From the NCBI GenBank assembly GCA_022826645.1, contig JAJDUM010000037.1:1-64000 (forward strand): a stretch of 64,000 nt of DNA, written 5' to 3'. The first letter of the stretch is position 1. Each line of letters opens with the position of its first letter. This stretch comes from Candidatus Poribacteria bacterium (GTDB lineage Bacteria; Poribacteria; WGA-4E; PCPOR2b). This document shows, piece by piece, positions 1 to 64,000 of the stretch. The position numbers and the translations under genes were made by a program. The notes beneath the pieces are model-generated. The model did no database searches and was not told where the DNA came from. It saw nothing but the letters and a program-made list of their open reading frames with translations.

Positions 1-38
1 GCTCATGTAAAAAGAAAGTGCAAAACGCGAATCGAAAT

Positions 39-62
39 CGTAGGGGCGGGGTTTCCCCGCCC
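39..62. repeat. GTAG-hairpin module CGTAG-GGGCGGGG-TTT-CCCCGCCC
   Basis: Perfect 8-bp stem; exact reverse complement of the module at 9547-9570. Confidence 0.7.
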
Positions 63-133
63 GTGGCACATCCCGCCTGTCCCGATTCATCGGGCCTGCC
101 CCGATCCTATCGGGGGATTTATCGGGGCAGTAA

Positions 134-157
134 GGGTTGGGGGACCCAACCCCTACG
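134..157. repeat. GTAG/CTAC hairpin module GGGTTGGG-GGA-CCCAACCC-CCTACG
   Basis: Perfect 8-bp inverted repeat followed by CTACG. Confidence 0.6.
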
Positions 158-210
158 AAGATTCAGTTGCTGTTGCACTAATTCTTAACATGAACCAAAA
201 TAGATAGTCT

Positions 211-641
211 TAGGAGTTACGCACTTCAGTTCGTAGTAGCGCATTTCTTAATCCCGATTTATCGGGGATTCATTGCGCGTCCAGACGAGGGAGGAAGAAA
301 TGGGCGGCTGCAATCTGAAGTGTTCAAGCCGCTCTGATGTCACAATATGTCACATATTCTCACATATTTTGCATATTTTCGTTAGTCTTGGAGCGGACCG
401 TTGATGAACATTGGCTTTGATTTTAATCAGATGTCACATATTCTCACGGATTATCACATATTCTCACATATTTTTTACTTGAGTGTGCGTTTTAGTGCGT
501 TTTAGTGAGGTGATTTGGGCTTCTGAACCCTGATTTATGCCGTTCCCCCGATGCATCCCCGACGAGTCGGGACAGGCAGGAACGAAACAGGGGGCTGTAC
601 TACTTATCAGGGGGACTTATGAGCCAACTGCGTAACTCCTA
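211..641. repeat. MITE-like element C with TAGGAGTTACGCA-type inverted termini
   Basis: TAGGAGTTACGCACTT (211-226) and AACTGCGTAACTCCTA (626-641); flanked by direct repeat TAGTCT (205-210 and 642-647). Confidence 0.65.
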
Positions 642-646
642 TAGTC

Positions 647-705
647 TTTTGTATCACAATCTGTTAGATTGTGATACAAAAACGCAAACTAACAGTTTGC
701 GCTAC
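647..705. repeat. Two-hairpin dispersed module
   Basis: TTTTGTATCACAATCT-GTT-AGATTGTGATACAAAA, then CGCAAACT-AAC-AGTTTGCG-CTAC; inverted copy at 29085-29135. Confidence 0.75.
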
Positions 706-746
706 AGTGTCTAGTTAATTCTGAAATCTACTATAAATTTCTTGGG

Positions 747-1202
747 TTACGATGCCTGTTGACCAAATACTTTTGCGAAATCGACTTGAATTTCCTCATT
801 CTCAACAATTCTGTCATGGAACAATTTTTCTTCTGACGAGGTTGTCACGAATACACTTCTGCTATGCGGCTCTATTGCCCAGACGGCCTTGACCCCTGCT
901 TGAATTAATTGTGCTGCTTTTTCCAGCAATTCCTCAATAGTCTGACTTGAAGAAATAACTTCAATTGCTAAGACCGGCATCTGTTGAAATTTAGAGACAT
1001 CACGAAAAAAATTGGGGTGTATTTGCTCTTTGGGAAAAATTGAAATATCCGGTGTGAGTCCATTTGCAATATCCAGAGTGAGTTCCGGTAGGGGTTCAAC
1101 CTTCTCATTCTGCAGCAACTGACGGAGGATTTGAAGGCAGATATAACTATAATTCAGTGAAGGCATTTCTTCATCCTGTTTATCATTTTCAAGATTTAGC
1201 AT
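747..1202 (-). CDS. Uma2-like (DUF820) PD-(D/E)XK family protein
   Basis: ORF with PDISIFP...VLAIEVISSSQTIEELLEKAAQLIQAGVKAVWAIEP, characteristic of Uma2/DUF820. Confidence 0.7.
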   Translation of the reverse strand: MLNLENDKQDEEMPSLNYSYICLQILRQLLQNEKVEPLPELTLDIANGLTPDISIFPKEQIHPNFFRDVSKFQQMPVLAIEVISSSQTIEELLEKAAQLIQAGVKAVWAIEPHSRSVFVTTSSEEKLFHDRIVENEEIQVDFAKVFGQQAS

Positions 1203-1271
1203 ATCGTTTATACCTCTCGCCTCACTACCCCCGATGGGATCGGGATTTGAAGTTTTTTTGTATGTTTTACA

Positions 1272-2276
1272 CTAAAAGTTTGAAATGAGTGAAAACCGGT
1301 GGGCGGCGCCAAGTTTGCCGTAGGAGACGAAGGCGTAATCGAGTTGGAACCCTTCAAGGCTGAATCCGATTCCGCTGGTGATGCCGGAGGCTGTTCCGAG
1401 ATCGTTGCCGCCGAGTCTATATTTGTAACCCGCACGCAGGTGGATGAGTTCGTAGGCGGTGAACGCGGCGCCGACGCCAACGGTGGGGTCATTGTCACTG
1501 GGACGGTTTAGGTCGGCGGTGAGGGTGAACGCCTCGTCCAACAATCTGTACGCCGCACCGACCTTGATGTTGAGGGGCAAACTAAAGGATTCCTCAACGA
1601 ATTTGACCTTAGCACCGAGATGTTGGACATTGAATCCGAGAGAGATCGAATTGTCGAGGATAGCGTACAGTCCGCCTATATCAAATGCGATGACTTGCGC
1701 ACTTTCGGTGTCAATCTTTTCGCGAACCCATTTAGCGTTGGCACCTAAAGAGAGCGCACCTCCAAATCGGCGAGCATAGGAAGCAATTAGGGCGAGATCA
1801 TAAGGGTGGAAATTCTCCGTTTTAACTGGCTCCCCACTCTCATTAATGTCGTATCCTTCAAGCTCGCCATAGGAGAGGTAGATGAGACTCCCGCCGAGTG
1901 TACCCGCGTCTCCGAGGGGCTGTGCAAAGCCGATGAACTGGTGGTTAATCCCTTCAAACCACTCGTTGTGCATGAGTCCGAGCTGCGGACGCTGCAGTTG
2001 AGCGAGTCCCGCTGGATTCCAGTGTGTCGCGTACAGATCATCGGCATCGGCGACTTGGGATTCTCCCATGCCGATGGCTTTCGCACCCACACCGATCTTC
2101 AGGAACGTCATCGCCCGCGTCCCGACGTTTTCATGGATATCAGCACCATCGGCGACCGTCCATGGGCACAGCGCGATTCCGCAGAGTATAAAAAGGCTTA
2201 AATATCTATTAAATCTTGGCAAACGATTCTCCTGATTGAAGCATAGAAAAAGAACGATTATACTCAGAAGGCCCAT
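1272..2276 (-). CDS. PorV/PorQ (UPF0164) family outer-membrane-like protein
   Basis: 334 aa, N-terminal hydrophobic segment, 'GVGAKAIGMGESQVADADDLYATHWNPAGLAQL' motif of the PorV/PorQ family. Confidence 0.75.
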   Translation of the reverse strand: MGLLSIIVLFLCFNQENRLPRFNRYLSLFILCGIALCPWTVADGADIHENVGTRAMTFLKIGVGAKAIGMGESQVADADDLYATHWNPAGLAQLQRPQLGLMHNEWFEGINHQFIGFAQPLGDAGTLGGSLIYLSYGELEGYDINESGEPVKTENFHPYDLALIASYARRFGGALSLGANAKWVREKIDTESAQVIAFDIGGLYAILDNSISLGFNVQHLGAKVKFVEESFSLPLNIKVGAAYRLLDEAFTLTADLNRPSDNDPTVGVGAAFTAYELIHLRAGYKYRLGGNDLGTASGITSGIGFSLEGFQLDYAFVSYGKLGAAHRFSLISNF

Positions 2277-2303
2277 GTCGAAAGGACGTGCAGTGCGCTA
2301 AGA

Positions 2304-2333
2304 ACGTGAAACGTAATGCGTGAAACGTGAAAA
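2304..2333. repeat. ACGTGAAACGTRATGCGTGAAACGTGAAAA dispersed repeat, copy 1
   Basis: Same ~30-bp word at 3357-3385, 18332-18360 and (interrupted) 36654-36710. Confidence 0.8.
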
Positions 2334-2904
2334 CAATGCGCTCATTAATTCATTGGTGCAGCCGGGTTAGAAAACGCGACCTGCGGAACTAAAAAAAGAT
2401 AAGATACAGCGTTCGGAGAAACCGAGTTTTTGTCAAAAGCTCGGTTTTTATTGCACAATTTCTTGGCATAAACCACCCAGAAAAGACTGAGGCATTATAG
2501 CGAATCGGATCGAGTTTGTCAATATAAATCTCGTCACCCACAGGGTCAGTTAAGCTCCCATATTATTGCCCCGATAGATCCCCGATGAACCGGGACAGGC
2601 GAGATGCAAAGCAGTCTGAATCAACGGATTAACGCGGATTAACGGACTACACGGACAAAAGACACACGCGACAACTGCATCCGATCCAATCGGGATCGAA
2701 ACTGACATGACAACGCGCAATGAATTGCGCTACTACAAACTGTGGGGTAAGATGCCCCGCCTACAGAGTAAGGGTGGAACGCGTAATGAAGAGATACCGA
2801 TTGGCCTGCCCTACGGATAACAAGCATGACCCAAAATGGAAAACTTAATAGCCCTATGATCCCTAACGCAAGTGGCGTGGCTGAGTGATTCAACCAATGT
2901 AGTG

Positions 2905-3279
2905 TTAGGTCGCTTCCGGATCTGCGTCACTATTTTCGAGGGCATCTTCGGGTAAGCTTGCAAGATGATCTTCAATAATGCTTTTCGCATCTTGCACCTG
3001 ATCGGACTGAACAAGAAGCTCCCCCCATTCGGATTCGAGCCGAATGCCCCCGAGCGCGGAGATCTCGTGCGGACGTACCACCGCATCAATTCCTTCGCCC
3101 TCCAGCACTCCCTTAATTAGGTTTCCGACAAATTCGTTGGGGATCTCTTGAATAACCTCCCAATCAATGTACTCAACGGTGTCCTCTGGCAGGCGTTCTG
3201 GCTCTAATTCAACTTGACAATCGGCACAGATTAAAACATCTGAGGCATATTCAGCGCTGCATTCTGGACAAAATGACAT
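2905..3279 (-). CDS. Zinc-ribbon plus DUF2007-like signal-transducing protein
   Basis: ORF 2905..3348; start at MSFCPEC (3279) preferred. CPEC...CADC zinc ribbon, then 'EFVGNLIKGVLEGEGIDAVVR...GELLVQSDQVQDAKSIIEDH'. Confidence 0.65.
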   Translation of the reverse strand: MSFCPECSAEYASDVLICADCQVELEPERLPEDTVEYIDWEVIQEIPNEFVGNLIKGVLEGEGIDAVVRPHEISALGGIRLESEWGELLVQSDQVQDAKSIIEDHLASLPEDALENSDADPEAT

Positions 3280-3356
3280 GGTAGATACCTCCTTCCGCTT
3301 AATGACCAGTGGTGCTAGTTTGCAACTGCTAATATGTGTCCCGGTCAAAGATCAAA

Positions 3357-3385
3357 AGTGAAACGTGATGCGTGAAACGTGAAAA
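3357..3385. repeat. GTGAAACGTGATGCGTGAAACGTGAAAA dispersed repeat, copy 2
   Basis: Matches copies at 2304 and 18332. Confidence 0.8.
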
Positions 3386-3445
3386 TTGGAAAACGGTATT
3401 GTCTCGTTTGTTTGTCATGGCATCATGAACCCTTGAGAACTGACT

Positions 3446-4339
3446 CTATTCACCAAAATTCCAAAGCTGGAGTGCGGTTTTACCCAAAACCCATTCCCGA
3501 TCTTCGGGTGCGAAGAAGTCCATTTCGTCTCGCACAACGGATAGGGTCTGCGCATAGGTCGCGTTGGGCAAGCAGACGGGCCAATCCGTGCCCCACATGA
3601 TGCGCTTGCCGCCAAATGACTGATAGACTTTTTTGACCAAGTCGTGGGCATCTGTCCATGGATATGCGCTATCGGAAGACGACCAGGTGTGGCTAATCTT
3701 GACGTAAACGCGGGGGTATCGCGCCATGTCCAGTAGTAACTGCTGCTTTTCGGGGTCATCTAATGGTGCGCTTGCCATGTGATCTATCGAAACATCGAGA
3801 TCACCGTGCCGGTCTAATATTGCCGCAAGGTCAGGCATCCGATCGACGCCGGTCAAAATTAGCATTGGGACACCAAGTTCCTCTGCACGACTGAAGATTG
3901 GATCCATCAAGGGACCCGTGAACCAATCGTCGGTGGCACTGCCAGACGGACTGAGGCGGACACCGTGGATGCCGTGCTCCTCAACCCAGTAACTCAGATG
4001 GTCTGGCGCGTCGGGATCCTCTGGGTTCACCCGGCAGACCGCCATGAATTTGTCGGGGTAATCTTTTATTGCCTTCGCGGCGTAACTGTTGTCCCAGCGA
4101 TAATGGATGACTTGTACGAGCACTGTTTTTTCAACACCGTTAGCGTTCATCAGATCGAGCAACATCTCCGGTGTAGCATCGTCGGTTGGTGGGGTTGTTG
4201 TTTCGGGTGCCCACGGGAATTGTGGGTCATTTTTCCAGACATGAACGTGGGGATCAATAATTCTCAATTTTGTTTTCCTTTCTGTGTCAGCATTTTCGGA
4301 ACACTCTTGATTGAATGAGGGGTATGTATACGCAGACAC
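3446..4339 (-). CDS. Amidohydrolase (amidohydro_2 / TIM-barrel metal-dependent hydrolase)
   Basis: IIDPHVHVW ... SIDHMA ... IMWGTDWP; paralog of 18394..19245. Confidence 0.85.
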   Translation of the reverse strand: MSAYTYPSFNQECSENADTERKTKLRIIDPHVHVWKNDPQFPWAPETTTPPTDDATPEMLLDLMNANGVEKTVLVQVIHYRWDNSYAAKAIKDYPDKFMAVCRVNPEDPDAPDHLSYWVEEHGIHGVRLSPSGSATDDWFTGPLMDPIFSRAEELGVPMLILTGVDRMPDLAAILDRHGDLDVSIDHMASAPLDDPEKQQLLLDMARYPRVYVKISHTWSSSDSAYPWTDAHDLVKKVYQSFGGKRIMWGTDWPVCLPNATYAQTLSVVRDEMDFFAPEDREWVLGKTALQLWNFGE

Positions 4340-4407
4340 CTCGGTCGTAACTGTACAATCTGTAGTAAACGGAGATAAATTCTATTTACCAATTGTGTCA
4401 TCACCTG

Positions 4408-4752
4408 CTATACAGGCTCGTATAGGCATGCGTCTAAAATGCTCAGAACCTCGTCGAGCACGGATTGAGAGGCTTTCTTAATAAACTTTACCCTTCTGCT
4501 TGCATAATCGACAGACTTGATCTGTTCAACCATAATAAAACCGGTAAGGGATGATTCATCGGGGACGGCTACATGGAATGGAATATCCCTCTGCGTGTTG
4601 GTTATTGGACATATCATAGCCAGTCCAGTATGCCTATTGAAGAGAGTACGACTGACCACCAATGCGGGACGACGTCCCTGTTGTTCGTGTCCTGCCTGCG
4701 GATCGAAGGTCAAAGCCACAAAGTCCCCTTTTTGGGGAATATATTGGGACAT
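4408..4752 (-). CDS. mazF: MazF/PemK-family endoribonuclease toxin
   Basis: 'PQKGDFVALTFDPQAGHEQQGRRPALVVS...MICPITN...GFIMVEQIKSVDYASRRVKFI'; starts immediately after the MazE-like stop. Confidence 0.92.
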   Translation of the reverse strand: MSQYIPQKGDFVALTFDPQAGHEQQGRRPALVVSRTLFNRHTGLAMICPITNTQRDIPFHVAVPDESSLTGFIMVEQIKSVDYASRRVKFIKKASQSVLDEVLSILDACLYEPV

Positions 4753-5001
4753 TTACCACACTTCCTTCCCAGTAATCTCCCCCCAGTCCAGCTCCTCGGC
4801 ATGATACTTTTGGGGCATCTTCGACACTAATTCCTTCAGATCATATCTGCCCCGTACTTTAGTAACAGGTTCAATGATAATCCGCCCTTTCTGCACCGAA
4901 ACATTGACCTCATCACCCACATGGATCTGGACCTCTTGGAGAAGAGCCTTTGTCAACCGAAGCCCTTGGCTATTTCCCCATTTCTGAACTTTACTCAACA
5001 T
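4753..5001 (-). CDS. mazE: MazE-like (AbrB/SpoVT) antitoxin
   Basis: 'VQKWGNSQGLRLTKALLQEVQIHVGDEVNVSVQKGRIIIEPV'; TAAATG junction with mazF. Confidence 0.92.
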   Translation of the reverse strand: MLSKVQKWGNSQGLRLTKALLQEVQIHVGDEVNVSVQKGRIIIEPVTKVRGRYDLKELVSKMPQKYHAEELDWGEITGKEVW

Positions 5002-5154
5002 AGCTACTCCTCTCGAAGGTGTTAAATGTATATCCTAAGTATACCCCGAAGGAGGTTGAAAAAGCAAGATTATTGGGATATTCCATCGACCTAAGCCTAT
5101 AACAATAGAACTGAGATAAAACAGATCAGGAGAAGCATGTGACGTCTGTAGTAT

Positions 5155-6339
5155 CTATATGCCAAACTCTCCCTTAACTTCGGCGAACATTTTGACCGCG
5201 AAATCGAGATTTTCGATCGAATGTGCAGCGGAGATTTGGGTCCGGATTCGCGCCGTACCTTGAGGAACGACAGGATAGAAGAAGCCGATTACGTACACCC
5301 CTTTTTCGAGGAGCCGCGCCGCCATTTGCTGCGCTAATCTTGCCTCACCAAGCATAATCGGCACGATGGGGTGGTCCCCGGACGGAATGTCAAATCCCAC
5401 TTCCGCCATTCTGGATCGGAAATAGCGGGTATTCTCCTCTAACTTGTCTCGCAGGGCGGTGGACGCTGTTATCATCTCAAGCGCTTTCAGGGACGCGCTG
5501 ACGATACTGGGAGCGATGGTATTGGAAAACAGATAGGGCCGTGAGCGTTGGCGCAGCAGATCAATAATTTCACTTCTACCGCTTGTGAACCCGCCGCTGG
5601 CGCCGCCGAGCGCCTTTCCGAGCGTACTGGTGATGATGTCGATTCTGCCCATAACGTCACGGTATTCGTGTGTGCCTTTCCCCGTTTTGCCCATGAACCC
5701 AGTTGAGTGAGAATCGTCGATCATGACCAGTGCGTCGTATCTGTCCGCAAGGTCGCAGAGATCCTGTAGGTTTGCAATGGTGCCGTCCATAGAGAACACA
5801 CCGTCCGTTGCGATCAGGCGAAAGCGTGAGTCCTGTGCATCCTTGAGCTTGGCTTCAAGATCTCCCATATCGGAGTTCTTGAAACGGAAACGCTTTGCTT
5901 TGCATAGCCGTACCCCGTCGATGATGCTAGCGTGGTTCAATTCGTCACTGAGAATTGCATCCTCCTCAGTAAGGAGCGTCTCAAACAACCCCGCGTTTGC
6001 GTCGAAACAGGAGGTGTATAGGATTGTGTCCTCTGTTTCGAGGAATTCGGAGATTTTCTCCTCAAGCGTTGTATGGATGGCTTGCGTCCCGCAGATAAAA
6101 CGCACGGACGACAGTCCGTGCCCCCACTGGTCTATGCCCTCCTTTGCTGCTTCGACGATCACTGGGTGATTCGCCAACCCAAGATAGTTATTGGCGCACA
6201 TATTGAGAACCGTTTCACCGGTCTGGACATTGATGCGTGCCTGCTGTGGGCTGGTGATGATCCGCTCCCTTTTATATAATCCGCTCTCCTCGATTTCTTC
6301 GAGCAGCGTCTTCAGATGAGATTTCATCCTACCAATCAT
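5155..6339 (-). CDS. kbl: Glycine C-acetyltransferase (2-amino-3-ketobutyrate CoA ligase)
   Basis: ORF 5155..6354; GGAGGG Shine-Dalgarno favours start at 6339. '[13 protein letters not shown]', '[19 protein letters not shown]', '[13 protein letters not shown]'. Confidence 0.9.
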
Positions 6340-6367
6340 TCCGTATCCCTCCATTTCGATAGACGAT

Positions 6368-6472
6368 ATAGGACTTACACAGTTGAACGGTCAGTGCCTT
6401 CTTAGGCACCGGTTCTGTTTCGTAGGGAACGCAGATCTGCGTTCCCTACCGAAGCGAAGTGCGTAACTCCTA
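6368..6472. repeat. MITE-like element D flanked by 11-bp direct repeats, with internal 28-bp palindrome
   Basis: Ends TAGGACTTACACAGTT / AAGTGCGTAACTCCTA; flanks CGATAGACGAT at 6357-6367 and 6473-6483; perfect palindrome GTAGGGAACGCAGATCTGCGTTCCCTAC at 6422-6449. Confidence 0.75.
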
Positions 6473-6491
6473 CGATAGACGATTCAATCGC

Positions 6492-7256
6492 CTACATCAT
6501 CAAATCGCCACCGTTGATATCAATAGATGCCCCTGTAATATATGCCGCATCCGTCGCTAGAAAGACTATAAGTTGCGCGACTTCGTCGGGGGTTCCCAAT
6601 CTGGGAATTGGAAAACTTTCTTCATAAGCGCGTAATTGTTCAGGGGAACAGTTCTCCCGTGCCATCTCGGTGTCGATGAGTCCGGGGCAGATCGCGTTGA
6701 CGGTGATGCCGAAAGGCGCGACCTCTTTCGCCATCCCCCGCGTTAAGCCGAGGACGCCCGCTTTGGCAGCGGTGTAATGCACACCGCCAAGGGTGCTGAC
6801 GCTTCTCCCCGCCGATGAAGACATATTGACGATGCGACCAAATTTGTTTTCCTTCATGATTGGCAGCACCGCCTTTGAACAGAGGAAGCTACCGTTCAGG
6901 TTGACATCGAGGACCTCGTCCCATTCGGCTTTGGTAACGTTATCAATCCGGGTTGGATAGAGGATCCCCGCATTATTGATCAGAACAGTAACGGTCCCGT
7001 AGTGTTCGATAGTCGTTTCGACCATATCAGCGACTTCGTCCTCTTTCGTGACATCCGTTTTCATCGCCAGCGCGCTGCTATTGGCACCATCGTTTATTCT
7101 CTCAGCGACGCCCGCGACTTTTTGCAGATTGATGTCGCTTACGACAACTCTCGCGCCTTCCGCTGCCAGACGACTGGCAATCGCTGCGCCCATCCCTTGT
7201 GCAGCGCCGGTAACAATCGCTACCTGATCCTGAAGTCTCCCTTCGGACTGTCCCAT
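6492..7256 (-). CDS. SDR family oxidoreductase
   Basis: 'AIVTGAAQGMGAAIA', 'NNAGI', 'NMSSSAG...YTAAKAG', 'GASIDINGG'. Confidence 0.9.
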   Translation of the reverse strand: MGQSEGRLQDQVAIVTGAAQGMGAAIASRLAAEGARVVVSDINLQKVAGVAERINDGANSSALAMKTDVTKEDEVADMVETTIEHYGTVTVLINNAGILYPTRIDNVTKAEWDEVLDVNLNGSFLCSKAVLPIMKENKFGRIVNMSSSAGRSVSTLGGVHYTAAKAGVLGLTRGMAKEVAPFGITVNAICPGLIDTEMARENCSPEQLRAYEESFPIPRLGTPDEVAQLIVFLATDAAYITGASIDINGGDLMM

Positions 7257-7277
7257 TGCGAATCTCCTCGTATGCTC

Positions 7278-8405
7278 TCACGCGATTTTCATCAGTTTAT
7301 CGGTTGCTTTCAGACCTGAACCTGTCAGGATGGAGACTGTAACATCCCCTGCACCGATAATTCCCGATTCTACGAACTTATCAAAGGCTTTGACAATAAC
7401 AGCAGAGGTGGGTTCGACGTAGATTCCTTTTGAAGCGAGGGCTTTAATCCCGACCTCGATTTCCCCTTCGTCAATGGTGGTGACTGCGCCGTTGGTCTCC
7501 CGGAGTGCACCCATAATGGTATCCCCGCGGATGGGTGCTTCCGATACGATGCCTTCTGCAAGGGTCTCATGGGTCTGGGGAAACCTTTCAATCTGCGACC
7601 TGTTTTCAGCATAAGCCTTGTAGACTGGACAGCACGCAGCGGACTGAACCCCTAGTAAGCGAGGGGTTTTGGTGATAATCCCCTGTGCCTGCAGCTCTCC
7701 AAATCCGATCCACAAGCCCATATAGACGCTTCCAAACCCGATCGGACAGATGATGTGGTCCGGCACTTGCCAGCCGAGCTGCTCCGCGATCTCGAAGGCG
7801 ATAGTTTTGGTGCCCTCCAGAAAGAAGGGGTTCCAGTTATGCGAGGCGTAATAGGTGGTTTCCGCTGCTTCGAGGACCGCCTGCGTCGTCGCAGCGCGAT
7901 TCCCTTCGATTAGTTTTAGTTTCGCGCCGTACATTGAGATTTGTGCGAGCTTGCCTTTTGATGTGGACGCTGGACAGTAGATTGTGCAGTCGATCCCCGC
8001 CTTCGCACTATACGCCGCGATCGCTGCGCCCGCATTCCCGGATGAATCTTCGACAACCTCTTGGACGCCAAGCTCCTTGACTTTGGACAACAGGACAGCA
8101 GCCCCTCGGTCCTTGTACGAACCTGTTGGGCAAACAAAATCCAACTTCAGCCGATGGTCATGTGTCGGGCTATCAAAGGAAACGAGCGGCGTCATCCCCT
8201 CACCGAGCGAGATGATTGATGCGTCATCGGCAATTGGAAGGGCACCACAATAACGCCAGAGCGTGCTGTCCTCCATGGAGACCCGGTCAACTGAAAATCG
8301 GCTTCCCGTTCGTTTTAGACTAAGTGGTTGACCACAATCGCATTTGTACCTGAGAGTATCGATACGGTATGTTGTACTGCATTGGTCGCAGATATATTCA
8401 ATCAT
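7278..8405 (-). CDS. thrC: Threonine synthase-like PLP enzyme
   Basis: N-terminal Cys cluster (CDQCSTTYRIDTLRYKCDCG), 'PTGSYKDRGAAVLLS', 'EDSSGNAGAAIAAYSAKAGI'. Confidence 0.85.
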   Translation of the reverse strand: MIEYICDQCSTTYRIDTLRYKCDCGQPLSLKRTGSRFSVDRVSMEDSTLWRYCGALPIADDASIISLGEGMTPLVSFDSPTHDHRLKLDFVCPTGSYKDRGAAVLLSKVKELGVQEVVEDSSGNAGAAIAAYSAKAGIDCTIYCPASTSKGKLAQISMYGAKLKLIEGNRAATTQAVLEAAETTYYASHNWNPFFLEGTKTIAFEIAEQLGWQVPDHIICPIGFGSVYMGLWIGFGELQAQGIITKTPRLLGVQSAACCPVYKAYAENRSQIERFPQTHETLAEGIVSEAPIRGDTIMGALRETNGAVTTIDEGEIEVGIKALASKGIYVEPTSAVIVKAFDKFVESGIIGAGDVTVSILTGSGLKATDKLMKIA

Positions 8406-9136
8406 TTTCCTTCTCGGTTAGTTTTTTTCAGGCTATCATCAACAATCCAATATTTGAGAATAACGTAGATCGCAACAACCCCATCTTTCCATTTAATTTT
8501 TTTGCCTTCGGCGTAGGTCCGGGCGTGGTAACTGATGGGGACCTCGTGGAAGCGTAATCTCCGCTTGGCAACTTTCGCTGTGATTTCTGGTTCGATACCA
8601 AAACGGTTTGACCGTAACGGGATTGTTTTCAAGGCTTGTAAGCGAAACGCCTTATAGCAGGTTTCCATGTCGGTCAGATTGAGGTTTGTGAACCTGTTAC
8701 TCAGGAATGTCAGAAACCGGTTACCTAAAACATGTTTGGAGTATAAGTCCTGCCTGTCTCCCTTTATCATAAACCGAGATCCATAGACCACGTCCGCATC
8801 GCTTTGTAGCATGGGAGTCAACAGTAGTTGGAAGTCATTTGGATCGTATTCGAGGTCCGCATCTTGGATGATGGCTATGTCTCCGGACGCGCCTTCGATT
8901 GCCTCGCGGATTGCAGCACCTTTTCCCTTGTTCTTCTCTTGAAAAATAGGCTTAATTTGTGGATGGGTGTCGGCTAACTGTTTAATAATTTCAGTCGAGC
9001 CATCGGTTGACGCATCATCTACGATCACGAGTTCAAGGGAATCGATGCCGTTAATTCGCTGGTTAAGTACGCGGGCAACAATCTCTGCAAGTGTTTTTCT
9101 CTCATTGTAGACTGGCATCAAAACACTTAGCTTCAT
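8402..9136 (-). CDS. Glycosyltransferase family 2
   Basis: 'LSVLMPVYNERKTLAEIVARV...LVIVDDASTDGSTEII...DADLEYDPNDF'; 4-nt overlap (ATGA) with thrC-like gene. Confidence 0.9.
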   Translation of the reverse strand: MKLSVLMPVYNERKTLAEIVARVLNQRINGIDSLELVIVDDASTDGSTEIIKQLADTHPQIKPIFQEKNKGKGAAIREAIEGASGDIAIIQDADLEYDPNDFQLLLTPMLQSDADVVYGSRFMIKGDRQDLYSKHVLGNRFLTFLSNRFTNLNLTDMETCYKAFRLQALKTIPLRSNRFGIEPEITAKVAKRRLRFHEVPISYHARTYAEGKKIKWKDGVVAIYVILKYWIVDDSLKKTNREGK

Positions 9137-9301
9137 AAGGCACGGATCTTCCGGTTATAGCATAACACAAGTTGCTAAATCGCCCGTAATATTCATAGCT
9201 CAACGCCTAACTGGAGATAACTCGGTTTACTAAAACAATCCATTAGATGTGTTGGGTCACGTGGTTTTCTTAAATTATCGCGCATCAACCTAGCACAATA
9301 C

Positions 9302-9372
9302 ACATGGCGCCCCGCTGGGGCTTGGGGGCATTGGTATCTCGATGTTCTATAAACATGCCGCCCCGCTGGGAC
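9302..9372. repeat. Paired ACATGSCGCCCCGCTGGGRCT module
   Basis: Two units 51 bp apart, joined by 'GGGGGCATTGG...CTATAA'; same arrangement and spacing at 39994-40066; weaker third unit near 9440. Confidence 0.7.
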
Positions 9373-9546
9373 TATATGGGTGAACGCCACATAGATATAG
9401 CCGATCCTCTGGAGAAGAATACACCAACATATTTCGATACACATACCGCCCTGCTGGAACGATGTTGATGCATTGAAATGATGAATCCTGCACGTTACGG
9501 TTCTCCCAAGATAAGATTGAGGTTCGGAGCGATCGAAGCGCGTGGC

Positions 9547-9570
9547 GGGCGGGGAAACCCCGCCCCTACG
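9547..9570. repeat. CTAC-hairpin module GGGCGGGG-AAA-CCCCGCCC-CTACG
   Basis: Exact reverse complement of 39-62. Confidence 0.7.
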
Positions 9571-9648
9571 GGAAACCGATGGATTTTCAACGAGCAGTTA
9601 CTTGCGCGACAATAAGAGACCCGGAAAGTTAAGTGATATATTCGACCG

Positions 9649-11571
9649 TTACCACCAGCTATACACGGAGGAGGTGAGGATGAGGCTTAGGATGGGCCAG
9701 AAGCAGCCCATCACTGCTTCGCCGAGTACCAGACCTACGAAGAAGGGAATCGCGGCACGATATGCTTTGATGCCGCCGTGCCTGATTAGCAGCCACTTGG
9801 TAGTCATTGCGATTGCTACAGGGAACCAGATCATATCTGTTGTACCGGGTGCAAGGCCGATAACATAGCCTGCCGGGTGAAGTGGACACCAAACGAAGCG
9901 CGCACGCAGAAACATTATACCGAGGTTCACGAAAAAAGCAAAACCGAGGACACCCATTGACAACCAATTGGTTGGCTTGGGATTGACCAACCACCCGGAG
10001 AGATAGTTGTAGGTTCCCGCCCCGCCGGCGTGAATCTGTTCAGATCCCGCAGCAACCCCTGTCTTGTAGATTGTATATGGGTAAAGGATGAGACTGGATT
10101 CAATGCCAACGATGCTGGCAATGATTAGCGCAATAAACATGGTTCGGTTTCTGATGTTGGTTCGTTCTGCAAGCTTGAAGGACTCCAGTTGGTCGGGTAT
10201 CGGGTGGGTACGAAATCCGGCACCGCTCATCCAGTTCATCAACGAGAGTATCGTTAAATTCCCCGGTTTTAGGCGTCGTGTCCCGAACATAGCGACCATC
10301 ATGTATTGTGGATTTATGTAGCCGATGGAATGAATCGGGGGACCCAGCTCCGCCCGCATACGCGCCAATCCGACAACGATTGCGAAGTAGAGACCGATGA
10401 AAACGGCGTAGCCCCAGAGCGACATCCCACCCTTTATGCAGAAAACCATCAACACAAGGAGACAGATAAACAGCGTGGCGACAGCAGCTCGGTAAGAGAT
10501 TGGCTCGTTTGCCTCATCATTTGGATCTGGACGGATGACACGCGAGAGGACTTGCAGAAAGTGTCTTCTGCCAGTCCAAAAGGTCACGGCGAGTAAAGCG
10601 AACAGGGCACCTGTGCCTTGCTCCCCCAAGAATGGATATCCGGGAATGCTCCTGATACCCGCCATGCTGCCAAAGACAAGTTGCGCCTTCCGCAAAAGGT
10701 AGAAGAAGGTACATGAGAAAGAGAGATCCAAGGGAAGGACGAATGAGAGACCGATGAGATATGGGTGAAAATAGAAAGAGGTACTGCCCATCGCATTCCA
10801 CGGTTTCTGTGAAAAACTGAAGACGTTTCTGGTACGATCATTAATGGGCAGAGAAGGGAGGATGGGGAAGAAAAACGCGATCCCGTTCCACAGGTCAATC
10901 CCGAAAGCGAGACCAAAACCGATCCACAGGACACGATTCCTGAAGATGCTTCCGGACGCGGCTGTGATTTCGAGGGGGATTTGAATAATTGGATAGGCTA
11001 ACTTCTCGCGCTCGACCCACTGTCTTCTGATGAGCGATGTTAGACAAAGGAAGATGAGCATCAATGAGAAGATGACGATCGACCACGATAGGATGGGCGT
11101 CACCCAATGCCGCACGTAGCCGTCCGCAAAGAAATTGACGTTCCCTTCGTAGAAATCGTTGACGGTCTTCGGGTCGGAGATAATCAACCAATCTGGCAGG
11201 TGATGGAACAGCAGCGCCGCCCAATCGTTTTCAGGGGTAGCAAAACGGAAGGCGTAGGGCATCAGTCCCATCAAGCGGGGCATGGCGTCGTGTCCAGAGA
11301 AGCAACTTCCCACCGCAAGCATCGCATAGATAACGAGAAGGTCCTGTTGATTGAGCGCAGACTTTGGCGAGATTTGACGGACAATGATGTTTAGCCACGT
11401 AATCATCAGGACAGCGAACATGACATTGACCGACAGCGAAACAGTCGTCAGATGCGCCGTATGCCATATCATTTCGACATAGGCGATCCAGTAGCTGTTG
11501 GCGATGATTAGCAGCACACCGATCAGCACCGCACGCTTTTTAATTGAGGTTGTCGTGTCTGTGTCCTTCAT
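9649..11571 (-). CDS. Polytopic membrane protein, DUF6784/DUF6785-like
   Basis: 640 aa with many hydrophobic segments; 'AELGPPIHSIGYINPQYMM' and overall layout recalled from this family. Confidence 0.6.
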   Translation of the reverse strand: MKDTDTTTSIKKRAVLIGVLLIIANSYWIAYVEMIWHTAHLTTVSLSVNVMFAVLMITWLNIIVRQISPKSALNQQDLLVIYAMLAVGSCFSGHDAMPRLMGLMPYAFRFATPENDWAALLFHHLPDWLIISDPKTVNDFYEGNVNFFADGYVRHWVTPILSWSIVIFSLMLIFLCLTSLIRRQWVEREKLAYPIIQIPLEITAASGSIFRNRVLWIGFGLAFGIDLWNGIAFFFPILPSLPINDRTRNVFSFSQKPWNAMGSTSFYFHPYLIGLSFVLPLDLSFSCTFFYLLRKAQLVFGSMAGIRSIPGYPFLGEQGTGALFALLAVTFWTGRRHFLQVLSRVIRPDPNDEANEPISYRAAVATLFICLLVLMVFCIKGGMSLWGYAVFIGLYFAIVVGLARMRAELGPPIHSIGYINPQYMMVAMFGTRRLKPGNLTILSLMNWMSGAGFRTHPIPDQLESFKLAERTNIRNRTMFIALIIASIVGIESSLILYPYTIYKTGVAAGSEQIHAGGAGTYNYLSGWLVNPKPTNWLSMGVLGFAFFVNLGIMFLRARFVWCPLHPAGYVIGLAPGTTDMIWFPVAIAMTTKWLLIRHGGIKAYRAAIPFFVGLVLGEAVMGCFWPILSLILTSSVYSWW

Positions 11572-11613
11572 GGCAGGAAATAGGCGAGGATCCTATAGAA
11601 AGTCAAAAAGAAG

Positions 11614-11642
11614 AAAGCCCCACACCAACAGGCGGGGGCTTT
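11614..11642 (-). terminator. Intrinsic terminator downstream of 11692..12453
   Basis: Stem AAAGCCCC/GGGGCTTT followed on the minus strand by CTTCTTTTT. Confidence 0.8.
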
Positions 11643-11691
11643 AAAAAATGTGTTGCGAATATAAACGAGTGACTGTAAGAGAGTCGGTGTA

Positions 11692-12453
11692 TTAACGCTT
11701 CTTCAGCATACCCCAGGTGGTAGTCAGCTTATTACCCGGTTCAACGGATCGTCCTTTGAGACCGGTAACAAAAACATTGTCAAAGGCAGCGGTGGTGCCC
11801 TCTGTACCTACGCCGACACGCCCTCCTTTACTGCCGTTTATATCCTTTCCCTCAAAGATTAACTCATCGTCAAGGAACATTTGGATGAAGAGACCTTGAT
11901 TCAAAATTTTGATATGCAGGTCATCTCTTCCCAGCTTGTGTTTTGACTCAGGCCCTTTTTTGATGTCGGTAATGCCTCTGACATCTCGAATAACAAACGA
12001 TTCACTGTTCTTCCAACCGATCTCCCACCAAAACTTGATACGGGCTTTTTCATCGGCAAGCCGTCCTTTAACGGGAGCAGGGAGCGTAAAGGACCGGGCG
12101 TCGTCTCTGCCGGGACCGGGCTGCAGATCATCTTTGATCCGCCAAAAGATGCGAACCCCATTACTGCCCCTTAATTTTCTTGCGGTCAACTCAAAGATAT
12201 ATTCGTTCCAGGTATCATCCCAGAAATCATCCGAAACTACAGCGATAGTGCGCCCATCAGCTTGGCCCTGTTGAAGCGCGCCTCCCTGTACTTCCCATGC
12301 ACCTTGCAGCAATGACCATTTTTCCGCGGTACGGTTCGGCTTTGAAAAATTATCCTCAAACAGAACCTGCGCTGTAGCAGGCGAAGCAAGTACGATGAGC
12401 GCAACCAAGCACGCCCCTACAAAATTACATGGAATTGATAATACTTTCTTCAT
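11692..12453 (-). CDS. Secreted LamG/DUF1080-like protein with TWG tail (paralog 1)
   Basis: Signal peptide, 'VLFEDNFSKPNRTAEKWSLLQGAWEVQGGALQQG', C-terminus 'SVEPGNKLTTTWGMLKKR'. Confidence 0.65.
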   Translation of the reverse strand: MKKVLSIPCNFVGACLVALIVLASPATAQVLFEDNFSKPNRTAEKWSLLQGAWEVQGGALQQGQADGRTIAVVSDDFWDDTWNEYIFELTARKLRGSNGVRIFWRIKDDLQPGPGRDDARSFTLPAPVKGRLADEKARIKFWWEIGWKNSESFVIRDVRGITDIKKGPESKHKLGRDDLHIKILNQGLFIQMFLDDELIFEGKDINGSKGGRVGVGTEGTTAAFDNVFVTGLKGRSVEPGNKLTTTWGMLKKR

Positions 12454-12526
12454 ATCCCTCCCTTCTAGAGATAAACGATTGAATGCAATTATGGTAAAGT
12501 TTAGAATTAATTGGGCCCTCTGTCCC

Positions 12527-12550
12527 GGCGCAGTTAGAAACAGCGCCTAC
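12527..12550. repeat. CTAC-hairpin module GGCGCAGTT-AGA-AACAGCGCC-TAC
   Basis: Near-perfect inverted repeat followed by TACC. Confidence 0.5.
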
Positions 12551-12604
12551 CAAACATGGGTAGCAAAAGTGTCTACATATTTTGATAATTCACTATAAAT
12601 AGAT

Positions 12605-13414
12605 TTATCTACCAGTTTTCAGCGAACCCCAGGTGGTTGTTATTTTACCGCCGGGTTGGACACCTTGTCCCTTGAGATCGGTGACAACAAAATCAGAAAA
12701 TTCAACAGCTGTCGCATGGGTACCGAGAGCAATCCTGCCCCCCTTATTGGCACCATTGATTTCCTTGCCTTCCCAGACCAGTTCCTCATCAAAAAACATC
12801 TTAACAAGTATAGCATCATTTTCAATTCTGATGCGATGCTCTTTGTTTTTCGTGAGTTTGTGTTTTGAATCTGTGCCCTTTCTATCTCTGGCAAGTCCAT
12901 TAATGTCTCTCACCAGAACCGACGTTTTTGCCTCACGACCAAGATCCCACCAGAGTTTAATGCGACCTTTGCCTATGTCTTCGAGACGTCCTTTTGCACC
13001 GGCGTCGCCTAAACAGAATGAACTGTTAAAACCGCCGCCACACTCCCTGCCGATCTGCACTTTCATATCATCTCGGATACGCCAGAAGATCAAGGCACCA
13101 TTGTCGCCTCTGAGTTTCTTTACAGTTACCTCGAAAATATACTGCGTCAGTGCGGTCTCCTTGGCATCATATTCTTCTGGCCAAGCGGCATCTGACAGGT
13201 ATGCCATTGTGCGGTCTGCCACCGCTCCTTGCGTCATTTTACCGCCCTGAACCTTCCAATCCCCTACAGCGAACACCCAGTTGTTTTTCGATCTCTCTGC
13301 GTTTTTGAAGTTATCCTCAAAAAGGATTTTCGCCATAGCGGTAGAGGATAAAAAGAGGCTCATCATAGCGCTGGCGAATATGAGGGTGAATAGTAATGAT
13401 AGATTTCTTTTCAT
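12605..13414 (-). CDS. Secreted LamG/DUF1080-like protein with TWG tail (paralog 2)
   Basis: ORF 12605..13444, start MKRNLS at 13414 after GGAGGGAGC. Signal peptide, 'ILFEDNFKNAERSKNNWVFAVGDWKVQGGKMTQG', C-terminus 'GVQPGGKITTTWGSLKTGR'. Confidence 0.7.
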   Translation of the reverse strand: MKRNLSLLFTLIFASAMMSLFLSSTAMAKILFEDNFKNAERSKNNWVFAVGDWKVQGGKMTQGAVADRTMAYLSDAAWPEEYDAKETALTQYIFEVTVKKLRGDNGALIFWRIRDDMKVQIGRECGGGFNSSFCLGDAGAKGRLEDIGKGRIKLWWDLGREAKTSVLVRDINGLARDRKGTDSKHKLTKNKEHRIRIENDAILVKMFFDEELVWEGKEINGANKGGRIALGTHATAVEFSDFVVTDLKGQGVQPGGKITTTWGSLKTGR

Positions 13415-13654
13415 TTTAGCTCCCTCCTTATCTCTATAAAACAACTTGTTTTGAACTTTAGGATATCATAAGTACAGTGTTAAATTACTCAGGTTTGCAC
13501 CAATCATAAGGAACACCGGGGTTTTGTCGCTCTATTTCTCCGATGCTTAAACTTTTGTCTTGGGGTAAGAATCCATGAGATCTCGGCGTAGGCATCACGA
13601 TTAGAGTCAGCGCTGTGATCATATCATGTTTGTGTCAAACAAGAGATAAAAATA

Positions 13655-13690
13655 AAGCGTGATGTGCTGATTTAACCACACATCACGCTT
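13655..13690 (-). terminator. Intrinsic terminator downstream of 13710..14669
   Basis: Perfect 12-bp stem AAGCGTGATGTG/CACATCACGCTT, then TTATTTTTAT on the minus strand. Confidence 0.85.
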
Positions 13691-13709
13691 CATGATTTGG
13701 ACTATATAA

Positions 13710-14669
13710 TTACAGTCCTTGTTTTGCATTCAGTTTGATATTGCCCCAGGTTTGCGGGAGCTTGTCCTTCGGGCTGACAGCGCGCACACCGATGAACTGG
13801 AGATCACCGTAGATACAGACATTGTTGTCATTCTCAAAGGAAGATGCCCAAGAGATGGAACCTTCACGACTCTCGCCTGCGGCTTCATGGTCATTCATCG
13901 TGGAGTCAAATCCGACGACGACTCCATCTTCGAATTCCGCGGGCTTGATGGTCGATATGGTCATTCCCTCTTTATAGTCAAGGTGAACTTCCATGATCAT
14001 GCCATCACCGGTCTGGGTAGCCGCTGAATTTGCCGTACAATCTTCATCGAAGACGTGGACATCACCGAGAACAGCGTTCTGCCCATGGTTCCACCAGCAG
14101 GCAGGTTCGGAGGTGCCGGCGCCTGTCCACGGTTTAATCCGCCACCAGTGATCGCCGGGCTGCGGTTTACAGCAGTCAACTCCTGAGAGTTCCCGGTCAT
14201 CATTTCCCCTGGGTGTCCGGCAGGCGTTGTGCTCGAAGTCGAACTCAAGCCATAGCTCAGAAGTGTTCGGTGCGGTGGGTCCGCCTTTGTTCTTTGCCTC
14301 GCCGCTATTGATATCAGTGGGCAAATTCGCGTCCTTGATTACGCCAACGTAGTAAAGACGCTCCTCGTCAAAGAGAAATCCAAAGTCGTTACTCAGATCA
14401 TCAGCATCATCAATGGTGCCTCGACTCACTCGGTTTGGTGAGGTTTCCTCAAATAGGAACCAATCGGGAACGCGTTCGACATCCATGTGCATGTCGGCAG
14501 CCTGATACTCAGCCCAGTGTTCCTGAAACTCGTCATCAACCTTGCCATCAAGTTCAGGTGGCTTTTGTGCGAAGAAGGCTTTCGCTTTACCGCCCGAATG
14601 AGCAAAAACAAATGTTGCAGAAAATAGCATTATTAACGCCATCGTAAATAGAATAGCGTACCTAAACAT
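13710..14669 (-). CDS. Secreted CBM9-like sugar-binding-domain protein with TWG tail
   Basis: Signal peptide; 'ELDGKVDDEFQEHWAEY...FLFDEERLYYVGVIKDANL...ELWLEFDF' resembles CBM9-like domains; C-terminus 'AVSPKDKLPQTWGNIKLNAKQGL'. Confidence 0.6.
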   Translation of the reverse strand: MFRYAILFTMALIMLFSATFVFAHSGGKAKAFFAQKPPELDGKVDDEFQEHWAEYQAADMHMDVERVPDWFLFEETSPNRVSRGTIDDADDLSNDFGFLFDEERLYYVGVIKDANLPTDINSGEAKNKGGPTAPNTSELWLEFDFEHNACRTPRGNDDRELSGVDCCKPQPGDHWWRIKPWTGAGTSEPACWWNHGQNAVLGDVHVFDEDCTANSAATQTGDGMIMEVHLDYKEGMTISTIKPAEFEDGVVVGFDSTMNDHEAAGESREGSISWASSFENDNNVCIYGDLQFIGVRAVSPKDKLPQTWGNIKLNAKQGL

Positions 14670-14899
14670 GGTGTTATCTCCTCTTAATTTTTAATTAGAG
14701 TTAATTGATAAAGCGATGGTTAAAAACCATCTAAAATTGCGCAATTCATTGCGCCGTTAAACAACTCGGTTTTAATTTTTCAGACGCGAGACAACGGAAC
14801 TGATGCTGTACCCCGTCTGTTGACGCGCCACTGAACAGCTATTCATAGCGCGCTCACACTTTTTTTGAAAGCGATCAATCCCCCTCATACTGGCATGGG

Positions 14900-15709
14900 C
14901 TACTGTCCCGCTTTCAGTTCCCCCCAAACCGTTGCCAATTTACCTTTTGCTTCAACGGAGAAGGGATTCCCTTCAGGTGTTGTAACAAACACATCATCTA
15001 CCGTTATCTTGCCATTAACGGTGCCAAAACCGATACGACCTTCGCCCCCGATGTTGAGATCCTTTTTTCCTAAGGCTTCAAGGTCAACAATAGCTTCACC
15101 AAAATTTCCTGCAGCCACTGCTCCTGGTTGATCGCTTAGGTACAGCGCATAATACTTTGCCGAGTTTTCGACTTTGACATAATAGTCTTCGCCGGCACCG
15201 ATCTTTGTTTTGGTTTCGGTAATTTCGAATGCCTTGATAATAGTTCGCACATCACGTTGGACGACTGCACCACCCTGGTTGAACCACCAATAGATCACGT
15301 GACGACGACCACTCTCTTGCATCTGTTTGGGCAGACTACCGGCTGGAGAAAAGTTACCGCCCTGTGAACCATCACTATGAAACCGCCAGAAGATGGCTGG
15401 TTCAGAACCGGCCGAAATGCGGATTTTTGCGTAAAGCCAATAATCAACCCATTCTGGATCCCAGTGATCATCAGCCACTATGATTAGGCTTTTGTCACCC
15501 GATGTATTTCTTAATTCTCCGCCTTGAATGGTCCACTTACCGAGAGCGACATGCCACTTTCCTGAACCGTCTAATTTTCCGCCCCTGAAATTATCCTCAA
15601 ATAGGATCTCTATGGCTTGAACGAAACTCGGCGCGATGAGCGAGAAACCTGCCAGAACTGCAATTGTCACCAACAGAGATAATTTGGGCAAACTGTTAGT
15701 TTTGTTCAC
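14900..15709 (-). CDS. Secreted LamG/DUF1080-like protein with TWG tail (paralog 3)
   Basis: Signal peptide, 'ILFEDNFRGGKLDGSGKWHVALGKWTIQGGELRN', C-terminus 'SVEAKGKLATVWGELKAGQ'. Confidence 0.65.
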   Translation of the reverse strand: MNKTNSLPKLSLLVTIAVLAGFSLIAPSFVQAIEILFEDNFRGGKLDGSGKWHVALGKWTIQGGELRNTSGDKSLIIVADDHWDPEWVDYWLYAKIRISAGSEPAIFWRFHSDGSQGGNFSPAGSLPKQMQESGRRHVIYWWFNQGGAVVQRDVRTIIKAFEITETKTKIGAGEDYYVKVENSAKYYALYLSDQPGAVAAGNFGEAIVDLEALGKKDLNIGGEGRIGFGTVNGKITVDDVFVTTPEGNPFSVEAKGKLATVWGELKAGQ

Positions 15710-15879
15710 GGCTAATCCTCCTTTCCAGTTTCGATTGTGATAAAAACGTCAATTACAATGCGAGTGATGTAACATTCTATTAACAGAGATGCAATATTTT
15801 ATTACACATCCCATTGTCTGTCAACAAAAAAAATCTTACGTCGTAAAAAATGAAGATAAGAGAAGCTATGGGCTATTTC

Positions 15880-16890
15880 TCAGTCTTTTTTCCTAAATTC
15901 TTCGACCGCTTTTATCGCCTCTGGCGTATCGACTTCCAATAACGCCTCAAGTGCATGGTAACGGACGCCCTTGTGCTTGTCTTCCAACGCCTTCACCAAT
16001 ATAGGCACGACACCTTGAGCGGAATTTGCCACGCCGCCCAGCGCCGTAGCGGCTTCTTCGCGAATATGCCATTCTTTCGTTTGCAATGCGTCTATTAACA
16101 TCGAGATTGCCTCTTCAACCGGCTCACCGACTTTCCCCAACGCAATGGCAGCGGAGAGGGCAATTTTCTCATCTCCATCCTTCAGAAGTTGCGTTAATGC
16201 CGGCACAGCTGCTTGCGCTGACTTACCAATCTGCCCCAATGCGCCGATAGCGTAGCGGCGCACCCCTTTATCTTCGTCTTGCAACGCCGTTATCAATGCT
16301 GGCACAGCTGATTGTGCCGGTTTACCAATCCCTCCAAGTGCTTCGGCGGTCCGACGACGTACACCCTTATCCTCATCTTGTAGTGCGACTATCAACGCTG
16401 GCACAGCTTCGTGGGCAGATTCGCCAAGTTTACCTAGCGCTGTCGCAACTTTGGAACGAGCCCGTGGATCCTTATCCTTTAGCGCTGCTATCAACGCGGG
16501 AACGACATCTTGCGTATGATTTCGGCCAAGCTTCCCCAATATTTCGGCAACCTTGGCACGAACTGTAACATCTTCATCCTGTAATGCTGCTATCAACGCG
16601 GGAATGGCACCTGCAGCCGGTTTACCCATTGTGCCCAATGCCATTGCGGTGTACCGACGCACATGCTTATCTTCGTCCTTTAGTGCTTTTACCAGTAGCG
16701 GCAGCACCTCTTCCGCATGCCCCTTACTCGTCCGGACCAATTCCTCGGCAGCAGCACGGCGGACGATGGGGTTCTCGTCACTGAGTTGTATTTCATAAAT
16801 CTCCGCGCTGTGCCCGTTTGAATCATACGGTATCACCATCAGAACGGAAAAGAGCAGAAAGACAGGAAATAACAGTATCCTCGATTTCAT
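15880..16890 (-). CDS. Secreted HEAT-repeat protein
   Basis: Signal peptide followed by tandem 'AVPALIxALQDEDKGVRRxxxxALGxIGKxAQ' repeats. Confidence 0.9.
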   Translation of the reverse strand: MKSRILLFPVFLLFSVLMVIPYDSNGHSAEIYEIQLSDENPIVRRAAAEELVRTSKGHAEEVLPLLVKALKDEDKHVRRYTAMALGTMGKPAAGAIPALIAALQDEDVTVRAKVAEILGKLGRNHTQDVVPALIAALKDKDPRARSKVATALGKLGESAHEAVPALIVALQDEDKGVRRRTAEALGGIGKPAQSAVPALITALQDEDKGVRRYAIGALGQIGKSAQAAVPALTQLLKDGDEKIALSAAIALGKVGEPVEEAISMLIDALQTKEWHIREEAATALGGVANSAQGVVPILVKALEDKHKGVRYHALEALLEVDTPEAIKAVEEFRKKD

Positions 16891-17111
16891 TTTTCTGTTT
16901 TTTTTCTCCTAAATATATTTTATCGTGAACTTCTATGCAAAGATGTTATATACCTAACATGTTCCAGATATAAACAGCCGGGCTATAGCACAATGTGCTA
17001 AGTATCTCGTGCGGTGGTAGCGAGCAGCGTTCGCTCAATTTAGCTCCTATTCATCCGGTTTACAACGTTCCATATAAATGGTAACGGCAGTTATCGCACC
17101 TAATACATGCC

Positions 17112-18173
17112 TCACGCTTCCCAACATACTGGAACACCGAGTTCACTCGCCAAATCCGCCAGTCCGCCCAAATGATCTTGATGTAGCGGGAGTCCGTTTT
17201 GGCTCCATTGTGCGTGTTTCATCGCCTCCAACTCGCCAGGGAAGTAGACCTGATCGAACCCATCGGCAGGGGGACTCGACCGAAGTTTATGGATCTCCCG
17301 ATCAATCTCCTCGGTGAACTCATCAAGCGGCACAAAGCTATCGATGTTGATTGCGTAGTAGAACAGCCCTGACCCCTGTTTGTCGAGCGGAACGTCGTCC
17401 GCATGGTTGATGGTTGCAATCATACCTGAGAGGGGACCCGCCAAGGCGTCCACCGCCAGTGCGAGGGCGTACCCCTTCGCGCCGCCCATCGGCAAGAGGA
17501 CGTGCGCTTCGTTGGGATCGTCGGTTTCGTTGCCATCCTTGTCCAATACCCAACCTGAAGTCAACCTGTCTCCGTATAACCGCCGCGTACCAACCCTGCC
17601 CCATGCTGAAACACCGCACGCCATATCGAGGAGAATTGGAGGTTCTGTTTTCGCGGGAATGGCATAAGAGAACGGATTGTTCCCAACAACGCGCGTCTTC
17701 CCGCCAAAGGGTGCCACGCCTGGACCGCTGGTCGATGTGCTGAATCCAATCATGCCGTGTTTGAGGGCAAGCATCGCGGTAGCGCTCGCGGCACCGAAGT
17801 GATTAGTTGCATACGCCCCCACTGCAGCAATACCGGCGACCTTCGCCTTTTCAATCGCCAACTCCATTGAAAACTTACCCGCTACATGTCCTAAACAACG
17901 ATCACCGTTGACACGCGCAAATGCGGGTCCTTCGCGGACAATCGTGAGATTCGGAGTGGGATTGATTCTACCACCCAGAATGCCCCGGACGTAGCCAGCG
18001 AGCGCACGCGTTCCGTGGGAATGAATGCCGTGCAGATCCGTCTCCACTTGGAGATGCGCGACCGCATCGGCATCCGCTTCCGGCACACCTGCTTTTTGGT
18101 ACAATTGACTGGCAAATCCTTTTAATTCATCAGCATTAACAACAATATCTTGATCAGTAGGTTCAAATTTCAT
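17112..18173 (-). CDS. Ldh family oxidoreductase (malate/L-lactate dehydrogenase type 2)
   Basis: ORF 17112..18188; 'HLQVETDLHGIHSHGTRALAGYVRGILGGRINP', 'TNHFGAASATAMLALKHGMIGFSTSTSGP'. Confidence 0.88.
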   Translation of the reverse strand: MKFEPTDQDIVVNADELKGFASQLYQKAGVPEADADAVAHLQVETDLHGIHSHGTRALAGYVRGILGGRINPTPNLTIVREGPAFARVNGDRCLGHVAGKFSMELAIEKAKVAGIAAVGAYATNHFGAASATAMLALKHGMIGFSTSTSGPGVAPFGGKTRVVGNNPFSYAIPAKTEPPILLDMACGVSAWGRVGTRRLYGDRLTSGWVLDKDGNETDDPNEAHVLLPMGGAKGYALALAVDALAGPLSGMIATINHADDVPLDKQGSGLFYYAINIDSFVPLDEFTEEIDREIHKLRSSPPADGFDQVYFPGELEAMKHAQWSQNGLPLHQDHLGGLADLASELGVPVCWEA

Positions 18174-18274
18174 TTTGACGCCTCGCAAGATTGTGTGACA
18201 TGTGGTGCATAATAACCAATCGCGCTAGTGCTCTGTCAAATAAATTATGATAAGCACCTTCATTGCGATGTCCA

Positions 18275-18297
18275 GTGCGGTTACAAACCGCACCTAC
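18275..18297. repeat. CTAC-hairpin module GTGCGGTT-ACA-AACCGCAC-CTACC
   Basis: Perfect 8-bp stem followed by CTACC. Confidence 0.65.
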
Positions 18298-18331
18298 CGG
18301 TCCTGGGGAACATAAAGAATTACTGTTGATA

Positions 18332-18360
18332 ACGTGAAACGTGATGCGTGAAACGTAAAA
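18332..18360. repeat. ACGTGAAACGTGATGCGTGAAACGTAAAA dispersed repeat, copy 3
   Basis: Matches 2304 and 3357 copies. Confidence 0.8.
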
Positions 18361-18393
18361 ATCATTGGTTCAGCAGTTCATTTTCTTCCTACC

Positions 18394-19245
18394 CTACCCT
18401 CCAAATTTCCACACTTCTAACGCCGCTTTACTGAACAACCATTCCTTGTCTGAATCTGTGAGGAAGTCCAGATGTTTGCTGAACATTTCCAGCGCAGGCA
18501 GATACCCGACACCTTTAAGTACACCCGGAAAGTTGGTCCCCCACATCAACCGTTTCGGTCCGAAGGCATCGTATAGACGACGAAACGTAGGGAATGTATC
18601 CTCGTGCGGGTATGGCAGCTTCGATTTATGGGATTGGGGCGTTAATTTCACATAGACCTTCGGATACCGTGCCATATTCAGTACGTTGCTAAGCAGTGGA
18701 TAGGGTGGATCTTCGTCCGTCGGTGCACCGCCGATATGGTCGAGTACAACGGGGACATTTGGGAAACGGGCGATAATGGGTTCGACAGCGGGCAGGTGGG
18801 TTGCGGGACCGTACACGATGAAGCAGACCCCCAGATCCTCAGCGCGCCGCCATATCGGGTCTTGGTCGGGTGCCGCCCATTCTGCGGGATCGTCTGCGCG
18901 CGCCAAGTGTATTCTAAGTCCTCCGAATTTATCCTCCCGAACCAGACGTTCAAGTTGATCGGGCGCATCGGGCGCGCCCCGGTCTACTAACCCGATTGCA
19001 GCATACCTGTCCGGGAAACGTCGAAGACATTCCGCTACATATCGGTTGTCAAAGCGATAATAGATTGGCTGCACGATAACGGCTTTATCTACCCCTGTCT
19101 CAGCCATTGTATCGTTGAGCAACTCGACCGGTGCACCCTCATCCGCTGGCTTACTCCCGTCGGCAAATGGGTAACGCGAAAAATCGTCACTCCAAACGTG
19201 CAAATGCGTGTCAATAATCATATATTTCTCCCTAAAGTAGAACAC
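18394..19245 (-). CDS. Amidohydrolase family protein
   Basis: 'MIIDTHLHVWSDD ... VVLDHIGGAP ... LMWGTNFPG'; paralog of 3446..4339. Confidence 0.85.
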   Translation of the reverse strand: MFYFREKYMIIDTHLHVWSDDFSRYPFADGSKPADEGAPVELLNDTMAETGVDKAVIVQPIYYRFDNRYVAECLRRFPDRYAAIGLVDRGAPDAPDQLERLVREDKFGGLRIHLARADDPAEWAAPDQDPIWRRAEDLGVCFIVYGPATHLPAVEPIIARFPNVPVVLDHIGGAPTDEDPPYPLLSNVLNMARYPKVYVKLTPQSHKSKLPYPHEDTFPTFRRLYDAFGPKRLMWGTNFPGVLKGVGYLPALEMFSKHLDFLTDSDKEWLFSKAALEVWKFGG

Positions 19246-19265
19246 CCTCGGCGGGTTGAAACAGG

Positions 19266-20084
19266 TTAGTAGTCAGCGAGTAATTCTCGCAGATGTCTGG
19301 TCGCTAGTCTGAGACATTCGTCCGTGTCGTATTTATTGCGATCGCCGCCTTCGAATACGATGGACATATTGCCGTTAAAGCCCACCGCTTTCAGGATTTT
19401 CAGGATTCGCCCGTAATCGAGCCATTCCTCCCTGCCGCCGTCGATTTTATAAATCTTAGCGCGGACGTAGGTCGCATGTGGGGCGGTCGGTTCCAGATAG
19501 TCTTTATAAAGGTCTACGTTCGGATCGAACTCACCGCGTGGGTGAGATCCTATGGCATTCAACCACTGACCGGTATCCATAATAAAGGTAAAGTTCTCAC
19601 GGTCAGTCTCCCGCAGGATGCGTAAAACCTGATCCGCGGTCATCGCAAAGCTGCCGTTGTTGTGGTTCTGCAATCCCAAAAAGACGCCTTTTTCTGCGGC
19701 ATAATCGGAGAGTTCTTGGAACCGAGCAATCATCGGAGCCCACAAGGCTTCTTGTTCTTCGACAGTGTCTGGCCACTTATATCTTGCGAACACGCGAATC
19801 ATTTGCGCTGAGAGGAAGGATGCCAAGTCGATATCCGCCTTGCCACGCTCGATTGCGTCGTGCATCTCGGCCTCTGGTCCGACATAGCTACCGGATCCCA
19901 GATAACCGATAGGTAAGCCGTGTTTCATGCACAAAATTTTTATACGGCGGAGAAAATCGGGATCTCTGGGCAACCCCGATAGATGGAAGTCGATGACATC
20001 CAATTCCAATTCGTGTGCAAACTGGATGTGGCTAAGAAATACTGCCTCATCCGTGGCACGCGCCATCACTCCGAGTTTAATCAT
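19266..20084 (-). CDS. Sugar phosphate isomerase/epimerase (AP-endonuclease-2-like TIM barrel)
   Basis: 'MIKLGVMARATDEAVFLSHIQFAHELELDVIDFHLSG ... LGLQNHNNGSFAMTADQVLRIL ... FIMDTGQW'. Confidence 0.8.
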   Translation of the reverse strand: MIKLGVMARATDEAVFLSHIQFAHELELDVIDFHLSGLPRDPDFLRRIKILCMKHGLPIGYLGSGSYVGPEAEMHDAIERGKADIDLASFLSAQMIRVFARYKWPDTVEEQEALWAPMIARFQELSDYAAEKGVFLGLQNHNNGSFAMTADQVLRILRETDRENFTFIMDTGQWLNAIGSHPRGEFDPNVDLYKDYLEPTAPHATYVRAKIYKIDGGREEWLDYGRILKILKAVGFNGNMSIVFEGGDRNKYDTDECLRLATRHLRELLADY

Positions 20085-20182
20085 TGTTGCGGTTCCTTTC
20101 CTCTGAACCCCTACTTACTTCCTGCCTATAACCCACAGTCGATATTTTGGTTACTTGAGAAACGATATTTCTACCGTGCGGT

Positions 20183-21367
20183 TCACCATCCCTTCCAACT
20201 CCCATCCGCATGTCGGTATTGCCGATAGGGGAGCGGTTCATACGGCAGATCATTTAGATCGGATTCCTTCACCGAAATCCCTAACCCCGGCTCGTCCGAG
20301 AGGTTGACGTGCCCATCCTTTATCCTCCAATCGTGTTCGACACAGCGATCGAACAGTGACAGTCGGCTGCTGCTCTCCTGAATGAGAAAGTTGTTCATGA
20401 CCGCATCGGCGTGGAGGGTCGCAGCATAACAGAGGGGACCACCGGCATTATGTGGTGCCATGAGCATCTGTTCCGCCGCCGCCAATTTGGCGATATCGAC
20501 CAGTGTGGTAACGCCAAAGCAGTGCGTGACATCCGGCTGCAGAACCGCACATGCCCGATTGTCGATTAATGGCTTGAAGTCGGCAATGGTGAACAGTTTT
20601 TCGCCGGTCGCAATGGGAACCGGGCTTTTCCGCGTGACCTCCATCAGCGCTTCAAGTGAACCGACCTTGACCGGTTCCTCCAAGAATAGCGGCTTGAACG
20701 GTGCAACACGTCGAGCGAACTCGATACTTAACTCTGGGGTCGGGCTGCCGTGCGCATCCAGCAGGATGTCAAAACCGTCTCCCACCGCCTCACGCGCCGC
20801 CGCCACACACGCTGTTGAGTGGTTAACGGCTTCTTCATCCATCTGCCAGGTGCGACTTTCCAGCGGGTTACTTTTGACACCAGCGTATCTGAGCGCCTTG
20901 ACCTCTTGTGCAGCTTCCGCCGCTTCCTCTGGCGTAGAGAATAGATTTCCGCCACAGTAGACACGAACCCGGTCGCGCCGTTTGCCACCCAAGATGGTAT
21001 GTACTGGCACGCCCCACGCTTTGCCAGCGATGTCATACAGGGCGGCGTTAATCGCCGCGATGGCTGTGCCGAATACGGGACCACCCTTCCACGGGAGGCG
21101 GTTCGTGATATCCTCAGTCAGTGCGACAACAGACAGCGGATCCTGATCAATCAGGAGACTCGACCACTCGTGCAGTGTCGCTTCGACCGACGGTGTTAAC
21201 CATTCGCCGCTGCCCTCACCCCAACCGTCGATTCCGGCATCGGTCTCAATTTTCAGGAATAGCCACGGTTTGGAGAGGCTGCCCAACAGTTCACCGGTGT
21301 GTGGATCGCGAACTGGCTCGCCCATAGGAACATTAAATTTGTAGGTTCTGATGCCTCTAATCTTCAT
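20183..21367 (-). CDS. Mandelate racemase/muconate lactonizing enzyme family (enolase superfamily)
   Basis: ORF 20183..21451; 'AAINAALYDIAGKAWGVPVHTILGGKRRDRVRVYCG ... LLDAHG ... FLEEPVK ... ATGEKLF'. Confidence 0.88.
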   Translation of the reverse strand: MKIRGIRTYKFNVPMGEPVRDPHTGELLGSLSKPWLFLKIETDAGIDGWGEGSGEWLTPSVEATLHEWSSLLIDQDPLSVVALTEDITNRLPWKGGPVFGTAIAAINAALYDIAGKAWGVPVHTILGGKRRDRVRVYCGGNLFSTPEEAAEAAQEVKALRYAGVKSNPLESRTWQMDEEAVNHSTACVAAAREAVGDGFDILLDAHGSPTPELSIEFARRVAPFKPLFLEEPVKVGSLEALMEVTRKSPVPIATGEKLFTIADFKPLIDNRACAVLQPDVTHCFGVTTLVDIAKLAAAEQMLMAPHNAGGPLCYAATLHADAVMNNFLIQESSSRLSLFDRCVEHDWRIKDGHVNLSDEPGLGISVKESDLNDLPYEPLPYRQYRHADGSWKGW

Positions 21368-21602
21368 GTATTTCTCGCCCCTGCTCAACGCGGAAGGATT
21401 GCGATCCAACGTGAAAAGATCAAGACAGATGCGCTTGACCATCTTCCTCACATCTTTGGAAAATTGTAGCAGAAAGTCAGAACGTGGTCAATATCAAAGT
21501 CCGAGAATCGACACGGACACCTCCATATTTCAAAGATTAGATCCAAAAACAGATCGCAGATAGGTTATACTATCTGTAACCAAATGGATATAGGAGGGAG
21601 AT

Positions 21603-22616
21603 ATGAGGATATGTTCTTATGCACGGTTAGATGAACGGGATGACTATCTGCGGTTTCTAAAACAGTATGGTGTTGACGATGTGGTGCTCAGTTCCACTTC
21701 CCACCCCGACGCCATCCAACGATTCTCAATCGAGAACAGCGATAAACCGGGCGCACATTGGGATTTTCTCGATCTTGTAATGGTTCGCACGCGTTGCGAG
21801 GATGCGGGATTACGGGTTATTGGGATTGAAAATCCGCTGCCGTCGTGCTGCTACGACCAAGCCATGCTGGGGCTGCCGGGACGCGATCAACAGATTGAAA
21901 ACGTGATTATCACCATCCGCAATATGGGCAGGGCGGGTATTCCGGTCTACGGCTACCACTGGATGGTCAACCAACCGGGCGTGGCACGGAACTCATGGCG
22001 CACGTCGCTAACGACCCCGGGACGCGGCGGCTCACAGGTGAGTAGTTTTGACATGGAAATCGCGAAGCACTCGCCTCTGTTCCGTGGCCGGGAGTACACC
22101 GATGAAGAGATGTGGGGGAACTACGAGTATTTCATCAAGGCAGTCCTCCCGGAGGCGGAAGCAGCGGGTGTGCGGCTGGCACTGCACCCTGACGACCCGC
22201 CGTTAGAGAAGCTGGGCGGCATCCCACGTCTGTTCCACGATTTCGAGGGGTTTAAACGCGGGATGGATATCGCCAATAACAGTCAGGCAAGTGGGCTCAA
22301 CTTTTGTCTTGGCAACTGGACGGCGATGGGCACTGATATTCTCGCGGCGATCCGCCATTTTGGAGAACGCGGACAGATCGTCTACGGCCACGCTCAAGGC
22401 GTTCAAGGAACAGTGCCGAAATTCCAAGAATGCTTCTTGGATGAAGCGGATTGCGACTTTCTCGCTGTGCTGGAAGCCTTCAAAGCGGTTGGGTTTGATA
22501 GTGTTCTACTTCCCGGTCACTGTCCGCATACACTTTACGAAAACGAGATTGGTGGACAGGGTTTTGTCTACGCGGTTGGATACCTAAAAGGACTGCTGAA
22601 AGCGGTTGGGGGCTAG
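21603..22616 (+). CDS. uxuA: Mannonate dehydratase-like TIM-barrel enzyme
   Basis: 'YHWMVNQPGVARNS', 'GVRLALHPDDPPLEKLGGIPRLFHDFEGFKR', 'NFCLGNWTAMGTDILAAIRHFGERGQIVYGHAQGV'. Confidence 0.8.
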   Translation: MRICSYARLDERDDYLRFLKQYGVDDVVLSSTSHPDAIQRFSIENSDKPGAHWDFLDLVMVRTRCEDAGLRVIGIENPLPSCCYDQAMLGLPGRDQQIENVIITIRNMGRAGIPVYGYHWMVNQPGVARNSWRTSLTTPGRGGSQVSSFDMEIAKHSPLFRGREYTDEEMWGNYEYFIKAVLPEAEAAGVRLALHPDDPPLEKLGGIPRLFHDFEGFKRGMDIANNSQASGLNFCLGNWTAMGTDILAAIRHFGERGQIVYGHAQGVQGTVPKFQECFLDEADCDFLAVLEAFKAVGFDSVLLPGHCPHTLYENEIGGQGFVYAVGYLKGLLKAVGG

Positions 22617-22633
22617 TTATGTATCGGGGCAGG

Positions 22634-22663
22634 TCCCGACTTGTCGGGATCCTCGGAACGGGA
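22634..22663. repeat. 30-bp REP-like unit TCCCGACTTGTCGGGATCCTCGGAACGGGA
   Basis: 28/30 identical to the reverse complement of the 36669-36698 insert; both differences compensate within the palindrome. Confidence 0.8.
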
Positions 22664-22717
22664 GATGCCCCTCCCACGTAGGCTCTAAGGGATGTCCCGC
22701 CCACGTAAGTTCTAAGG
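22664..22717. repeat. Near-perfect 2 x 27-bp tandem repeat
   Basis: gatgcccctcccacgtaggctctaagg / gatgtcccgcccacgtaagttctaagg. Confidence 0.9.
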
Positions 22718-22724
22718 AGGAAGG

Positions 22725-23624
22725 ATGCAGTATCGACGATTTGGTAAAACAGATTGGCAGGTCAGTGAGATTGGCTTGGGTGGTTCGTGGTTTTACGGAC
22801 GGCCAGAGTTTGGACTAAAACCGTTTTCTTACGGTGCCCGTATTGTCGAGCGCGCCTTGGAACTGGGGATCAATTACTTTGACACAGCACCGCTTTACGG
22901 TCAAGGGCGTAGCGAGGAGGTGTTGGGCACTGCCCTGAAAGGTGTGGCTGAACCGTACTATCTCGCGACCAAGGTGGGCTATTATCCAGAACCGTTCGAC
23001 TATACACGAGATACAGTCTGGCGCGGATTTGAGGCAAGCCTAAAGCGTCTAAAACGGGACAAGGTTGACCTGCTGCAGATCCACGAAGCAGAGCAGGCGG
23101 GCAGAGAGGGGATATTCGGGACAGGTAGGACGCTGGAAACCTTGTTGGAAATTCGGGAGCAAGGATTGACCCAGCATATCGGCCTAACCGGTTCGGACCT
23201 GGGCTTGATGCGAGATGTGCTGAAAGAGTCGGATGCTTTTGTTTCGGTAATCACCTTCTGCAAGTATGACCTACTCACACAGGAAGCCAAGGATATTCTG
23301 GTGCCCACCGCAGCGGAGCGCGACGTCGCTGTAATCACTGCATCGCCGCTCCACGCGGGACTTTTGGGATCAAAGCGGGAACTGTGGATGGAGAACGGGC
23401 GCTTTGCCGACCTTTATGATACGCTGGAACAGGTGGAAAACCTGCTGGCAGATCAACCCGAAGATATTACCCATATTGCGCTACGTTATCTCCTCTCAGA
23501 TCCGCGTGTGTCTATTCTACTATCGGGAGTGGCATCAATCGAAGAATTGGAGACGTCGGTTTCCATAGCCGACGGGCACTATCTGCCAGCGGAGCTTATT
23601 GCACAGATTGAAGCAATCAAATGA
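22725..23624 (+). CDS. Aldo/keto reductase
   Basis: 'YFDTAPLYGQGRSEEVLG', 'KRLKRDKVDLLQIHE', 'IGLTGSDL'. Confidence 0.9.
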   Translation: MQYRRFGKTDWQVSEIGLGGSWFYGRPEFGLKPFSYGARIVERALELGINYFDTAPLYGQGRSEEVLGTALKGVAEPYYLATKVGYYPEPFDYTRDTVWRGFEASLKRLKRDKVDLLQIHEAEQAGREGIFGTGRTLETLLEIREQGLTQHIGLTGSDLGLMRDVLKESDAFVSVITFCKYDLLTQEAKDILVPTAAERDVAVITASPLHAGLLGSKRELWMENGRFADLYDTLEQVENLLADQPEDITHIALRYLLSDPRVSILLSGVASIEELETSVSIADGHYLPAELIAQIEAIK

Positions 23625-23804
23625 ATATGCACAGATGTTTAGGATTTTTGTTTATTCTTTAACACAATCTTAACACTTTTCTTCGCAGATCTGTGCTATC
23701 ATATATATTAGCAAGGAGCCGCGGACACCCTGTATTCAACTCAGGCAGTTATGTGCGGAACTCAAGGATAGGAACCTTCGCGCCGGAATTGAAGGGGGAT
23801 ATGG

Positions 23805-24422
23805 ATGAAGATAAAGTTTATCGGCATTTTCCTGTTAGCCCTACTGTTGATCCTAGGATTGCTTCAGATTGAAGCGATCGGGAACTTAAATCCAATCTTC
23901 CACTCTATCGCCGCATCGGTCCGTCAAATGGTGGATTGGGTATTGGCTGCATATTCGCCAAACATGATTATTTTGAGAGGCGAACCGGAGTTACTCAATG
24001 TTGACACAGTACAGGATTACTTTCCAAACTATGTGCAGAAATCGACAGCCCCGCGGCACAATAAAGAAGACGCGCAGCGGAATGAACAGGCAGGTGTGAG
24101 GGGTTCAATGTGGGGTCTTTCAGGAGAAGATTTCAGCAATACGCCGCAAACCTCTCCGACAGAGGAATCAGCAAATAGGAGCCTGCAACTTTTACAAGAA
24201 ATCACCGAGCCAGCAGACCCGGTGACCGATCTTTTTCCCGAGACTGAGTGGTATGACGGAGTTGACTTGGATGCGTACGACTTCACAGAGCTACTGACAA
24301 CGGAAGAGCCAGAGAAGGGAGCCCACCCGGCTGAAACATTAGACTCAGATGTTGTCCAACCCCTGCTTAACGAGATAAAATCACAGATAGATCAGAAATT
24401 AAAGTCAGAAGATCTGAGGTAA
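23805..24422 (+). CDS. Hypothetical protein with N-terminal hydrophobic segment
   Basis: 205 aa, N-terminal 'IFLLALLLILGLLQI', acidic C-terminal half; preceded by GAAGGGGG. Confidence 0.55.
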   Translation: MKIKFIGIFLLALLLILGLLQIEAIGNLNPIFHSIAASVRQMVDWVLAAYSPNMIILRGEPELLNVDTVQDYFPNYVQKSTAPRHNKEDAQRNEQAGVRGSMWGLSGEDFSNTPQTSPTEESANRSLQLLQEITEPADPVTDLFPETEWYDGVDLDAYDFTELLTTEEPEKGAHPAETLDSDVVQPLLNEIKSQIDQKLKSEDLR

Positions 24423-24497
24423 CATAGGAAAAGTGTAGATAGTTCGGACAATTTTTCAGGCATACCAAGCGACGTGAACTTTGTCGTTAGATGAACC

Positions 24498-25955
24498 TTG
24501 ACTTTTCCCAACAGATCGGTTATCCTCTTGGAGCAGGGAGGAGACATTTTGACCGGTTTTTTCACCAATTTAGAAAAACAGTGGCAACTTTGTAAATCGG
24601 GTCCTCTTTATAACTTAAAGAGGATCTTCTATTTTTATCTGGCTTTTGGCGCCCTATTGCTGTGGATTTCTGGTTGTAATTTCCCCGGCGGCCAAAACCG
24701 TGACATCCCACAAATTCAACTGACCATACAGAACACCCTACCAATCAAGCGCGTCAATGTGCCAATTGTGTTGTCGCTCGCCGAATTGAAAGAGGTTGCA
24801 TCCAACTTTTCATTTAACGCCTATCTGGTCGTCTCAGGCCAGGCACCCGTCGAAGTCGAAATTCCAAGCCAAGCCGATGATACAAACTACGACGGTCACA
24901 GAGACGCGTTAGTCTTTTTCGTAGACCTTGAACCGCAAGAGACCAAGAGCGTCAGGATCCGATATGCCCCTGATAACGAGATGTCGGTCACACTTGGATT
25001 CACTCGGCGGACACGGGCGGGGGTATTCCCGGAGTTGGGGGGATATGCTGCATTGGAATCAGAGTGGGCTGCCTACCTCCTCCAGCCTAACGGCTCAATC
25101 AATAGCTACGGCAAGAAAACCAAAGGGTTATTCCTTGATCGATTCGTCCGGCAGCGCAGGGCTCCGTCAGATTCCGATGAGGAGATTTTGACGCCACTGG
25201 TCACAGCGGATGGCCCGAGCAACGGGCTCGGATTCGGGCTTTGGGATACGGAAACGGGGACGCTCATATCTCCTGAAGATCAGCAGGATTATGTGCGCAT
25301 TGTAGCTGATGGACCGATGAGATCGGTCGTGCAGCGGATTATACCCGATTGGGTCTTGTCGTCAGGCAGAACGGTTTCTCTCACATCAACCTACTCGATT
25401 TACGCCGGACATCAATGGGCGGAACATCATATCCAGACTCAAGGGTTAGGAGACGGGCATCGCATAGCGATCCGCTTGCCGAACCGAGGAGTCGCCCCGG
25501 TCAGAAATGAGAAAGATGGCTGGCTATGGAGTTGGGAAACGGAGACGCAAACCGACCGTGAGATGGGGTTTGGTGTTATCTACCCGGTGGACGGGTTCGA
25601 GACATTCTTCAAATCAGAGACGGGAAACACTATATTAATGAAGCCTGATCAGCATGATGAAGTTTACTACCGATTTGCCACCGCTTTGAAAGTAGAAGAA
25701 GAGGTTGAAACCGCGACACAGGTAATGGTTGACAGCATAGAGCGTCGAGACCAATCACCCCCCGATGAAAAAGAGGTTGGAGTAGCGACGAAGCAAACGG
25801 CTGACGGCATAGAGCGTCCAAACGAATCACCGCCCGCTAAAAAAGAGGTTGGAATAGCAACACAGGAAGCCTTTGAGAAGTACGTTCAGGCGATGGCGAC
25901 GGAAATCCAAACACCGCCGGTGATTCAATTCACACCACAAGAAACGAAAGAGTAA
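24498..25955 (+). CDS. Putative lipoprotein, DUF4861-like
   Basis: TTG-start ORF; 'ALLLWISGC' lipobox; 'LGFTRRTRAGVFPELGGYAALESEWAAYLLQPNGSINSYGKKTKGLFLDRF'. An internal TTG at 24549 is an alternative start. Confidence 0.6.
   Translation: MTFPNRSVILLEQGGDILTGFFTNLEKQWQLCKSGPLYNLKRIFYFYLAFGALLLWISGCNFPGGQNRDIPQIQLTIQNTLPIKRVNVPIVLSLAELKEVASNFSFNAYLVVSGQAPVEVEIPSQADDTNYDGHRDALVFFVDLEPQETKSVRIRYAPDNEMSVTLGFTRRTRAGVFPELGGYAALESEWAAYLLQPNGSINSYGKKTKGLFLDRFVRQRRAPSDSDEEILTPLVTADGPSNGLGFGLWDTETGTLISPEDQQDYVRIVADGPMRSVVQRIIPDWVLSSGRTVSLTSTYSIYAGHQWAEHHIQTQGLGDGHRIAIRLPNRGVAPVRNEKDGWLWSWETETQTDREMGFGVIYPVDGFETFFKSETGNTILMKPDQHDEVYYRFATALKVEEEVETATQVMVDSIERRDQSPPDEKEVGVATKQTADGIERPNESPPAKKEVGIATQEAFEKYVQAMATEIQTPPVIQFTPQETKE
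25701..25870 (+). repeat. In-frame 72-bp (24-aa) imperfect tandem repeat within 24498..25955
   Basis: GAGGTTG at 25701, 25773 and 25845; 'EVxTAT...DxIERxxxSPPxxKEVGxAT'. Confidence 0.8.
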
Positions 25956-25974
25956 AACTAAAAGGAGTTAAACC

Positions 25975-26574
25975 GTGTTCAATAAGGAGGAATGCTTAGA
26001 AATTATCGCGAAGCACCGCACAGACGAGGTTGTCGTCGCAACGATGGGGGTTACTGTACCTTGGGGACAGATTTCAGACCATCCGCTCGACTATGCATCT
26101 GTCGGTAGTGCGATGGGTCACGCAGCGGACTTCGGATTGGGAATTGCACTGGCAAGACCGGACAAGAAGGTGCTGGTCCTCAACGGAGATGGTAGCATGT
26201 TGATGTGTTTAGGAACATTAGCAACAGTTACCGCGTTGCAGAAACCGGCACACAATTTCTATCTCTTTGTATGCGAAAATGGTTCGTATGAGGTAACGGG
26301 AAATCAACCTATCCCGGGCGGACAGAATTTCAGTTTTACGACCATTGCACGCGGCGCAGGATTTGAGAAGTTCTATGAATTCGAGGATGCCGCATCATTA
26401 GATGAATCGCTGTCATCGATTTTAGCGGAGGCAGGACCGACCCTCATCAATCTTAAACTTGCCCTTGCCAATGAACCGCCACCGAGTCGAAGTGCGGAAC
26501 ACGCTGTGCGTTTCTTGCGTCCGACACTCGCAGGATCTACGCACGAATTGCGACAGGCGTTAGAGACAGAGTAA
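25975..26574 (+). CDS. TPP-binding enzyme, C-terminal-domain-only protein
   Basis: 199 aa; 'GSAMGHAADFGLGIALARPDKKVLVLNGDGSMLMCLGTLATVTALQKPAHNFYLFVCENGSY' TPP-binding GDG..N motif. Confidence 0.8.
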   Translation: MFNKEECLEIIAKHRTDEVVVATMGVTVPWGQISDHPLDYASVGSAMGHAADFGLGIALARPDKKVLVLNGDGSMLMCLGTLATVTALQKPAHNFYLFVCENGSYEVTGNQPIPGGQNFSFTTIARGAGFEKFYEFEDAASLDESLSSILAEAGPTLINLKLALANEPPPSRSAEHAVRFLRPTLAGSTHELRQALETE

Positions 26575-26624
26575 CTTAGCGACAAGCGCCCCCGGGTAGG
26601 CGGCACCGATGCGCACAAGGATAG

Positions 26625-27833
26625 CTACTGTTTCAATTCATCGGTGCTATTTCGGATCTTATGAAACGCCTCCAAGATACGCTCCATATCATCCACACCG
26701 CCTAAGAACAGTGCGTGGGTCAAGCTGCAAACTTCCTCTGCATAAACCCGTTCTGCATTGGGACAATCCACTTTGCTGTAATCGATTGTTCCTTCATAAA
26801 GCGACCCCTTTCGTGCACAGCCAAGCTGGTCAAAGAAATCCATGTCAGCGAAGGGACCTTCCTGGTAGATAGGCTGACCATGCGCACCCACGCCGCACGA
26901 TACACCTTCTGCGTTGAGAGCCTCCAAAAATCGGCTCCTTGGAACGCCATCGAACTCGTCGGGGATGTATCGAAAATCCCAATAGTAGAAGCACCATCGC
27001 GTGACACGGTCATCCCGCGGAATTGGATCAACCCCCTTGATCGCTTTTATCCCCGCAACGAGGTGGGCGGTGTTTCGCTCCCGCGTCTCGACCTGTGCAT
27101 CCAACCGCTCCAGTTGACATAGCAGAAGCGCGGCTTGGAGGTTGGTCATACGCATGTTGAGATTCGCAAAACGAGCGGCGTTTTCCGCAAGTTCTTGGTC
27201 GTTTGTGAGCACCATACCGCCCTCTCCACAGGTGAGCGTTTTCCCAATTTGGAAGCTAAACGTACCCAAGTGACCGATGGAGCCAACCCCCTTGCCTCGC
27301 CACTGTGAGCCGTGTGCGTGTGCACAATCCTCAATGACCCGAAGATCGTGTCTGTCGGCAATCTCCATGATGGCATCCATATCAGCCGGATACCCGCCGT
27401 TGTGGACGGGGATGATAGCGCGCGTCCTCGGCGTTATGGCGGCTTCAATCGCGTCAGGACTGATATTATAAGTGAGTGGGTCAATATCAACCATGACCGG
27501 CACTGCGTTGACTAGCACCACCGACGTAGCAGTTGCGACAAAGGTCAACGCCGGAACGATGACCTCGTCGCCCGCGTTCACGCCCGCTGCTTTTAAGGCG
27601 CATTGTAGTGCGACCGTGCCATTTGCCAAAGGAACGGCGTACTTGGCGTCCTGGTAGGCTGCGAACGCTTCGCCCACTTCGGCAACTTTGTCACGGCAAT
27701 TCCACTCTCCGCTGTGCAGGACCTCCAAAAGCGCCTTTTCTTCGCTCTCGCCAAAGATGGGCCACCTTTTTCCCAGCGTGCTTTTGACGACCGGTTCTCC
27801 TCCATTCAACGCCAGCACTCCCATACAGGTCAC
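26625..27833 (-). CDS. DegT/DnrJ/EryC1/StrS family PLP aminotransferase
   Basis: 'NGTVALQCALKAAGVNAGDEVIVPALTFVATATSVVLVNAVPVMVDID', 'VIEDCAHAHGS', 'FSFQIGKTLTCGEGGM'. Confidence 0.92.
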   Translation of the reverse strand: MTCMGVLALNGGEPVVKSTLGKRWPIFGESEEKALLEVLHSGEWNCRDKVAEVGEAFAAYQDAKYAVPLANGTVALQCALKAAGVNAGDEVIVPALTFVATATSVVLVNAVPVMVDIDPLTYNISPDAIEAAITPRTRAIIPVHNGGYPADMDAIMEIADRHDLRVIEDCAHAHGSQWRGKGVGSIGHLGTFSFQIGKTLTCGEGGMVLTNDQELAENAARFANLNMRMTNLQAALLLCQLERLDAQVETRERNTAHLVAGIKAIKGVDPIPRDDRVTRWCFYYWDFRYIPDEFDGVPRSRFLEALNAEGVSCGVGAHGQPIYQEGPFADMDFFDQLGCARKGSLYEGTIDYSKVDCPNAERVYAEEVCSLTHALFLGGVDDMERILEAFHKIRNSTDELKQ

Positions 27834-27853
27834 CTCCTATACCACGTTTGTTG

Positions 27854-29119
27854 TTATTTTCTTTGGATCTCTCCATCCAGATTTCTCTCCAGCCGATTCC
27901 CTTCCAGTATCACCCGCTTTGCCTTCGCCCCAATCACGACGCCGAAGCGTTGCGTTGAATCACCGACCTCCGACTGATTGCCGATCTCGTTGTCGACAAT
28001 CATCGTGTCGTTAGTCTCGCCATCAATATAGATACCGCTGCCCTCTCCATTCGTGCCGTTGTTGTAGATTCTGTTCCCCTCCAGCCGATTTCGATGGCCG
28101 CCCGTGTACTCCGGCTCGTTTCGAAAGTAGACACCGTGGTTCACATTGCCAATCACCGTATTGCCACGCAGGAGGTTATCCGAATCCTTGTGACCGATAG
28201 AAATTCCATATCGACCGTTGCCCCGAAGCTCATTTCCTTCAAAGGTCCCGTGACGTACTCGCCAGCAGAGGAATAGGCCGTCGTCGCTATTTTCGCAAGC
28301 GGCATTGTTCCGTATGGTCGGACGCTGTGAGCCGCTGCCGGGGTGAAATCCCAAGCCTGCGTTACGATGGGAGGCGCAGTTTTCGATCGAGATGTCGTTG
28401 CTTTGTTGGAAACTGAATCCGTCGCCGTTATAGTCGTGGACGGTACAATTGTGGATTTGTGAACCGTTGACACGATAGAAGAAAATGCCTGCGCCGCGAC
28501 AACCGTTCAGATGTGCGTTGTTCGCTCGATTTCCGTCAACCGTTACACCTTCGATGCGTATATTTTCGGCATAATAGCTGCTGATGAGCGGGAACGTGTT
28601 TTTGGCAATTGCATTATTGTGCACCATGCAGTCAGCTTGAAGCGGATTGTTGATGATAAAGGTGTTCTCATCCATGCGAGCGATAATGGTTCCGACCGTG
28701 GTATGAAAGCCGCCGGAACGATCATCCTGCACGGTTACACCCATCCCGACTTTAAACCCGGAACCATCATCAACCGTGATCTGTTCTTCGCCGTAATCGC
28801 CATCCGTAGCCAACCGGGAGATATGTCCGTTCCCTTTCCGCAAGATTGTGCCTTTCCCCGCTCCAATCACCGTGACATTGCTATGCAGGTGCAGCGAATC
28901 CTCCATCTCATAGACCCCGGCCCCGATATATACAGTCCCACCTCCCAATCCTGAAACATAGTCCACTGCCGCCTGTAATGCGTAATTATCTGAACCGACA
29001 ATCGCCGCGTTTTCCACGCCAACGGTAATTGTTACACCTTTTCTCATAATTACTCCTTGCTGTCTAGTACACTGCCAGATAAATGTAGCGCAAACTGTTA
29101 GTTTGCGGGCTCGGATCAC
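27854..29119 (-). CDS. Right-handed parallel beta-helix repeat protein (pectate-lyase-like)
   Basis: 'ALQAAVDYVSGLGGGTVYIGAGVYEMEDSLHLHSNVTVIGAGKGTILRK', then NGxG...N.. coil repeats. Confidence 0.85.
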   Translation of the reverse strand: MIRARKLTVCATFIWQCTRQQGVIMRKGVTITVGVENAAIVGSDNYALQAAVDYVSGLGGGTVYIGAGVYEMEDSLHLHSNVTVIGAGKGTILRKGNGHISRLATDGDYGEEQITVDDGSGFKVGMGVTVQDDRSGGFHTTVGTIIARMDENTFIINNPLQADCMVHNNAIAKNTFPLISSYYAENIRIEGVTVDGNRANNAHLNGCRGAGIFFYRVNGSQIHNCTVHDYNGDGFSFQQSNDISIENCASHRNAGLGFHPGSGSQRPTIRNNAACENSDDGLFLCWRVRHGTFEGNELRGNGRYGISIGHKDSDNLLRGNTVIGNVNHGVYFRNEPEYTGGHRNRLEGNRIYNNGTNGEGSGIYIDGETNDTMIVDNEIGNQSEVGDSTQRFGVVIGAKAKRVILEGNRLERNLDGEIQRK

Positions 29120-29135
29120 AATCTAACAGATTGTG
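29085..29135. repeat. Two-hairpin module, inverted copy of 647-705
   Basis: GTAG-CGCAAACT-GTT-AGTTTGCG ... CACAATCT-AAC-AGATTGTG. Confidence 0.75.
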
Positions 29136-29537
29136 GTACAAAAGCCGCCTTTAGACGCTCCCACAGCCAAGCTGCCTTGGACATGGATATCCAAGTTTCG
29201 GACTCTCCCCGATAAATCGGGACAGGCGGAACGGAGCCGGGAGGCAATTATCGTGATTTATTTGACAGAACACTAGTACACCGTCAGATAAGTTTTGAAA
29301 TTATTATATGTGCTATCGTTTGATTTCAATCAATATACACCAGCATAATTTATTGGACAGTGTACTAGGTTCTGTTGACATTTCATCGCAACCAGATAAT
29401 AGAGGGACATAAATCGGTTCACTGATGGAGAACCCCAGAAAAGAAACCGAGTTTTGAAGAAAAAACTCGGTTTCTGACAACTTTTCCAGTCGTTTGACCG
29501 TTTCTCGCAATGGCAAAAGCAATAGGCAGTTGAAGAC

Positions 29538-30575
29538 TTACTGACACAGATGCACTTTGATTGCACCGGAGCGTTTGTCGGCAGACACTCTGAACGCTTC
29601 AACAACGTCCTCCAATGGATAGCGATGGGTTACCAGTTTGGTCGCATCGACCTTACCGGACGAGATGAGCTCGATCGCTGCACCGAAATCGGTGTCCATG
29701 CCGGTGAAGCCGTAACAGTTTGAGCCGATAACACTTGCTTCTGACCAGACGATGCGACTCAGATCCACTTCCAGCGGCTCAAAGTATCCACCCACCAACA
29801 CAACTGTCCCGTGGCGTCGAACGATGCTCATCGCATCATTAAAATTTGGCCCGGTCCCAACACTTTCAATCACAGCGTCCATCCCCAAGCCACTCGTCAA
29901 GTCATCGACATATTCTTTGAGATCCATGTCACCGATGGTAACCACATGGTCAGCCCCCAACTCCTTTGCCAGTTGAGCCTGCTGATCGTACTTGACGGTG
30001 ATTAAGGTTTCTTTGGCACCTGCAGCGACCGCCGCCGCCAACGCAAACTGTCCGATGGTTCCGCCACCAATGATTGCCACCCGGTCCTGATACGTCGCCT
30101 TCGATAGCCCGACGGCGCGATAGGAGACGGCAAGCGGCTCGACCAGAGCCCCCTCCTCGAAAGTCATGCTTTCCGGTAGCTTAAAGAGCCCTGAGATATG
30201 GGCATTTGTGTACTCAGCGAAACCGCCGTGGGCATTGTGTGAAATCCATTGGCGTTCTGAACAGTGATTGTAATACCCCTTTCGACAGTGGAGACAGCGT
30301 CCGCAGTGCGAGAAAAACTCGATGGCAACCTTATCACCCGGCTGGAGTTCTGTAACCCCCTCACCCAGTTCGATGACAGTGCCACAGGTTTCGTGACCGG
30401 CGGCATTGGTATGCGATTGATCCCATTCACCAAAATAGCTATGCAGGTCGCTGCCGCAGATTCCGGTTTGTTTGGTGTCAATCCCAACGTACCCCGGCGC
30501 GGGAGGCGTGTATTCTACCTCTTGGATACTAATCTGCTCAATGCCTGTGTAAATCGCGGCTTTCATTGTAGTCAT
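29538..30575 (-). CDS. Zinc-binding alcohol dehydrogenase (sorbitol/butanediol dehydrogenase-like MDR)
   Basis: 'GICGSDLHSYFG', 'GHETCGTVIELGEGV', 'CGRCLHCRKGYYNHC', 'GGGTIGQFALAAAVAAGA'. Confidence 0.9.
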   Translation of the reverse strand: MTTMKAAIYTGIEQISIQEVEYTPPAPGYVGIDTKQTGICGSDLHSYFGEWDQSHTNAAGHETCGTVIELGEGVTELQPGDKVAIEFFSHCGRCLHCRKGYYNHCSERQWISHNAHGGFAEYTNAHISGLFKLPESMTFEEGALVEPLAVSYRAVGLSKATYQDRVAIIGGGTIGQFALAAAVAAGAKETLITVKYDQQAQLAKELGADHVVTIGDMDLKEYVDDLTSGLGMDAVIESVGTGPNFNDAMSIVRRHGTVVLVGGYFEPLEVDLSRIVWSEASVIGSNCYGFTGMDTDFGAAIELISSGKVDATKLVTHRYPLEDVVEAFRVSADKRSGAIKVHLCQ

Positions 30576-30588
30576 GGAAATTTCTCCT

Positions 30589-31947
30589 TTAGCGTTTTAT
30601 ATCATATTGCCGCATTTTGCGATGTAGGTTTGTGCGTTCAATGCCAAGCTGCCTAGCAGTTTCGGTGATATTCCAGTCGTTCGTCTCCAAGCAGTTTCGG
30701 ATAAAATGATGCTCAAATTCGCTTTTTGCCTCTCTAAGTGGTGTATCTGTATCGATCTGAGATGGATCGCCGCTACGATTGAGTTCCGGGGGTAAGTCGT
30801 CAACTTCAATGGTTTCACGGGGGCACAAGATGACAAGCCGTTCTACCATATTGCGAAGTTCTCGGACATTGCCGGGCCAGCTATACCTGTTCAGAATCTT
30901 CAGCGCGTTTTCGTGTATCGTCAAATTCGGTTTTTGATTTTCTCCACAGAATCGGGACAAGAAATGATCGACGAGTACGGGGAGATCTGCGACCCGTTCG
31001 CGCAAAGGCAGCATATGGAGGGGCACGACATTTAATCGGTAGTAGAGATCTTCGCGAAAATTGTCGCTCTGAATCTCTTCTTGCAAGTCTTTGTTCGTCG
31101 CAGAGATGATACGAACATCAACATGAATTGTTTGCCCGCCGCCGACTCGCTCAAATTCTTGTTCCTCAAGGACACGGAGCACCTTCGCCTGCGTCGATGG
31201 GCTCATATCGCCAATTTCGTCGAGAAAGATTGTGCCGCCATCAGCCTGCTCAAATTTTCCAAGTCGCCGGGTTGATGCTCCGGTGAATGCGCCGCGTTCA
31301 TGACCGAACAGTTCGGATTCAATGAGATCTTGGGGGATAGCTGCACAATTCACTTTGACAAAAGCGGCTTTATGACGTGGACTGAACTGGTGAATGGCAT
31401 AGGCAACCAACTCTTTCCCGGTTCCGCTTTCGCCGGTAATGAGGACACGTCCATTTGTTGGCGCAACCTGTCGAATCTTTGTCAAAATTTCTTGGATTGG
31501 CGGGCTGGTGCCAATAATCGGACGTTCAAAATCGCCGCCTTCTTCTGCTATTCGTGTGTGCCTGCGCTCAATTTTCTGGATAACTTCTGTCACTTTGTTC
31601 AGTATAATATGGAGTGAAAGGGGCTTCCCCAAGAAGTCGAGCGCTCCCATGCTCCCAGCCTCTAATGCGAGTTCAAATGTGCCGTGACCGGTGATCATGA
31701 TCACTTCTGTATCAGGGGATATTTGCTTAATCCGTCGTAGCGTCTCAATTCCGTCAAACCCGCCGGGCATCAAAATATCCAGAAACACCAAGTCGATCTG
31801 TTCACTTGCAACACAGCGAATGCCGGCTTCACCATTAGGAGCAGTTAGGGCGTTGTATCCCTCGTCCTGCAGAATATCTCGCAGCGACTCGCAAATACTG
31901 GCTTCATCGTCAATGATTAGTATGTTTGGCTTGAACTGTTGTTCCAT
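30589..31947 (-). CDS. Sigma-54-dependent response regulator, NtrC family (REC-AAA+-Fis HTH)
   Basis: 'ILIIDDEASICESL', 'GESGTGKELVAYAIH', 'GAFTGA', 'EIGDMSPSTQAKVLRVLEEQEFERVGG', C-terminal 'TETARQLGIERTNLHRKM'. Confidence 0.95.
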   Translation of the reverse strand: MEQQFKPNILIIDDEASICESLRDILQDEGYNALTAPNGEAGIRCVASEQIDLVFLDILMPGGFDGIETLRRIKQISPDTEVIMITGHGTFELALEAGSMGALDFLGKPLSLHIILNKVTEVIQKIERRHTRIAEEGGDFERPIIGTSPPIQEILTKIRQVAPTNGRVLITGESGTGKELVAYAIHQFSPRHKAAFVKVNCAAIPQDLIESELFGHERGAFTGASTRRLGKFEQADGGTIFLDEIGDMSPSTQAKVLRVLEEQEFERVGGGQTIHVDVRIISATNKDLQEEIQSDNFREDLYYRLNVVPLHMLPLRERVADLPVLVDHFLSRFCGENQKPNLTIHENALKILNRYSWPGNVRELRNMVERLVILCPRETIEVDDLPPELNRSGDPSQIDTDTPLREAKSEFEHHFIRNCLETNDWNITETARQLGIERTNLHRKMRQYDIKR

Positions 31948-32079
31948 GACATAAATCCAAGATTCTTCTTTACCTTTAATAACCTAAGTTGATAGTTATA
32001 GAAAACGTTGCAAACCGAACGAATGAAAGCTATATTGAATCAATTACCGCCCCGATAAATCGGGATTCAAAGCAACTCA

Positions 32080-32140
32080 CAGTGGATTGACAAATCCACT
32101 GCATACGTACAAAGATGGCTTGGATATGTCTATCCAAGCC
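32080..32140. repeat. Two-hairpin intergenic module
   Basis: CAGTGGATT-GACA-AATCCACTG, then GGCTTGGATA-TGTC-TATCCAAGCC. Confidence 0.6.
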
Positions 32141-32805
32141 GAGCGGGTGTGACAAATAGCAACTTGCTTTTTAATAGACAACACTGGTATACTGTTAAAA
32201 AATAGTGGAAATCAGACAAAATTTTCGGTACATTGAGACAATTTACATCGATTTAGTTGGAAACCGAGTTGGGACTGAATCCGTTCAGTTTGTAAAAGGA
32301 CCTATGGGGCGAAATGCGGGGAGTTGCCCATTCGGTGTAGGTCTATCTCCTGAATATCGCCAGCGGTTCGCCGACTTTGCAATTTCTTCCGCAGGAAAAC
32401 GTTGGAGTGCTGCCATTGTTTCGAAGAGAAGATCGTGTTAGAGGTATATTTGCTTTCTGCCCGGATTTAGTATCGACCAAAGAAATCTATTGTTTTTGTC
32501 TTAAATGATCCTTGATTGGTTAAACCTCTGGAAATTTAGTACGTCTTTATGCTATCATAACATAACTGGACGCGCCAATCCAACAGAATTGCAGAAGATA
32601 TCCCCCGGTTTAATTGGCTTAGGATGAGGGGGACATCACCTCACCTTCACCACCAATCAATCCTCTCTTGTGCGCGTTCATCCGCGTAATAGAGGCACCC
32701 CGGTGGCGCTTCAAACCATTTTCGGAATAGCATAACCAAAAAACAGCGAAACTGTCAACGAAATGGTGAAGCATTGATACACAATCCACGTTACTTTTTT
32801 TACTT

Positions 32806-34086
32806 ATGTCGAGAATACGCACACAATTATTCATCTGTAGTTTAATTAGTATCTTACTCCCTGTGTCTGTGTCGTTTGCAGCCAGAACCTATGATGTAAG
32901 TTATTCTTGGGGGAGGCGGCAGCAGAACGCGAAGGTATACGCCGATAAGGTTAAGCAGGTGTTGGGACCAACTATCGCTAAGCAGATCAAAGTAGTGAAC
33001 CGTAGAGGTCGGTACGGTGTGATCTATGATCGGAACGGCAGTTATGCGGAGGCCCTTCAAGAGGCAGCAGATCATGCGAAGTTGCTTCATCAGGCAGGTG
33101 TAACGAAAAAGAAAGGGCATGAAGCAGCTCATCCAATTCCGGATCAAGATTACTCGGGTCGACCGAGGACCACACCAAGCAAGCCAAAGATTACACCACA
33201 AAGACCTAAACAACAGAGACCTAACCCGCTGCAATTCGACATAAGTGTGGACTCCAATCTTGAGGCGGACATCGATCGATACATCAAGGGACTGCGGTTC
33301 AGAGGCGTTCTTGCAAGCACAGATCGAACCAGCTTTGTTGTCTACGATATCACGAAGCAGAAAAAAGTAGTTTCAATTAATGAAAACCAAACAATGATGG
33401 CTGCTTCGTTAATCAAGAACTTTATAATGCTGGCTTACTTCCATGAGGTGAAAAACAAACGACTTGAGCATACCAATGAGAACCGCCTTAAGCTTCGTCA
33501 GATGATTCAAAGAAGCGCGAACACATCGACTAACGATTTTATCAGACTGCTTGGTGGTCCGAGTGGTGTGGAGCGAATCCTAAAATGGAACTATCCCTTT
33601 TTCGAGAATACTCGCATCGTTGAATATATTCCCCCTAGTGGCAGAACTTATCGAAACACAACTTCAGCGCGCGATTTGAATAAGTTCTACAACCAGTTGT
33701 GGCTTGGGAACCTGCCGTATTCAAACAAGATGAAATATTATCTGGGGCTTCCGAACGGCGATCGGATGCACGATAAAACGTGTATCCCGTCAAATGTCCG
33801 CGTATACCACAAAACCGGGACGGTCTACGGCTTGGTTGGTGATAGCGGCATTTTGGCGATTATCGATTCGCAGGGAAAGCAGCGGGCTTACGTCTTTACC
33901 GGGTTGATTGAGGATCGGACAAAGACGAGCAATCGCAACCGCTCTGAGGCTTTTTGGTCATGGGTGGGACGCCGATCGGATACGTTGCGCCGCGTGTCAG
34001 AAGCCGTTTATGAGTACATCTACGAAGTCCATTACGGTGGCAGCTTTAATTGTCGTCGGCACGCAGGGCAGCACCTGAAGCGCTAA
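32806..34086 (+). CDS. Secreted serine hydrolase, class A beta-lactamase/PBP-like fold
   Basis: Signal peptide; SLIK (SxxK), STN (SxN) and KTG motifs in order; 'NTTSARDLNKFYNQLW'. Confidence 0.8.
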   Translation: MSRIRTQLFICSLISILLPVSVSFAARTYDVSYSWGRRQQNAKVYADKVKQVLGPTIAKQIKVVNRRGRYGVIYDRNGSYAEALQEAADHAKLLHQAGVTKKKGHEAAHPIPDQDYSGRPRTTPSKPKITPQRPKQQRPNPLQFDISVDSNLEADIDRYIKGLRFRGVLASTDRTSFVVYDITKQKKVVSINENQTMMAASLIKNFIMLAYFHEVKNKRLEHTNENRLKLRQMIQRSANTSTNDFIRLLGGPSGVERILKWNYPFFENTRIVEYIPPSGRTYRNTTSARDLNKFYNQLWLGNLPYSNKMKYYLGLPNGDRMHDKTCIPSNVRVYHKTGTVYGLVGDSGILAIIDSQGKQRAYVFTGLIEDRTKTSNRNRSEAFWSWVGRRSDTLRRVSEAVYEYIYEVHYGGSFNCRRHAGQHLKR

Positions 34087-34179
34087 TTGTATCGGCTTCC
34101 ACGATGATATGACGCTCACTTATAGCAACGCAAGTTGCCTGTAGTAGACTCCTCCGCACACCCTACCCCTTATTTACAA

Positions 34180-34944
34180 TTACGGCACAGCGGCTATATC
34201 ACCCGTCTTGAGGAGGATACGTAAAGCCTCGCGTTTGCTAAGTGCGCTTAGCCGGTAGGCGTTGTCCGTGATGTAAGCGACCACTTCGTCCGGATTGGTC
34301 TTGGCGTATTCGCGTAGTGCCCAACCGATCGCTTTGCGAAGGAAAAACTCCGGATGCTCAACGGACGGGGCAATACACGCCCGGAGTAACTCAAAGTCTG
34401 TAGCCTCCTTGAATTTCAATTGACAGATAATCGACGTGCGACATTTCCAGATGTTGGATGAATGTGCCCATTCAAGCATTCGAGTTTTCATTTGTTCTGG
34501 ATACTGTCCGAGAAGATTCCCAACAAGACGGGAGGCGATGGCGTCGACATAGTCCCACCACGCGCCATCGGTAATCATCTCCTCGTAGCAAGGAAGCGCG
34601 TCAAGCGTCTGGAAGTTATCGTAAGTACGGTGTTCCGCGAGTTTGATGGCGGCGTAACGTTCCTCTCGGTAATCCGCCCCCCGCCAGATAGTGAGAATGG
34701 TTTCCAGCCAGCATTCCTGGGTTTCAATCGGGTGAGCGGTGAAAATTTTTCGGCATATTGCTTTTAGTGCCGGTGTCTGGACCCCGAGATACGGCATTTC
34801 TGACTTCATGTAAGCCTGCATCCCCGGTGCCTTTTCGGGATTGGCACTTTTTCGTAAGGCTTCCCCCAGTGCACACCGAATTGTGGCTGACAGATAGCAT
34901 TGGGACCGACCTCCTCGCACGGATTCCGAGTTTTCGGATTTCAT
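34180..34944 (-). CDS. DNA alkylation repair protein (AlkD-like HEAT fold)
   Basis: ORF 34180..35106 overlaps the aldolase gene, so start 34944 (MKSEN) is preferred; 'YLGVQTPALKAICRKI...DNFQTLDALPCYEEMITDGAWWDYVDAIASRLVG...FFLRKAIGWALREYAKTNP'. Confidence 0.88.
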   Translation of the reverse strand: MKSENSESVRGGRSQCYLSATIRCALGEALRKSANPEKAPGMQAYMKSEMPYLGVQTPALKAICRKIFTAHPIETQECWLETILTIWRGADYREERYAAIKLAEHRTYDNFQTLDALPCYEEMITDGAWWDYVDAIASRLVGNLLGQYPEQMKTRMLEWAHSSNIWKCRTSIICQLKFKEATDFELLRACIAPSVEHPEFFLRKAIGWALREYAKTNPDEVVAYITDNAYRLSALSKREALRILLKTGDIAAVP

Positions 34945-34948
34945 CAAC

Positions 34949-35710
34949 CTACCTCTTGAAAACGTCCAAGCCTGCACGGGCTGCTTGTAGAAGCAGGTAG
35001 TAATCGGGACCGTAGCCCAAAACAGTGAAACCTTGTGCTTGTCGCCGCTGCAATCCCTCCGGTGTACTATCTCCGAACCCGATGGCAACATCACCTGTGC
35101 GACCAATCTCTAAGGCACGTTCGATAACGGCGTCAGTCTCTGGATGTGGCATGTGCAGCGGGTTCAATCCCATTGAGAGGCAGAGATCCCACATACCGAT
35201 ATATAATACATCGACGCCGGGGATAGCCCCGATCTCCGCCAAGTTTTCCACAGCCTCTTTGGTCTCAATGAGCAAAAAGACAAGTATATTGTCATTCGCC
35301 CGGTTGAAATAGTCTTCATTGTCAACCGTGTATTGCGAGGCACGCAACGGTCCCCAGCCACGCGTACCTTGCGGTGGGTAGCGGGTGGCATCAACGATGG
35401 CCTGTGCCTCATCAGCAGTCTTTACCATCGGCACAAGAATTCCCATACCGCCTACGTCCAACGCCCTTTGGATGAAGACCGGATCGGCAGAGGGAATGCG
35501 GACGATGGGGACAGCTTCGGTCCCGTTGATCGCCATGAGCATGTGCTCAATCTGGGCGGTATCGAGTGCGTTGTGTTCCGTTTCGATAACCAGCCAATCA
35601 TATCCGGCATGTGCTAAGAGTTCGGCAAGGTTTGGACTGCCTAACCCCATGAAGCAACCGATAGTCGGTTCGCCGGCACGGACCTTTTCTCGGACCCAAT
35701 TCGTTCTCAT
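34949..35710 (-). CDS. HpcH/HpaI aldolase family protein
   Basis: ORF 34949..35791; start MRTNWV at 35710; 'GLGSPNLAELLAHAGYDWLVIETEHNALD', 'LVPMVKTADEAQAIVDATRYPPQGTRGWG'. Confidence 0.9.
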   Translation of the reverse strand: MRTNWVREKVRAGEPTIGCFMGLGSPNLAELLAHAGYDWLVIETEHNALDTAQIEHMLMAINGTEAVPIVRIPSADPVFIQRALDVGGMGILVPMVKTADEAQAIVDATRYPPQGTRGWGPLRASQYTVDNEDYFNRANDNILVFLLIETKEAVENLAEIGAIPGVDVLYIGMWDLCLSMGLNPLHMPHPETDAVIERALEIGRTGDVAIGFGDSTPEGLQRRQAQGFTVLGYGPDYYLLLQAARAGLDVFKR

Positions 35711-35727
35711 CGTGATAATGCTCCGTT

Positions 35728-36585
35728 TTAGATGTCCGGGTAATTCAGCGGCATTCCCGTCTTGCCCAAATCGTAATGTGTGATATGCCAACGCCCCAAG
35801 TTTGCGCTGAGAAAGAGATCGCGGTTCGGACCACAGAAGGCGATATTTGTCGGGGCAGCAATCGCTGTGCCTTCGTAATCTTCTGCCAGCACGTCGAGCT
35901 GCCCGTTCGGTGTTAGCCGGTAGATTCGATCGGGACGGTAGCAGGAGATGTACAGGTTTCCTTCGGTGTCGAACGCCAACCCGTCTGGCACGGTCTCTGG
36001 CAGATGAACCAACGTTTCAACAGCCCCCGGACTGCCATCCGCTTTGATTTCGACGCGGTCAACACGCGGTGGATTGAGACTCATGGCAACATAGAGGTAT
36101 GTGCCGGCGGCGTCCAACGCCACGCCGTTAGGGAACTGCGCGAGACTGCGACACCAGACCTCGCCCTTACCACCCGGAGCTACCCGAAAGATGCAACCGT
36201 TATCCTCTTTCCATCCGCCGGAGTGGGACACATACAGATTGCCGTGGCGATCGAATACGGGATAGTTGGCTGCTTCAAACGATTGCTCATCGCTACCATC
36301 GCAGTAGACGCTCACCGTTCCATCCGGTTCAACCCGTTTAACGCCGCCGCTGCAAACATAGAGTCGGTGCTTCGCATCTTGGGCAATGCCTCCGACAAAT
36401 CCGCCGGTATTGGCAAACTCTTCAAATTCCTTCTGCTCTACGTCGATTCGGTATATCTGTCCGAGTTCCCCGCCGGCATACGCAAAGCCGTCGCAGCCCC
36501 AACTGATACATTCAGGGTGGTCCAATCCACCGGTGAAACCACCAATCAGAACAGAGACCTGTGTTTCTGTATCAAGAAGCACCAT
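35728..36585 (-). CDS. SMP-30/gluconolactonase/LRE-like beta-propeller protein
   Basis: 'DHPECISWGCDGFAYAGGELGQIYRID', 'PNGVALDAAGTYLYVA', 'PDGLAFDTEGNLYISCY'. Confidence 0.85.
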   Translation of the reverse strand: MVLLDTETQVSVLIGGFTGGLDHPECISWGCDGFAYAGGELGQIYRIDVEQKEFEEFANTGGFVGGIAQDAKHRLYVCSGGVKRVEPDGTVSVYCDGSDEQSFEAANYPVFDRHGNLYVSHSGGWKEDNGCIFRVAPGGKGEVWCRSLAQFPNGVALDAAGTYLYVAMSLNPPRVDRVEIKADGSPGAVETLVHLPETVPDGLAFDTEGNLYISCYRPDRIYRLTPNGQLDVLAEDYEGTAIAAPTNIAFCGPNRDLFLSANLGRWHITHYDLGKTGMPLNYPDI

Positions 36586-36653
36586 ATTTTATTACCTCCA
36601 TTGATGAGTTCATATAGATATTGGTTCATGTCAAGAGAGTGTATAATATAAGC

Positions 36654-36710
36654 ACGTGAAACGTGATGTCCCGTTCCGAGGATCCCGATAAATCGGGACG
36701 TGAAACGTGA
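36654..36710. repeat. CGTGAAACGTGA repeat, copy 4, interrupted by a 30-bp REP-like palindromic unit
   Basis: ACGTGAAACGTGATG + [TCCCGTTCCGAGGATCCCGATAAATCGGGA, 36669-36698] + CGTGAAACGTGA. Confidence 0.85.
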
Positions 36711-36848
36711 CAACGATCGGTTCATAATGCTCGACCTACGTCGGTCATACAATGGACTATAATGACAAATAGAATCCGTCTGACATTATATAGACTGGCA
36801 CAGGAATGTCAACGAAAAATAGTTAGCTGCGAAGATTCAGTTCTTTGA

Positions 36849-36874
36849 TGTCGAGATATGAATCTCAACCTACA
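36849..36874. repeat. CTAC-hairpin module TGTCGAGATATGAATCTCAACCTACA
   Basis: Reverse complement matches 56352-56376. Confidence 0.65.
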
Positions 36875-36928
36875 ATCCACAATCTGCTTGGTCTGTATGG
36901 TTTGGTTCTCCCAACTCACGGTCAGATT

Positions 36929-36952
36929 GGGCGAGGAAACCTCGCCCCTACG
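36929..36952. repeat. CTAC-hairpin module GGGCGAGG-AAA-CCTCGCCC-CTACG
   Basis: Same as 9547-9570 with one compensated base-pair change. Confidence 0.7.
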
Positions 36953-37114
36953 ATTTGATACCTACCCCAGATGAATGTCAACACGCCCTAGCCACTCATC
37001 ATGTATATTTCCATCGGATATACACTTGACTTTACACCAAGCAGATGGCAAAATAGATAACGTGTACTGAAGCGATTTTTAAATTCAATAGAGAGATTAG
37101 AAAGGGAAACAGAT

Positions 37115-37840
37115 ATGGCACGAAAGAAGATACTTATTACAGGCGCAGCGGGCAAAATTGGACGGGTGCTGAGAGACGGGCTGAAAGATGATTACGATCT
37201 GCGGCTCCTCTATCACAGGACGGTTCTACCGGCGGCACCGGGGGAAGAGGTTTTTGTGGCGAGCATCAAAGATCTTGATAAAATGGTGGAGGTAGTAGGC
37301 GGTGTGGATTCGGTCGTTCACATGGCAGGGGACCCTGAGGTTGGCGCATCGTTTGAATCGGTCTATGAGAACAATATCTTAGGCACCTATTGCATCTATG
37401 AGGCAGCCCGGCGAACAGGTGTGCCTCAGGTTATTTTTGCCAGCACGAACCATGTGACCGGATACTACGAAATAGATGGGATCTATACCAAGCCCGAAAT
37501 GCCGGTGCGACCGGATAGCCACTACGGTGCTAGCAAGGCTTACGGCGAAGCACTGGGCCGATACTATGTCGATGAATTCGGGCTGCGGGTGATTTGTCTG
37601 CGGATTGGCACCTTTCAACCGGTGGAGTCCGTGCAGAACCGGACAAGCGATCGCATCCTGTCTACCTGGTTAAGCCACGGAGATATGGTGCACATGACCA
37701 AACAGAGTATTGAGGCGGAGTCGGTGAAGTTCGGTATCTACTACGGCATATCGAATAATACGCGCGCCTATTGGGACACCGAGAATGCGCGGGAAGAGAT
37801 CGGCTATGACCCCGAAGACAACGCCGAAGATTATGCCTGA
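37115..37840 (+). CDS. NAD-dependent epimerase/dehydratase (uronate-dehydrogenase-like)
   Basis: 'ILITGAAGKIGRVLRDGL', 'DSVVHMAGDPE', 'YGASKAYGEALGRYY'. Confidence 0.85.
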   Translation: MARKKILITGAAGKIGRVLRDGLKDDYDLRLLYHRTVLPAAPGEEVFVASIKDLDKMVEVVGGVDSVVHMAGDPEVGASFESVYENNILGTYCIYEAARRTGVPQVIFASTNHVTGYYEIDGIYTKPEMPVRPDSHYGASKAYGEALGRYYVDEFGLRVICLRIGTFQPVESVQNRTSDRILSTWLSHGDMVHMTKQSIEAESVKFGIYYGISNNTRAYWDTENAREEIGYDPEDNAEDYA

Positions 37841-38562
37841 GCGTCGTGCGCAGACAGAATTGTCGCCATGATGTTTTGGGTGGCACTCAGATCGTCAAAG
37901 AGAACATCCGGTTGATGCGGCGTTAGTTCCGCACGGGAATATTGGCCGGTAGCCACGGCGATGGCATAGGCGCCGGCGTGACGAGCACACTCAATATCGC
38001 GGGGTGTATCTCCAATAATCACAATGTCCTTGCCGGTGAACCTCACACCCGTTTTCTCAAACGCACGGGACGCAGCGATAGCGGGCAACGCATTACGGGA
38101 GCGCGCGTCATCCCCAAATGCGCCCAACTGGAAAAAGGGGTTCAGGTTAAAGACGTCCAATTTCGCAGCAGCACCGCCCTTATTATTGCCTGTTAGGAGC
38201 CCGGGTAAACACGCATCGTGATCTGCTACCGCTGAAATCAGTTCCTGTACGCCGTCCAACAAGATTACGTTTGCGCCTTCCGCTTGGCATCCTTCTCTCA
38301 AGAGTTCCGCGATGCGGTCAAAAATATCGGGCAGTAGTTGTTGGACGGTGCTTTCGGGAAGAACGCCTTCCAAGATATCATGCACAATCTGTGTGTCCAT
38401 CCCTCCTGACATCCGCACCCGTCCAAGTTCGGGGGTCGGATTGTTACCGAACATCCCCTTTTCGCGGCAAACTTCCTCAATCGCTTGGTAGAGAGATCTG
38501 CCTCCAATTCCGCCTGTACTCAGTATGGTCCCGTCGATATCAAATAAAACCAGTTTCCTCAT
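37831..38562 (-). CDS. HAD family hydrolase (phosphoglycolate-phosphatase-like)
   Basis: 'LVLFDIDGTIL', 'LLTGNNKGGAAAKL', 'VIIGDTPRDIECARHAGAYAIAVATG'; 10-bp convergent overlap with 37115..37840. Confidence 0.9.
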   Translation of the reverse strand: MRKLVLFDIDGTILSTGGIGGRSLYQAIEEVCREKGMFGNNPTPELGRVRMSGGMDTQIVHDILEGVLPESTVQQLLPDIFDRIAELLREGCQAEGANVILLDGVQELISAVADHDACLPGLLTGNNKGGAAAKLDVFNLNPFFQLGAFGDDARSRNALPAIAASRAFEKTGVRFTGKDIVIIGDTPRDIECARHAGAYAIAVATGQYSRAELTPHQPDVLFDDLSATQNIMATILSAHDAQA

Positions 38563-38613
38563 CTATGATTGTTGTCCTCAGCTTTTTTGATCATTTGTTT
38601 TACACATTTCGGG

Positions 38614-39318
38614 TTAAAAATTAGTATCATTTCCTTTATAAATCCGTTCGCCACGTACCAGAATTCGCTTCGGATTTTCAAGCGAAAGTTCGTCAAGGGT
38701 ATGATATCCCAGCGTCATGCTCATGCGGGTGCCATCTGTCTTATTCGTGCCAGCGGAGTGAATCATCATGCTGTCGATGGCGAGCAATCCACCGGCAGTC
38801 ATGGGAACAGGAACCACTTGGCCCAAAGCGATTTGATGCACGAGTTCACCGTCATTCAGATCCACGAAATCCGGTAATATGTGTGAGCCTGGTACCACAT
38901 GCGTACAGCCGTTCTCCAGATTGGTATCCTCAAGGTAAGCCAATACCGTTACGATGGTGCGTGACCAATGTCTCACATCACGATGGAGTTCTAACGAGGC
39001 GGTTGAATCGCGGTCACGCAGATATACATGGTTGTGTCGGTTACGCACGAATTCGATATTGGGACCTAATATCGACTCCAACGGGTTAAGAATTTCGTCG
39101 CATACAATTGTCTCGCGAAAAACGCCGCCGCGCCCCCACAGGTCAGAGATGCGAGTCACGCTTCCGCCTTTATTACGCGCAACCGGTTCAACCTCTTCCC
39201 GAATGTCATTTAATGCCGTCGCTTTCAGTTCGGCGACAAGGTCATCGTCCAACCGCGTCGGTAGTTTGACGAAGCCGTTATGTCGAAAAAGCTGCACCTC
39301 TTGAGGTGTAAGTACCAT
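38614..39318 (-). CDS. Phytanoyl-CoA dioxygenase (PhyH) family protein
   Basis: 'LHRDVRHW', 'VLAYLEDTNLENGCTHVVPGSH', 'IDSMMIHSAGTNKTDGTRMSM'. Confidence 0.88.
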   Translation of the reverse strand: MVLTPQEVQLFRHNGFVKLPTRLDDDLVAELKATALNDIREEVEPVARNKGGSVTRISDLWGRGGVFRETIVCDEILNPLESILGPNIEFVRNRHNHVYLRDRDSTASLELHRDVRHWSRTIVTVLAYLEDTNLENGCTHVVPGSHILPDFVDLNDGELVHQIALGQVVPVPMTAGGLLAIDSMMIHSAGTNKTDGTRMSMTLGYHTLDELSLENPKRILVRGERIYKGNDTNF

Positions 39319-39336
39319 TGTGGTTCTTCCTTTATC

Positions 39337-39777
39337 CTATCTGTAAAGAGTAGTTTTTACACCCTTCTCGCTGATTAACATAAGGTATCCCTCCTGCAGT
39401 TCAAAAGTGCCTACTTCAATAAATGGCGCAGGACCAGTAAAAGTAATGTCAGCAGAGACATTCCTTCTCCCTTTTGGGGGCTCATCGTGGTATCTCTGTA
39501 TGTAAGCCAGAATATATCTGTCACGACCAAAATAATATGCCCCTTTCCTAATGTCAAAGATTTTGTTTCCACCAACTGAGTCATATAAGATTTCAATAGC
39601 CTCAAATGTCCCGTCTCCACGAAAGTTCCAACGTTTAACTGGGGCGTTTTCCTGTTGTTCCGCCCAATGACCAACCCAAGGTAGTGTATAAGGTTTGGAC
39701 TCAGGCATTTTTAGTGTTGAGCAGCCCATGAGCGGTATCAATACAATTATTGCTATGAATACTCTCTTACTTACCAT
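39337..39777 (-). CDS. Putative small lipoprotein
   Basis: 'VFIAIIVLIPLMGCSTLK' lipobox; 146 aa. Confidence 0.6.
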   Translation of the reverse strand: MVSKRVFIAIIVLIPLMGCSTLKMPESKPYTLPWVGHWAEQQENAPVKRWNFRGDGTFEAIEILYDSVGGNKIFDIRKGAYYFGRDRYILAYIQRYHDEPPKGRRNVSADITFTGPAPFIEVGTFELQEGYLMLISEKGVKTTLYR

Positions 39778-39810
39778 TATGCTAACCTTGCCACAATAAA
39801 GACAGTTAGA

Positions 39811-40177
39811 TGAGGGGTGTGCATAAATCGCTTTCGTGTGGGAGAGACTTCTCCCAATTCATCAGGATGCTCGCCTGTCCCAGCTTGTCGGGGGAACGAC
39901 ATCGGAACGAGCCTCAAGGCGCGATCTTAGATGCTAATCCTCCCGATGAAATCGGGGGAATCATCCGTGCAATCTGCGATTCAGACCCATAGGACATGTC
40001 GCCCCCCTGGGGCTTTGGGGGATGGGGCTATCCGTATGCTATAAACATGTCGCCCCTCTGGGGCTAAATGCACCCTGTTCTTTTCTAAAACAGTCCCGTT
40101 TCACGTTCCGGTTTCTATCCTGAAAATCTTTAAATCCTGAGAATCCTGATTCAGACAATAATGATGCACACCCCTCA
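39811..40177. repeat. MITE-like element E with 14-bp perfect inverted ends
   Basis: TGAGGGGTGTGCAT (39811-39824) and ATGCACACCCCTCA (40164-40177); contains the paired CGCCCC module and REP-like palindromes. Confidence 0.6.
39994..40066. repeat. Paired ACATGTCGCCCCYCTGGGGCT module, second locus
   Basis: Units at 39994 and 40045 with the same 51-bp spacing as 9302/9353. Confidence 0.7.
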
Positions 40178-40228
40178 CTTATTTATCTTCCATAGATTAT
40201 AACCCTAATCCTATTAACTACAGCCCGG

Positions 40229-41881
40229 CTATATAGGCTTAAAATCGCTGCCGGGACCGGATGAACCCCTCTCGCGGTTCGTCATGAACTCAAGCAACAC
40301 CGGAAGCCCTTCCTCTTCGGTCACACGTCGAGCGCGTTGGAATGCTGGGATAATCTCAGCGGGGTGTTCAATCCGCTCCCCACGACCGCCCATCGCCCGT
40401 GCGAGATCCGCGTAATCGCTGCCGAGATTGCTGATCTGATACTCCGCTTCGGCAACGCCCCGCGCTTCACCTGCCATACCACCGTTGTTAAATAGCACAG
40501 TAATAATAGGAATCCTTTCTCGAACAGCGGTTTCAAAGTCCAGCCCAACCATGCCGAACGCTGTATCCCCGGTAACGTAGGTGCAGACCTTTTCTGGCTT
40601 TGCCAGTTTGGCTCCGATGATGAGTCCCAAGCCGGTGCCGAGCGCGTGGGATCTGCCCCAGCCGATAAAGCTGCGCGGTCCAGCGGAGCGATAGAAGCTG
40701 ATCATTCGCTCGCGAGGACTGCCGGCATCATGGGTAACAATCGCATCTTCCGGTGGAATCGCTTGCATCATATCCCAAATAACCCGATACGGGGTGATAG
40801 GGATCTCATCGCTTGCCAGTTTGGGCATCCAATCGCTGAGCCACTCTGCGTTGATGGAGGCAATTCTTGAAGCCACGTCGTCCGTTGACCGAGCCTGATT
40901 CCCAGTAATATCTTTGCAAGCCTCCAACAGTTGGCGCAGGACCAGCTCGGCATCTCCGACAATGGGGTAGTCTACATCGAGGTCTTTCTGAACGTCAACG
41001 GGATCATTTGTCGCGTGGATCATTGTCTTGCCCGGCGGCAGCCGCATCGCCATGACGTGGTCAGTGAAGCTGCAACCTATCCCACATATCAGATCCGCTG
41101 CGTGCAGGAAATGATGAAGCGCCTTCGACATTGAGCCTGTTGCACACCCTAACGCGAGTGGGTGTGACTCTGGGAACGCACTTTTTCCCATCAACGTTGT
41201 CAGGACGGGTGCAGCCAAGAACTCGGAAAGTTCGCGCAGCTTCTCAGTCGCTTCCGCGTACAGAACTCCCTGGCCAGCAAGAATGACCGGACGTTCGGCA
41301 CCACAGAGCGTTTTGGCGGCCGCCTCAATATCCCACGGATCGCCTTGCGACTTGACGGGTTTTACATGGGAAATGTCTCCACTGAAATCACCCACGTCGT
41401 GCATGGCGACGTCCGCAGGGATTTCAACCATCACGGGTCCGGGTCTACCTTGCCGCAACGCCGCCAGAGAACGACGCATTACCCCGCGTAGGCGGTCTGT
41501 AGAAGTTACGACCTCCACCCGCTTGGTGATGGCGGCATAGCTAACCTCCGACCGAAACAGCGGCGAAACCCCTTGGCGATCGACTGGATGTCCGAGGGGC
41601 AATAAAAGTATCGGAACCGAGTCGGAAAACGCGGTGGCTACGCCTGCGAAACTGTTTTCGGTACCCGGACCGTACTGCATAGCGAAGACTCCGGGCGTGG
41701 CTCCGTTTGTCACCCGTGAATACCCATCTGCAATATGAACCCCGACCCGTTCTTGTCGGCAGATAATTGGTCGGATGCCTGCTTGGGCAGCGGCTTCGAT
41801 CATTGATGTTGTGGGAAAACAGCTCAGATATTCGATTCCTTGCGCTTTCAGTGTTTTGGCGATTGCATCTATTGTTTTCAT
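40229..41881 (-). CDS. Thiamine-pyrophosphate-requiring enzyme (acetolactate-synthase-like)
   Basis: 'CRQERVGVHIADGYSRVTNG', 'MQYGPGTENSFAGVATAFSDSVPILLL', 'YVTGDTAFGMVGLDFETAVRERIPIITVLFNNGGM'. Confidence 0.9.
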   Translation of the reverse strand: MKTIDAIAKTLKAQGIEYLSCFPTTSMIEAAAQAGIRPIICRQERVGVHIADGYSRVTNGATPGVFAMQYGPGTENSFAGVATAFSDSVPILLLPLGHPVDRQGVSPLFRSEVSYAAITKRVEVVTSTDRLRGVMRRSLAALRQGRPGPVMVEIPADVAMHDVGDFSGDISHVKPVKSQGDPWDIEAAAKTLCGAERPVILAGQGVLYAEATEKLRELSEFLAAPVLTTLMGKSAFPESHPLALGCATGSMSKALHHFLHAADLICGIGCSFTDHVMAMRLPPGKTMIHATNDPVDVQKDLDVDYPIVGDAELVLRQLLEACKDITGNQARSTDDVASRIASINAEWLSDWMPKLASDEIPITPYRVIWDMMQAIPPEDAIVTHDAGSPRERMISFYRSAGPRSFIGWGRSHALGTGLGLIIGAKLAKPEKVCTYVTGDTAFGMVGLDFETAVRERIPIITVLFNNGGMAGEARGVAEAEYQISNLGSDYADLARAMGGRGERIEHPAEIIPAFQRARRVTEEEGLPVLLEFMTNRERGSSGPGSDFKPI

Positions 41882-41992
41882 GCGAACCCCTTTTATTGGA
41901 CGGTGGTATTCGTCGTTTATGCCTCTACGGATCCCGTCTCATCGTTACATAATTCCGCGGTACCGTCAAGGAGAAAAGCGTTTGAACCTGCC

Positions 41993-43177
41993 CTAACCGC
42001 GTTGGAGGCTCCACGGCTTCGCCATGATTTGCTCCATACCCTCGTCATCCAACGTGATCCCCAACCCCGGACCGTCTGGAACCGGCACACAGCCTTCGTC
42101 ATCAAGAACAAACGGTTCTTTGAAGTATCCTTTGCCGATTAAGGTACGGGAACCGTCGCGCGTGTCGTTCACTTCGTTGTGTTCTTGCACCAAGAAGTTA
42201 GGTGTGCAAGCGTCCAGTTGGATTGAGGCTGCCAAAGCGAGCGGACTCAGGGGACAGTGCAATGCCAGCTTGGCGTAAGCGGCTTCGCCCATAACCGCAA
42301 TTTTACGACATTCTGTGATGCCACCTGCGTGGCAGATATCGGGCTGCAACACAGACAACAGACCGCGGGACAGCGCGTCAAAGAAGATCCATTTGCCCAT
42401 CCAACGCTCACCGGCCGCGATTGGGGCGTTGGTGTGTTCGACGATCTGGGCGAGCACGTCCACCCGCTCAACAGGCATCGGTTCTTCGATAAACAGTGGT
42501 CGATGTGGCTCAAGCACTTCGATGAGTTGTTTGGCGATTGCTGGGTGCGGGTTATGGATGTCTACCGCTACATCAGCATCTGGTCCCGCCCCTTCGCATA
42601 CGGCGGCGAATTTTTCCCCAAACTGTTCCACCTGTGAAGTGATTGGTAGCCCATCTCCCGGACCGAAGTGGACTTTCAGGCATCGGAACCCCCACTCTTC
42701 GGTCAGCACCCGCGCTGCTTCCCTATAAGCCTCCGGTGAGTCGGGTATCAGTGACGTTTGCGGCGGTGTTCCGGCGCGGTAGGGGTCTCCGGGGTCCACG
42801 CACCAAGGCAACCCTCCTCCGGTTGCGTGATACATACGAATCCGGTCGTGGCACGTACCACCGAGCATCTTGTGGATAGGCAGTCCCGCGGCTTTGCCCG
42901 CCAGGTCCCACAGCGCGATGTCAATTCCGCTGATCGCACTCATTTTGATAGGTCCGCCCACATAGCCTTCGCCGTACATCAGATGCCAGAGTTCTTCGAC
43001 ACGGCACGGATCCTTTCCAATCAGCAGCGGTTCCAGTCGCTTGACTTCGGCGATGACGGTTTCTGAATGATTCTCAAGGTGGGGTTCGCCCAGCCCGGTC
43101 AGTTCGGTATCGGTATGAATCCGCAGCCAAACCCAACTCGGTGGCACTCGTAGAATTTCAAATTCAGTGATTTTCAT
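41993..43177 (-). CDS. Mandelate racemase/muconate lactonizing enzyme family
   Basis: 'SGIDIALWDLAGKAAGLPIHKMLGG', 'VDIHNPH', 'FIEEPMP', 'AAGERW'. Confidence 0.9.
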   Translation of the reverse strand: MKITEFEILRVPPSWVWLRIHTDTELTGLGEPHLENHSETVIAEVKRLEPLLIGKDPCRVEELWHLMYGEGYVGGPIKMSAISGIDIALWDLAGKAAGLPIHKMLGGTCHDRIRMYHATGGGLPWCVDPGDPYRAGTPPQTSLIPDSPEAYREAARVLTEEWGFRCLKVHFGPGDGLPITSQVEQFGEKFAAVCEGAGPDADVAVDIHNPHPAIAKQLIEVLEPHRPLFIEEPMPVERVDVLAQIVEHTNAPIAAGERWMGKWIFFDALSRGLLSVLQPDICHAGGITECRKIAVMGEAAYAKLALHCPLSPLALAASIQLDACTPNFLVQEHNEVNDTRDGSRTLIGKGYFKEPFVLDDEGCVPVPDGPGLGITLDDEGMEQIMAKPWSLQRG

Positions 43178-43311
43178 GGCTCTCCTTCACGCTGTAAATA
43201 CCTTTGACAAATATAGGCTAACACGTTACCATATGACCCAAATTAGCTAATAGAAAATTACAAGCAAAAAGAAATAAACGCTACAGAAGTCCAAAACAGT
43301 TAAGGTGCACT

Positions 43312-44253
43312 ATGAGCCCTAAAGATCTATCCCGATATGCCTTTGAATATGGACACCATTTCTTTAAGCAGTCTCTGATTATTCACGCAGACTGTTTTGA
43401 GTGGATGGAACATCTCCCCGAAGAGAGTTTGCACGCCATCGTAACAGATCCGCCGTATGGGGTAAAAGAATATGATTTCGACCAACTTGAAAAACGGATG
43501 CATGGAAACGGCGGTATTTGGCGTATTCCGCCCGCTTTCGATGGACACCAACGTTCGCCTTTGCCTCGATTTACTGCCTTGAACCACGCAGAACGCGGTC
43601 GTATGCAGGACTACTTTTCTCAATGGGCTAAACTCGCTTTAAGGATATTACGCCCCGGGGGGCATGTCTTTCTGGCTTCAAATACCTTTCTCTCTCAAAT
43701 TGTCTTTACGTCTATTATCGACGCCGGCTTTGAATTTCGCAGTCAGATTGTCCGGTTAGTTAAAACATTACGAGGTGGTGACAGACCGAAGAACGCAGAG
43801 AAGGAATTTCCTGACGTTTGTACGCTGCCGAGGGGCTGCTATGAGCCGTGGGGTATTTTTCGCAAACCCATTCCAAGTGGAATGAGAGTCAGTGATTGTC
43901 TGAAAGTATTCCAAACGGGTGGGCTGCGCCGCAAACCAAATGGGAATCCTCCTGAAGATGTCATCGAAAGTGAACGCACTCCACAAAACGAACGGAATAT
44001 TGCCAATCATCCAAGCCTGAAACCCCAGTCTTTCCTCCGTCAAATCGTTTATGCCTCTCTGCCGCTTGGTGAAGGTATTATCGTAGATCCATTTATGGGC
44101 TCGGGTTCCACAGTTGCAGCTGCTGAAGCAGTTGGTTACTCCTGTATTGGTCTTGAACGTTACGAAGAGTATTACACGATGAGCCAGCAAGCAATCCCCA
44201 AACTATCTCAATTATCAACAAAAGACACCCAATTAAGCCTATCAGTTGCTTGA
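43312..44253 (+). CDS. Site-specific DNA methyltransferase (N6-adenine/N4-cytosine type)
   Basis: 'AIVTDPPYGVKEYDF' catalytic motif and 'IVDPFMGSGSTVAAAEAVGYSCIGLERYEEY' SAM-binding motif. Confidence 0.92.
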   Translation: MSPKDLSRYAFEYGHHFFKQSLIIHADCFEWMEHLPEESLHAIVTDPPYGVKEYDFDQLEKRMHGNGGIWRIPPAFDGHQRSPLPRFTALNHAERGRMQDYFSQWAKLALRILRPGGHVFLASNTFLSQIVFTSIIDAGFEFRSQIVRLVKTLRGGDRPKNAEKEFPDVCTLPRGCYEPWGIFRKPIPSGMRVSDCLKVFQTGGLRRKPNGNPPEDVIESERTPQNERNIANHPSLKPQSFLRQIVYASLPLGEGIIVDPFMGSGSTVAAAEAVGYSCIGLERYEEYYTMSQQAIPKLSQLSTKDTQLSLSVA

Positions 44254-44287
44254 ATTTTTGTATACCGCTTGAAAATTTGGTAAATCT

Positions 44288-47200
44288 TCAAACTTCTAAG
44301 GCAGGCAAACCTTCCACAATCTCCACCGTCTCCAAACTAACCGTAATCACCTTTCCGATAAGTTTGACGATGTACCGCGGATTGTCCGCTCGGTTCGGGT
44401 CATTGACGATGCCGCTGCGTTTGTCCGTCTTGACCCGATACTGATCAATCACCCATTCCAACGTAGACCGATTCCCAAGCCGATAGTCAAACGCCTTCGC
44501 CGGTATCCCCTCCAGTGTCAGGAAATCGTTGTAGGTCAGCTGCGTTTTGTCTTTGGACAACTTCATCTTCTCCACGCGCCAATCGATCGGCACTTCACGG
44601 TTTTCGATGAATGTGAGTTGATATTCGGGCACCGTCTCATAGCCGATGTGGATTTCCCCTAATTGTTGACCCGCTTTGGCAAACCCCCAGAAGTCCGGCG
44701 TGTATGGTAGGCGCGGCAGATCCCGCTTGAGGTTCGCCTGATACCGTTCCCGATAATCGGGGTGATGCAGGAGACCGTAGATGTAATGGAAGATGTCCCA
44801 CTTGGTGATTGCCTCATCTCGATAATGGGCACGGAATTGTTCCAACGCCCAATCGGTGATGTTCTCCCGACGGTTTCTCCCACTCTCGTCGTAGGTGTAG
44901 AAGGGAAAACATTGTGAACCATCAATGGATGTTATTGTTAGATTGGGAATTATGTCTGTGCAAAAACACCAATAATCAGAACGTCCCCCAATGCTTGGAA
45001 CAACAATTACCCGATTTTCCGCCTCAGTTTCAAGTGTAGGGAAAATGGAGGGGAAAACATAAACCTCCTCGTTCATTACACGATCAAAGAACAGGTTGGA
45101 TTTTGTGAAGGGACGATAAAGGGAATTTCTCGCCTTGCCTTCATTGTATTCGGCAATTTTGCCTCGCTGCAAGTCTAATTTTAAGTCACGACTCCACTTG
45201 ATTTTTGCATCGTCAGAAATCACAAAATCGTCGACGTTTGCATCCTGATTTTCTCGACGTTTCCACCTATCAACCTCTGCATTATAAGTTCCAATCAACC
45301 GATTCATGTTTTCAGTTAGTTCGTTTCGGTTAAAGCTGTACGCCCACGCATCACGGTTTGTTCTGACACCGAGGCTATAAATTCTAAAAATCGCATCTGT
45401 CGCTTCACTCTTTGCCGCCTTCGCTTCCTTAGTTCCCATTGGGATAAAGGTCTCAAATTCGGCGCGGAGTCCCTCTGTCAGCCATGTGTATCGCCGGTCA
45501 GGTGTTATTGACTTCCATTCGATGTTTCGATAATGTCCCTTTGAATCAAGATAGCGATATTTGTCCTCCTTCCGCCAAACTCATCAACGCGGGCATAGAA
45601 GATTTCGGCTTGGGAATTTGTCTTGCCGCGCTGTTTGACGAAGAAATTGATGCTCACACCGACCTGAATCCCGAAGACGTTGTGTGTCGTGCCTGAGAGT
45701 TTTGGATTCTTGCGGACATTCCCACTCAGATTCAGAATATAAATCACGTCGAAATCATCTGCAAGGTGCTTTCGCATCCCATCAAACGACACATTATCAA
45801 GGAAACTGTTGTTTGTCACAAAGGCGACAACTCCTTCCTCCCCAATCCGGTCCGATGCCCACCGAATCGCTTTCACATACGGATCCGCCAATGCGTTTTT
45901 ATTACTCGCCGTGGAGTCCTTCGCGTATGTCTCCGCAACCCCCGCATCCATCGTTTGATATTTCCGATTCTTGTTGTTGTCATTTTCGTTGAGCTGACCG
46001 ACGTTATAGGGCGGATTGCCGATGACCACAAACATCGGGGTTTCCTTCTGCTCCTCAACGCGGCGGGTATTGTCAGGCGCGAACAGTGGCAGCTGTCGGT
46101 CTTCCGCAAGATCAAACGTATCGACGAGACAGATCCCCTCAAACGGTTGATAGTCCCCCGTCGCCTCGTAAAACTCATGTTCAATGTTCATCGACGCGAT
46201 GTAGTACGGCAGCAGCATCACCTCGTTGCAGTGGAGTTCCGAACGGTACTTATCCTCAAGTGCGGTTGGGCGGATCTCGCGCATCGTCCGCACGATGAAA
46301 TTGCCGGTCCCTACAAACGGGTCAATGATGTGAACACCAGAATCGGAAAGTGAGCGATCGAATTCGGCCCGTAAAATCTCCTCAACGCTTCTCACCATAA
46401 AATCGACAATCGGCTGCGGCGTGTAGACTATCCCGTGCGTATCGGCGACCTCCACCGAAAAACCCTGAAAAAACTGCTCGTAAACGGTGTTGAGGAACCC
46501 CTGTTTTTGGGAGAAGTCGTCCATAGTCGCAGCGGTGCGTTCAATCGCTACATAGAAAGGATCAAGACTTTTAAGAAACTCATCGCGATTGAAGGCGTGA
46601 GACATCAGTGCAGTGATGACGGTTTCAATTTCACGGGCGATGATATTGCGATGAACAAAGTCGGGGTTGCTAAACACGGTTCGGAAAATTCGCTCAGTCA
46701 ATAGGTGTTGAATCAACATCTCCTCAACGGCGGCTTCGGAGAGATTCGGGTTAATTGATTGACGACATTTCTCATGGAAGGCGGTAAAGGCAGCGGTGAA
46801 CTCCCGGTTCGCTCCTCGTTCCTTTTCGATCAGCCCTGCCAAGCCGTTCCCAAGCGCGGGCACCCTTTCCCTGAATTGTGCAACCGCCTCCTCCCATTCG
46901 GTGTATTCCTGGGGCCTATAAGAAAAGAAGGTTTCGAGGGTCTGTATCAACTGTGTCGGGTCAGTCAGGTCGACATCAAGTGTCTGCTGATTATTCTGCC
47001 AAAGGATGGCGCGGTGTGGGGTTTGGAAGAGAATGTTGTCGCGGGGGTAACCTCTTTCAAACTTGCGGAGTACCTCGGAGGGTAGGTCGTCGTGGATGTC
47101 CTTCGCCTCCCAGTAGCCGTGTGGGAGTTGGAAGGTGTCGATCAACGTCCCGTCAACAACAATCCGCTTTTTTCGACGGCCGGTCATTGCATGTTCAGGG

Positions 47201-47361
47201 ATGAGCGTCCAGTCAAACCGTCGTGCACAGCCTTGGAGGAGGGATTGGAATGCCGAGCGCACGGCCCCCTCATGCGTTTTGCCGAGTCGATCAAACCGAT
47301 TCAACTCGTCGTAGTAGTTCTTAATAATTTTGTGGTTTGATTTGAGGTTGAGGGTTGCCAT
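44288..47361 (-). pseudogene. Type ISP/IIG-like restriction-modification gene (PD-(D/E)XK + gamma-class methyltransferase + recognition domain), split by a -1 frameshift
   Basis: ORFs 45505..47361 (N-terminal nuclease-like and 'IIDPFVGTGNFIVRTMREI', 'VVIGNPPYNVGQ') and 44288..45439 (C-terminal) lie in different frames. Restoring one A at 45577-45579 gives the continuous reading 'ARVDEFWRKEDKYRYLDSKGHYRNIEWKSITPDRRYTWLTEGLRAEFETFIPMGTKEA'. Confidence 0.85.
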
Positions 47362-47389
47362 GCGAAACGTCTACCTACGCTAGGGCCTT

Positions 47390-48505
47390 TTAGTGGGCTA
47401 CAGAACCATCGGCATGGAAACTGCCGGTAATTTGTCTCGATTGGTAAGGGAATTTCGCCAGCTTTTCCTCGTTGAGATCCAATCCGATGCCCGGTCTATC
47501 CGGTACGATTACATACCCGCCATCACGTTCAAGAGGGTGATCAACAATTTCGTTGAAGGCGTCAGCACCGGTGTGGCACTCATGCGTGAAGAAGTTGGGG
47601 ATGGCTGCATCGAGTTGCACGAATGCGGCAAGGTTGACCGGACTGCCCATCAGGTGTGGGAAAATGCCTACAAAGGAGGCTTCGGCGAGTGCCGCGATTT
47701 TTTTACAGTGCGTGATACCGCCCGCCAATGAAACATCGGGACGGATGAGGCTAACTGTCTTTTTGTCGATAAGCTCTTTGAACTGCTGAATGTTGTAAAA
47801 ACGTTCACCGGTCGCTATGGGAATGTGGACGTGCTGTGCAACGTATTCCAACGCTTCGATGCTCTGCGGTGCGATGGGGTCCTCATAGTATAGGATACGG
47901 AAAGGGGCAAGCTCACCGGCGAGGATGATTGCCTCATCCGGTGTTAGGTTTCGATGGATCTCAAGCCCTATATCAATACCGGCCCCGACCGCTTCCCGAA
48001 TAGTTCGGACAATCTCCACGGCGGTTGAAATCGCTTGGGTTGAAGTGCCTTTCTCCCAATTCGAGAAAAATGGAGTTGTTCGGAGCGAGATGTACCCCGC
48101 CTCGACGTTTTGGATTGCGCTCTCTGCCCGTTCAGCCAATGTGTCCCCGCCAACATTATTAAAGACTTTGACTTTGTCCCGACACTTACCGCCGATCAAC
48201 TGATACACCGGCAGGTTGACTGACTTCCCTAAAATGTCCCATAGCGCGACATCAATGGCACTCATTGCGGCGCTGATGGCAGCCCCCATGAAGTGAGAAT
48301 TTCTCGATACCACCTGAAAGTGATGCTCGATATGGGCGGGATCTTTGCCAACATAGTATTCGCTTAGTTCAAGTATGGTTTGATACACTGTTTTGTGATG
48401 CGCCCATAATCCGGCTTCACCGGTGCCGACAATCCCCTTGTCGGTATAGACCCGAACCAGAAGGAACCCATCAACCAGAAACGGCGTCACTTTCTCAATT
48501 TTCAT
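47390..48505 (-). CDS. Mandelate racemase/muconate lactonizing enzyme family
   Basis: 'MSAIDVALWDILGKSVNLPVYQLIGGKCRDKV', 'GLEIHRN', 'YYEDPIAP', 'ATGERFY'. Confidence 0.9.
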   Translation of the reverse strand: MKIEKVTPFLVDGFLLVRVYTDKGIVGTGEAGLWAHHKTVYQTILELSEYYVGKDPAHIEHHFQVVSRNSHFMGAAISAAMSAIDVALWDILGKSVNLPVYQLIGGKCRDKVKVFNNVGGDTLAERAESAIQNVEAGYISLRTTPFFSNWEKGTSTQAISTAVEIVRTIREAVGAGIDIGLEIHRNLTPDEAIILAGELAPFRILYYEDPIAPQSIEALEYVAQHVHIPIATGERFYNIQQFKELIDKKTVSLIRPDVSLAGGITHCKKIAALAEASFVGIFPHLMGSPVNLAAFVQLDAAIPNFFTHECHTGADAFNEIVDHPLERDGGYVIVPDRPGIGLDLNEEKLAKFPYQSRQITGSFHADGSVAH

Positions 48506-48525
48506 TTTGCAACTCTCCTCCCAGT

Positions 48526-49335
48526 TTAGCTTTTCGCTGTCTTTACGATTTCATTGGTGGCATTCCTGGCATGGCTATAGCCGTTGATAAGGGCGGTGAC
48601 ATCGTGGCAGCAGTTTAACCAGCGAACCCCTTTCTCGACGACAACGCGCATTGATTCGCCCGGATCAACAGCTGTGCCCATTGCGATCCCGTGAGTGCGA
48701 CATGCCTCACCGACTCTGTGGAAGGCTTCAAGCACGACCTTCTGCGTAATCGGGTGTCCCGGTTCGCGTTCCACGCCGTAGCTGTGTGCGAGATCACCGG
48801 GTCCAACAAACAGCAGATCAATCCCCTCAACTGCGGCGATGGCTTCAACATCGTCCACACCCTCTTTATCTTCGATCATCACACCGAGCAGCGTGTTTTC
48901 GTTGGCTTGGTCCAAGAACTCGTTGCGTTCCAATGTACCGAATTGGGAATCCCTGCCGCCACCCATACCGCGCAGACCGAGGGGTCGGAATTTTGCCATG
49001 CGGACCAACTGGCGCGCTTCATCTGCACTTCTGCAATGGGGCCAAACCAAACCACCGGCTCCCAATTCCAACGTTTTCATGACCTGATTGTAGGGACCGT
49101 GGGGGATACGAACAACGACATCGAGATCAACCGTTCGCGCAGCCAAAATCATATTGGAGAGTCCATCTAAATTGAGATGGCTATGCTCCATATCTATCCA
49201 TACGCAGCTGTATCCCGCCAGCGCCAGCACCTCTACGACGATCGGGTGGGAAACCCGATTAATCTCTGGAACGGCGATAGTTTCACCCCTGAGAAGCGCA
49301 GCTTTTGTATGATTAACCTTGTATTGATTTATCAT
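48526..49335 (-). CDS. HpcH/HpaI aldolase family protein
   Basis: 'VEVLALAGYSCVWIDMEHSHLNL', 'LVWPHCRSADEARQLVRMAKFRPLGLRGMGGG', 'GIDLLFVGPGDLAHSYG'. Confidence 0.9.
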   Translation of the reverse strand: MINQYKVNHTKAALLRGETIAVPEINRVSHPIVVEVLALAGYSCVWIDMEHSHLNLDGLSNMILAARTVDLDVVVRIPHGPYNQVMKTLELGAGGLVWPHCRSADEARQLVRMAKFRPLGLRGMGGGRDSQFGTLERNEFLDQANENTLLGVMIEDKEGVDDVEAIAAVEGIDLLFVGPGDLAHSYGVEREPGHPITQKVVLEAFHRVGEACRTHGIAMGTAVDPGESMRVVVEKGVRWLNCCHDVTALINGYSHARNATNEIVKTAKS

Positions 49336-49414
49336 CTGAATTACCTATTCTTGACGGTTGCATATCATTAAAATAGTAGTTGGGGAGCGGTCCAGAAATG
49401 AACCGGAATCCAAT

Positions 49415-50584
49415 TTAAGCACCGGCGGCACCCGCGTCTGAAAACTGCGGTAGCACCTCGTTGCCGAACCGTTCAATATCTCGCCGGATTGCGCTCGGAG
49501 GGATTGCCAACGCACCAGCACCTATTGTCACACGCTCCAACCCGGGCAATCTTTCTTGAATCGCCGAAATCTTTTCGAAGATGTGGCGTGGGGGTCCGCA
49601 TATCCACCCACCGCCTTCAACCAGATCGTAGACGGTCGGAAGCCCAGCCAGTGGTGCTTTTTCCGGATCGAAGGTCGCTTGAATCTGTTCTTCTGTGAGT
49701 GTAGGCATTCTTCCCAATGGCGCCAATACCTTGAGTTGTTCTTCAAACCAGACGGAAGCCTCCTGAATTGCCTGCTCCTCGGTCTCAGCGATATGTACCT
49801 GTAGCACGAGTGCCAAATCCTCACCGAGTTCTATGTCGCGTCCAGCGCGTGCGTGTGCTTCTTTCCAGCTCGTAGCAATCTCATCAACTCGTGGGCCTCC
49901 GGGGACGACGCCCTTGATACCGTGTTTGACCATAAAATCGATACCTCGTGGACTCGCACTGAAGATGGGCTGCCAACACTCTACGGGCAGATTAGAGGGA
50001 CGGGGCACGAGCGTTATCTCCTCCAACGCTTGCCCTCTGTTGAGAACCCGCGCTGGCAGGTCGTAGTGCTCCCCACGATGGGCGAAAGACTGTTCATTCC
50101 AGGCCTTGAAGATAATCTCGACCTGCTCCTCAAACAGTTCCCGGTTTGCTACATCATCTTCAAGTGGGGATCCCAGTGTCTCTACCTCCCGTGGGATATA
50201 ACCCCGACCGATGCCGAACCTGACACGACCCTTTGTCAGGATGTCCGCCACGGCAAAATCTTCAGCCAACCGGAGCGGATGCCACGCGGGAATGGTGTTA
50301 AAAAAACCACCGAACTTCAACCGATCGGTATTCTGTGCGAGATAGAGGCTAAGCATTGATATGTTCGGGATGCCGCCGTACCCTTCGCGCTGAAAGTGGT
50401 GTTCGGCGAGCCATAGGGTGTCGAAGTTCAGTTTGTCCATTAACTGAGCGAGCGAAAGCGCTTCGTCAAACACAGAGGCAAGGTGTTCGTCCGACTCTAT
50501 CCTATCATCGACACGTAGCCCTTGGAAACCCATGTTATCCATTTCCACATGGCCGCCGTAGAAGTAATCAAATTTGGTTATCAT
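49415..50584 (-). CDS. LLM class flavin-dependent oxidoreductase (luciferase-like)
   Basis: 'LNFDTLWLAEHHFQREGYGGIPNISMLSLYLAQNTDRLKFG', 'RLAEDFAVADILTKGRVRFGIGRGY'. Confidence 0.92.
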   Translation of the reverse strand: MITKFDYFYGGHVEMDNMGFQGLRVDDRIESDEHLASVFDEALSLAQLMDKLNFDTLWLAEHHFQREGYGGIPNISMLSLYLAQNTDRLKFGGFFNTIPAWHPLRLAEDFAVADILTKGRVRFGIGRGYIPREVETLGSPLEDDVANRELFEEQVEIIFKAWNEQSFAHRGEHYDLPARVLNRGQALEEITLVPRPSNLPVECWQPIFSASPRGIDFMVKHGIKGVVPGGPRVDEIATSWKEAHARAGRDIELGEDLALVLQVHIAETEEQAIQEASVWFEEQLKVLAPLGRMPTLTEEQIQATFDPEKAPLAGLPTVYDLVEGGGWICGPPRHIFEKISAIQERLPGLERVTIGAGALAIPPSAIRRDIERFGNEVLPQFSDAGAAGA

Positions 50585-50910
50585 CTATTTCTCCAACTCT
50601 ATCGTTTTATATTCAGATCTCCCCGTGGATCTCCTGCATTTCTGCCGGTCTTTGACAATCATTAAACCTGATTGTTCGATTTTGGTCTATCAATGAGCCA
50701 TTTTACGCATTCCGTGTCCTCACGTCAACAAGAATCTCCGCTGCCCATTTCATGGGTTGGAAGCGGCAGCATAAGTATTGAAAACTGACAAGCACCGATG
50801 TATAATAATTCTGTGCATAACGGACTTCCGGACAACAACAACAGGAAATAGAACACGATAATTTGGTAAAAGTTAAAAATCATTTTTTATGCTAAATTAT
50901 CTTAATTTTT

Positions 50911-51083
50911 TGATGAAGTTTTTTGCATCGTTGGAGTTGTATTATGGTGGATTTTAGGATGACTTAGATAATCCTACCGCACAGTCAACCCTGGTCTCGA
51001 TTTATCGGACCTCCTAAATTCCCCCTATCAGGGGACTTTGGAAACTCTGCGAATGTCTACTTATTTCCCTAATTCATCATATA
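50911..51083. repeat. Diverged ~170-bp direct repeat, upstream of ECF sigma
   Basis: Shares TGATGAAGTTTT, TATGGTRGATYTTAGG, CACAGYCAACC, CCTAAATYCCCCYTRTCAGGGGACTTT and TTATTTCYCYAATTCA with 52412-52577. Confidence 0.6.
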
Positions 51084-51189
51084 ATCACTATCAACGTAGT
51101 CCTGAAATATGGGCACCGATAATAGTTTTTTCCAGATCTCTTACACGCAATCCAAATTAACTGATTAACCAGAAAGGAGCACATGAAAG

Positions 51190-51558
51190 ATGTTTAGGCA
51201 TACAGCACCAAAACGCACAAGTGCGTTGACGACACTGACGGAGAGAGCGACCGGAACAGGATCGGCAGATTCTATCACATCCTCCGCGCGAAACATCCCG
51301 CGCATTCGTACAGGAAACGAGTCTGAGGAACAGAAGGAGATGCCACATAATCCCGCCGGTAGCAGGGTTATCCCTGATCTATTAAAGGCATTTAGTATGG
51401 CTCAACTCTCAGTCGCTCAGAGAAACACAGATATGGGGTTTAGGAAGATGCCCCTAACGCATTCATCGCCAAAGGAGGCGACAAGTGATAGGTATTTCAG
51501 CATCCGATTTTGGACAAGAGAACGATTACGAGAAAGGCGAAGAAAAGATTCCGGCTGA
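51190..51558 (+). CDS. Possible small basic protein overlapping the sigma-factor start
   Basis: AAGGAG upstream of ATG; 122 aa; overlaps 51485..52258 by 74 nt; no family recognised. Confidence 0.3.
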   Translation: MFRHTAPKRTSALTTLTERATGTGSADSITSSARNIPRIRTGNESEEQKEMPHNPAGSRVIPDLLKAFSMAQLSVAQRNTDMGFRKMPLTHSSPKEATSDRYFSIRFWTRERLRERRRKDSG

Positions 51559-52258
51559 ATTGGCAGGTGGCTCCGAAGCAGAGGGTTCTGATTGTATTCG
51601 CTCAATCAGATCGGACACTTCGTTGAGTTCGACCTGCCTTGCAACGCGGAGAAATCCGAAGGAGACGAGCGTGAGACGATCCGATGAAGATCTAATGTTT
51701 TCCGTCAAAGAAGGAAATAGCGCAGCATTTGAAACCATAACCAAACGTCATTACACAAATACATTGAACTTTATTTATCGTTTCGTGAACAATCGCATGC
51801 TCGCGGAGGATCTATGTCAAGAGACATTTTTGCGCCTCTGGCGCAGTGCACCAACCTATCAACCGCTTGCGAAATTTACCACTTTCCTTTATCACATAGC
51901 AAAGAACGTCTGTTTGAAACAGATTGCTAAAGCTCAACGCACCCCTTACACCTGCTCACTGGAGGCACCTGTCCCTAATGATGGCGGCGGCGATTACAGC
52001 CTTTCGGAAGAGATTGCAGACACGCGATATTTACCGGAGGAAACAACCATTGCCAGGGAGGCGGATGCAGCCATCCGATCAGCGATTGGTGATCTATCCG
52101 ATGAGCATCGGTTAGTCTTTGTTTTAACAGAGCTACAAGGGTTATCATATCAAGAAGTTGCCAAAATTGCCCAATGCCCTGTTGGCACAGTGGCTTCCCG
52201 GAAAAACGCAGCAGTTCGGCAGCTCCAGAGGCGGTTGCATAGCCGCTTAGATTACTAA
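51485..52258 (+). CDS. RNA polymerase sigma factor, ECF/sigma-70 family
   Basis: GTG start with AAAGGAGG 6 nt upstream; 'SVKEGNSAAFETITKRHYTNTLNFIYRFVNNRMLAEDLCQETFLRLWRS' and 'LVFVLTELQGLSYQEVAKIAQCPVGTVASRKNAAVRQLQ'. Confidence 0.92.
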   Translation: MIGISASDFGQENDYEKGEEKIPAELAGGSEAEGSDCIRSIRSDTSLSSTCLATRRNPKETSVRRSDEDLMFSVKEGNSAAFETITKRHYTNTLNFIYRFVNNRMLAEDLCQETFLRLWRSAPTYQPLAKFTTFLYHIAKNVCLKQIAKAQRTPYTCSLEAPVPNDGGGDYSLSEEIADTRYLPEETTIAREADAAIRSAIGDLSDEHRLVFVLTELQGLSYQEVAKIAQCPVGTVASRKNAAVRQLQRRLHSRLDY

Positions 52259-52350
52259 CGAGAAATAGCCAAAATCGCTCAGAATGTATAGCCATGCCAC
52301 AATCCTGATAGCAGATCAGGCAAGGTTATGTTCATAGCGAGATTAGCTTC

Positions 52351-52397
52351 AGCCCCTATGTCAATTCAGCTTCGATTGGTATAGGGGCTTTTCATTT
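52351..52397 (+). terminator. Intrinsic terminator after the sigma-factor gene
   Basis: Stem AGCCCCTAT/ATAGGGGCT followed by TTTCATTTT. Confidence 0.75.
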
Positions 52398-52411
52398 TCC
52401 AAAAGTGGCAG

Positions 52412-52577
52412 TGATGAAGTTTTCAGTGCGGCTCTCCTTATATGGTAGATCTTAGACCTACTTATAGACTCCCACCCACAGCCAACCCCCTAAATCCCCC
52501 TTGTCAGGGGGACTTTATACATAACGCTCATCCCTCTTATCAGGGGACCTTGGTTATTTCTCCAATTCACTATAAGT
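52412..52577. repeat. Diverged ~165-bp direct repeat, downstream of ECF sigma
   Basis: Partner of 50911-51083. Confidence 0.6.
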
Positions 52578-52675
52578 CATTTTTTTCCGAACAAACGGTA
52601 TTGCTGTTTGCCTAATAGCAGCAATAGCGAATATAATGGAAACTCAAACTGAAAACGACTTGTAAGGAGAAACCT

Positions 52676-55120
52676 ATGAAATTCAGACATGTCATCGCCC
52701 TCCCCTTCGTAGCGCTACTTGCTCTTTTAATGTCCATCCCCGTAGACAGTTCAGCACAAGATACGCTTTCAGACCAAGACAAGCGATTTGACCTCAACAA
52801 CGACGGTCAGCTAAGCCAAGATGAAACAGATATTATGATTGAGATCATCTCGCTTGAAGCCTTCACGGGGGTGCAGTTCACCGCACAAGAGATCCGAGAG
52901 CGACAAGGTGAAAGTGAGTCCCGCCGCCGTGGTGGAAGAAGGCGGGGACCGCGCCCGGCTGAAAAGATTGTCAGCCGCTTTGACACAGATGGAGATAGCA
53001 GATTAGACTATGCGGAGCGAGAAGCCGCTCGGAAATACATCCAAGAGAGCCGAGGTGAAACAGGCGCATCGCGTTTATCTGGAGACATGGCACCCAATAC
53101 AACACGAGACGGTGATTTGAAAGCGAGTCGCGCTGCCCAACCTAAAGGCAAACCTGATCTCTACGACGCAAAAACACTCCGAACGCTCTATCTCCGATTT
53201 CATGACACGGACTGGTATGAACAGCTTGGCACCTTCTATCGAACCGATGTCGATGTACCGGCAGATTTGATCGTCGATGGCAAAGTATATCAGTCTGTTG
53301 GTATCCGATTCCGCGGTAGTTCTTCCTATTTCACGGTTCAGAACGAGAAAAAGTCGTTCAATATCGCTGTTGACTACGGGGATGACAAACAGCGGCTCTA
53401 CGGTTACAAAACGCTGAACCTGCTGAACGGTCATTCCGATCCCTCGTTTCTGCGCGAAATCCTCTATTCAAGAATCGCCAGGAACTACCTCCCCGCCCCG
53501 AAGGCGAATCTCGTTAAATTAGTCATCAACGGGGAAAGCTGGGGGATTTATGTCAATAGCCAACAGTTCAACAAGGATTTTCTCGACGAATGGTTCGGGA
53601 CGAGAGCAGGGGTTCGCTGGAAGGTGCCGCCCGGCCGAAGCAGCGGGTTGGTTTATAATGGAGATCAGCCCTCCGCATACCAACAAGCTTACCAACTGAA
53701 GACGAGAGCGGATGAAGCACCAAACGCATGGCAAGATCTGATAAAGCTGTGCGAAGTGCTTGAGGTAACGCCCGACGATCAACTCGAATCAGAACTTTCC
53801 GCGATTCTTAATATTGACCGTGCGCTCTGGTTCCTTGCGCTGGACAATGTGTTCATAGATAATGATGGCTACTTCAGCCGTGCCAGCGATTACGCTTTTT
53901 ATCAGGATCCGAACGGGCGTTTCCACCTGCTGCCGCATGACAGCAATGAGACGTTCCGATTCGCGGGTGGCGGCGGTCCGAACTCTTGGCAGACCGATGG
54001 GCAGATGCTATCCCCTGTTGCCTTAGAAAATGATACGATGCGACCGGTCGTCAGGCGTCTATTTGCCATTCCACACCTGCGCTCCCGGTATCTCGCTCAC
54101 GTTCGCACCATTGCCAACGAATGGCTCAATTGGGATCGGCTCCAGCCAATTATTGCAGAATACCAATCGCTCGTCGATGCGGAAGTGAAAGCGGATGATA
54201 AGAAACTTTACGCTTATGAGGCATTTGCCACAAGCCATACCAAAGACCAAGGCGGAGGCGGTCCCGGTGGCAGAGGCGGAAGAGTGACGCCGAGTTTCAA
54301 GCGTTTCGTCGAGGAACGGGCGGAATATCTGCTCAATCACCCCGAAATCGATAAGCCGACACCAACTATCGAATCCGTCTCCAAGCCCGAAGAGCCGATG
54401 GCAAACCAACCCGTACAAATCACAGTCGAGATTGGTGGAGATGTTGACGTCGATGCGGTTATCCTGTATTACGCGGACGGGCGATTGGCATCTTTCCAGA
54501 GCGCATTGATGTCAAAAAAAGGGGCAGCCTACGTGGGCGAAATCCCCGCTTACCCCGCCGGTAAGAAGATCCGTTACTACGTTGAAGTCCGATCTTCTGA
54601 ACCGAACGGCACAACGACGTTTTTCCCAACCCAAACCGAATTTGCGCCCTTGACCTACCGCGTCGATACATCCATCGCCGATAGCTCTCCTGTGGTTATC
54701 AATGAATTGATGGCAAACAATACACAGAGTCTCGCAGACCCGCAGGGTGACAATGATGATTGGATTGAGCTGCACAACGTGAGTAATCGTACAGTGGATC
54801 TGTCAGGGATGTATCTCAGCGATAACCAGAACAATCCGCGGAAGTGGCAGTTCCCCGATGACACCCAGATTGGTCCCGGCGAATATCTAATAGTTTGGGC
54901 GGACGAAGATGGTAACGCCGAAACGGGACTCCATGCCAACTTCAAGCTCTCTAAGAATGGGGAGATGGTTATGCTCGTTGATACGGATCAGCGGGGCAAT
55001 CAGGTCCTTGACGCGATTAAATTTCGGGGACAGGGGGAAGATGTCGCAGTTGGTCGGGTGCCCAATGGAATCGGCGATTTTAAACCGTTAGACGGGACAC
55101 CGGGAATGCAGAATCAATGA
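52676..55120 (+). CDS. Secreted CotH-kinase-domain protein with N-terminal EF-hand pair and C-terminal lamin-tail (LTD) domain
   Basis: Signal peptide; 'DLNNDGQLSQDE' and 'FDTDGDSRLDYAE'; CotH 'YKTLNLLNGHSDPSFLREILYSRIARNYLPAPKANLVKLVINGESWGIYVNSQQFNKDFL'; LTD 'VVINELMANNTQ...DWIELHNVSNRTVDLSGMYLSDN'. Confidence 0.92.
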   Translation: MKFRHVIALPFVALLALLMSIPVDSSAQDTLSDQDKRFDLNNDGQLSQDETDIMIEIISLEAFTGVQFTAQEIRERQGESESRRRGGRRRGPRPAEKIVSRFDTDGDSRLDYAEREAARKYIQESRGETGASRLSGDMAPNTTRDGDLKASRAAQPKGKPDLYDAKTLRTLYLRFHDTDWYEQLGTFYRTDVDVPADLIVDGKVYQSVGIRFRGSSSYFTVQNEKKSFNIAVDYGDDKQRLYGYKTLNLLNGHSDPSFLREILYSRIARNYLPAPKANLVKLVINGESWGIYVNSQQFNKDFLDEWFGTRAGVRWKVPPGRSSGLVYNGDQPSAYQQAYQLKTRADEAPNAWQDLIKLCEVLEVTPDDQLESELSAILNIDRALWFLALDNVFIDNDGYFSRASDYAFYQDPNGRFHLLPHDSNETFRFAGGGGPNSWQTDGQMLSPVALENDTMRPVVRRLFAIPHLRSRYLAHVRTIANEWLNWDRLQPIIAEYQSLVDAEVKADDKKLYAYEAFATSHTKDQGGGGPGGRGGRVTPSFKRFVEERAEYLLNHPEIDKPTPTIESVSKPEEPMANQPVQITVEIGGDVDVDAVILYYADGRLASFQSALMSKKGAAYVGEIPAYPAGKKIRYYVEVRSSEPNGTTTFFPTQTEFAPLTYRVDTSIADSSPVVINELMANNTQSLADPQGDNDDWIELHNVSNRTVDLSGMYLSDNQNNPRKWQFPDDTQIGPGEYLIVWADEDGNAETGLHANFKLSKNGEMVMLVDTDQRGNQVLDAIKFRGQGEDVAVGRVPNGIGDFKPLDGTPGMQNQ

Positions 55121-55158
55121 GAAGTGAATGCGACTGATACTCGACAAGGAATATCATT

Positions 55159-56289
55159 GTGGATAAGATCAACAGACGCGACGCACTGAAGGGCACCGCT
55201 GGTGTACTCCTTGCGGGAGCTGGGATCTCTGCGAACCGCGCTCCGGGGGCGGAAAGTGCTGATGGTTCGACTTCACACGACACGATGCGCGAGCTAATCA
55301 AACCACCCAAATTGGCATCTCAAGATACCGTAGGTATTGTATCACCGGCATCGGCATTTTTCCCGATTCATGAGTCCGCCCTGCAACGAGGGGCTGCACA
55401 TTTAGAGAAAGCGGGCTTGCGGGTTCAGGTCGCACCGCACACGCGTGACCAAGGACAACATCTGAATCCACCGGCTCAACGCCGAGCCGAAGATTTGAAT
55501 CAGATGTTCGCCGACCCAGAGATAAAAGCCATCTTCTGTTTATCCGGTGGTTCAGGTGTCAATGCGATCCTACCGCTGCTGGACTGGGGACAGATTGAGA
55601 GATCCCCTAAAATTGTGATGGGCTATAGTGCGATCACCGCCCTGTTGATTGGTCTATACGCAAAGATAGGTTTGGTCACATTTCATGGTCCTATGATTCT
55701 CAACGGTTTCAGCGAATATCCGCAGCCCTTCGCTTATACGTGGCAGGGTGTCGAACAGGTCTTGTTCAAGACGGAACCGGTGGGGGCACTAAAACCGGCC
55801 GCACAATGGACGGATGCCTATACGAGCGAGGACCAACCACGCGCAATGAAAACGAATCTGGGGTGGCGTTGGTTGAGAGAGGGAGAAGCGAGCGGACCAG
55901 TAATCGGTGGGAATTTAAGCGTTATGTTGACGCTGGTAGGTACGCCATATTGGTCTCCGTTGCGAGGCGCAATCTTGTGCTTTGAGGAGGTCAACTTCGG
56001 CGATGGACTGTTGAAAAAGGTTGATGAATCGCTCGCTCAGTGTCAACAGATGGGACTGTTCGATCAGATTGCAGGCTTAATTATCAGTAAGGTTAATGAA
56101 CTCTCTGAGGAAGAGGAAAAGCTTTTTGAATCGTTGATCCTTGAATACACAGGGGGTTCCCAGTTTCCCATCTTGACAGGCGTCGATTTTGGTCATACAG
56201 CCCCTCAACTAACGCTTCCCATCGGTGTTCAAGCGTCCCTCAATTCACGACAGGACCGATTCAGTATAGATGAAGCGGCTGTATCGTAA
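55159..56289 (+). CDS. S66 LD-carboxypeptidase/MccF-like protein with Tat-like signal
   Basis: 'NRRDALKGTAGVLLAGAGI'; 'DTVGIVSPASAFFP', 'FCLSGGSGVNAILPLLDW', 'GYSAITALLIGLYAKIGLVTFHGPM', 'GGNLSVMLTLVGTPYWSPLRGAILCFEE'. Confidence 0.9.
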   Translation: MDKINRRDALKGTAGVLLAGAGISANRAPGAESADGSTSHDTMRELIKPPKLASQDTVGIVSPASAFFPIHESALQRGAAHLEKAGLRVQVAPHTRDQGQHLNPPAQRRAEDLNQMFADPEIKAIFCLSGGSGVNAILPLLDWGQIERSPKIVMGYSAITALLIGLYAKIGLVTFHGPMILNGFSEYPQPFAYTWQGVEQVLFKTEPVGALKPAAQWTDAYTSEDQPRAMKTNLGWRWLREGEASGPVIGGNLSVMLTLVGTPYWSPLRGAILCFEEVNFGDGLLKKVDESLAQCQQMGLFDQIAGLIISKVNELSEEEEKLFESLILEYTGGSQFPILTGVDFGHTAPQLTLPIGVQASLNSRQDRFSIDEAAVS

Positions 56290-56351
56290 GGCAGAATCGG
56301 CGCTCCACCCCAAAACACCACACCCGTATCTGGTTCAATACCGGCATGAAT

Positions 56352-56376
56352 GTAGGTCGAGATTCACATCTCGACA
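56352..56376. repeat. GTAG-hairpin module GTAGGTCGAGATTCACATCTCGACA
   Basis: 8-bp stem GTCGAGAT/ATCTCGAC; matches reverse complement of 36849-36874. Confidence 0.65.
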
Positions 56377-56407
56377 CATAAACGACAACAATAGAATTAA
56401 CGATACG

Positions 56408-57049
56408 ATGACAAAAGCAGCCGTATTGTGGACAGGCGGAAAAGATTCTGCCCTCGCACTTCACCTCTCCTTAAACCTCTACGATGTCAGAAGTCTGATT
56501 TGCTTTGTTCCAGCAGATAATCGACAGTTCTACGCACATCCAACGCAGCTTATGGCCCTACAGGCGCAGAAGATTGGCATCCCAATCGAATTCGTGCCGA
56601 TTTCCGAACCTTACAAACGGAGTTATCGGCAACAAATTGAGACGATTAGAGATCGCGGAATTGAAGTGCTGATTACGGGAGATATTTCCACCGTTGGTGG
56701 GATGCCCAACTGGATTGATGAGGTTGCAACAGGGTTGCTGGGGGTCGAAAAACCGTTATGGGAGTTGGATCGGGGTGCAATATTGGATACCCTTGCCTCC
56801 GACCAATTTGAAGTGGTCTGCTCCCTCTCCTACAAGAAACATTTTGAGCCGACTATCACTGGACGGCATCTAGATTTTGAGCTGATTTCGGAGCTGAAGC
56901 AGCTGCCAATTGACGCTTGCGGTGAGCAGGGCGAATATCACACATGGGTATTAGATGCGCCGTTCTTCAAGACACCCGTTCGGTTGGAAGACACGCGTAT
57001 CGTTGATGCCCCCGAATACTGTTACCTCACGTACGAAAGTGGGGTTTAG
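56408..57049 (+). CDS. Dph6-related ATP pyrophosphatase (diphthine-ammonia-ligase-like)
   Basis: ORF 56270..57049; start MTKAAVLWTGGKDSALAL; 'GEQGEYHTWVLDAPFF'. Confidence 0.9.
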   Translation: MTKAAVLWTGGKDSALALHLSLNLYDVRSLICFVPADNRQFYAHPTQLMALQAQKIGIPIEFVPISEPYKRSYRQQIETIRDRGIEVLITGDISTVGGMPNWIDEVATGLLGVEKPLWELDRGAILDTLASDQFEVVCSLSYKKHFEPTITGRHLDFELISELKQLPIDACGEQGEYHTWVLDAPFFKTPVRLEDTRIVDAPEYCYLTYESGV

Positions 57050-57105
57050 GGCACTGATTTTAGGTGTTTCTGCTATTCGATAGTTTTCCACCTGATTAAA
57101 AAGAG

Positions 57106-57218
57106 GCTCATGTAAAAACAGAGTACAGTTACGGTGAAAGCGTTAAGAGCGGGGCAAGATGCCCCGCCTACGGTTGTTGAGGCAAGTCGGTGCTGTTGCA
57201 CTAATTCTTAACATGAGC
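57106..57218. repeat. MITE-like element B (same family as 1-195)
   Basis: GCTCATGT...ACATGAGC ends; 23-bp right end nearly identical to element A; contains GGGGCAAGATGCCCCGCCTACG. Confidence 0.65.
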
Positions 57219-57228
57219 GTAAAAAGAA

Positions 57229-57274
57229 AAAGGATCCTTACAAAGGTTTTGATGCCCTTACAAGGATCCTTTTC
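57229..57274 (-). terminator. Intrinsic terminator downstream of 57308..58423
   Basis: AAAAGGATCCTT/AAGGATCCTTTT stem followed by TTCTTTTT on the minus strand. Confidence 0.85.
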
Positions 57275-57307
57275 TCAAACTCCGCATCGAATTTACGACG
57301 TAGATCG

Positions 57308-58423
57308 CTATCCAGCGAGCACTTCCTTCAAACGATTAGCAACAATCAGCTCCTCGCCTTCACGGAGGGTATAAGCATTAACAACAACAGCATCACTACC
57401 CGCGGACGCTCTGATGCGAGGTGTGCCGGCTTCCAGCGCATCATTCACCTGCTCCGCATTCATCCCCACAGTTGCTTCATCAACGCTGACGTGGAGACTG
57501 GACAATGTGTGGCTTCTCTCAGCGTGGACGATTGCCGTTGATACGCCGGGAATGCCCTCAAGCACCTGCGAAATCGCGTCGTATCGAGCGTCTTGGTCTT
57601 TCAAGCGTTGGTCATGGTCGGCCGAGAACCAATTCTCGATTGCTGTCAAAAGCCCAACAATCTCCTGCCGATCTACCTTCATCCCCCGACCGAGTGGGCG
57701 GGGTGCAATGAAGCCGTGGGCTGTTACTTCTTCGATTAAATCTTTCCTGCCACACACGAACCCGGTGGAGTGCGGTGCGTTGAAGTATTTACCACCGAAG
57801 CAGACGAGATCCGCGCACTGGGCATTCCGTTTGAAATAATCGAGCGGATAGATTTGTGCTGCACTATCAGCGATAGCAAGGACGTTGTTTCGGTGTGCTA
57901 TCTCAACCGCTTCCTCAAGCGAAACGCCGCCTTCCTTTTCAGCCTGAACGAGATAGATGATTGCGGCGGTGTTGGGACCGATAGCGTTCTCAAACTCCTC
58001 TGCCGTACATCCTTCGTCGTCTCCCACCAGCACTAGCTTACTGCCGGGCACACTGTAAGCTCGGTCGTAACCGTACCGTTGGTACTTCTGAAAGACGAGC
58101 TCATCTTTCAAGCCTGTAGTATCCGGGAGTTGATCCCGCTTTTCTGGATGCTGATAGGTCATGGCGGCAGCAGAACTCAGCACCATCGCGGCGTAGCAGC
58201 CCGCTGTGACGTAGGCAGCCTCTACATCCAAGAACGAGGCGATAAAATCCCCGGACTTCCTGAGAAACGTCTCCATGTCCACGAAATTTATGTCTGCGCC
58301 ATCCATTGCTGCCTTTACTGCTGCGGAGGGCGTAGAGCCACCGCGCACGGTTTGGTTACCCACAGCGTTGATCAGCGGACGGACGCCGAACCTTGTATAA
58401 ACATTACTTGTATCTGTAGCCAT
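57308..58423 (-). CDS. SelA-like / D-glucosaminate-6-phosphate ammonia-lyase-like PLP enzyme
   Basis: ORF 57308..58549; 'YTRFGVRPLINAVGNQTVRGGSTPS', 'DSAAQIYPLDYFKRNAQCADLVCFGGKYFNAPHSTGFVCGR'. Confidence 0.8.
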   Translation of the reverse strand: MATDTSNVYTRFGVRPLINAVGNQTVRGGSTPSAAVKAAMDGADINFVDMETFLRKSGDFIASFLDVEAAYVTAGCYAAMVLSSAAAMTYQHPEKRDQLPDTTGLKDELVFQKYQRYGYDRAYSVPGSKLVLVGDDEGCTAEEFENAIGPNTAAIIYLVQAEKEGGVSLEEAVEIAHRNNVLAIADSAAQIYPLDYFKRNAQCADLVCFGGKYFNAPHSTGFVCGRKDLIEEVTAHGFIAPRPLGRGMKVDRQEIVGLLTAIENWFSADHDQRLKDQDARYDAISQVLEGIPGVSTAIVHAERSHTLSSLHVSVDEATVGMNAEQVNDALEAGTPRIRASAGSDAVVVNAYTLREGEELIVANRLKEVLAG

Positions 58424-58737
58424 TACAACCTCCGTATGATTGTGCGTCGTAGATTCTCTGATACGGCTGAACCCGTGCACTTCGCTATAAATAGGCGCAG
58501 CCGGAGGTTCACTGAACGATTGAACACCTGAATGGATACATTTTATCATGGATGCAAATTTGTGTCAATTTTCAAATGGTTTGCCGCTGCAGCTTCTGTG
58601 AGTTGCTTGCACGTGAAAATCGCCATGATTTGATTAGAAACGGAATTGACAAGTAAGTTTAGCTTTGCTATAATGCGAGACAACGGTTCGACTTGAATTA
58701 TTCACGGTCTGGATTTGCCTATTATTTGGAGAAAATA

Positions 58738-59871
58738 ATGGCCAGGGTACGCTATGGAGTCATCGGGATTAAGGGTGTCGGCGGCAAGCATGTAAGCATG
58801 GCTCAGGAACATGAACACGTAGAACTAACAGCGTTGGTGGACCTCGACGAAGCCGCTCTTAATGCGCAATCCCAAGAACTGGGAGTACGCGCGTTTACTG
58901 ATTATCGCGATATGCTAAATGCTGGAGTTGTCGATGCGGTATCGATTGCGACGCCTCACCATTTACACTCAATCATCGGCTTAGAGTGCCTGAACGCGGG
59001 TGTGCATGTTTTCACCGAGAAACCGCTTGCCAACACCGTATTGGACGGAGACGCGATGATTGAGACAGCGAAATCGCGCGATCTGAAAATCTGCGTTGGA
59101 CACCAATATCGAACCTACCGAACGCCTCAGACGATGAAGCATTTGATTGATACCGGAGCGATTGGGAATATCATGCGCGTGCTCTGGACATGGCTTGAAT
59201 TTCGACCGGAAAGCTACTATGATCGTGACATCTGGCGCCAGACGTGGCGACATGCTGGCGGTGGGGTGTTGATGAATCAGACGAGTCATGACCTAGACTT
59301 AATCTGCTGGTTGGTTGGCAAACCGATCCAAGTCTCCGCGATAATTGGCAATCAATCCCATAAGATGGAAGTGGAAGATGTAGTTTGTGCAAACGTGCTA
59401 TTTGAAAACGGTGCCTTCGGCTCGATCCAACTCACAATTAATCAACCGAGGGGTTATAGTATTCGTCAAATTGCCGGCGACAAAGGGACGATAGCGATTC
59501 CAGATGTACAGAGCCTGACCAATAACCGGGAAGACCATATCCTACTCGGCACCTATGAGAACTCGTTAACGGACCTCGTGGAGCAGGCACCTCGCATTGC
59601 TGGACAACCGGAGATCTCATGGCAGCCTGTCGAGCTGCGGGATGAACCGGGCGGACACGACGTACTGATGGCCAGCTTTACCGATGCCATTCTCAACGGG
59701 GGCGAGGCATTAGTCAACGGTGAGAGCGCCCTTCCCGCAGTCGAGCTAATTAACGCCATTGTGCTTTCGGCGATGCGGAGAAAGACGGTTGACGTGCCAG
59801 TCGATCGAGGGGAGTATGACGAACTGTTTAAAGAGCTAAGTAGTGGCAGCCTGAAAATTCCAAGATTTTAA
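58738..59871 (+). CDS. Gfo/Idh/MocA family oxidoreductase
   Basis: ORF 58693..59871; start MARVRYGVIGIKGVGGKH; 'VDAVSIATPHHLHSIIGLECLNAGVHVFTEKPLA'. Confidence 0.92.
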   Translation: MARVRYGVIGIKGVGGKHVSMAQEHEHVELTALVDLDEAALNAQSQELGVRAFTDYRDMLNAGVVDAVSIATPHHLHSIIGLECLNAGVHVFTEKPLANTVLDGDAMIETAKSRDLKICVGHQYRTYRTPQTMKHLIDTGAIGNIMRVLWTWLEFRPESYYDRDIWRQTWRHAGGGVLMNQTSHDLDLICWLVGKPIQVSAIIGNQSHKMEVEDVVCANVLFENGAFGSIQLTINQPRGYSIRQIAGDKGTIAIPDVQSLTNNREDHILLGTYENSLTDLVEQAPRIAGQPEISWQPVELRDEPGGHDVLMASFTDAILNGGEALVNGESALPAVELINAIVLSAMRRKTVDVPVDRGEYDELFKELSSGSLKIPRF

Positions 59872-59926
59872 CGGGCCTAGATTATGGGAACTGCGGGCGT
59901 TACATTTTGTTGGGAGGAGGTTATGT

Positions 59927-61168
59927 ATGGCTTTGTCGCCAGATCGCGTTGACCTGATTCGCAATTTTGTGCACGAAGGGATCAATCTACAGCACAGACG
60001 TATTGAGGCGGAATCCGATCCGTTCTGGAAAGCGTTATGTCAGGCTGGTTCCGAGCTTTGGCTGGATACCGGTGATATTGATGCTGCCGCAGGATTATGG
60101 ACTGATGAATTCACTGCCCTGACAACCAATAACACACTGCTCAATGCTGAAGTGCAAAAAGGTATTTACGACGACTTAATCCAGAAAGCTGTCGGCGTGC
60201 TCACCGGGTTGGATATTCAAACGCAGATTATTGAGATTGCGTTTATCTTAAACGCGCGTCATGGGCTTCGCTTGGCGCAACGTTTCGGCGGCAGGGTGAG
60301 TGTTGAGCTTCATACAATTTTGGCACACGATATTGAGCAAAGTGTCTCTTACGGTCAACGGTACTATGAGATTTGCCCTGAACATTTCATTATCAAAGTA
60401 CCTTTGACACCCTCCGGCTTGATTGCTATGCGCCGCTTGCGGGAAGATGGAATACCGGTCAATTTCACGTTAGGATTTAGTGCCCGACATAACTTTGTTG
60501 CCACCGCTTTTGGTGCCCCCGCCTATGTCAATGTGTTTTTGGGGCGACTCAACTCCTACATCGCTGACCAGCAATTAGGTGACGGCAAATTGGTCGGTGA
60601 AAAGGCAGTCCTTGCGAGCCAGCGTGTGGTGAAAACGCTCTCTCAAAACAATCGCGAACCGACGCTTCAGATTGCGGCAAGTTTGAGAACAGCAGATCAG
60701 CTACCGTATTTGGCTGGAATTGATGTCTTTACCATGCCTGTGAATGTTGCTGCCGCTGCCAAGCAGGAGCTTTCTGGGGAATGGGAATCGAGCATCGCGA
60801 ACGACTATACAGTTCACCTCAACGAAAGTATCAGTGAATCGGATCTGCGGATAGATACGCTTTGGGGAATTTCGGAGTCCGATCGTCGATTGACCGATAG
60901 CATAGTAACAGATGTCCCCCAAACAGCAGATGAGATGGTGGATCGGGCGCATGAAATGGGTGCCGGCGATCTGTTCCCCAAGCTTTCCGATGAAGAGCTC
61001 ACACAAATTGCAGATGATGGTAAAGTACCCAAACACGAAACTTGGGGAGATCGGATAAAATCGGGTGAACTTGCCATTGACACGCTTTTGAATCTCGCTG
61101 GACTCGCATCGTTTGAGAGCGATCAGCAGGAATTAGACGACCGGATCGAAAAGTTAATTGCGCGGTGA
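59927..61168 (+). CDS. Transaldolase-like TIM-barrel protein
   Basis: 'ELWLDTGDIDAA', 'ALTTNNTLLNAEVQKG', 'FIIKVPLTPSGLIAMRRLREDGIPVNFTLGFSARH'. Confidence 0.8.
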   Translation: MALSPDRVDLIRNFVHEGINLQHRRIEAESDPFWKALCQAGSELWLDTGDIDAAAGLWTDEFTALTTNNTLLNAEVQKGIYDDLIQKAVGVLTGLDIQTQIIEIAFILNARHGLRLAQRFGGRVSVELHTILAHDIEQSVSYGQRYYEICPEHFIIKVPLTPSGLIAMRRLREDGIPVNFTLGFSARHNFVATAFGAPAYVNVFLGRLNSYIADQQLGDGKLVGEKAVLASQRVVKTLSQNNREPTLQIAASLRTADQLPYLAGIDVFTMPVNVAAAAKQELSGEWESSIANDYTVHLNESISESDLRIDTLWGISESDRRLTDSIVTDVPQTADEMVDRAHEMGAGDLFPKLSDEELTQIADDGKVPKHETWGDRIKSGELAIDTLLNLAGLASFESDQQELDDRIEKLIAR

Positions 61169-61194
61169 TCGTTCCTTTTTGAATCGGAGATACA

Positions 61195-62352
61195 GTGAAG
61201 ATTACAAAGATTGACATGATTTACCCGCAGGTGGGTGCCCTTATTGAGGGCGAACAGGTCCCGTGCATCTGGGTGCAGGTCCATACCGATGAAGGCATTA
61301 CAGGACTTGGTGAAACCTATCCGCTTGGCGAGGCGGAGCGCGGTGTTATCCGTGGCAGGTTTGCGTCAACGTTGATTGGACAAAACCCGCTGGAGATTGA
61401 ACGTCTGTGGCAGGAGATGTTCAATCAGATAAGATGGCACGGTTGGGCGGGCGCGGAGTTGCGGGCGATCAGTGCTATCGATATTGCCCTATGGGACATC
61501 TATGGGAAAGTCACCGGACAACCTATCTATCAACTCCTTGGGGGAAAATCTCGCGATAGGGTGCGAACATATAACACCTGCTACGACCATCGTTACGATT
61601 TCAACAACGTGGAAAATAATGGAGCGGGGAAGCTGGCTAAGGAACTCCTCGACAGCGGCATCCAAGCGATGAAAGTGTGGCCCTTTGACGGAGTGGGCAA
61701 CAAAAATCGCGGACAGTTTATCACCAACGCAGACATAGAAATTGGGCTGAAACCTGTCCAACAAATCCGCGAGGCAGTCGGCGATGACATTGAGATTGCA
61801 CTGGAGTTTCACGGCTTGTGGAATGTGCCATCGGCAATCAAGATCGCCCACGCGCTTGAACCGTATAACGTGATGTGGTTAGAGGAGATGATTCCACAAG
61901 ACAATATGAAGGCTTATGCTACACTCGCCGACAATGTTCTCCAACCGCTCTGCATCAGTGAACGCCTGATGACGCGCTATCAGTTCCGTGAGCTAATCGA
62001 ACTCGGTATTCCGCAGTTCATTATGCCGGATATCTGTTGGTGTGGTGGCATAACAGAGGCACGAAAGATCGCTGTACTTGCTGATACCTATTATCTCCCA
62101 ATTGCGCCGCACAACTGTGGCGGTCCCGTCCTGCATGTCGCCTCGATCCATCTGACGACCCATTTGATAAATCTATTTATACTCGAAAGCGTTCGCCGCC
62201 ACTACCTTGTTCATTACGATAACCTGGTGACAGGATTAGCCCCGGTCGAGGAAGGACATTTGATCCCACCTAAAGGGCCCGGACTTGGCATTGAACTCAA
62301 GCCGCAAGTGCTAGACGCACCCGGAATCGAGATTGAGACGATTGGTGAATAA
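61195..62352 (+). CDS. Mandelate racemase/muconate lactonizing enzyme family
   Basis: GTG-start ORF; 'SAIDIALWDIYGKVTGQPIYQLLGGKSRDRVRTYNT', 'ALEFHG', 'WLEEMIPQ', 'CISERL'. Confidence 0.9.
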   Translation: MKITKIDMIYPQVGALIEGEQVPCIWVQVHTDEGITGLGETYPLGEAERGVIRGRFASTLIGQNPLEIERLWQEMFNQIRWHGWAGAELRAISAIDIALWDIYGKVTGQPIYQLLGGKSRDRVRTYNTCYDHRYDFNNVENNGAGKLAKELLDSGIQAMKVWPFDGVGNKNRGQFITNADIEIGLKPVQQIREAVGDDIEIALEFHGLWNVPSAIKIAHALEPYNVMWLEEMIPQDNMKAYATLADNVLQPLCISERLMTRYQFRELIELGIPQFIMPDICWCGGITEARKIAVLADTYYLPIAPHNCGGPVLHVASIHLTTHLINLFILESVRRHYLVHYDNLVTGLAPVEEGHLIPPKGPGLGIELKPQVLDAPGIEIETIGE

Positions 62353-62423
62353 ATTGCAACTTATTCTGTTAGATCTTATGAAGGCATAAACGGGAGGAGT
62401 GATGCTATATCCGTAGCTTATTT

Positions 62424-64000
62424 TTGAATCTCAAGCCCTATGTTGTCCGCTACCGGTTCGCTGTTGTTATGAGTTTTTTCTTTGTGCTTGCGACAAATGG
62501 CGTGATTGTGGTGCAACCAAAGTTGCTGAAGTGGGTTTTTGATGATCTCGAGAGAGCGGTTACCCCGCGAAAAATACTTTTTTATGCACTACTGATTCTT
62601 GGTGCTGCTCTGCTTGGCGGGGTGCTTCGATTTGGACAGCGTCAGGTTATCCAAGGTGCGGCAAGACGGATAGAATATCATCTTCGGAACAATTTCTTCA
62701 CGCATCTTCAAAAGCTGCCTGCCTCCTACTACCAGGATGTCCGCACGGGCGATCTTATGGCGCGAGCGACCAGTGACATGAACGCTGTCCGGATGGTGCT
62801 CAGTAGTGCTATCTCATATACATCAGACGCCATTCTCTTCTTTGTGCTGGCGTTCGTGATTATGCTGGATATTGATGTACAGTTGACGCTGTTGGCACTG
62901 CTGCCATATCCAGTCCTCGCCATCTTGATTAAGGAGTTGGGAAAGCGAGTCTACAAACGCTATGAGCGCATCCAAGAAGCCTTTTCCACCATGAACACGA
63001 AAGTGCAAGAGAACCTGTCCGGTGTGCGCGTTGTTAAAGCGTATACACTCGAACAGAGCGAGGTAAGCGAATTTGAAGTACTTAATCAGCAATTTGTGGA
63101 GCGCAATCGTGATCAGATTCGGTTGACCACCTTCTTCTTTCCGCTATTCCGATTCCTACCCGGACTTGGCGTCGCTGCGCTCCTCTGGCTCGGTGGCATC
63201 CGCGTCATCGAGGGCAAAATTACGTTGGGTGATTTTGTATCTTTCAATGCCTATCTGATGATGTTCATTCGTCCTATGATTACATTTGGCTTCGTTGTTA
63301 ATACCTTTCAACGGGGTGCAGCATCAATGGATCGAATCCGCAGCATTCTTGATGTCCGCCCCGAAATCGCTGATGGAAAATCGGTACGCCAAGACCTCCA
63401 GACCATTCACGGTGAAATCGAATTTAGGAATCTGAACTTCGCTTATCCCCGTGGGGAACCGGTGCTGAAGAATATCAACCTCAAAATTCCGCGCGGTTCA
63501 ACGGCAGCAATTGTTGGAACGACCGGCAGCGGTAAGACCACCTTGGTCAACCTCATCCCTCGTATCCGCCAAGTGGAGCGAGGCACGGTCTTCATCGATG
63601 GCGTTGATATCCAAGATATTCCGCTGCAAGTGTTGAGATCTAATATCGGTTTTGTTGAACAGGAGCCTTTCCTCTTTTCCGATCTCCTGCAAAACAACAT
63701 CGCCTATGGTGTTAGCGCGACGAATGAAGTTGAGATCAAGGAGGTAGCTCATACCGCAGATCTACTTGAGCAGATCGAGGAGTTTCCGGAGGGATTAGAC
63801 ACTTTCTTAGGGGAACGCGGCGTCACTATCTCAGGCGGTCAGAAACAGCGGACTGCACTCGCACGCGCGATTATGGTTAAGCCGAAGATTTTAATCTTGG
63901 ATGATGCTTTCGCCAGTGTGGATACGAATACCGAGGATACCATTCTCACGCGGCTACACGAGATTATGGAAGATCGCACGACGCTCCTCATATCGCACCG
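62424..64000 (+). CDS. ABC transporter, fused permease/ATP-binding protein (MsbA-like), truncated by window end
   Basis: My own translation; not in the ORF track. 'NLKPYVVRYRFAVVMSFFFVLATNGVIVVQPKLLKWVFDDL...', Walker A 'GTTGSGKTTL', signature 'ISGGQKQRTALARA', Walker B 'ILILDDAFASVD'. Start uncertain (TTG 62424 or ATG 62469). Confidence 0.9.
   Translation, partial: MNLKPYVVRYRFAVVMSFFFVLATNGVIVVQPKLLKWVFDDLERAVTPRKILFYALLILGAALLGGVLRFGQRQVIQGAARRIEYHLRNNFFTHLQKLPASYYQDVRTGDLMARATSDMNAVRMVLSSAISYTSDAILFFVLAFVIMLDIDVQLTLLALLPYPVLAILIKELGKRVYKRYERIQEAFSTMNTKVQENLSGVRVVKAYTLEQSEVSEFEVLNQQFVERNRDQIRLTTFFFPLFRFLPGLGVAALLWLGGIRVIEGKITLGDFVSFNAYLMMFIRPMITFGFVVNTFQRGAASMDRIRSILDVRPEIADGKSVRQDLQTIHGEIEFRNLNFAYPRGEPVLKNINLKIPRGSTAAIVGTTGSGKTTLVNLIPRIRQVERGTVFIDGVDIQDIPLQVLRSNIGFVEQEPFLFSDLLQNNIAYGVSATNEVEIKEVAHTADLLEQIEEFPEGLDTFLGERGVTISGGQKQRTALARAIMVKPKILILDDAFASVDTNTEDTILTRLHEIMEDRTTLLISH

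Follow-up and report, generated by a model that had tools for sequence, protein, structure and literature searches.

The window, a 64,000-nucleotide stretch from the genome of a Candidatus Poribacteria relative, contains four genes whose products begin like secreted proteins and end in a common motif, here called the TWG tail. A reading made from the sequence alone had described these open reading frames (ORFs) with their tails and signal-peptide-like starts, and all are found where that reading placed them:

11692..12453, minus strand: LamG/galactocerebrosidase-lectin-like secreted protein with tail, 253 aa (ORF, Pfam, BLAST)
11695..11748, minus strand: TWG tail SVEPGNKLTTTWGMLKKR of this LamG-like protein (motif and profile search)
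12370..12453, minus strand: signal peptide of ORF 11692, about 28 aa (placed by hand)
12605..13414, minus strand: LamG/CBM66-like secreted protein with tail, 269 aa; AlphaFold2 domain at residues 30-246, then a disordered tail
12608..12664, minus strand: TWG tail GVQPGGKITTTWGSLKTGR of this LamG-like protein, predicted disordered (motif and AlphaFold2)
13331..13414, minus strand: signal peptide of ORF 12605, about 28 aa (placed by hand)
13710..14669, minus strand: CBM9-like secreted protein with tail, 319 aa (ORF, Pfam)
13713..13781, minus strand: TWG tail AVSPKDKLPQTWGNIKLNAKQGL of this CBM9-like protein (motif and Pfam)
14601..14669, minus strand: signal peptide of ORF 13710, about 23 aa (placed by hand)
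14900..15709, minus strand: LamG-like secreted protein with tail, 269 aa, GTG start (ORF, BLAST)
14903..14959, minus strand: TWG tail SVEAKGKLATVWGELKAGQ of this LamG-like protein (motif and BLAST)
15614..15709, minus strand: signal peptide of ORF 14900, about 32 aa (placed by hand)

All four tails are instances of one motif, which within the whole window is confined to these four frames and lies 5 to 10 residues ahead of the stop. The same reading saw three LamG-like folds and one CBM9-like fold. The CBM9 part holds: the product of 13710-14669 matches CBM9_1 in Pfam (E = 1.1e-6). As to the LamG part, the product of 11692-12453 gives a weak Pfam match, under the gathering score, to the GALC LamG-like lectin domain (E = 0.0018). 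That of 12605-13414 gives nothing significant in the Pfam search, and the fold matches of its AlphaFold2 model are CBM66, galactocerebrosidase and lectin. That of 14900-15709, with no Pfam match, is a BLAST homologue of 12605-13414.

The tail is 18 to 20 residues long, with a consensus of about SVEPxGKLTTTWGxLKxxR or, as a pattern, [LF][AS]V[ES]Px[GD]KL[AT]TTWGx[LI]K and then usually one to four residues; the stop codons that follow are of mixed types. A degenerate DNA pattern of the motif matches the 6.04-Mb host genome 29 times and the reversed pattern not once, while a profile made from the four tails finds 88 matches there, about 84 of them terminal. The motif is therefore not a matter of chance. 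It is found in all 85 Poribacteria genomes searched, at about 30 to more than 108 copies in each.

By position, the TWG tail is a C-terminal tag: strictly terminal, on Sec-exported proteins, behind unrelated cores. A profile search of 10,625 open frames gives 351 matches, of which 348 end no more than 15 residues from the stop, and the strict motif occurs 285 times at termini and twice internally. Both the many terminal matches and the signal peptides had been expected by the sequence-only reading; the latter are seen, as signal-peptide-like starts, in 289 of 306 tailed proteins, against 216 of 729 other ORFs. A lipobox-like match appears in just 2 of 87 tailed proteins, so these are not lipoproteins. 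The diversity of domains that had been foreseen is also present. The tail is carried by 30 core clusters unrelated by BLAST, a count that overstates the diversity of folds, since lectin and propeller cores predominate and divergent beta-sandwich clusters may be related. Among the cores are LamG, CBM9_1, CBM_4_9, F5/8C, DUF4960, DUF3108-like, BNR/Kelch and TolB propellers, and nearly all the secreted sugar-binding or propeller-type families sampled in Poribacteria end in the tag.

The tail is conserved independently of what precedes it. Its tryptophan is invariant (306 of 306), its lysine is present in 99%, and tail identity is about 61% whether core identity is 24% or 49%, although tail identity and the invariance of the tryptophan are somewhat inflated because the set was picked by the tail profile. 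The linker ahead of the tail is variable. In the AlphaFold2 model of the 12605-13414 protein the last strand occupies residues 227-246, and tail residues 249-269 have pLDDT below 50. A propeller protein that ends in a type IX sorting domain (CTD) shows the same at residues 373-386, between an ordered propeller and an ordered CTD. The nearest solved folds of these two proteins differ, CBM66/lectin for the first and TolB for the second. No transmembrane helix is seen in any of 306 tails (17-residue window, Kyte-Doolittle hydropathy of at least 1.6, last 35 residues). Conservation over divergent cores, predicted disorder and the lack of a transmembrane helix together argue for a detachable terminal tag and not a last strand. 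The detachable terminal signal proposed earlier is thus borne out as to position, signal peptides and diversity of cores, and neither of the outcomes named against it, the last strand of a shared domain or internal copies as frequent as terminal ones, is seen; I infer the sorting or anchoring role.

That proposal had likened the tail to type IX CTDs in logic and not in sequence, and here it needs correction. A segment homologous to the tail, usually with TLG for TWG, lies directly ahead of a TIGR04183 CTD in 73 of the 85 genomes. Among distinct pre-CTD copies, leucine stands at the position of the tryptophan in 26 of 36 and tryptophan in 6 of 36; a strict rule of tryptophan at termini and leucine before CTDs fits the host sample but fails on these six. 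Approximately 50 of the host's 62 CTD proteins have no tail-like segment, so CTD export can do without it. Within one set of core families the proteins end variously in the tail, a CTD or a dockerin. The 336 homologues of tailed cores divide into 306 with the tail, 12 with a CTD and 18 lacking both; some of the 18 have a degenerate tail, others an end that resembles a dockerin. Dockerin_1 is confirmed for a protein with the DUF3108-like domain, which in other proteins bears the tail, and the alignment of one TolB-type CTD protein with its tailed relatives reaches the very edge of the CTD. By profile and predicted fold the tail itself is no such CTD. TIGR04183 does not match the tested tailed proteins in a search that gives 32.2 bits to a CTD protein (L067; cut-off 23), and the Ig-like beta-sandwich is absent from the tail (pLDDT below 50) while the neighboring real CTD is ordered in AlphaFold2. 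Nor is a CTD hidden by frameshift or readthrough: none is found within 400 nt downstream of the 348 tails, where the sole CTD-like string is one out-of-frame chance match.

The tag is not strictly poribacterial. In a genome-wide pattern scan, 79 of 80 loci among the matches listed belong to Candidatus or uncultured Poribacteria, and the single exception leads to a second tail-bearing lineage, so restriction to the phylum has to be given up. Two genomes of this other group have the tail, kept there on divergent paralogues, and neither has a SprA match at E <= 1, while 54 genomes of the phylum to which one of the two belongs are without the tail. The absence of SprA from the two means that the tail can probably do without the type IX translocon.

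I propose that the TWG tail is an unstructured, detachable docking or sorting tag for the envelope, carried by Sec-exported proteins of Poribacteria, and put the probability of this at about 0.55. Tailed proteins would leave the cytoplasm by Sec with the tail free. An envelope receptor would then bind the free tail through its invariant tryptophan and near-invariant lysine, docking the carrier protein at the outer membrane or across it, and the result would be a coat of lectins and propellers on the surface of the symbiont. The tail fills the slot behind the last domain, where sister proteins hold a CTD or dockerin. In CTD-bearing relatives the TLG segment, relaxed at the tryptophan, persists as a linker, which would either stay or be cut as the CTD comes off. 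If mature CTD proteins dock via the same residue, the change of tryptophan to leucine or phenylalanine before CTDs fits less well.

A second view sees in the tail a minimal type IX signal, a short-form CTD read directly by a SprA-like translocon, so that the tail alone would do the job of some 90 residues. The juxtaposition of segment and CTD and the sharing of core families speak for it, as do distant SprA-like proteins in 84 of 85 Poribacteria genomes and 56 of 56 good ones (one alone above the cut-off) and PorU-like peptidases in the host. In P. gingivalis, moreover, export can be driven by no more than the final 22 residues of a CTD (PMC5445135). The tail, however, is the counterpart of the linker before the CTD, not of the last two CTD strands (PxGxYVV, KxxxK), and is predicted to be disordered in both contexts. 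Add to this the two tail-bearing genomes without SprA and the many host CTD proteins without the segment, and the idea becomes less likely than the docking tag. A role in stability or quality control, through a periplasmic Prc/Deg-type protease for example, or as a chaperone-binding site, would suit a short, disordered, strictly C-terminal peptide with hydrophobic tryptophan and leucine amid polar residues. It is improbable, as the modules found in the same slot serve delivery or attachment, which sorting or anchoring fits better, and the carriers are mostly surface-lectin-like and propeller cores. Homology to the pre-CTD linker might instead make the tail a functionless relic, left when an ancestral protein lost its CTD. 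This is very unlikely: the conservation described above requires selection, hundreds of copies stop within a few residues of one point, no CTD remnants follow them, and no Poribacteria genome searched is without the tail. Finally, the tail can hardly be the closing strand of some fold that every carrier shares, even if many are beta-sandwiches or propellers, given where the modelled strands end, the different folds they resemble and the variable linker.

The dedicated processing enzyme or transporter predicted by the sequence-only reading did not emerge: the recurrent neighbors of tailed genes, surveyed in stretches of the genomes, are generic families (phytanoyl-CoA dioxygenase-like, FG-GAP/UnbV and others) together with DUF6785/6784, and no clear candidate for a reader, receptor or processing enzyme is among them.

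Poribacteria are a sponge-associated phylum, dominant in many sponges, and with one short profile the candidate surface proteome of an uncultured symbiont can now be marked out. In Poribacteria, Kamke et al. (2014) reported CTDs without finding any Por structural genes, and did not settle how the proteins are secreted; SprA-like proteins across the phylum and the host's PorU-like peptidases make that question testable.

How does the tail compare with tags already described? Like it, the T9SS CTD (TIGR04183) sits at the C-terminus as a detachable module, dozens to a genome, and its Sec-exported surface proteins have unrelated cores. That CTD, however, is an Ig-like sandwich of about 90 residues, and the tail, besides its brevity and predicted disorder, has neither the NxPNPF nor the GxY...KxxxK motif and occurs also in genomes without a SprA match. 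Dockerin type I, also C-terminal, takes the same slot of a homologous DUF3108-like core in Poribacteria, but it is a calcium-binding fold of about 60 residues. IPTLxxWG-CTERM, an NCBIfam C-terminal tag, shares the WG pair but carries a transmembrane helix, and no NCBIfam tag model matches the tails of the tested tailed proteins at E <= 1. MYXO-CTERM, read by myxosortase (PMC11980579), resembles the tail as a phylum-wide C-terminal tag, and with PEP-, PGF- and GlyGly-CTERM and LPXTG it shares a short motif on dozens of diverse secreted proteins. Those tags are tripartite, with motif, transmembrane helix and basic cluster, while the tail has no membrane-spanning stretch.

The C-terminal tags known from Gram-negative bacteria fall into two kinds, folded T9SS domains and tripartite peptides that include a membrane helix. 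The TWG tail belongs to neither, yet a single genome can carry it on more than 100 secreted proteins. It looks like an undescribed tag and a C-terminal address label of a new kind, serving delivery or fixing to the cell envelope. Tentatively, it may represent a new class in diderms: a helix-free, disordered peptide of 20 residues that would need neither T9SS nor any sortase-like system, be read by an envelope receptor of its own, organize the whole lectin-rich surface of a sponge-symbiont phylum and have reached at least one unrelated lineage as well.

The four genes that had been read as sharing one C-terminal tail (11692-12453, 12605-13414, 13710-14669 and 14900-15709, all on the minus strand) are present, with their tails, as the sequence-only reading described them. 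In the host genome (6.04 Mb in 127 contigs), a degenerate DNA pattern for the tail gives 29 matches as against 0 for its reversed control, and a profile built from the four tails gives 88, of which 84 are terminal tails.

Residues of the 84 terminal tails of the host genome, numbered from the tryptophan
W: 84 of 84
K(+4): 83 of 84
V(-10): 80 of 84
G(+1): 76 of 84
K(-5): 74 of 84
P(-8) and T(-2): 66 of 84

The protein ends six residues after WG in 39 of the 84 and seven after it in 22. Frames that end in the tail without a signal peptide (host contigs C121:69446, C65:10778, C39:50300, C84:535, C8:85455 and C102:5119) appear to be truncated or frameshifted versions of tailed genes. On contigs C123, C82, C79, C24, C4, C31 and C26, tailed paralogues that encode propellers and LamG proteins stand in tandem arrays, which suggests repeated local duplication of surface-protein genes. 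Adjoining the tail genes of the window is a polytopic DUF6785/DUF6784 membrane protein of 640 residues (9649-11571), and many further loci selected for tails (L269, L075, L060, L084, L080, L300 and L307) also have such a protein close to a tail gene.

A 64-row profile finds the tail in all 85 Poribacteria genomes and all 22 genera, from 30 to at least 108 times per genome, and when a strict pattern was put to 85,462 species genomes, 79 of the 80 named loci among the matches listed were titled Candidatus or uncultured Poribacteria. On both counts the host genome groups with Candidatus Poribacteria. No tail was found at E 0.001 in 54 of 56 control genomes from another phylum. The claim that the motif is C-terminal holds: of 351 matches of at least 10 bits in 10,625 stop-to-stop frames, 348 lie within 15 residues of the stop, and a looser pattern counts 285 terminal motifs versus 2 internal.

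Signal peptides were called in 289 of 306 tailed proteins, 37 of 46 proteins with a type IX secretion (T9SS) C-terminal sorting domain (CTD, TIGR04183) and 216 of 729 other ORFs (Fisher p 4e-92), rates that are rough in absolute terms, coming from a crude home-made hydropathy test rather than SignalP and from loci picked for tails. BLAST sorts the cores, stripped of their tails, into 30 clusters, with LamG, TolB propellers, Kelch/BNR, CBM9, CBM4_9, F5/8C, DUF4960 and DUF3108-like types among them. Tails are 61% identical between cores of median identity 24%, and likewise 61% at 49%. None of the 306 tails has a transmembrane-like stretch. AlphaFold2 (16 homologues) models 12605-13414 as a beta-sandwich ordered up to residue 246, followed by a disordered tail; the closest solved folds are CBM66, the galactocerebrosidase lectin domain and L-type lectins. 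The tail is thus a conserved, strictly terminal, helix-free tag, predicted to be disordered, on proteins with export signals. No description of it was found in the openly licensed literature, which does not in itself prove novelty.

What ends the cores that lack it? The tail terminates 306 of 336 homologues of tailed cores, and a CTD terminates 12; the other 18 have neither, several of them ending in a degenerate tail. Dockerin-like ends replace the tail in homologues at loci L312, L313 and L262; that of L313, one of the 18, on a DUF3108-like core, is confirmed as Dockerin_1. Because homologous cores end in tail, CTD or dockerin, the tail is, as judged by sequence, the occupant of an address slot. 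I propose that after export a receptor in the envelope would bind the tail, and that the tail so bound would fix its protein or deliver it.

The main rival takes the tail for a minimal T9SS signal. It has a precedent in P. gingivalis, in the final 22 residues of a CTD (PMC5445135). Kamke et al. (2014) reported TIGR04183 domains in Poribacteria and did not find Por structural genes (PMC3909097). The host genome has at least 62 CTDs of the N[YF]PNPFN type (one, checked as TIGR04183, scored 32.2 bits, cut-off 23), and a distant match to the type IX translocon protein SprA (TIGR04189), in collinear blocks within one ORF of about 2,200 residues (C24:133983-137651). The distant SprA is found in 84 of 85 Poribacteria genomes, including all 56 good ones; at E 0.001 none of 14 controls has it. 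It exceeds the curated cut-off in one Poribacteria genome only. Two PorU-like C25 peptidases of the host genome (C110 and C74; E about 1e-88) fall below their own cut-off.

A tail homologue directly precedes the CTD in 12 of 62 host proteins, as in SVEPQSRYLTTLGKIKRTSLMQ-NFPNPFNPETW, and a pattern search finds such proteins in 73 of 85 Poribacteria genomes. Where all 306 tails have W, the 36 distinct copies before CTDs have L (26), W (6), F (3) or I (1). In one TolB-type CTD protein, the alignment with tailed TolB-type proteins spans this homologue and ends at the CTD; its model places the homologue, disordered, between propeller and CTD. Against the rival, it is this linker before the CTD that the tail resembles, and not the last CTD strands.

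A further point against a plain T9SS signal is that the tail also occurs without SprA. A locus (L206) of G085, a genome titled Pseudomonadota, pointed to tails in G085 and in G106 of the same group (3.1 Mb, main contig 2.84 Mb), where the cores are different ones: metalloprotease-ankyrin proteins and their relatives, about 340-390 residues long (L206, L354-L364), with families scattered across the 2.84 Mb contig. SprA has no match at E 1 in either, G085 being a small and possibly incomplete MAG; in these genomes another reader could act. Since their tailed cores have a fused homologue in Poribacteria MSPOR6 (L217), it is likely that a gene was transferred and then expanded.

The known C-terminal tags that contain a helix (PMC11980579) are excluded by their architecture. 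The tail is interchangeable with the ends of two known systems, the type IX CTD and the dockerin.
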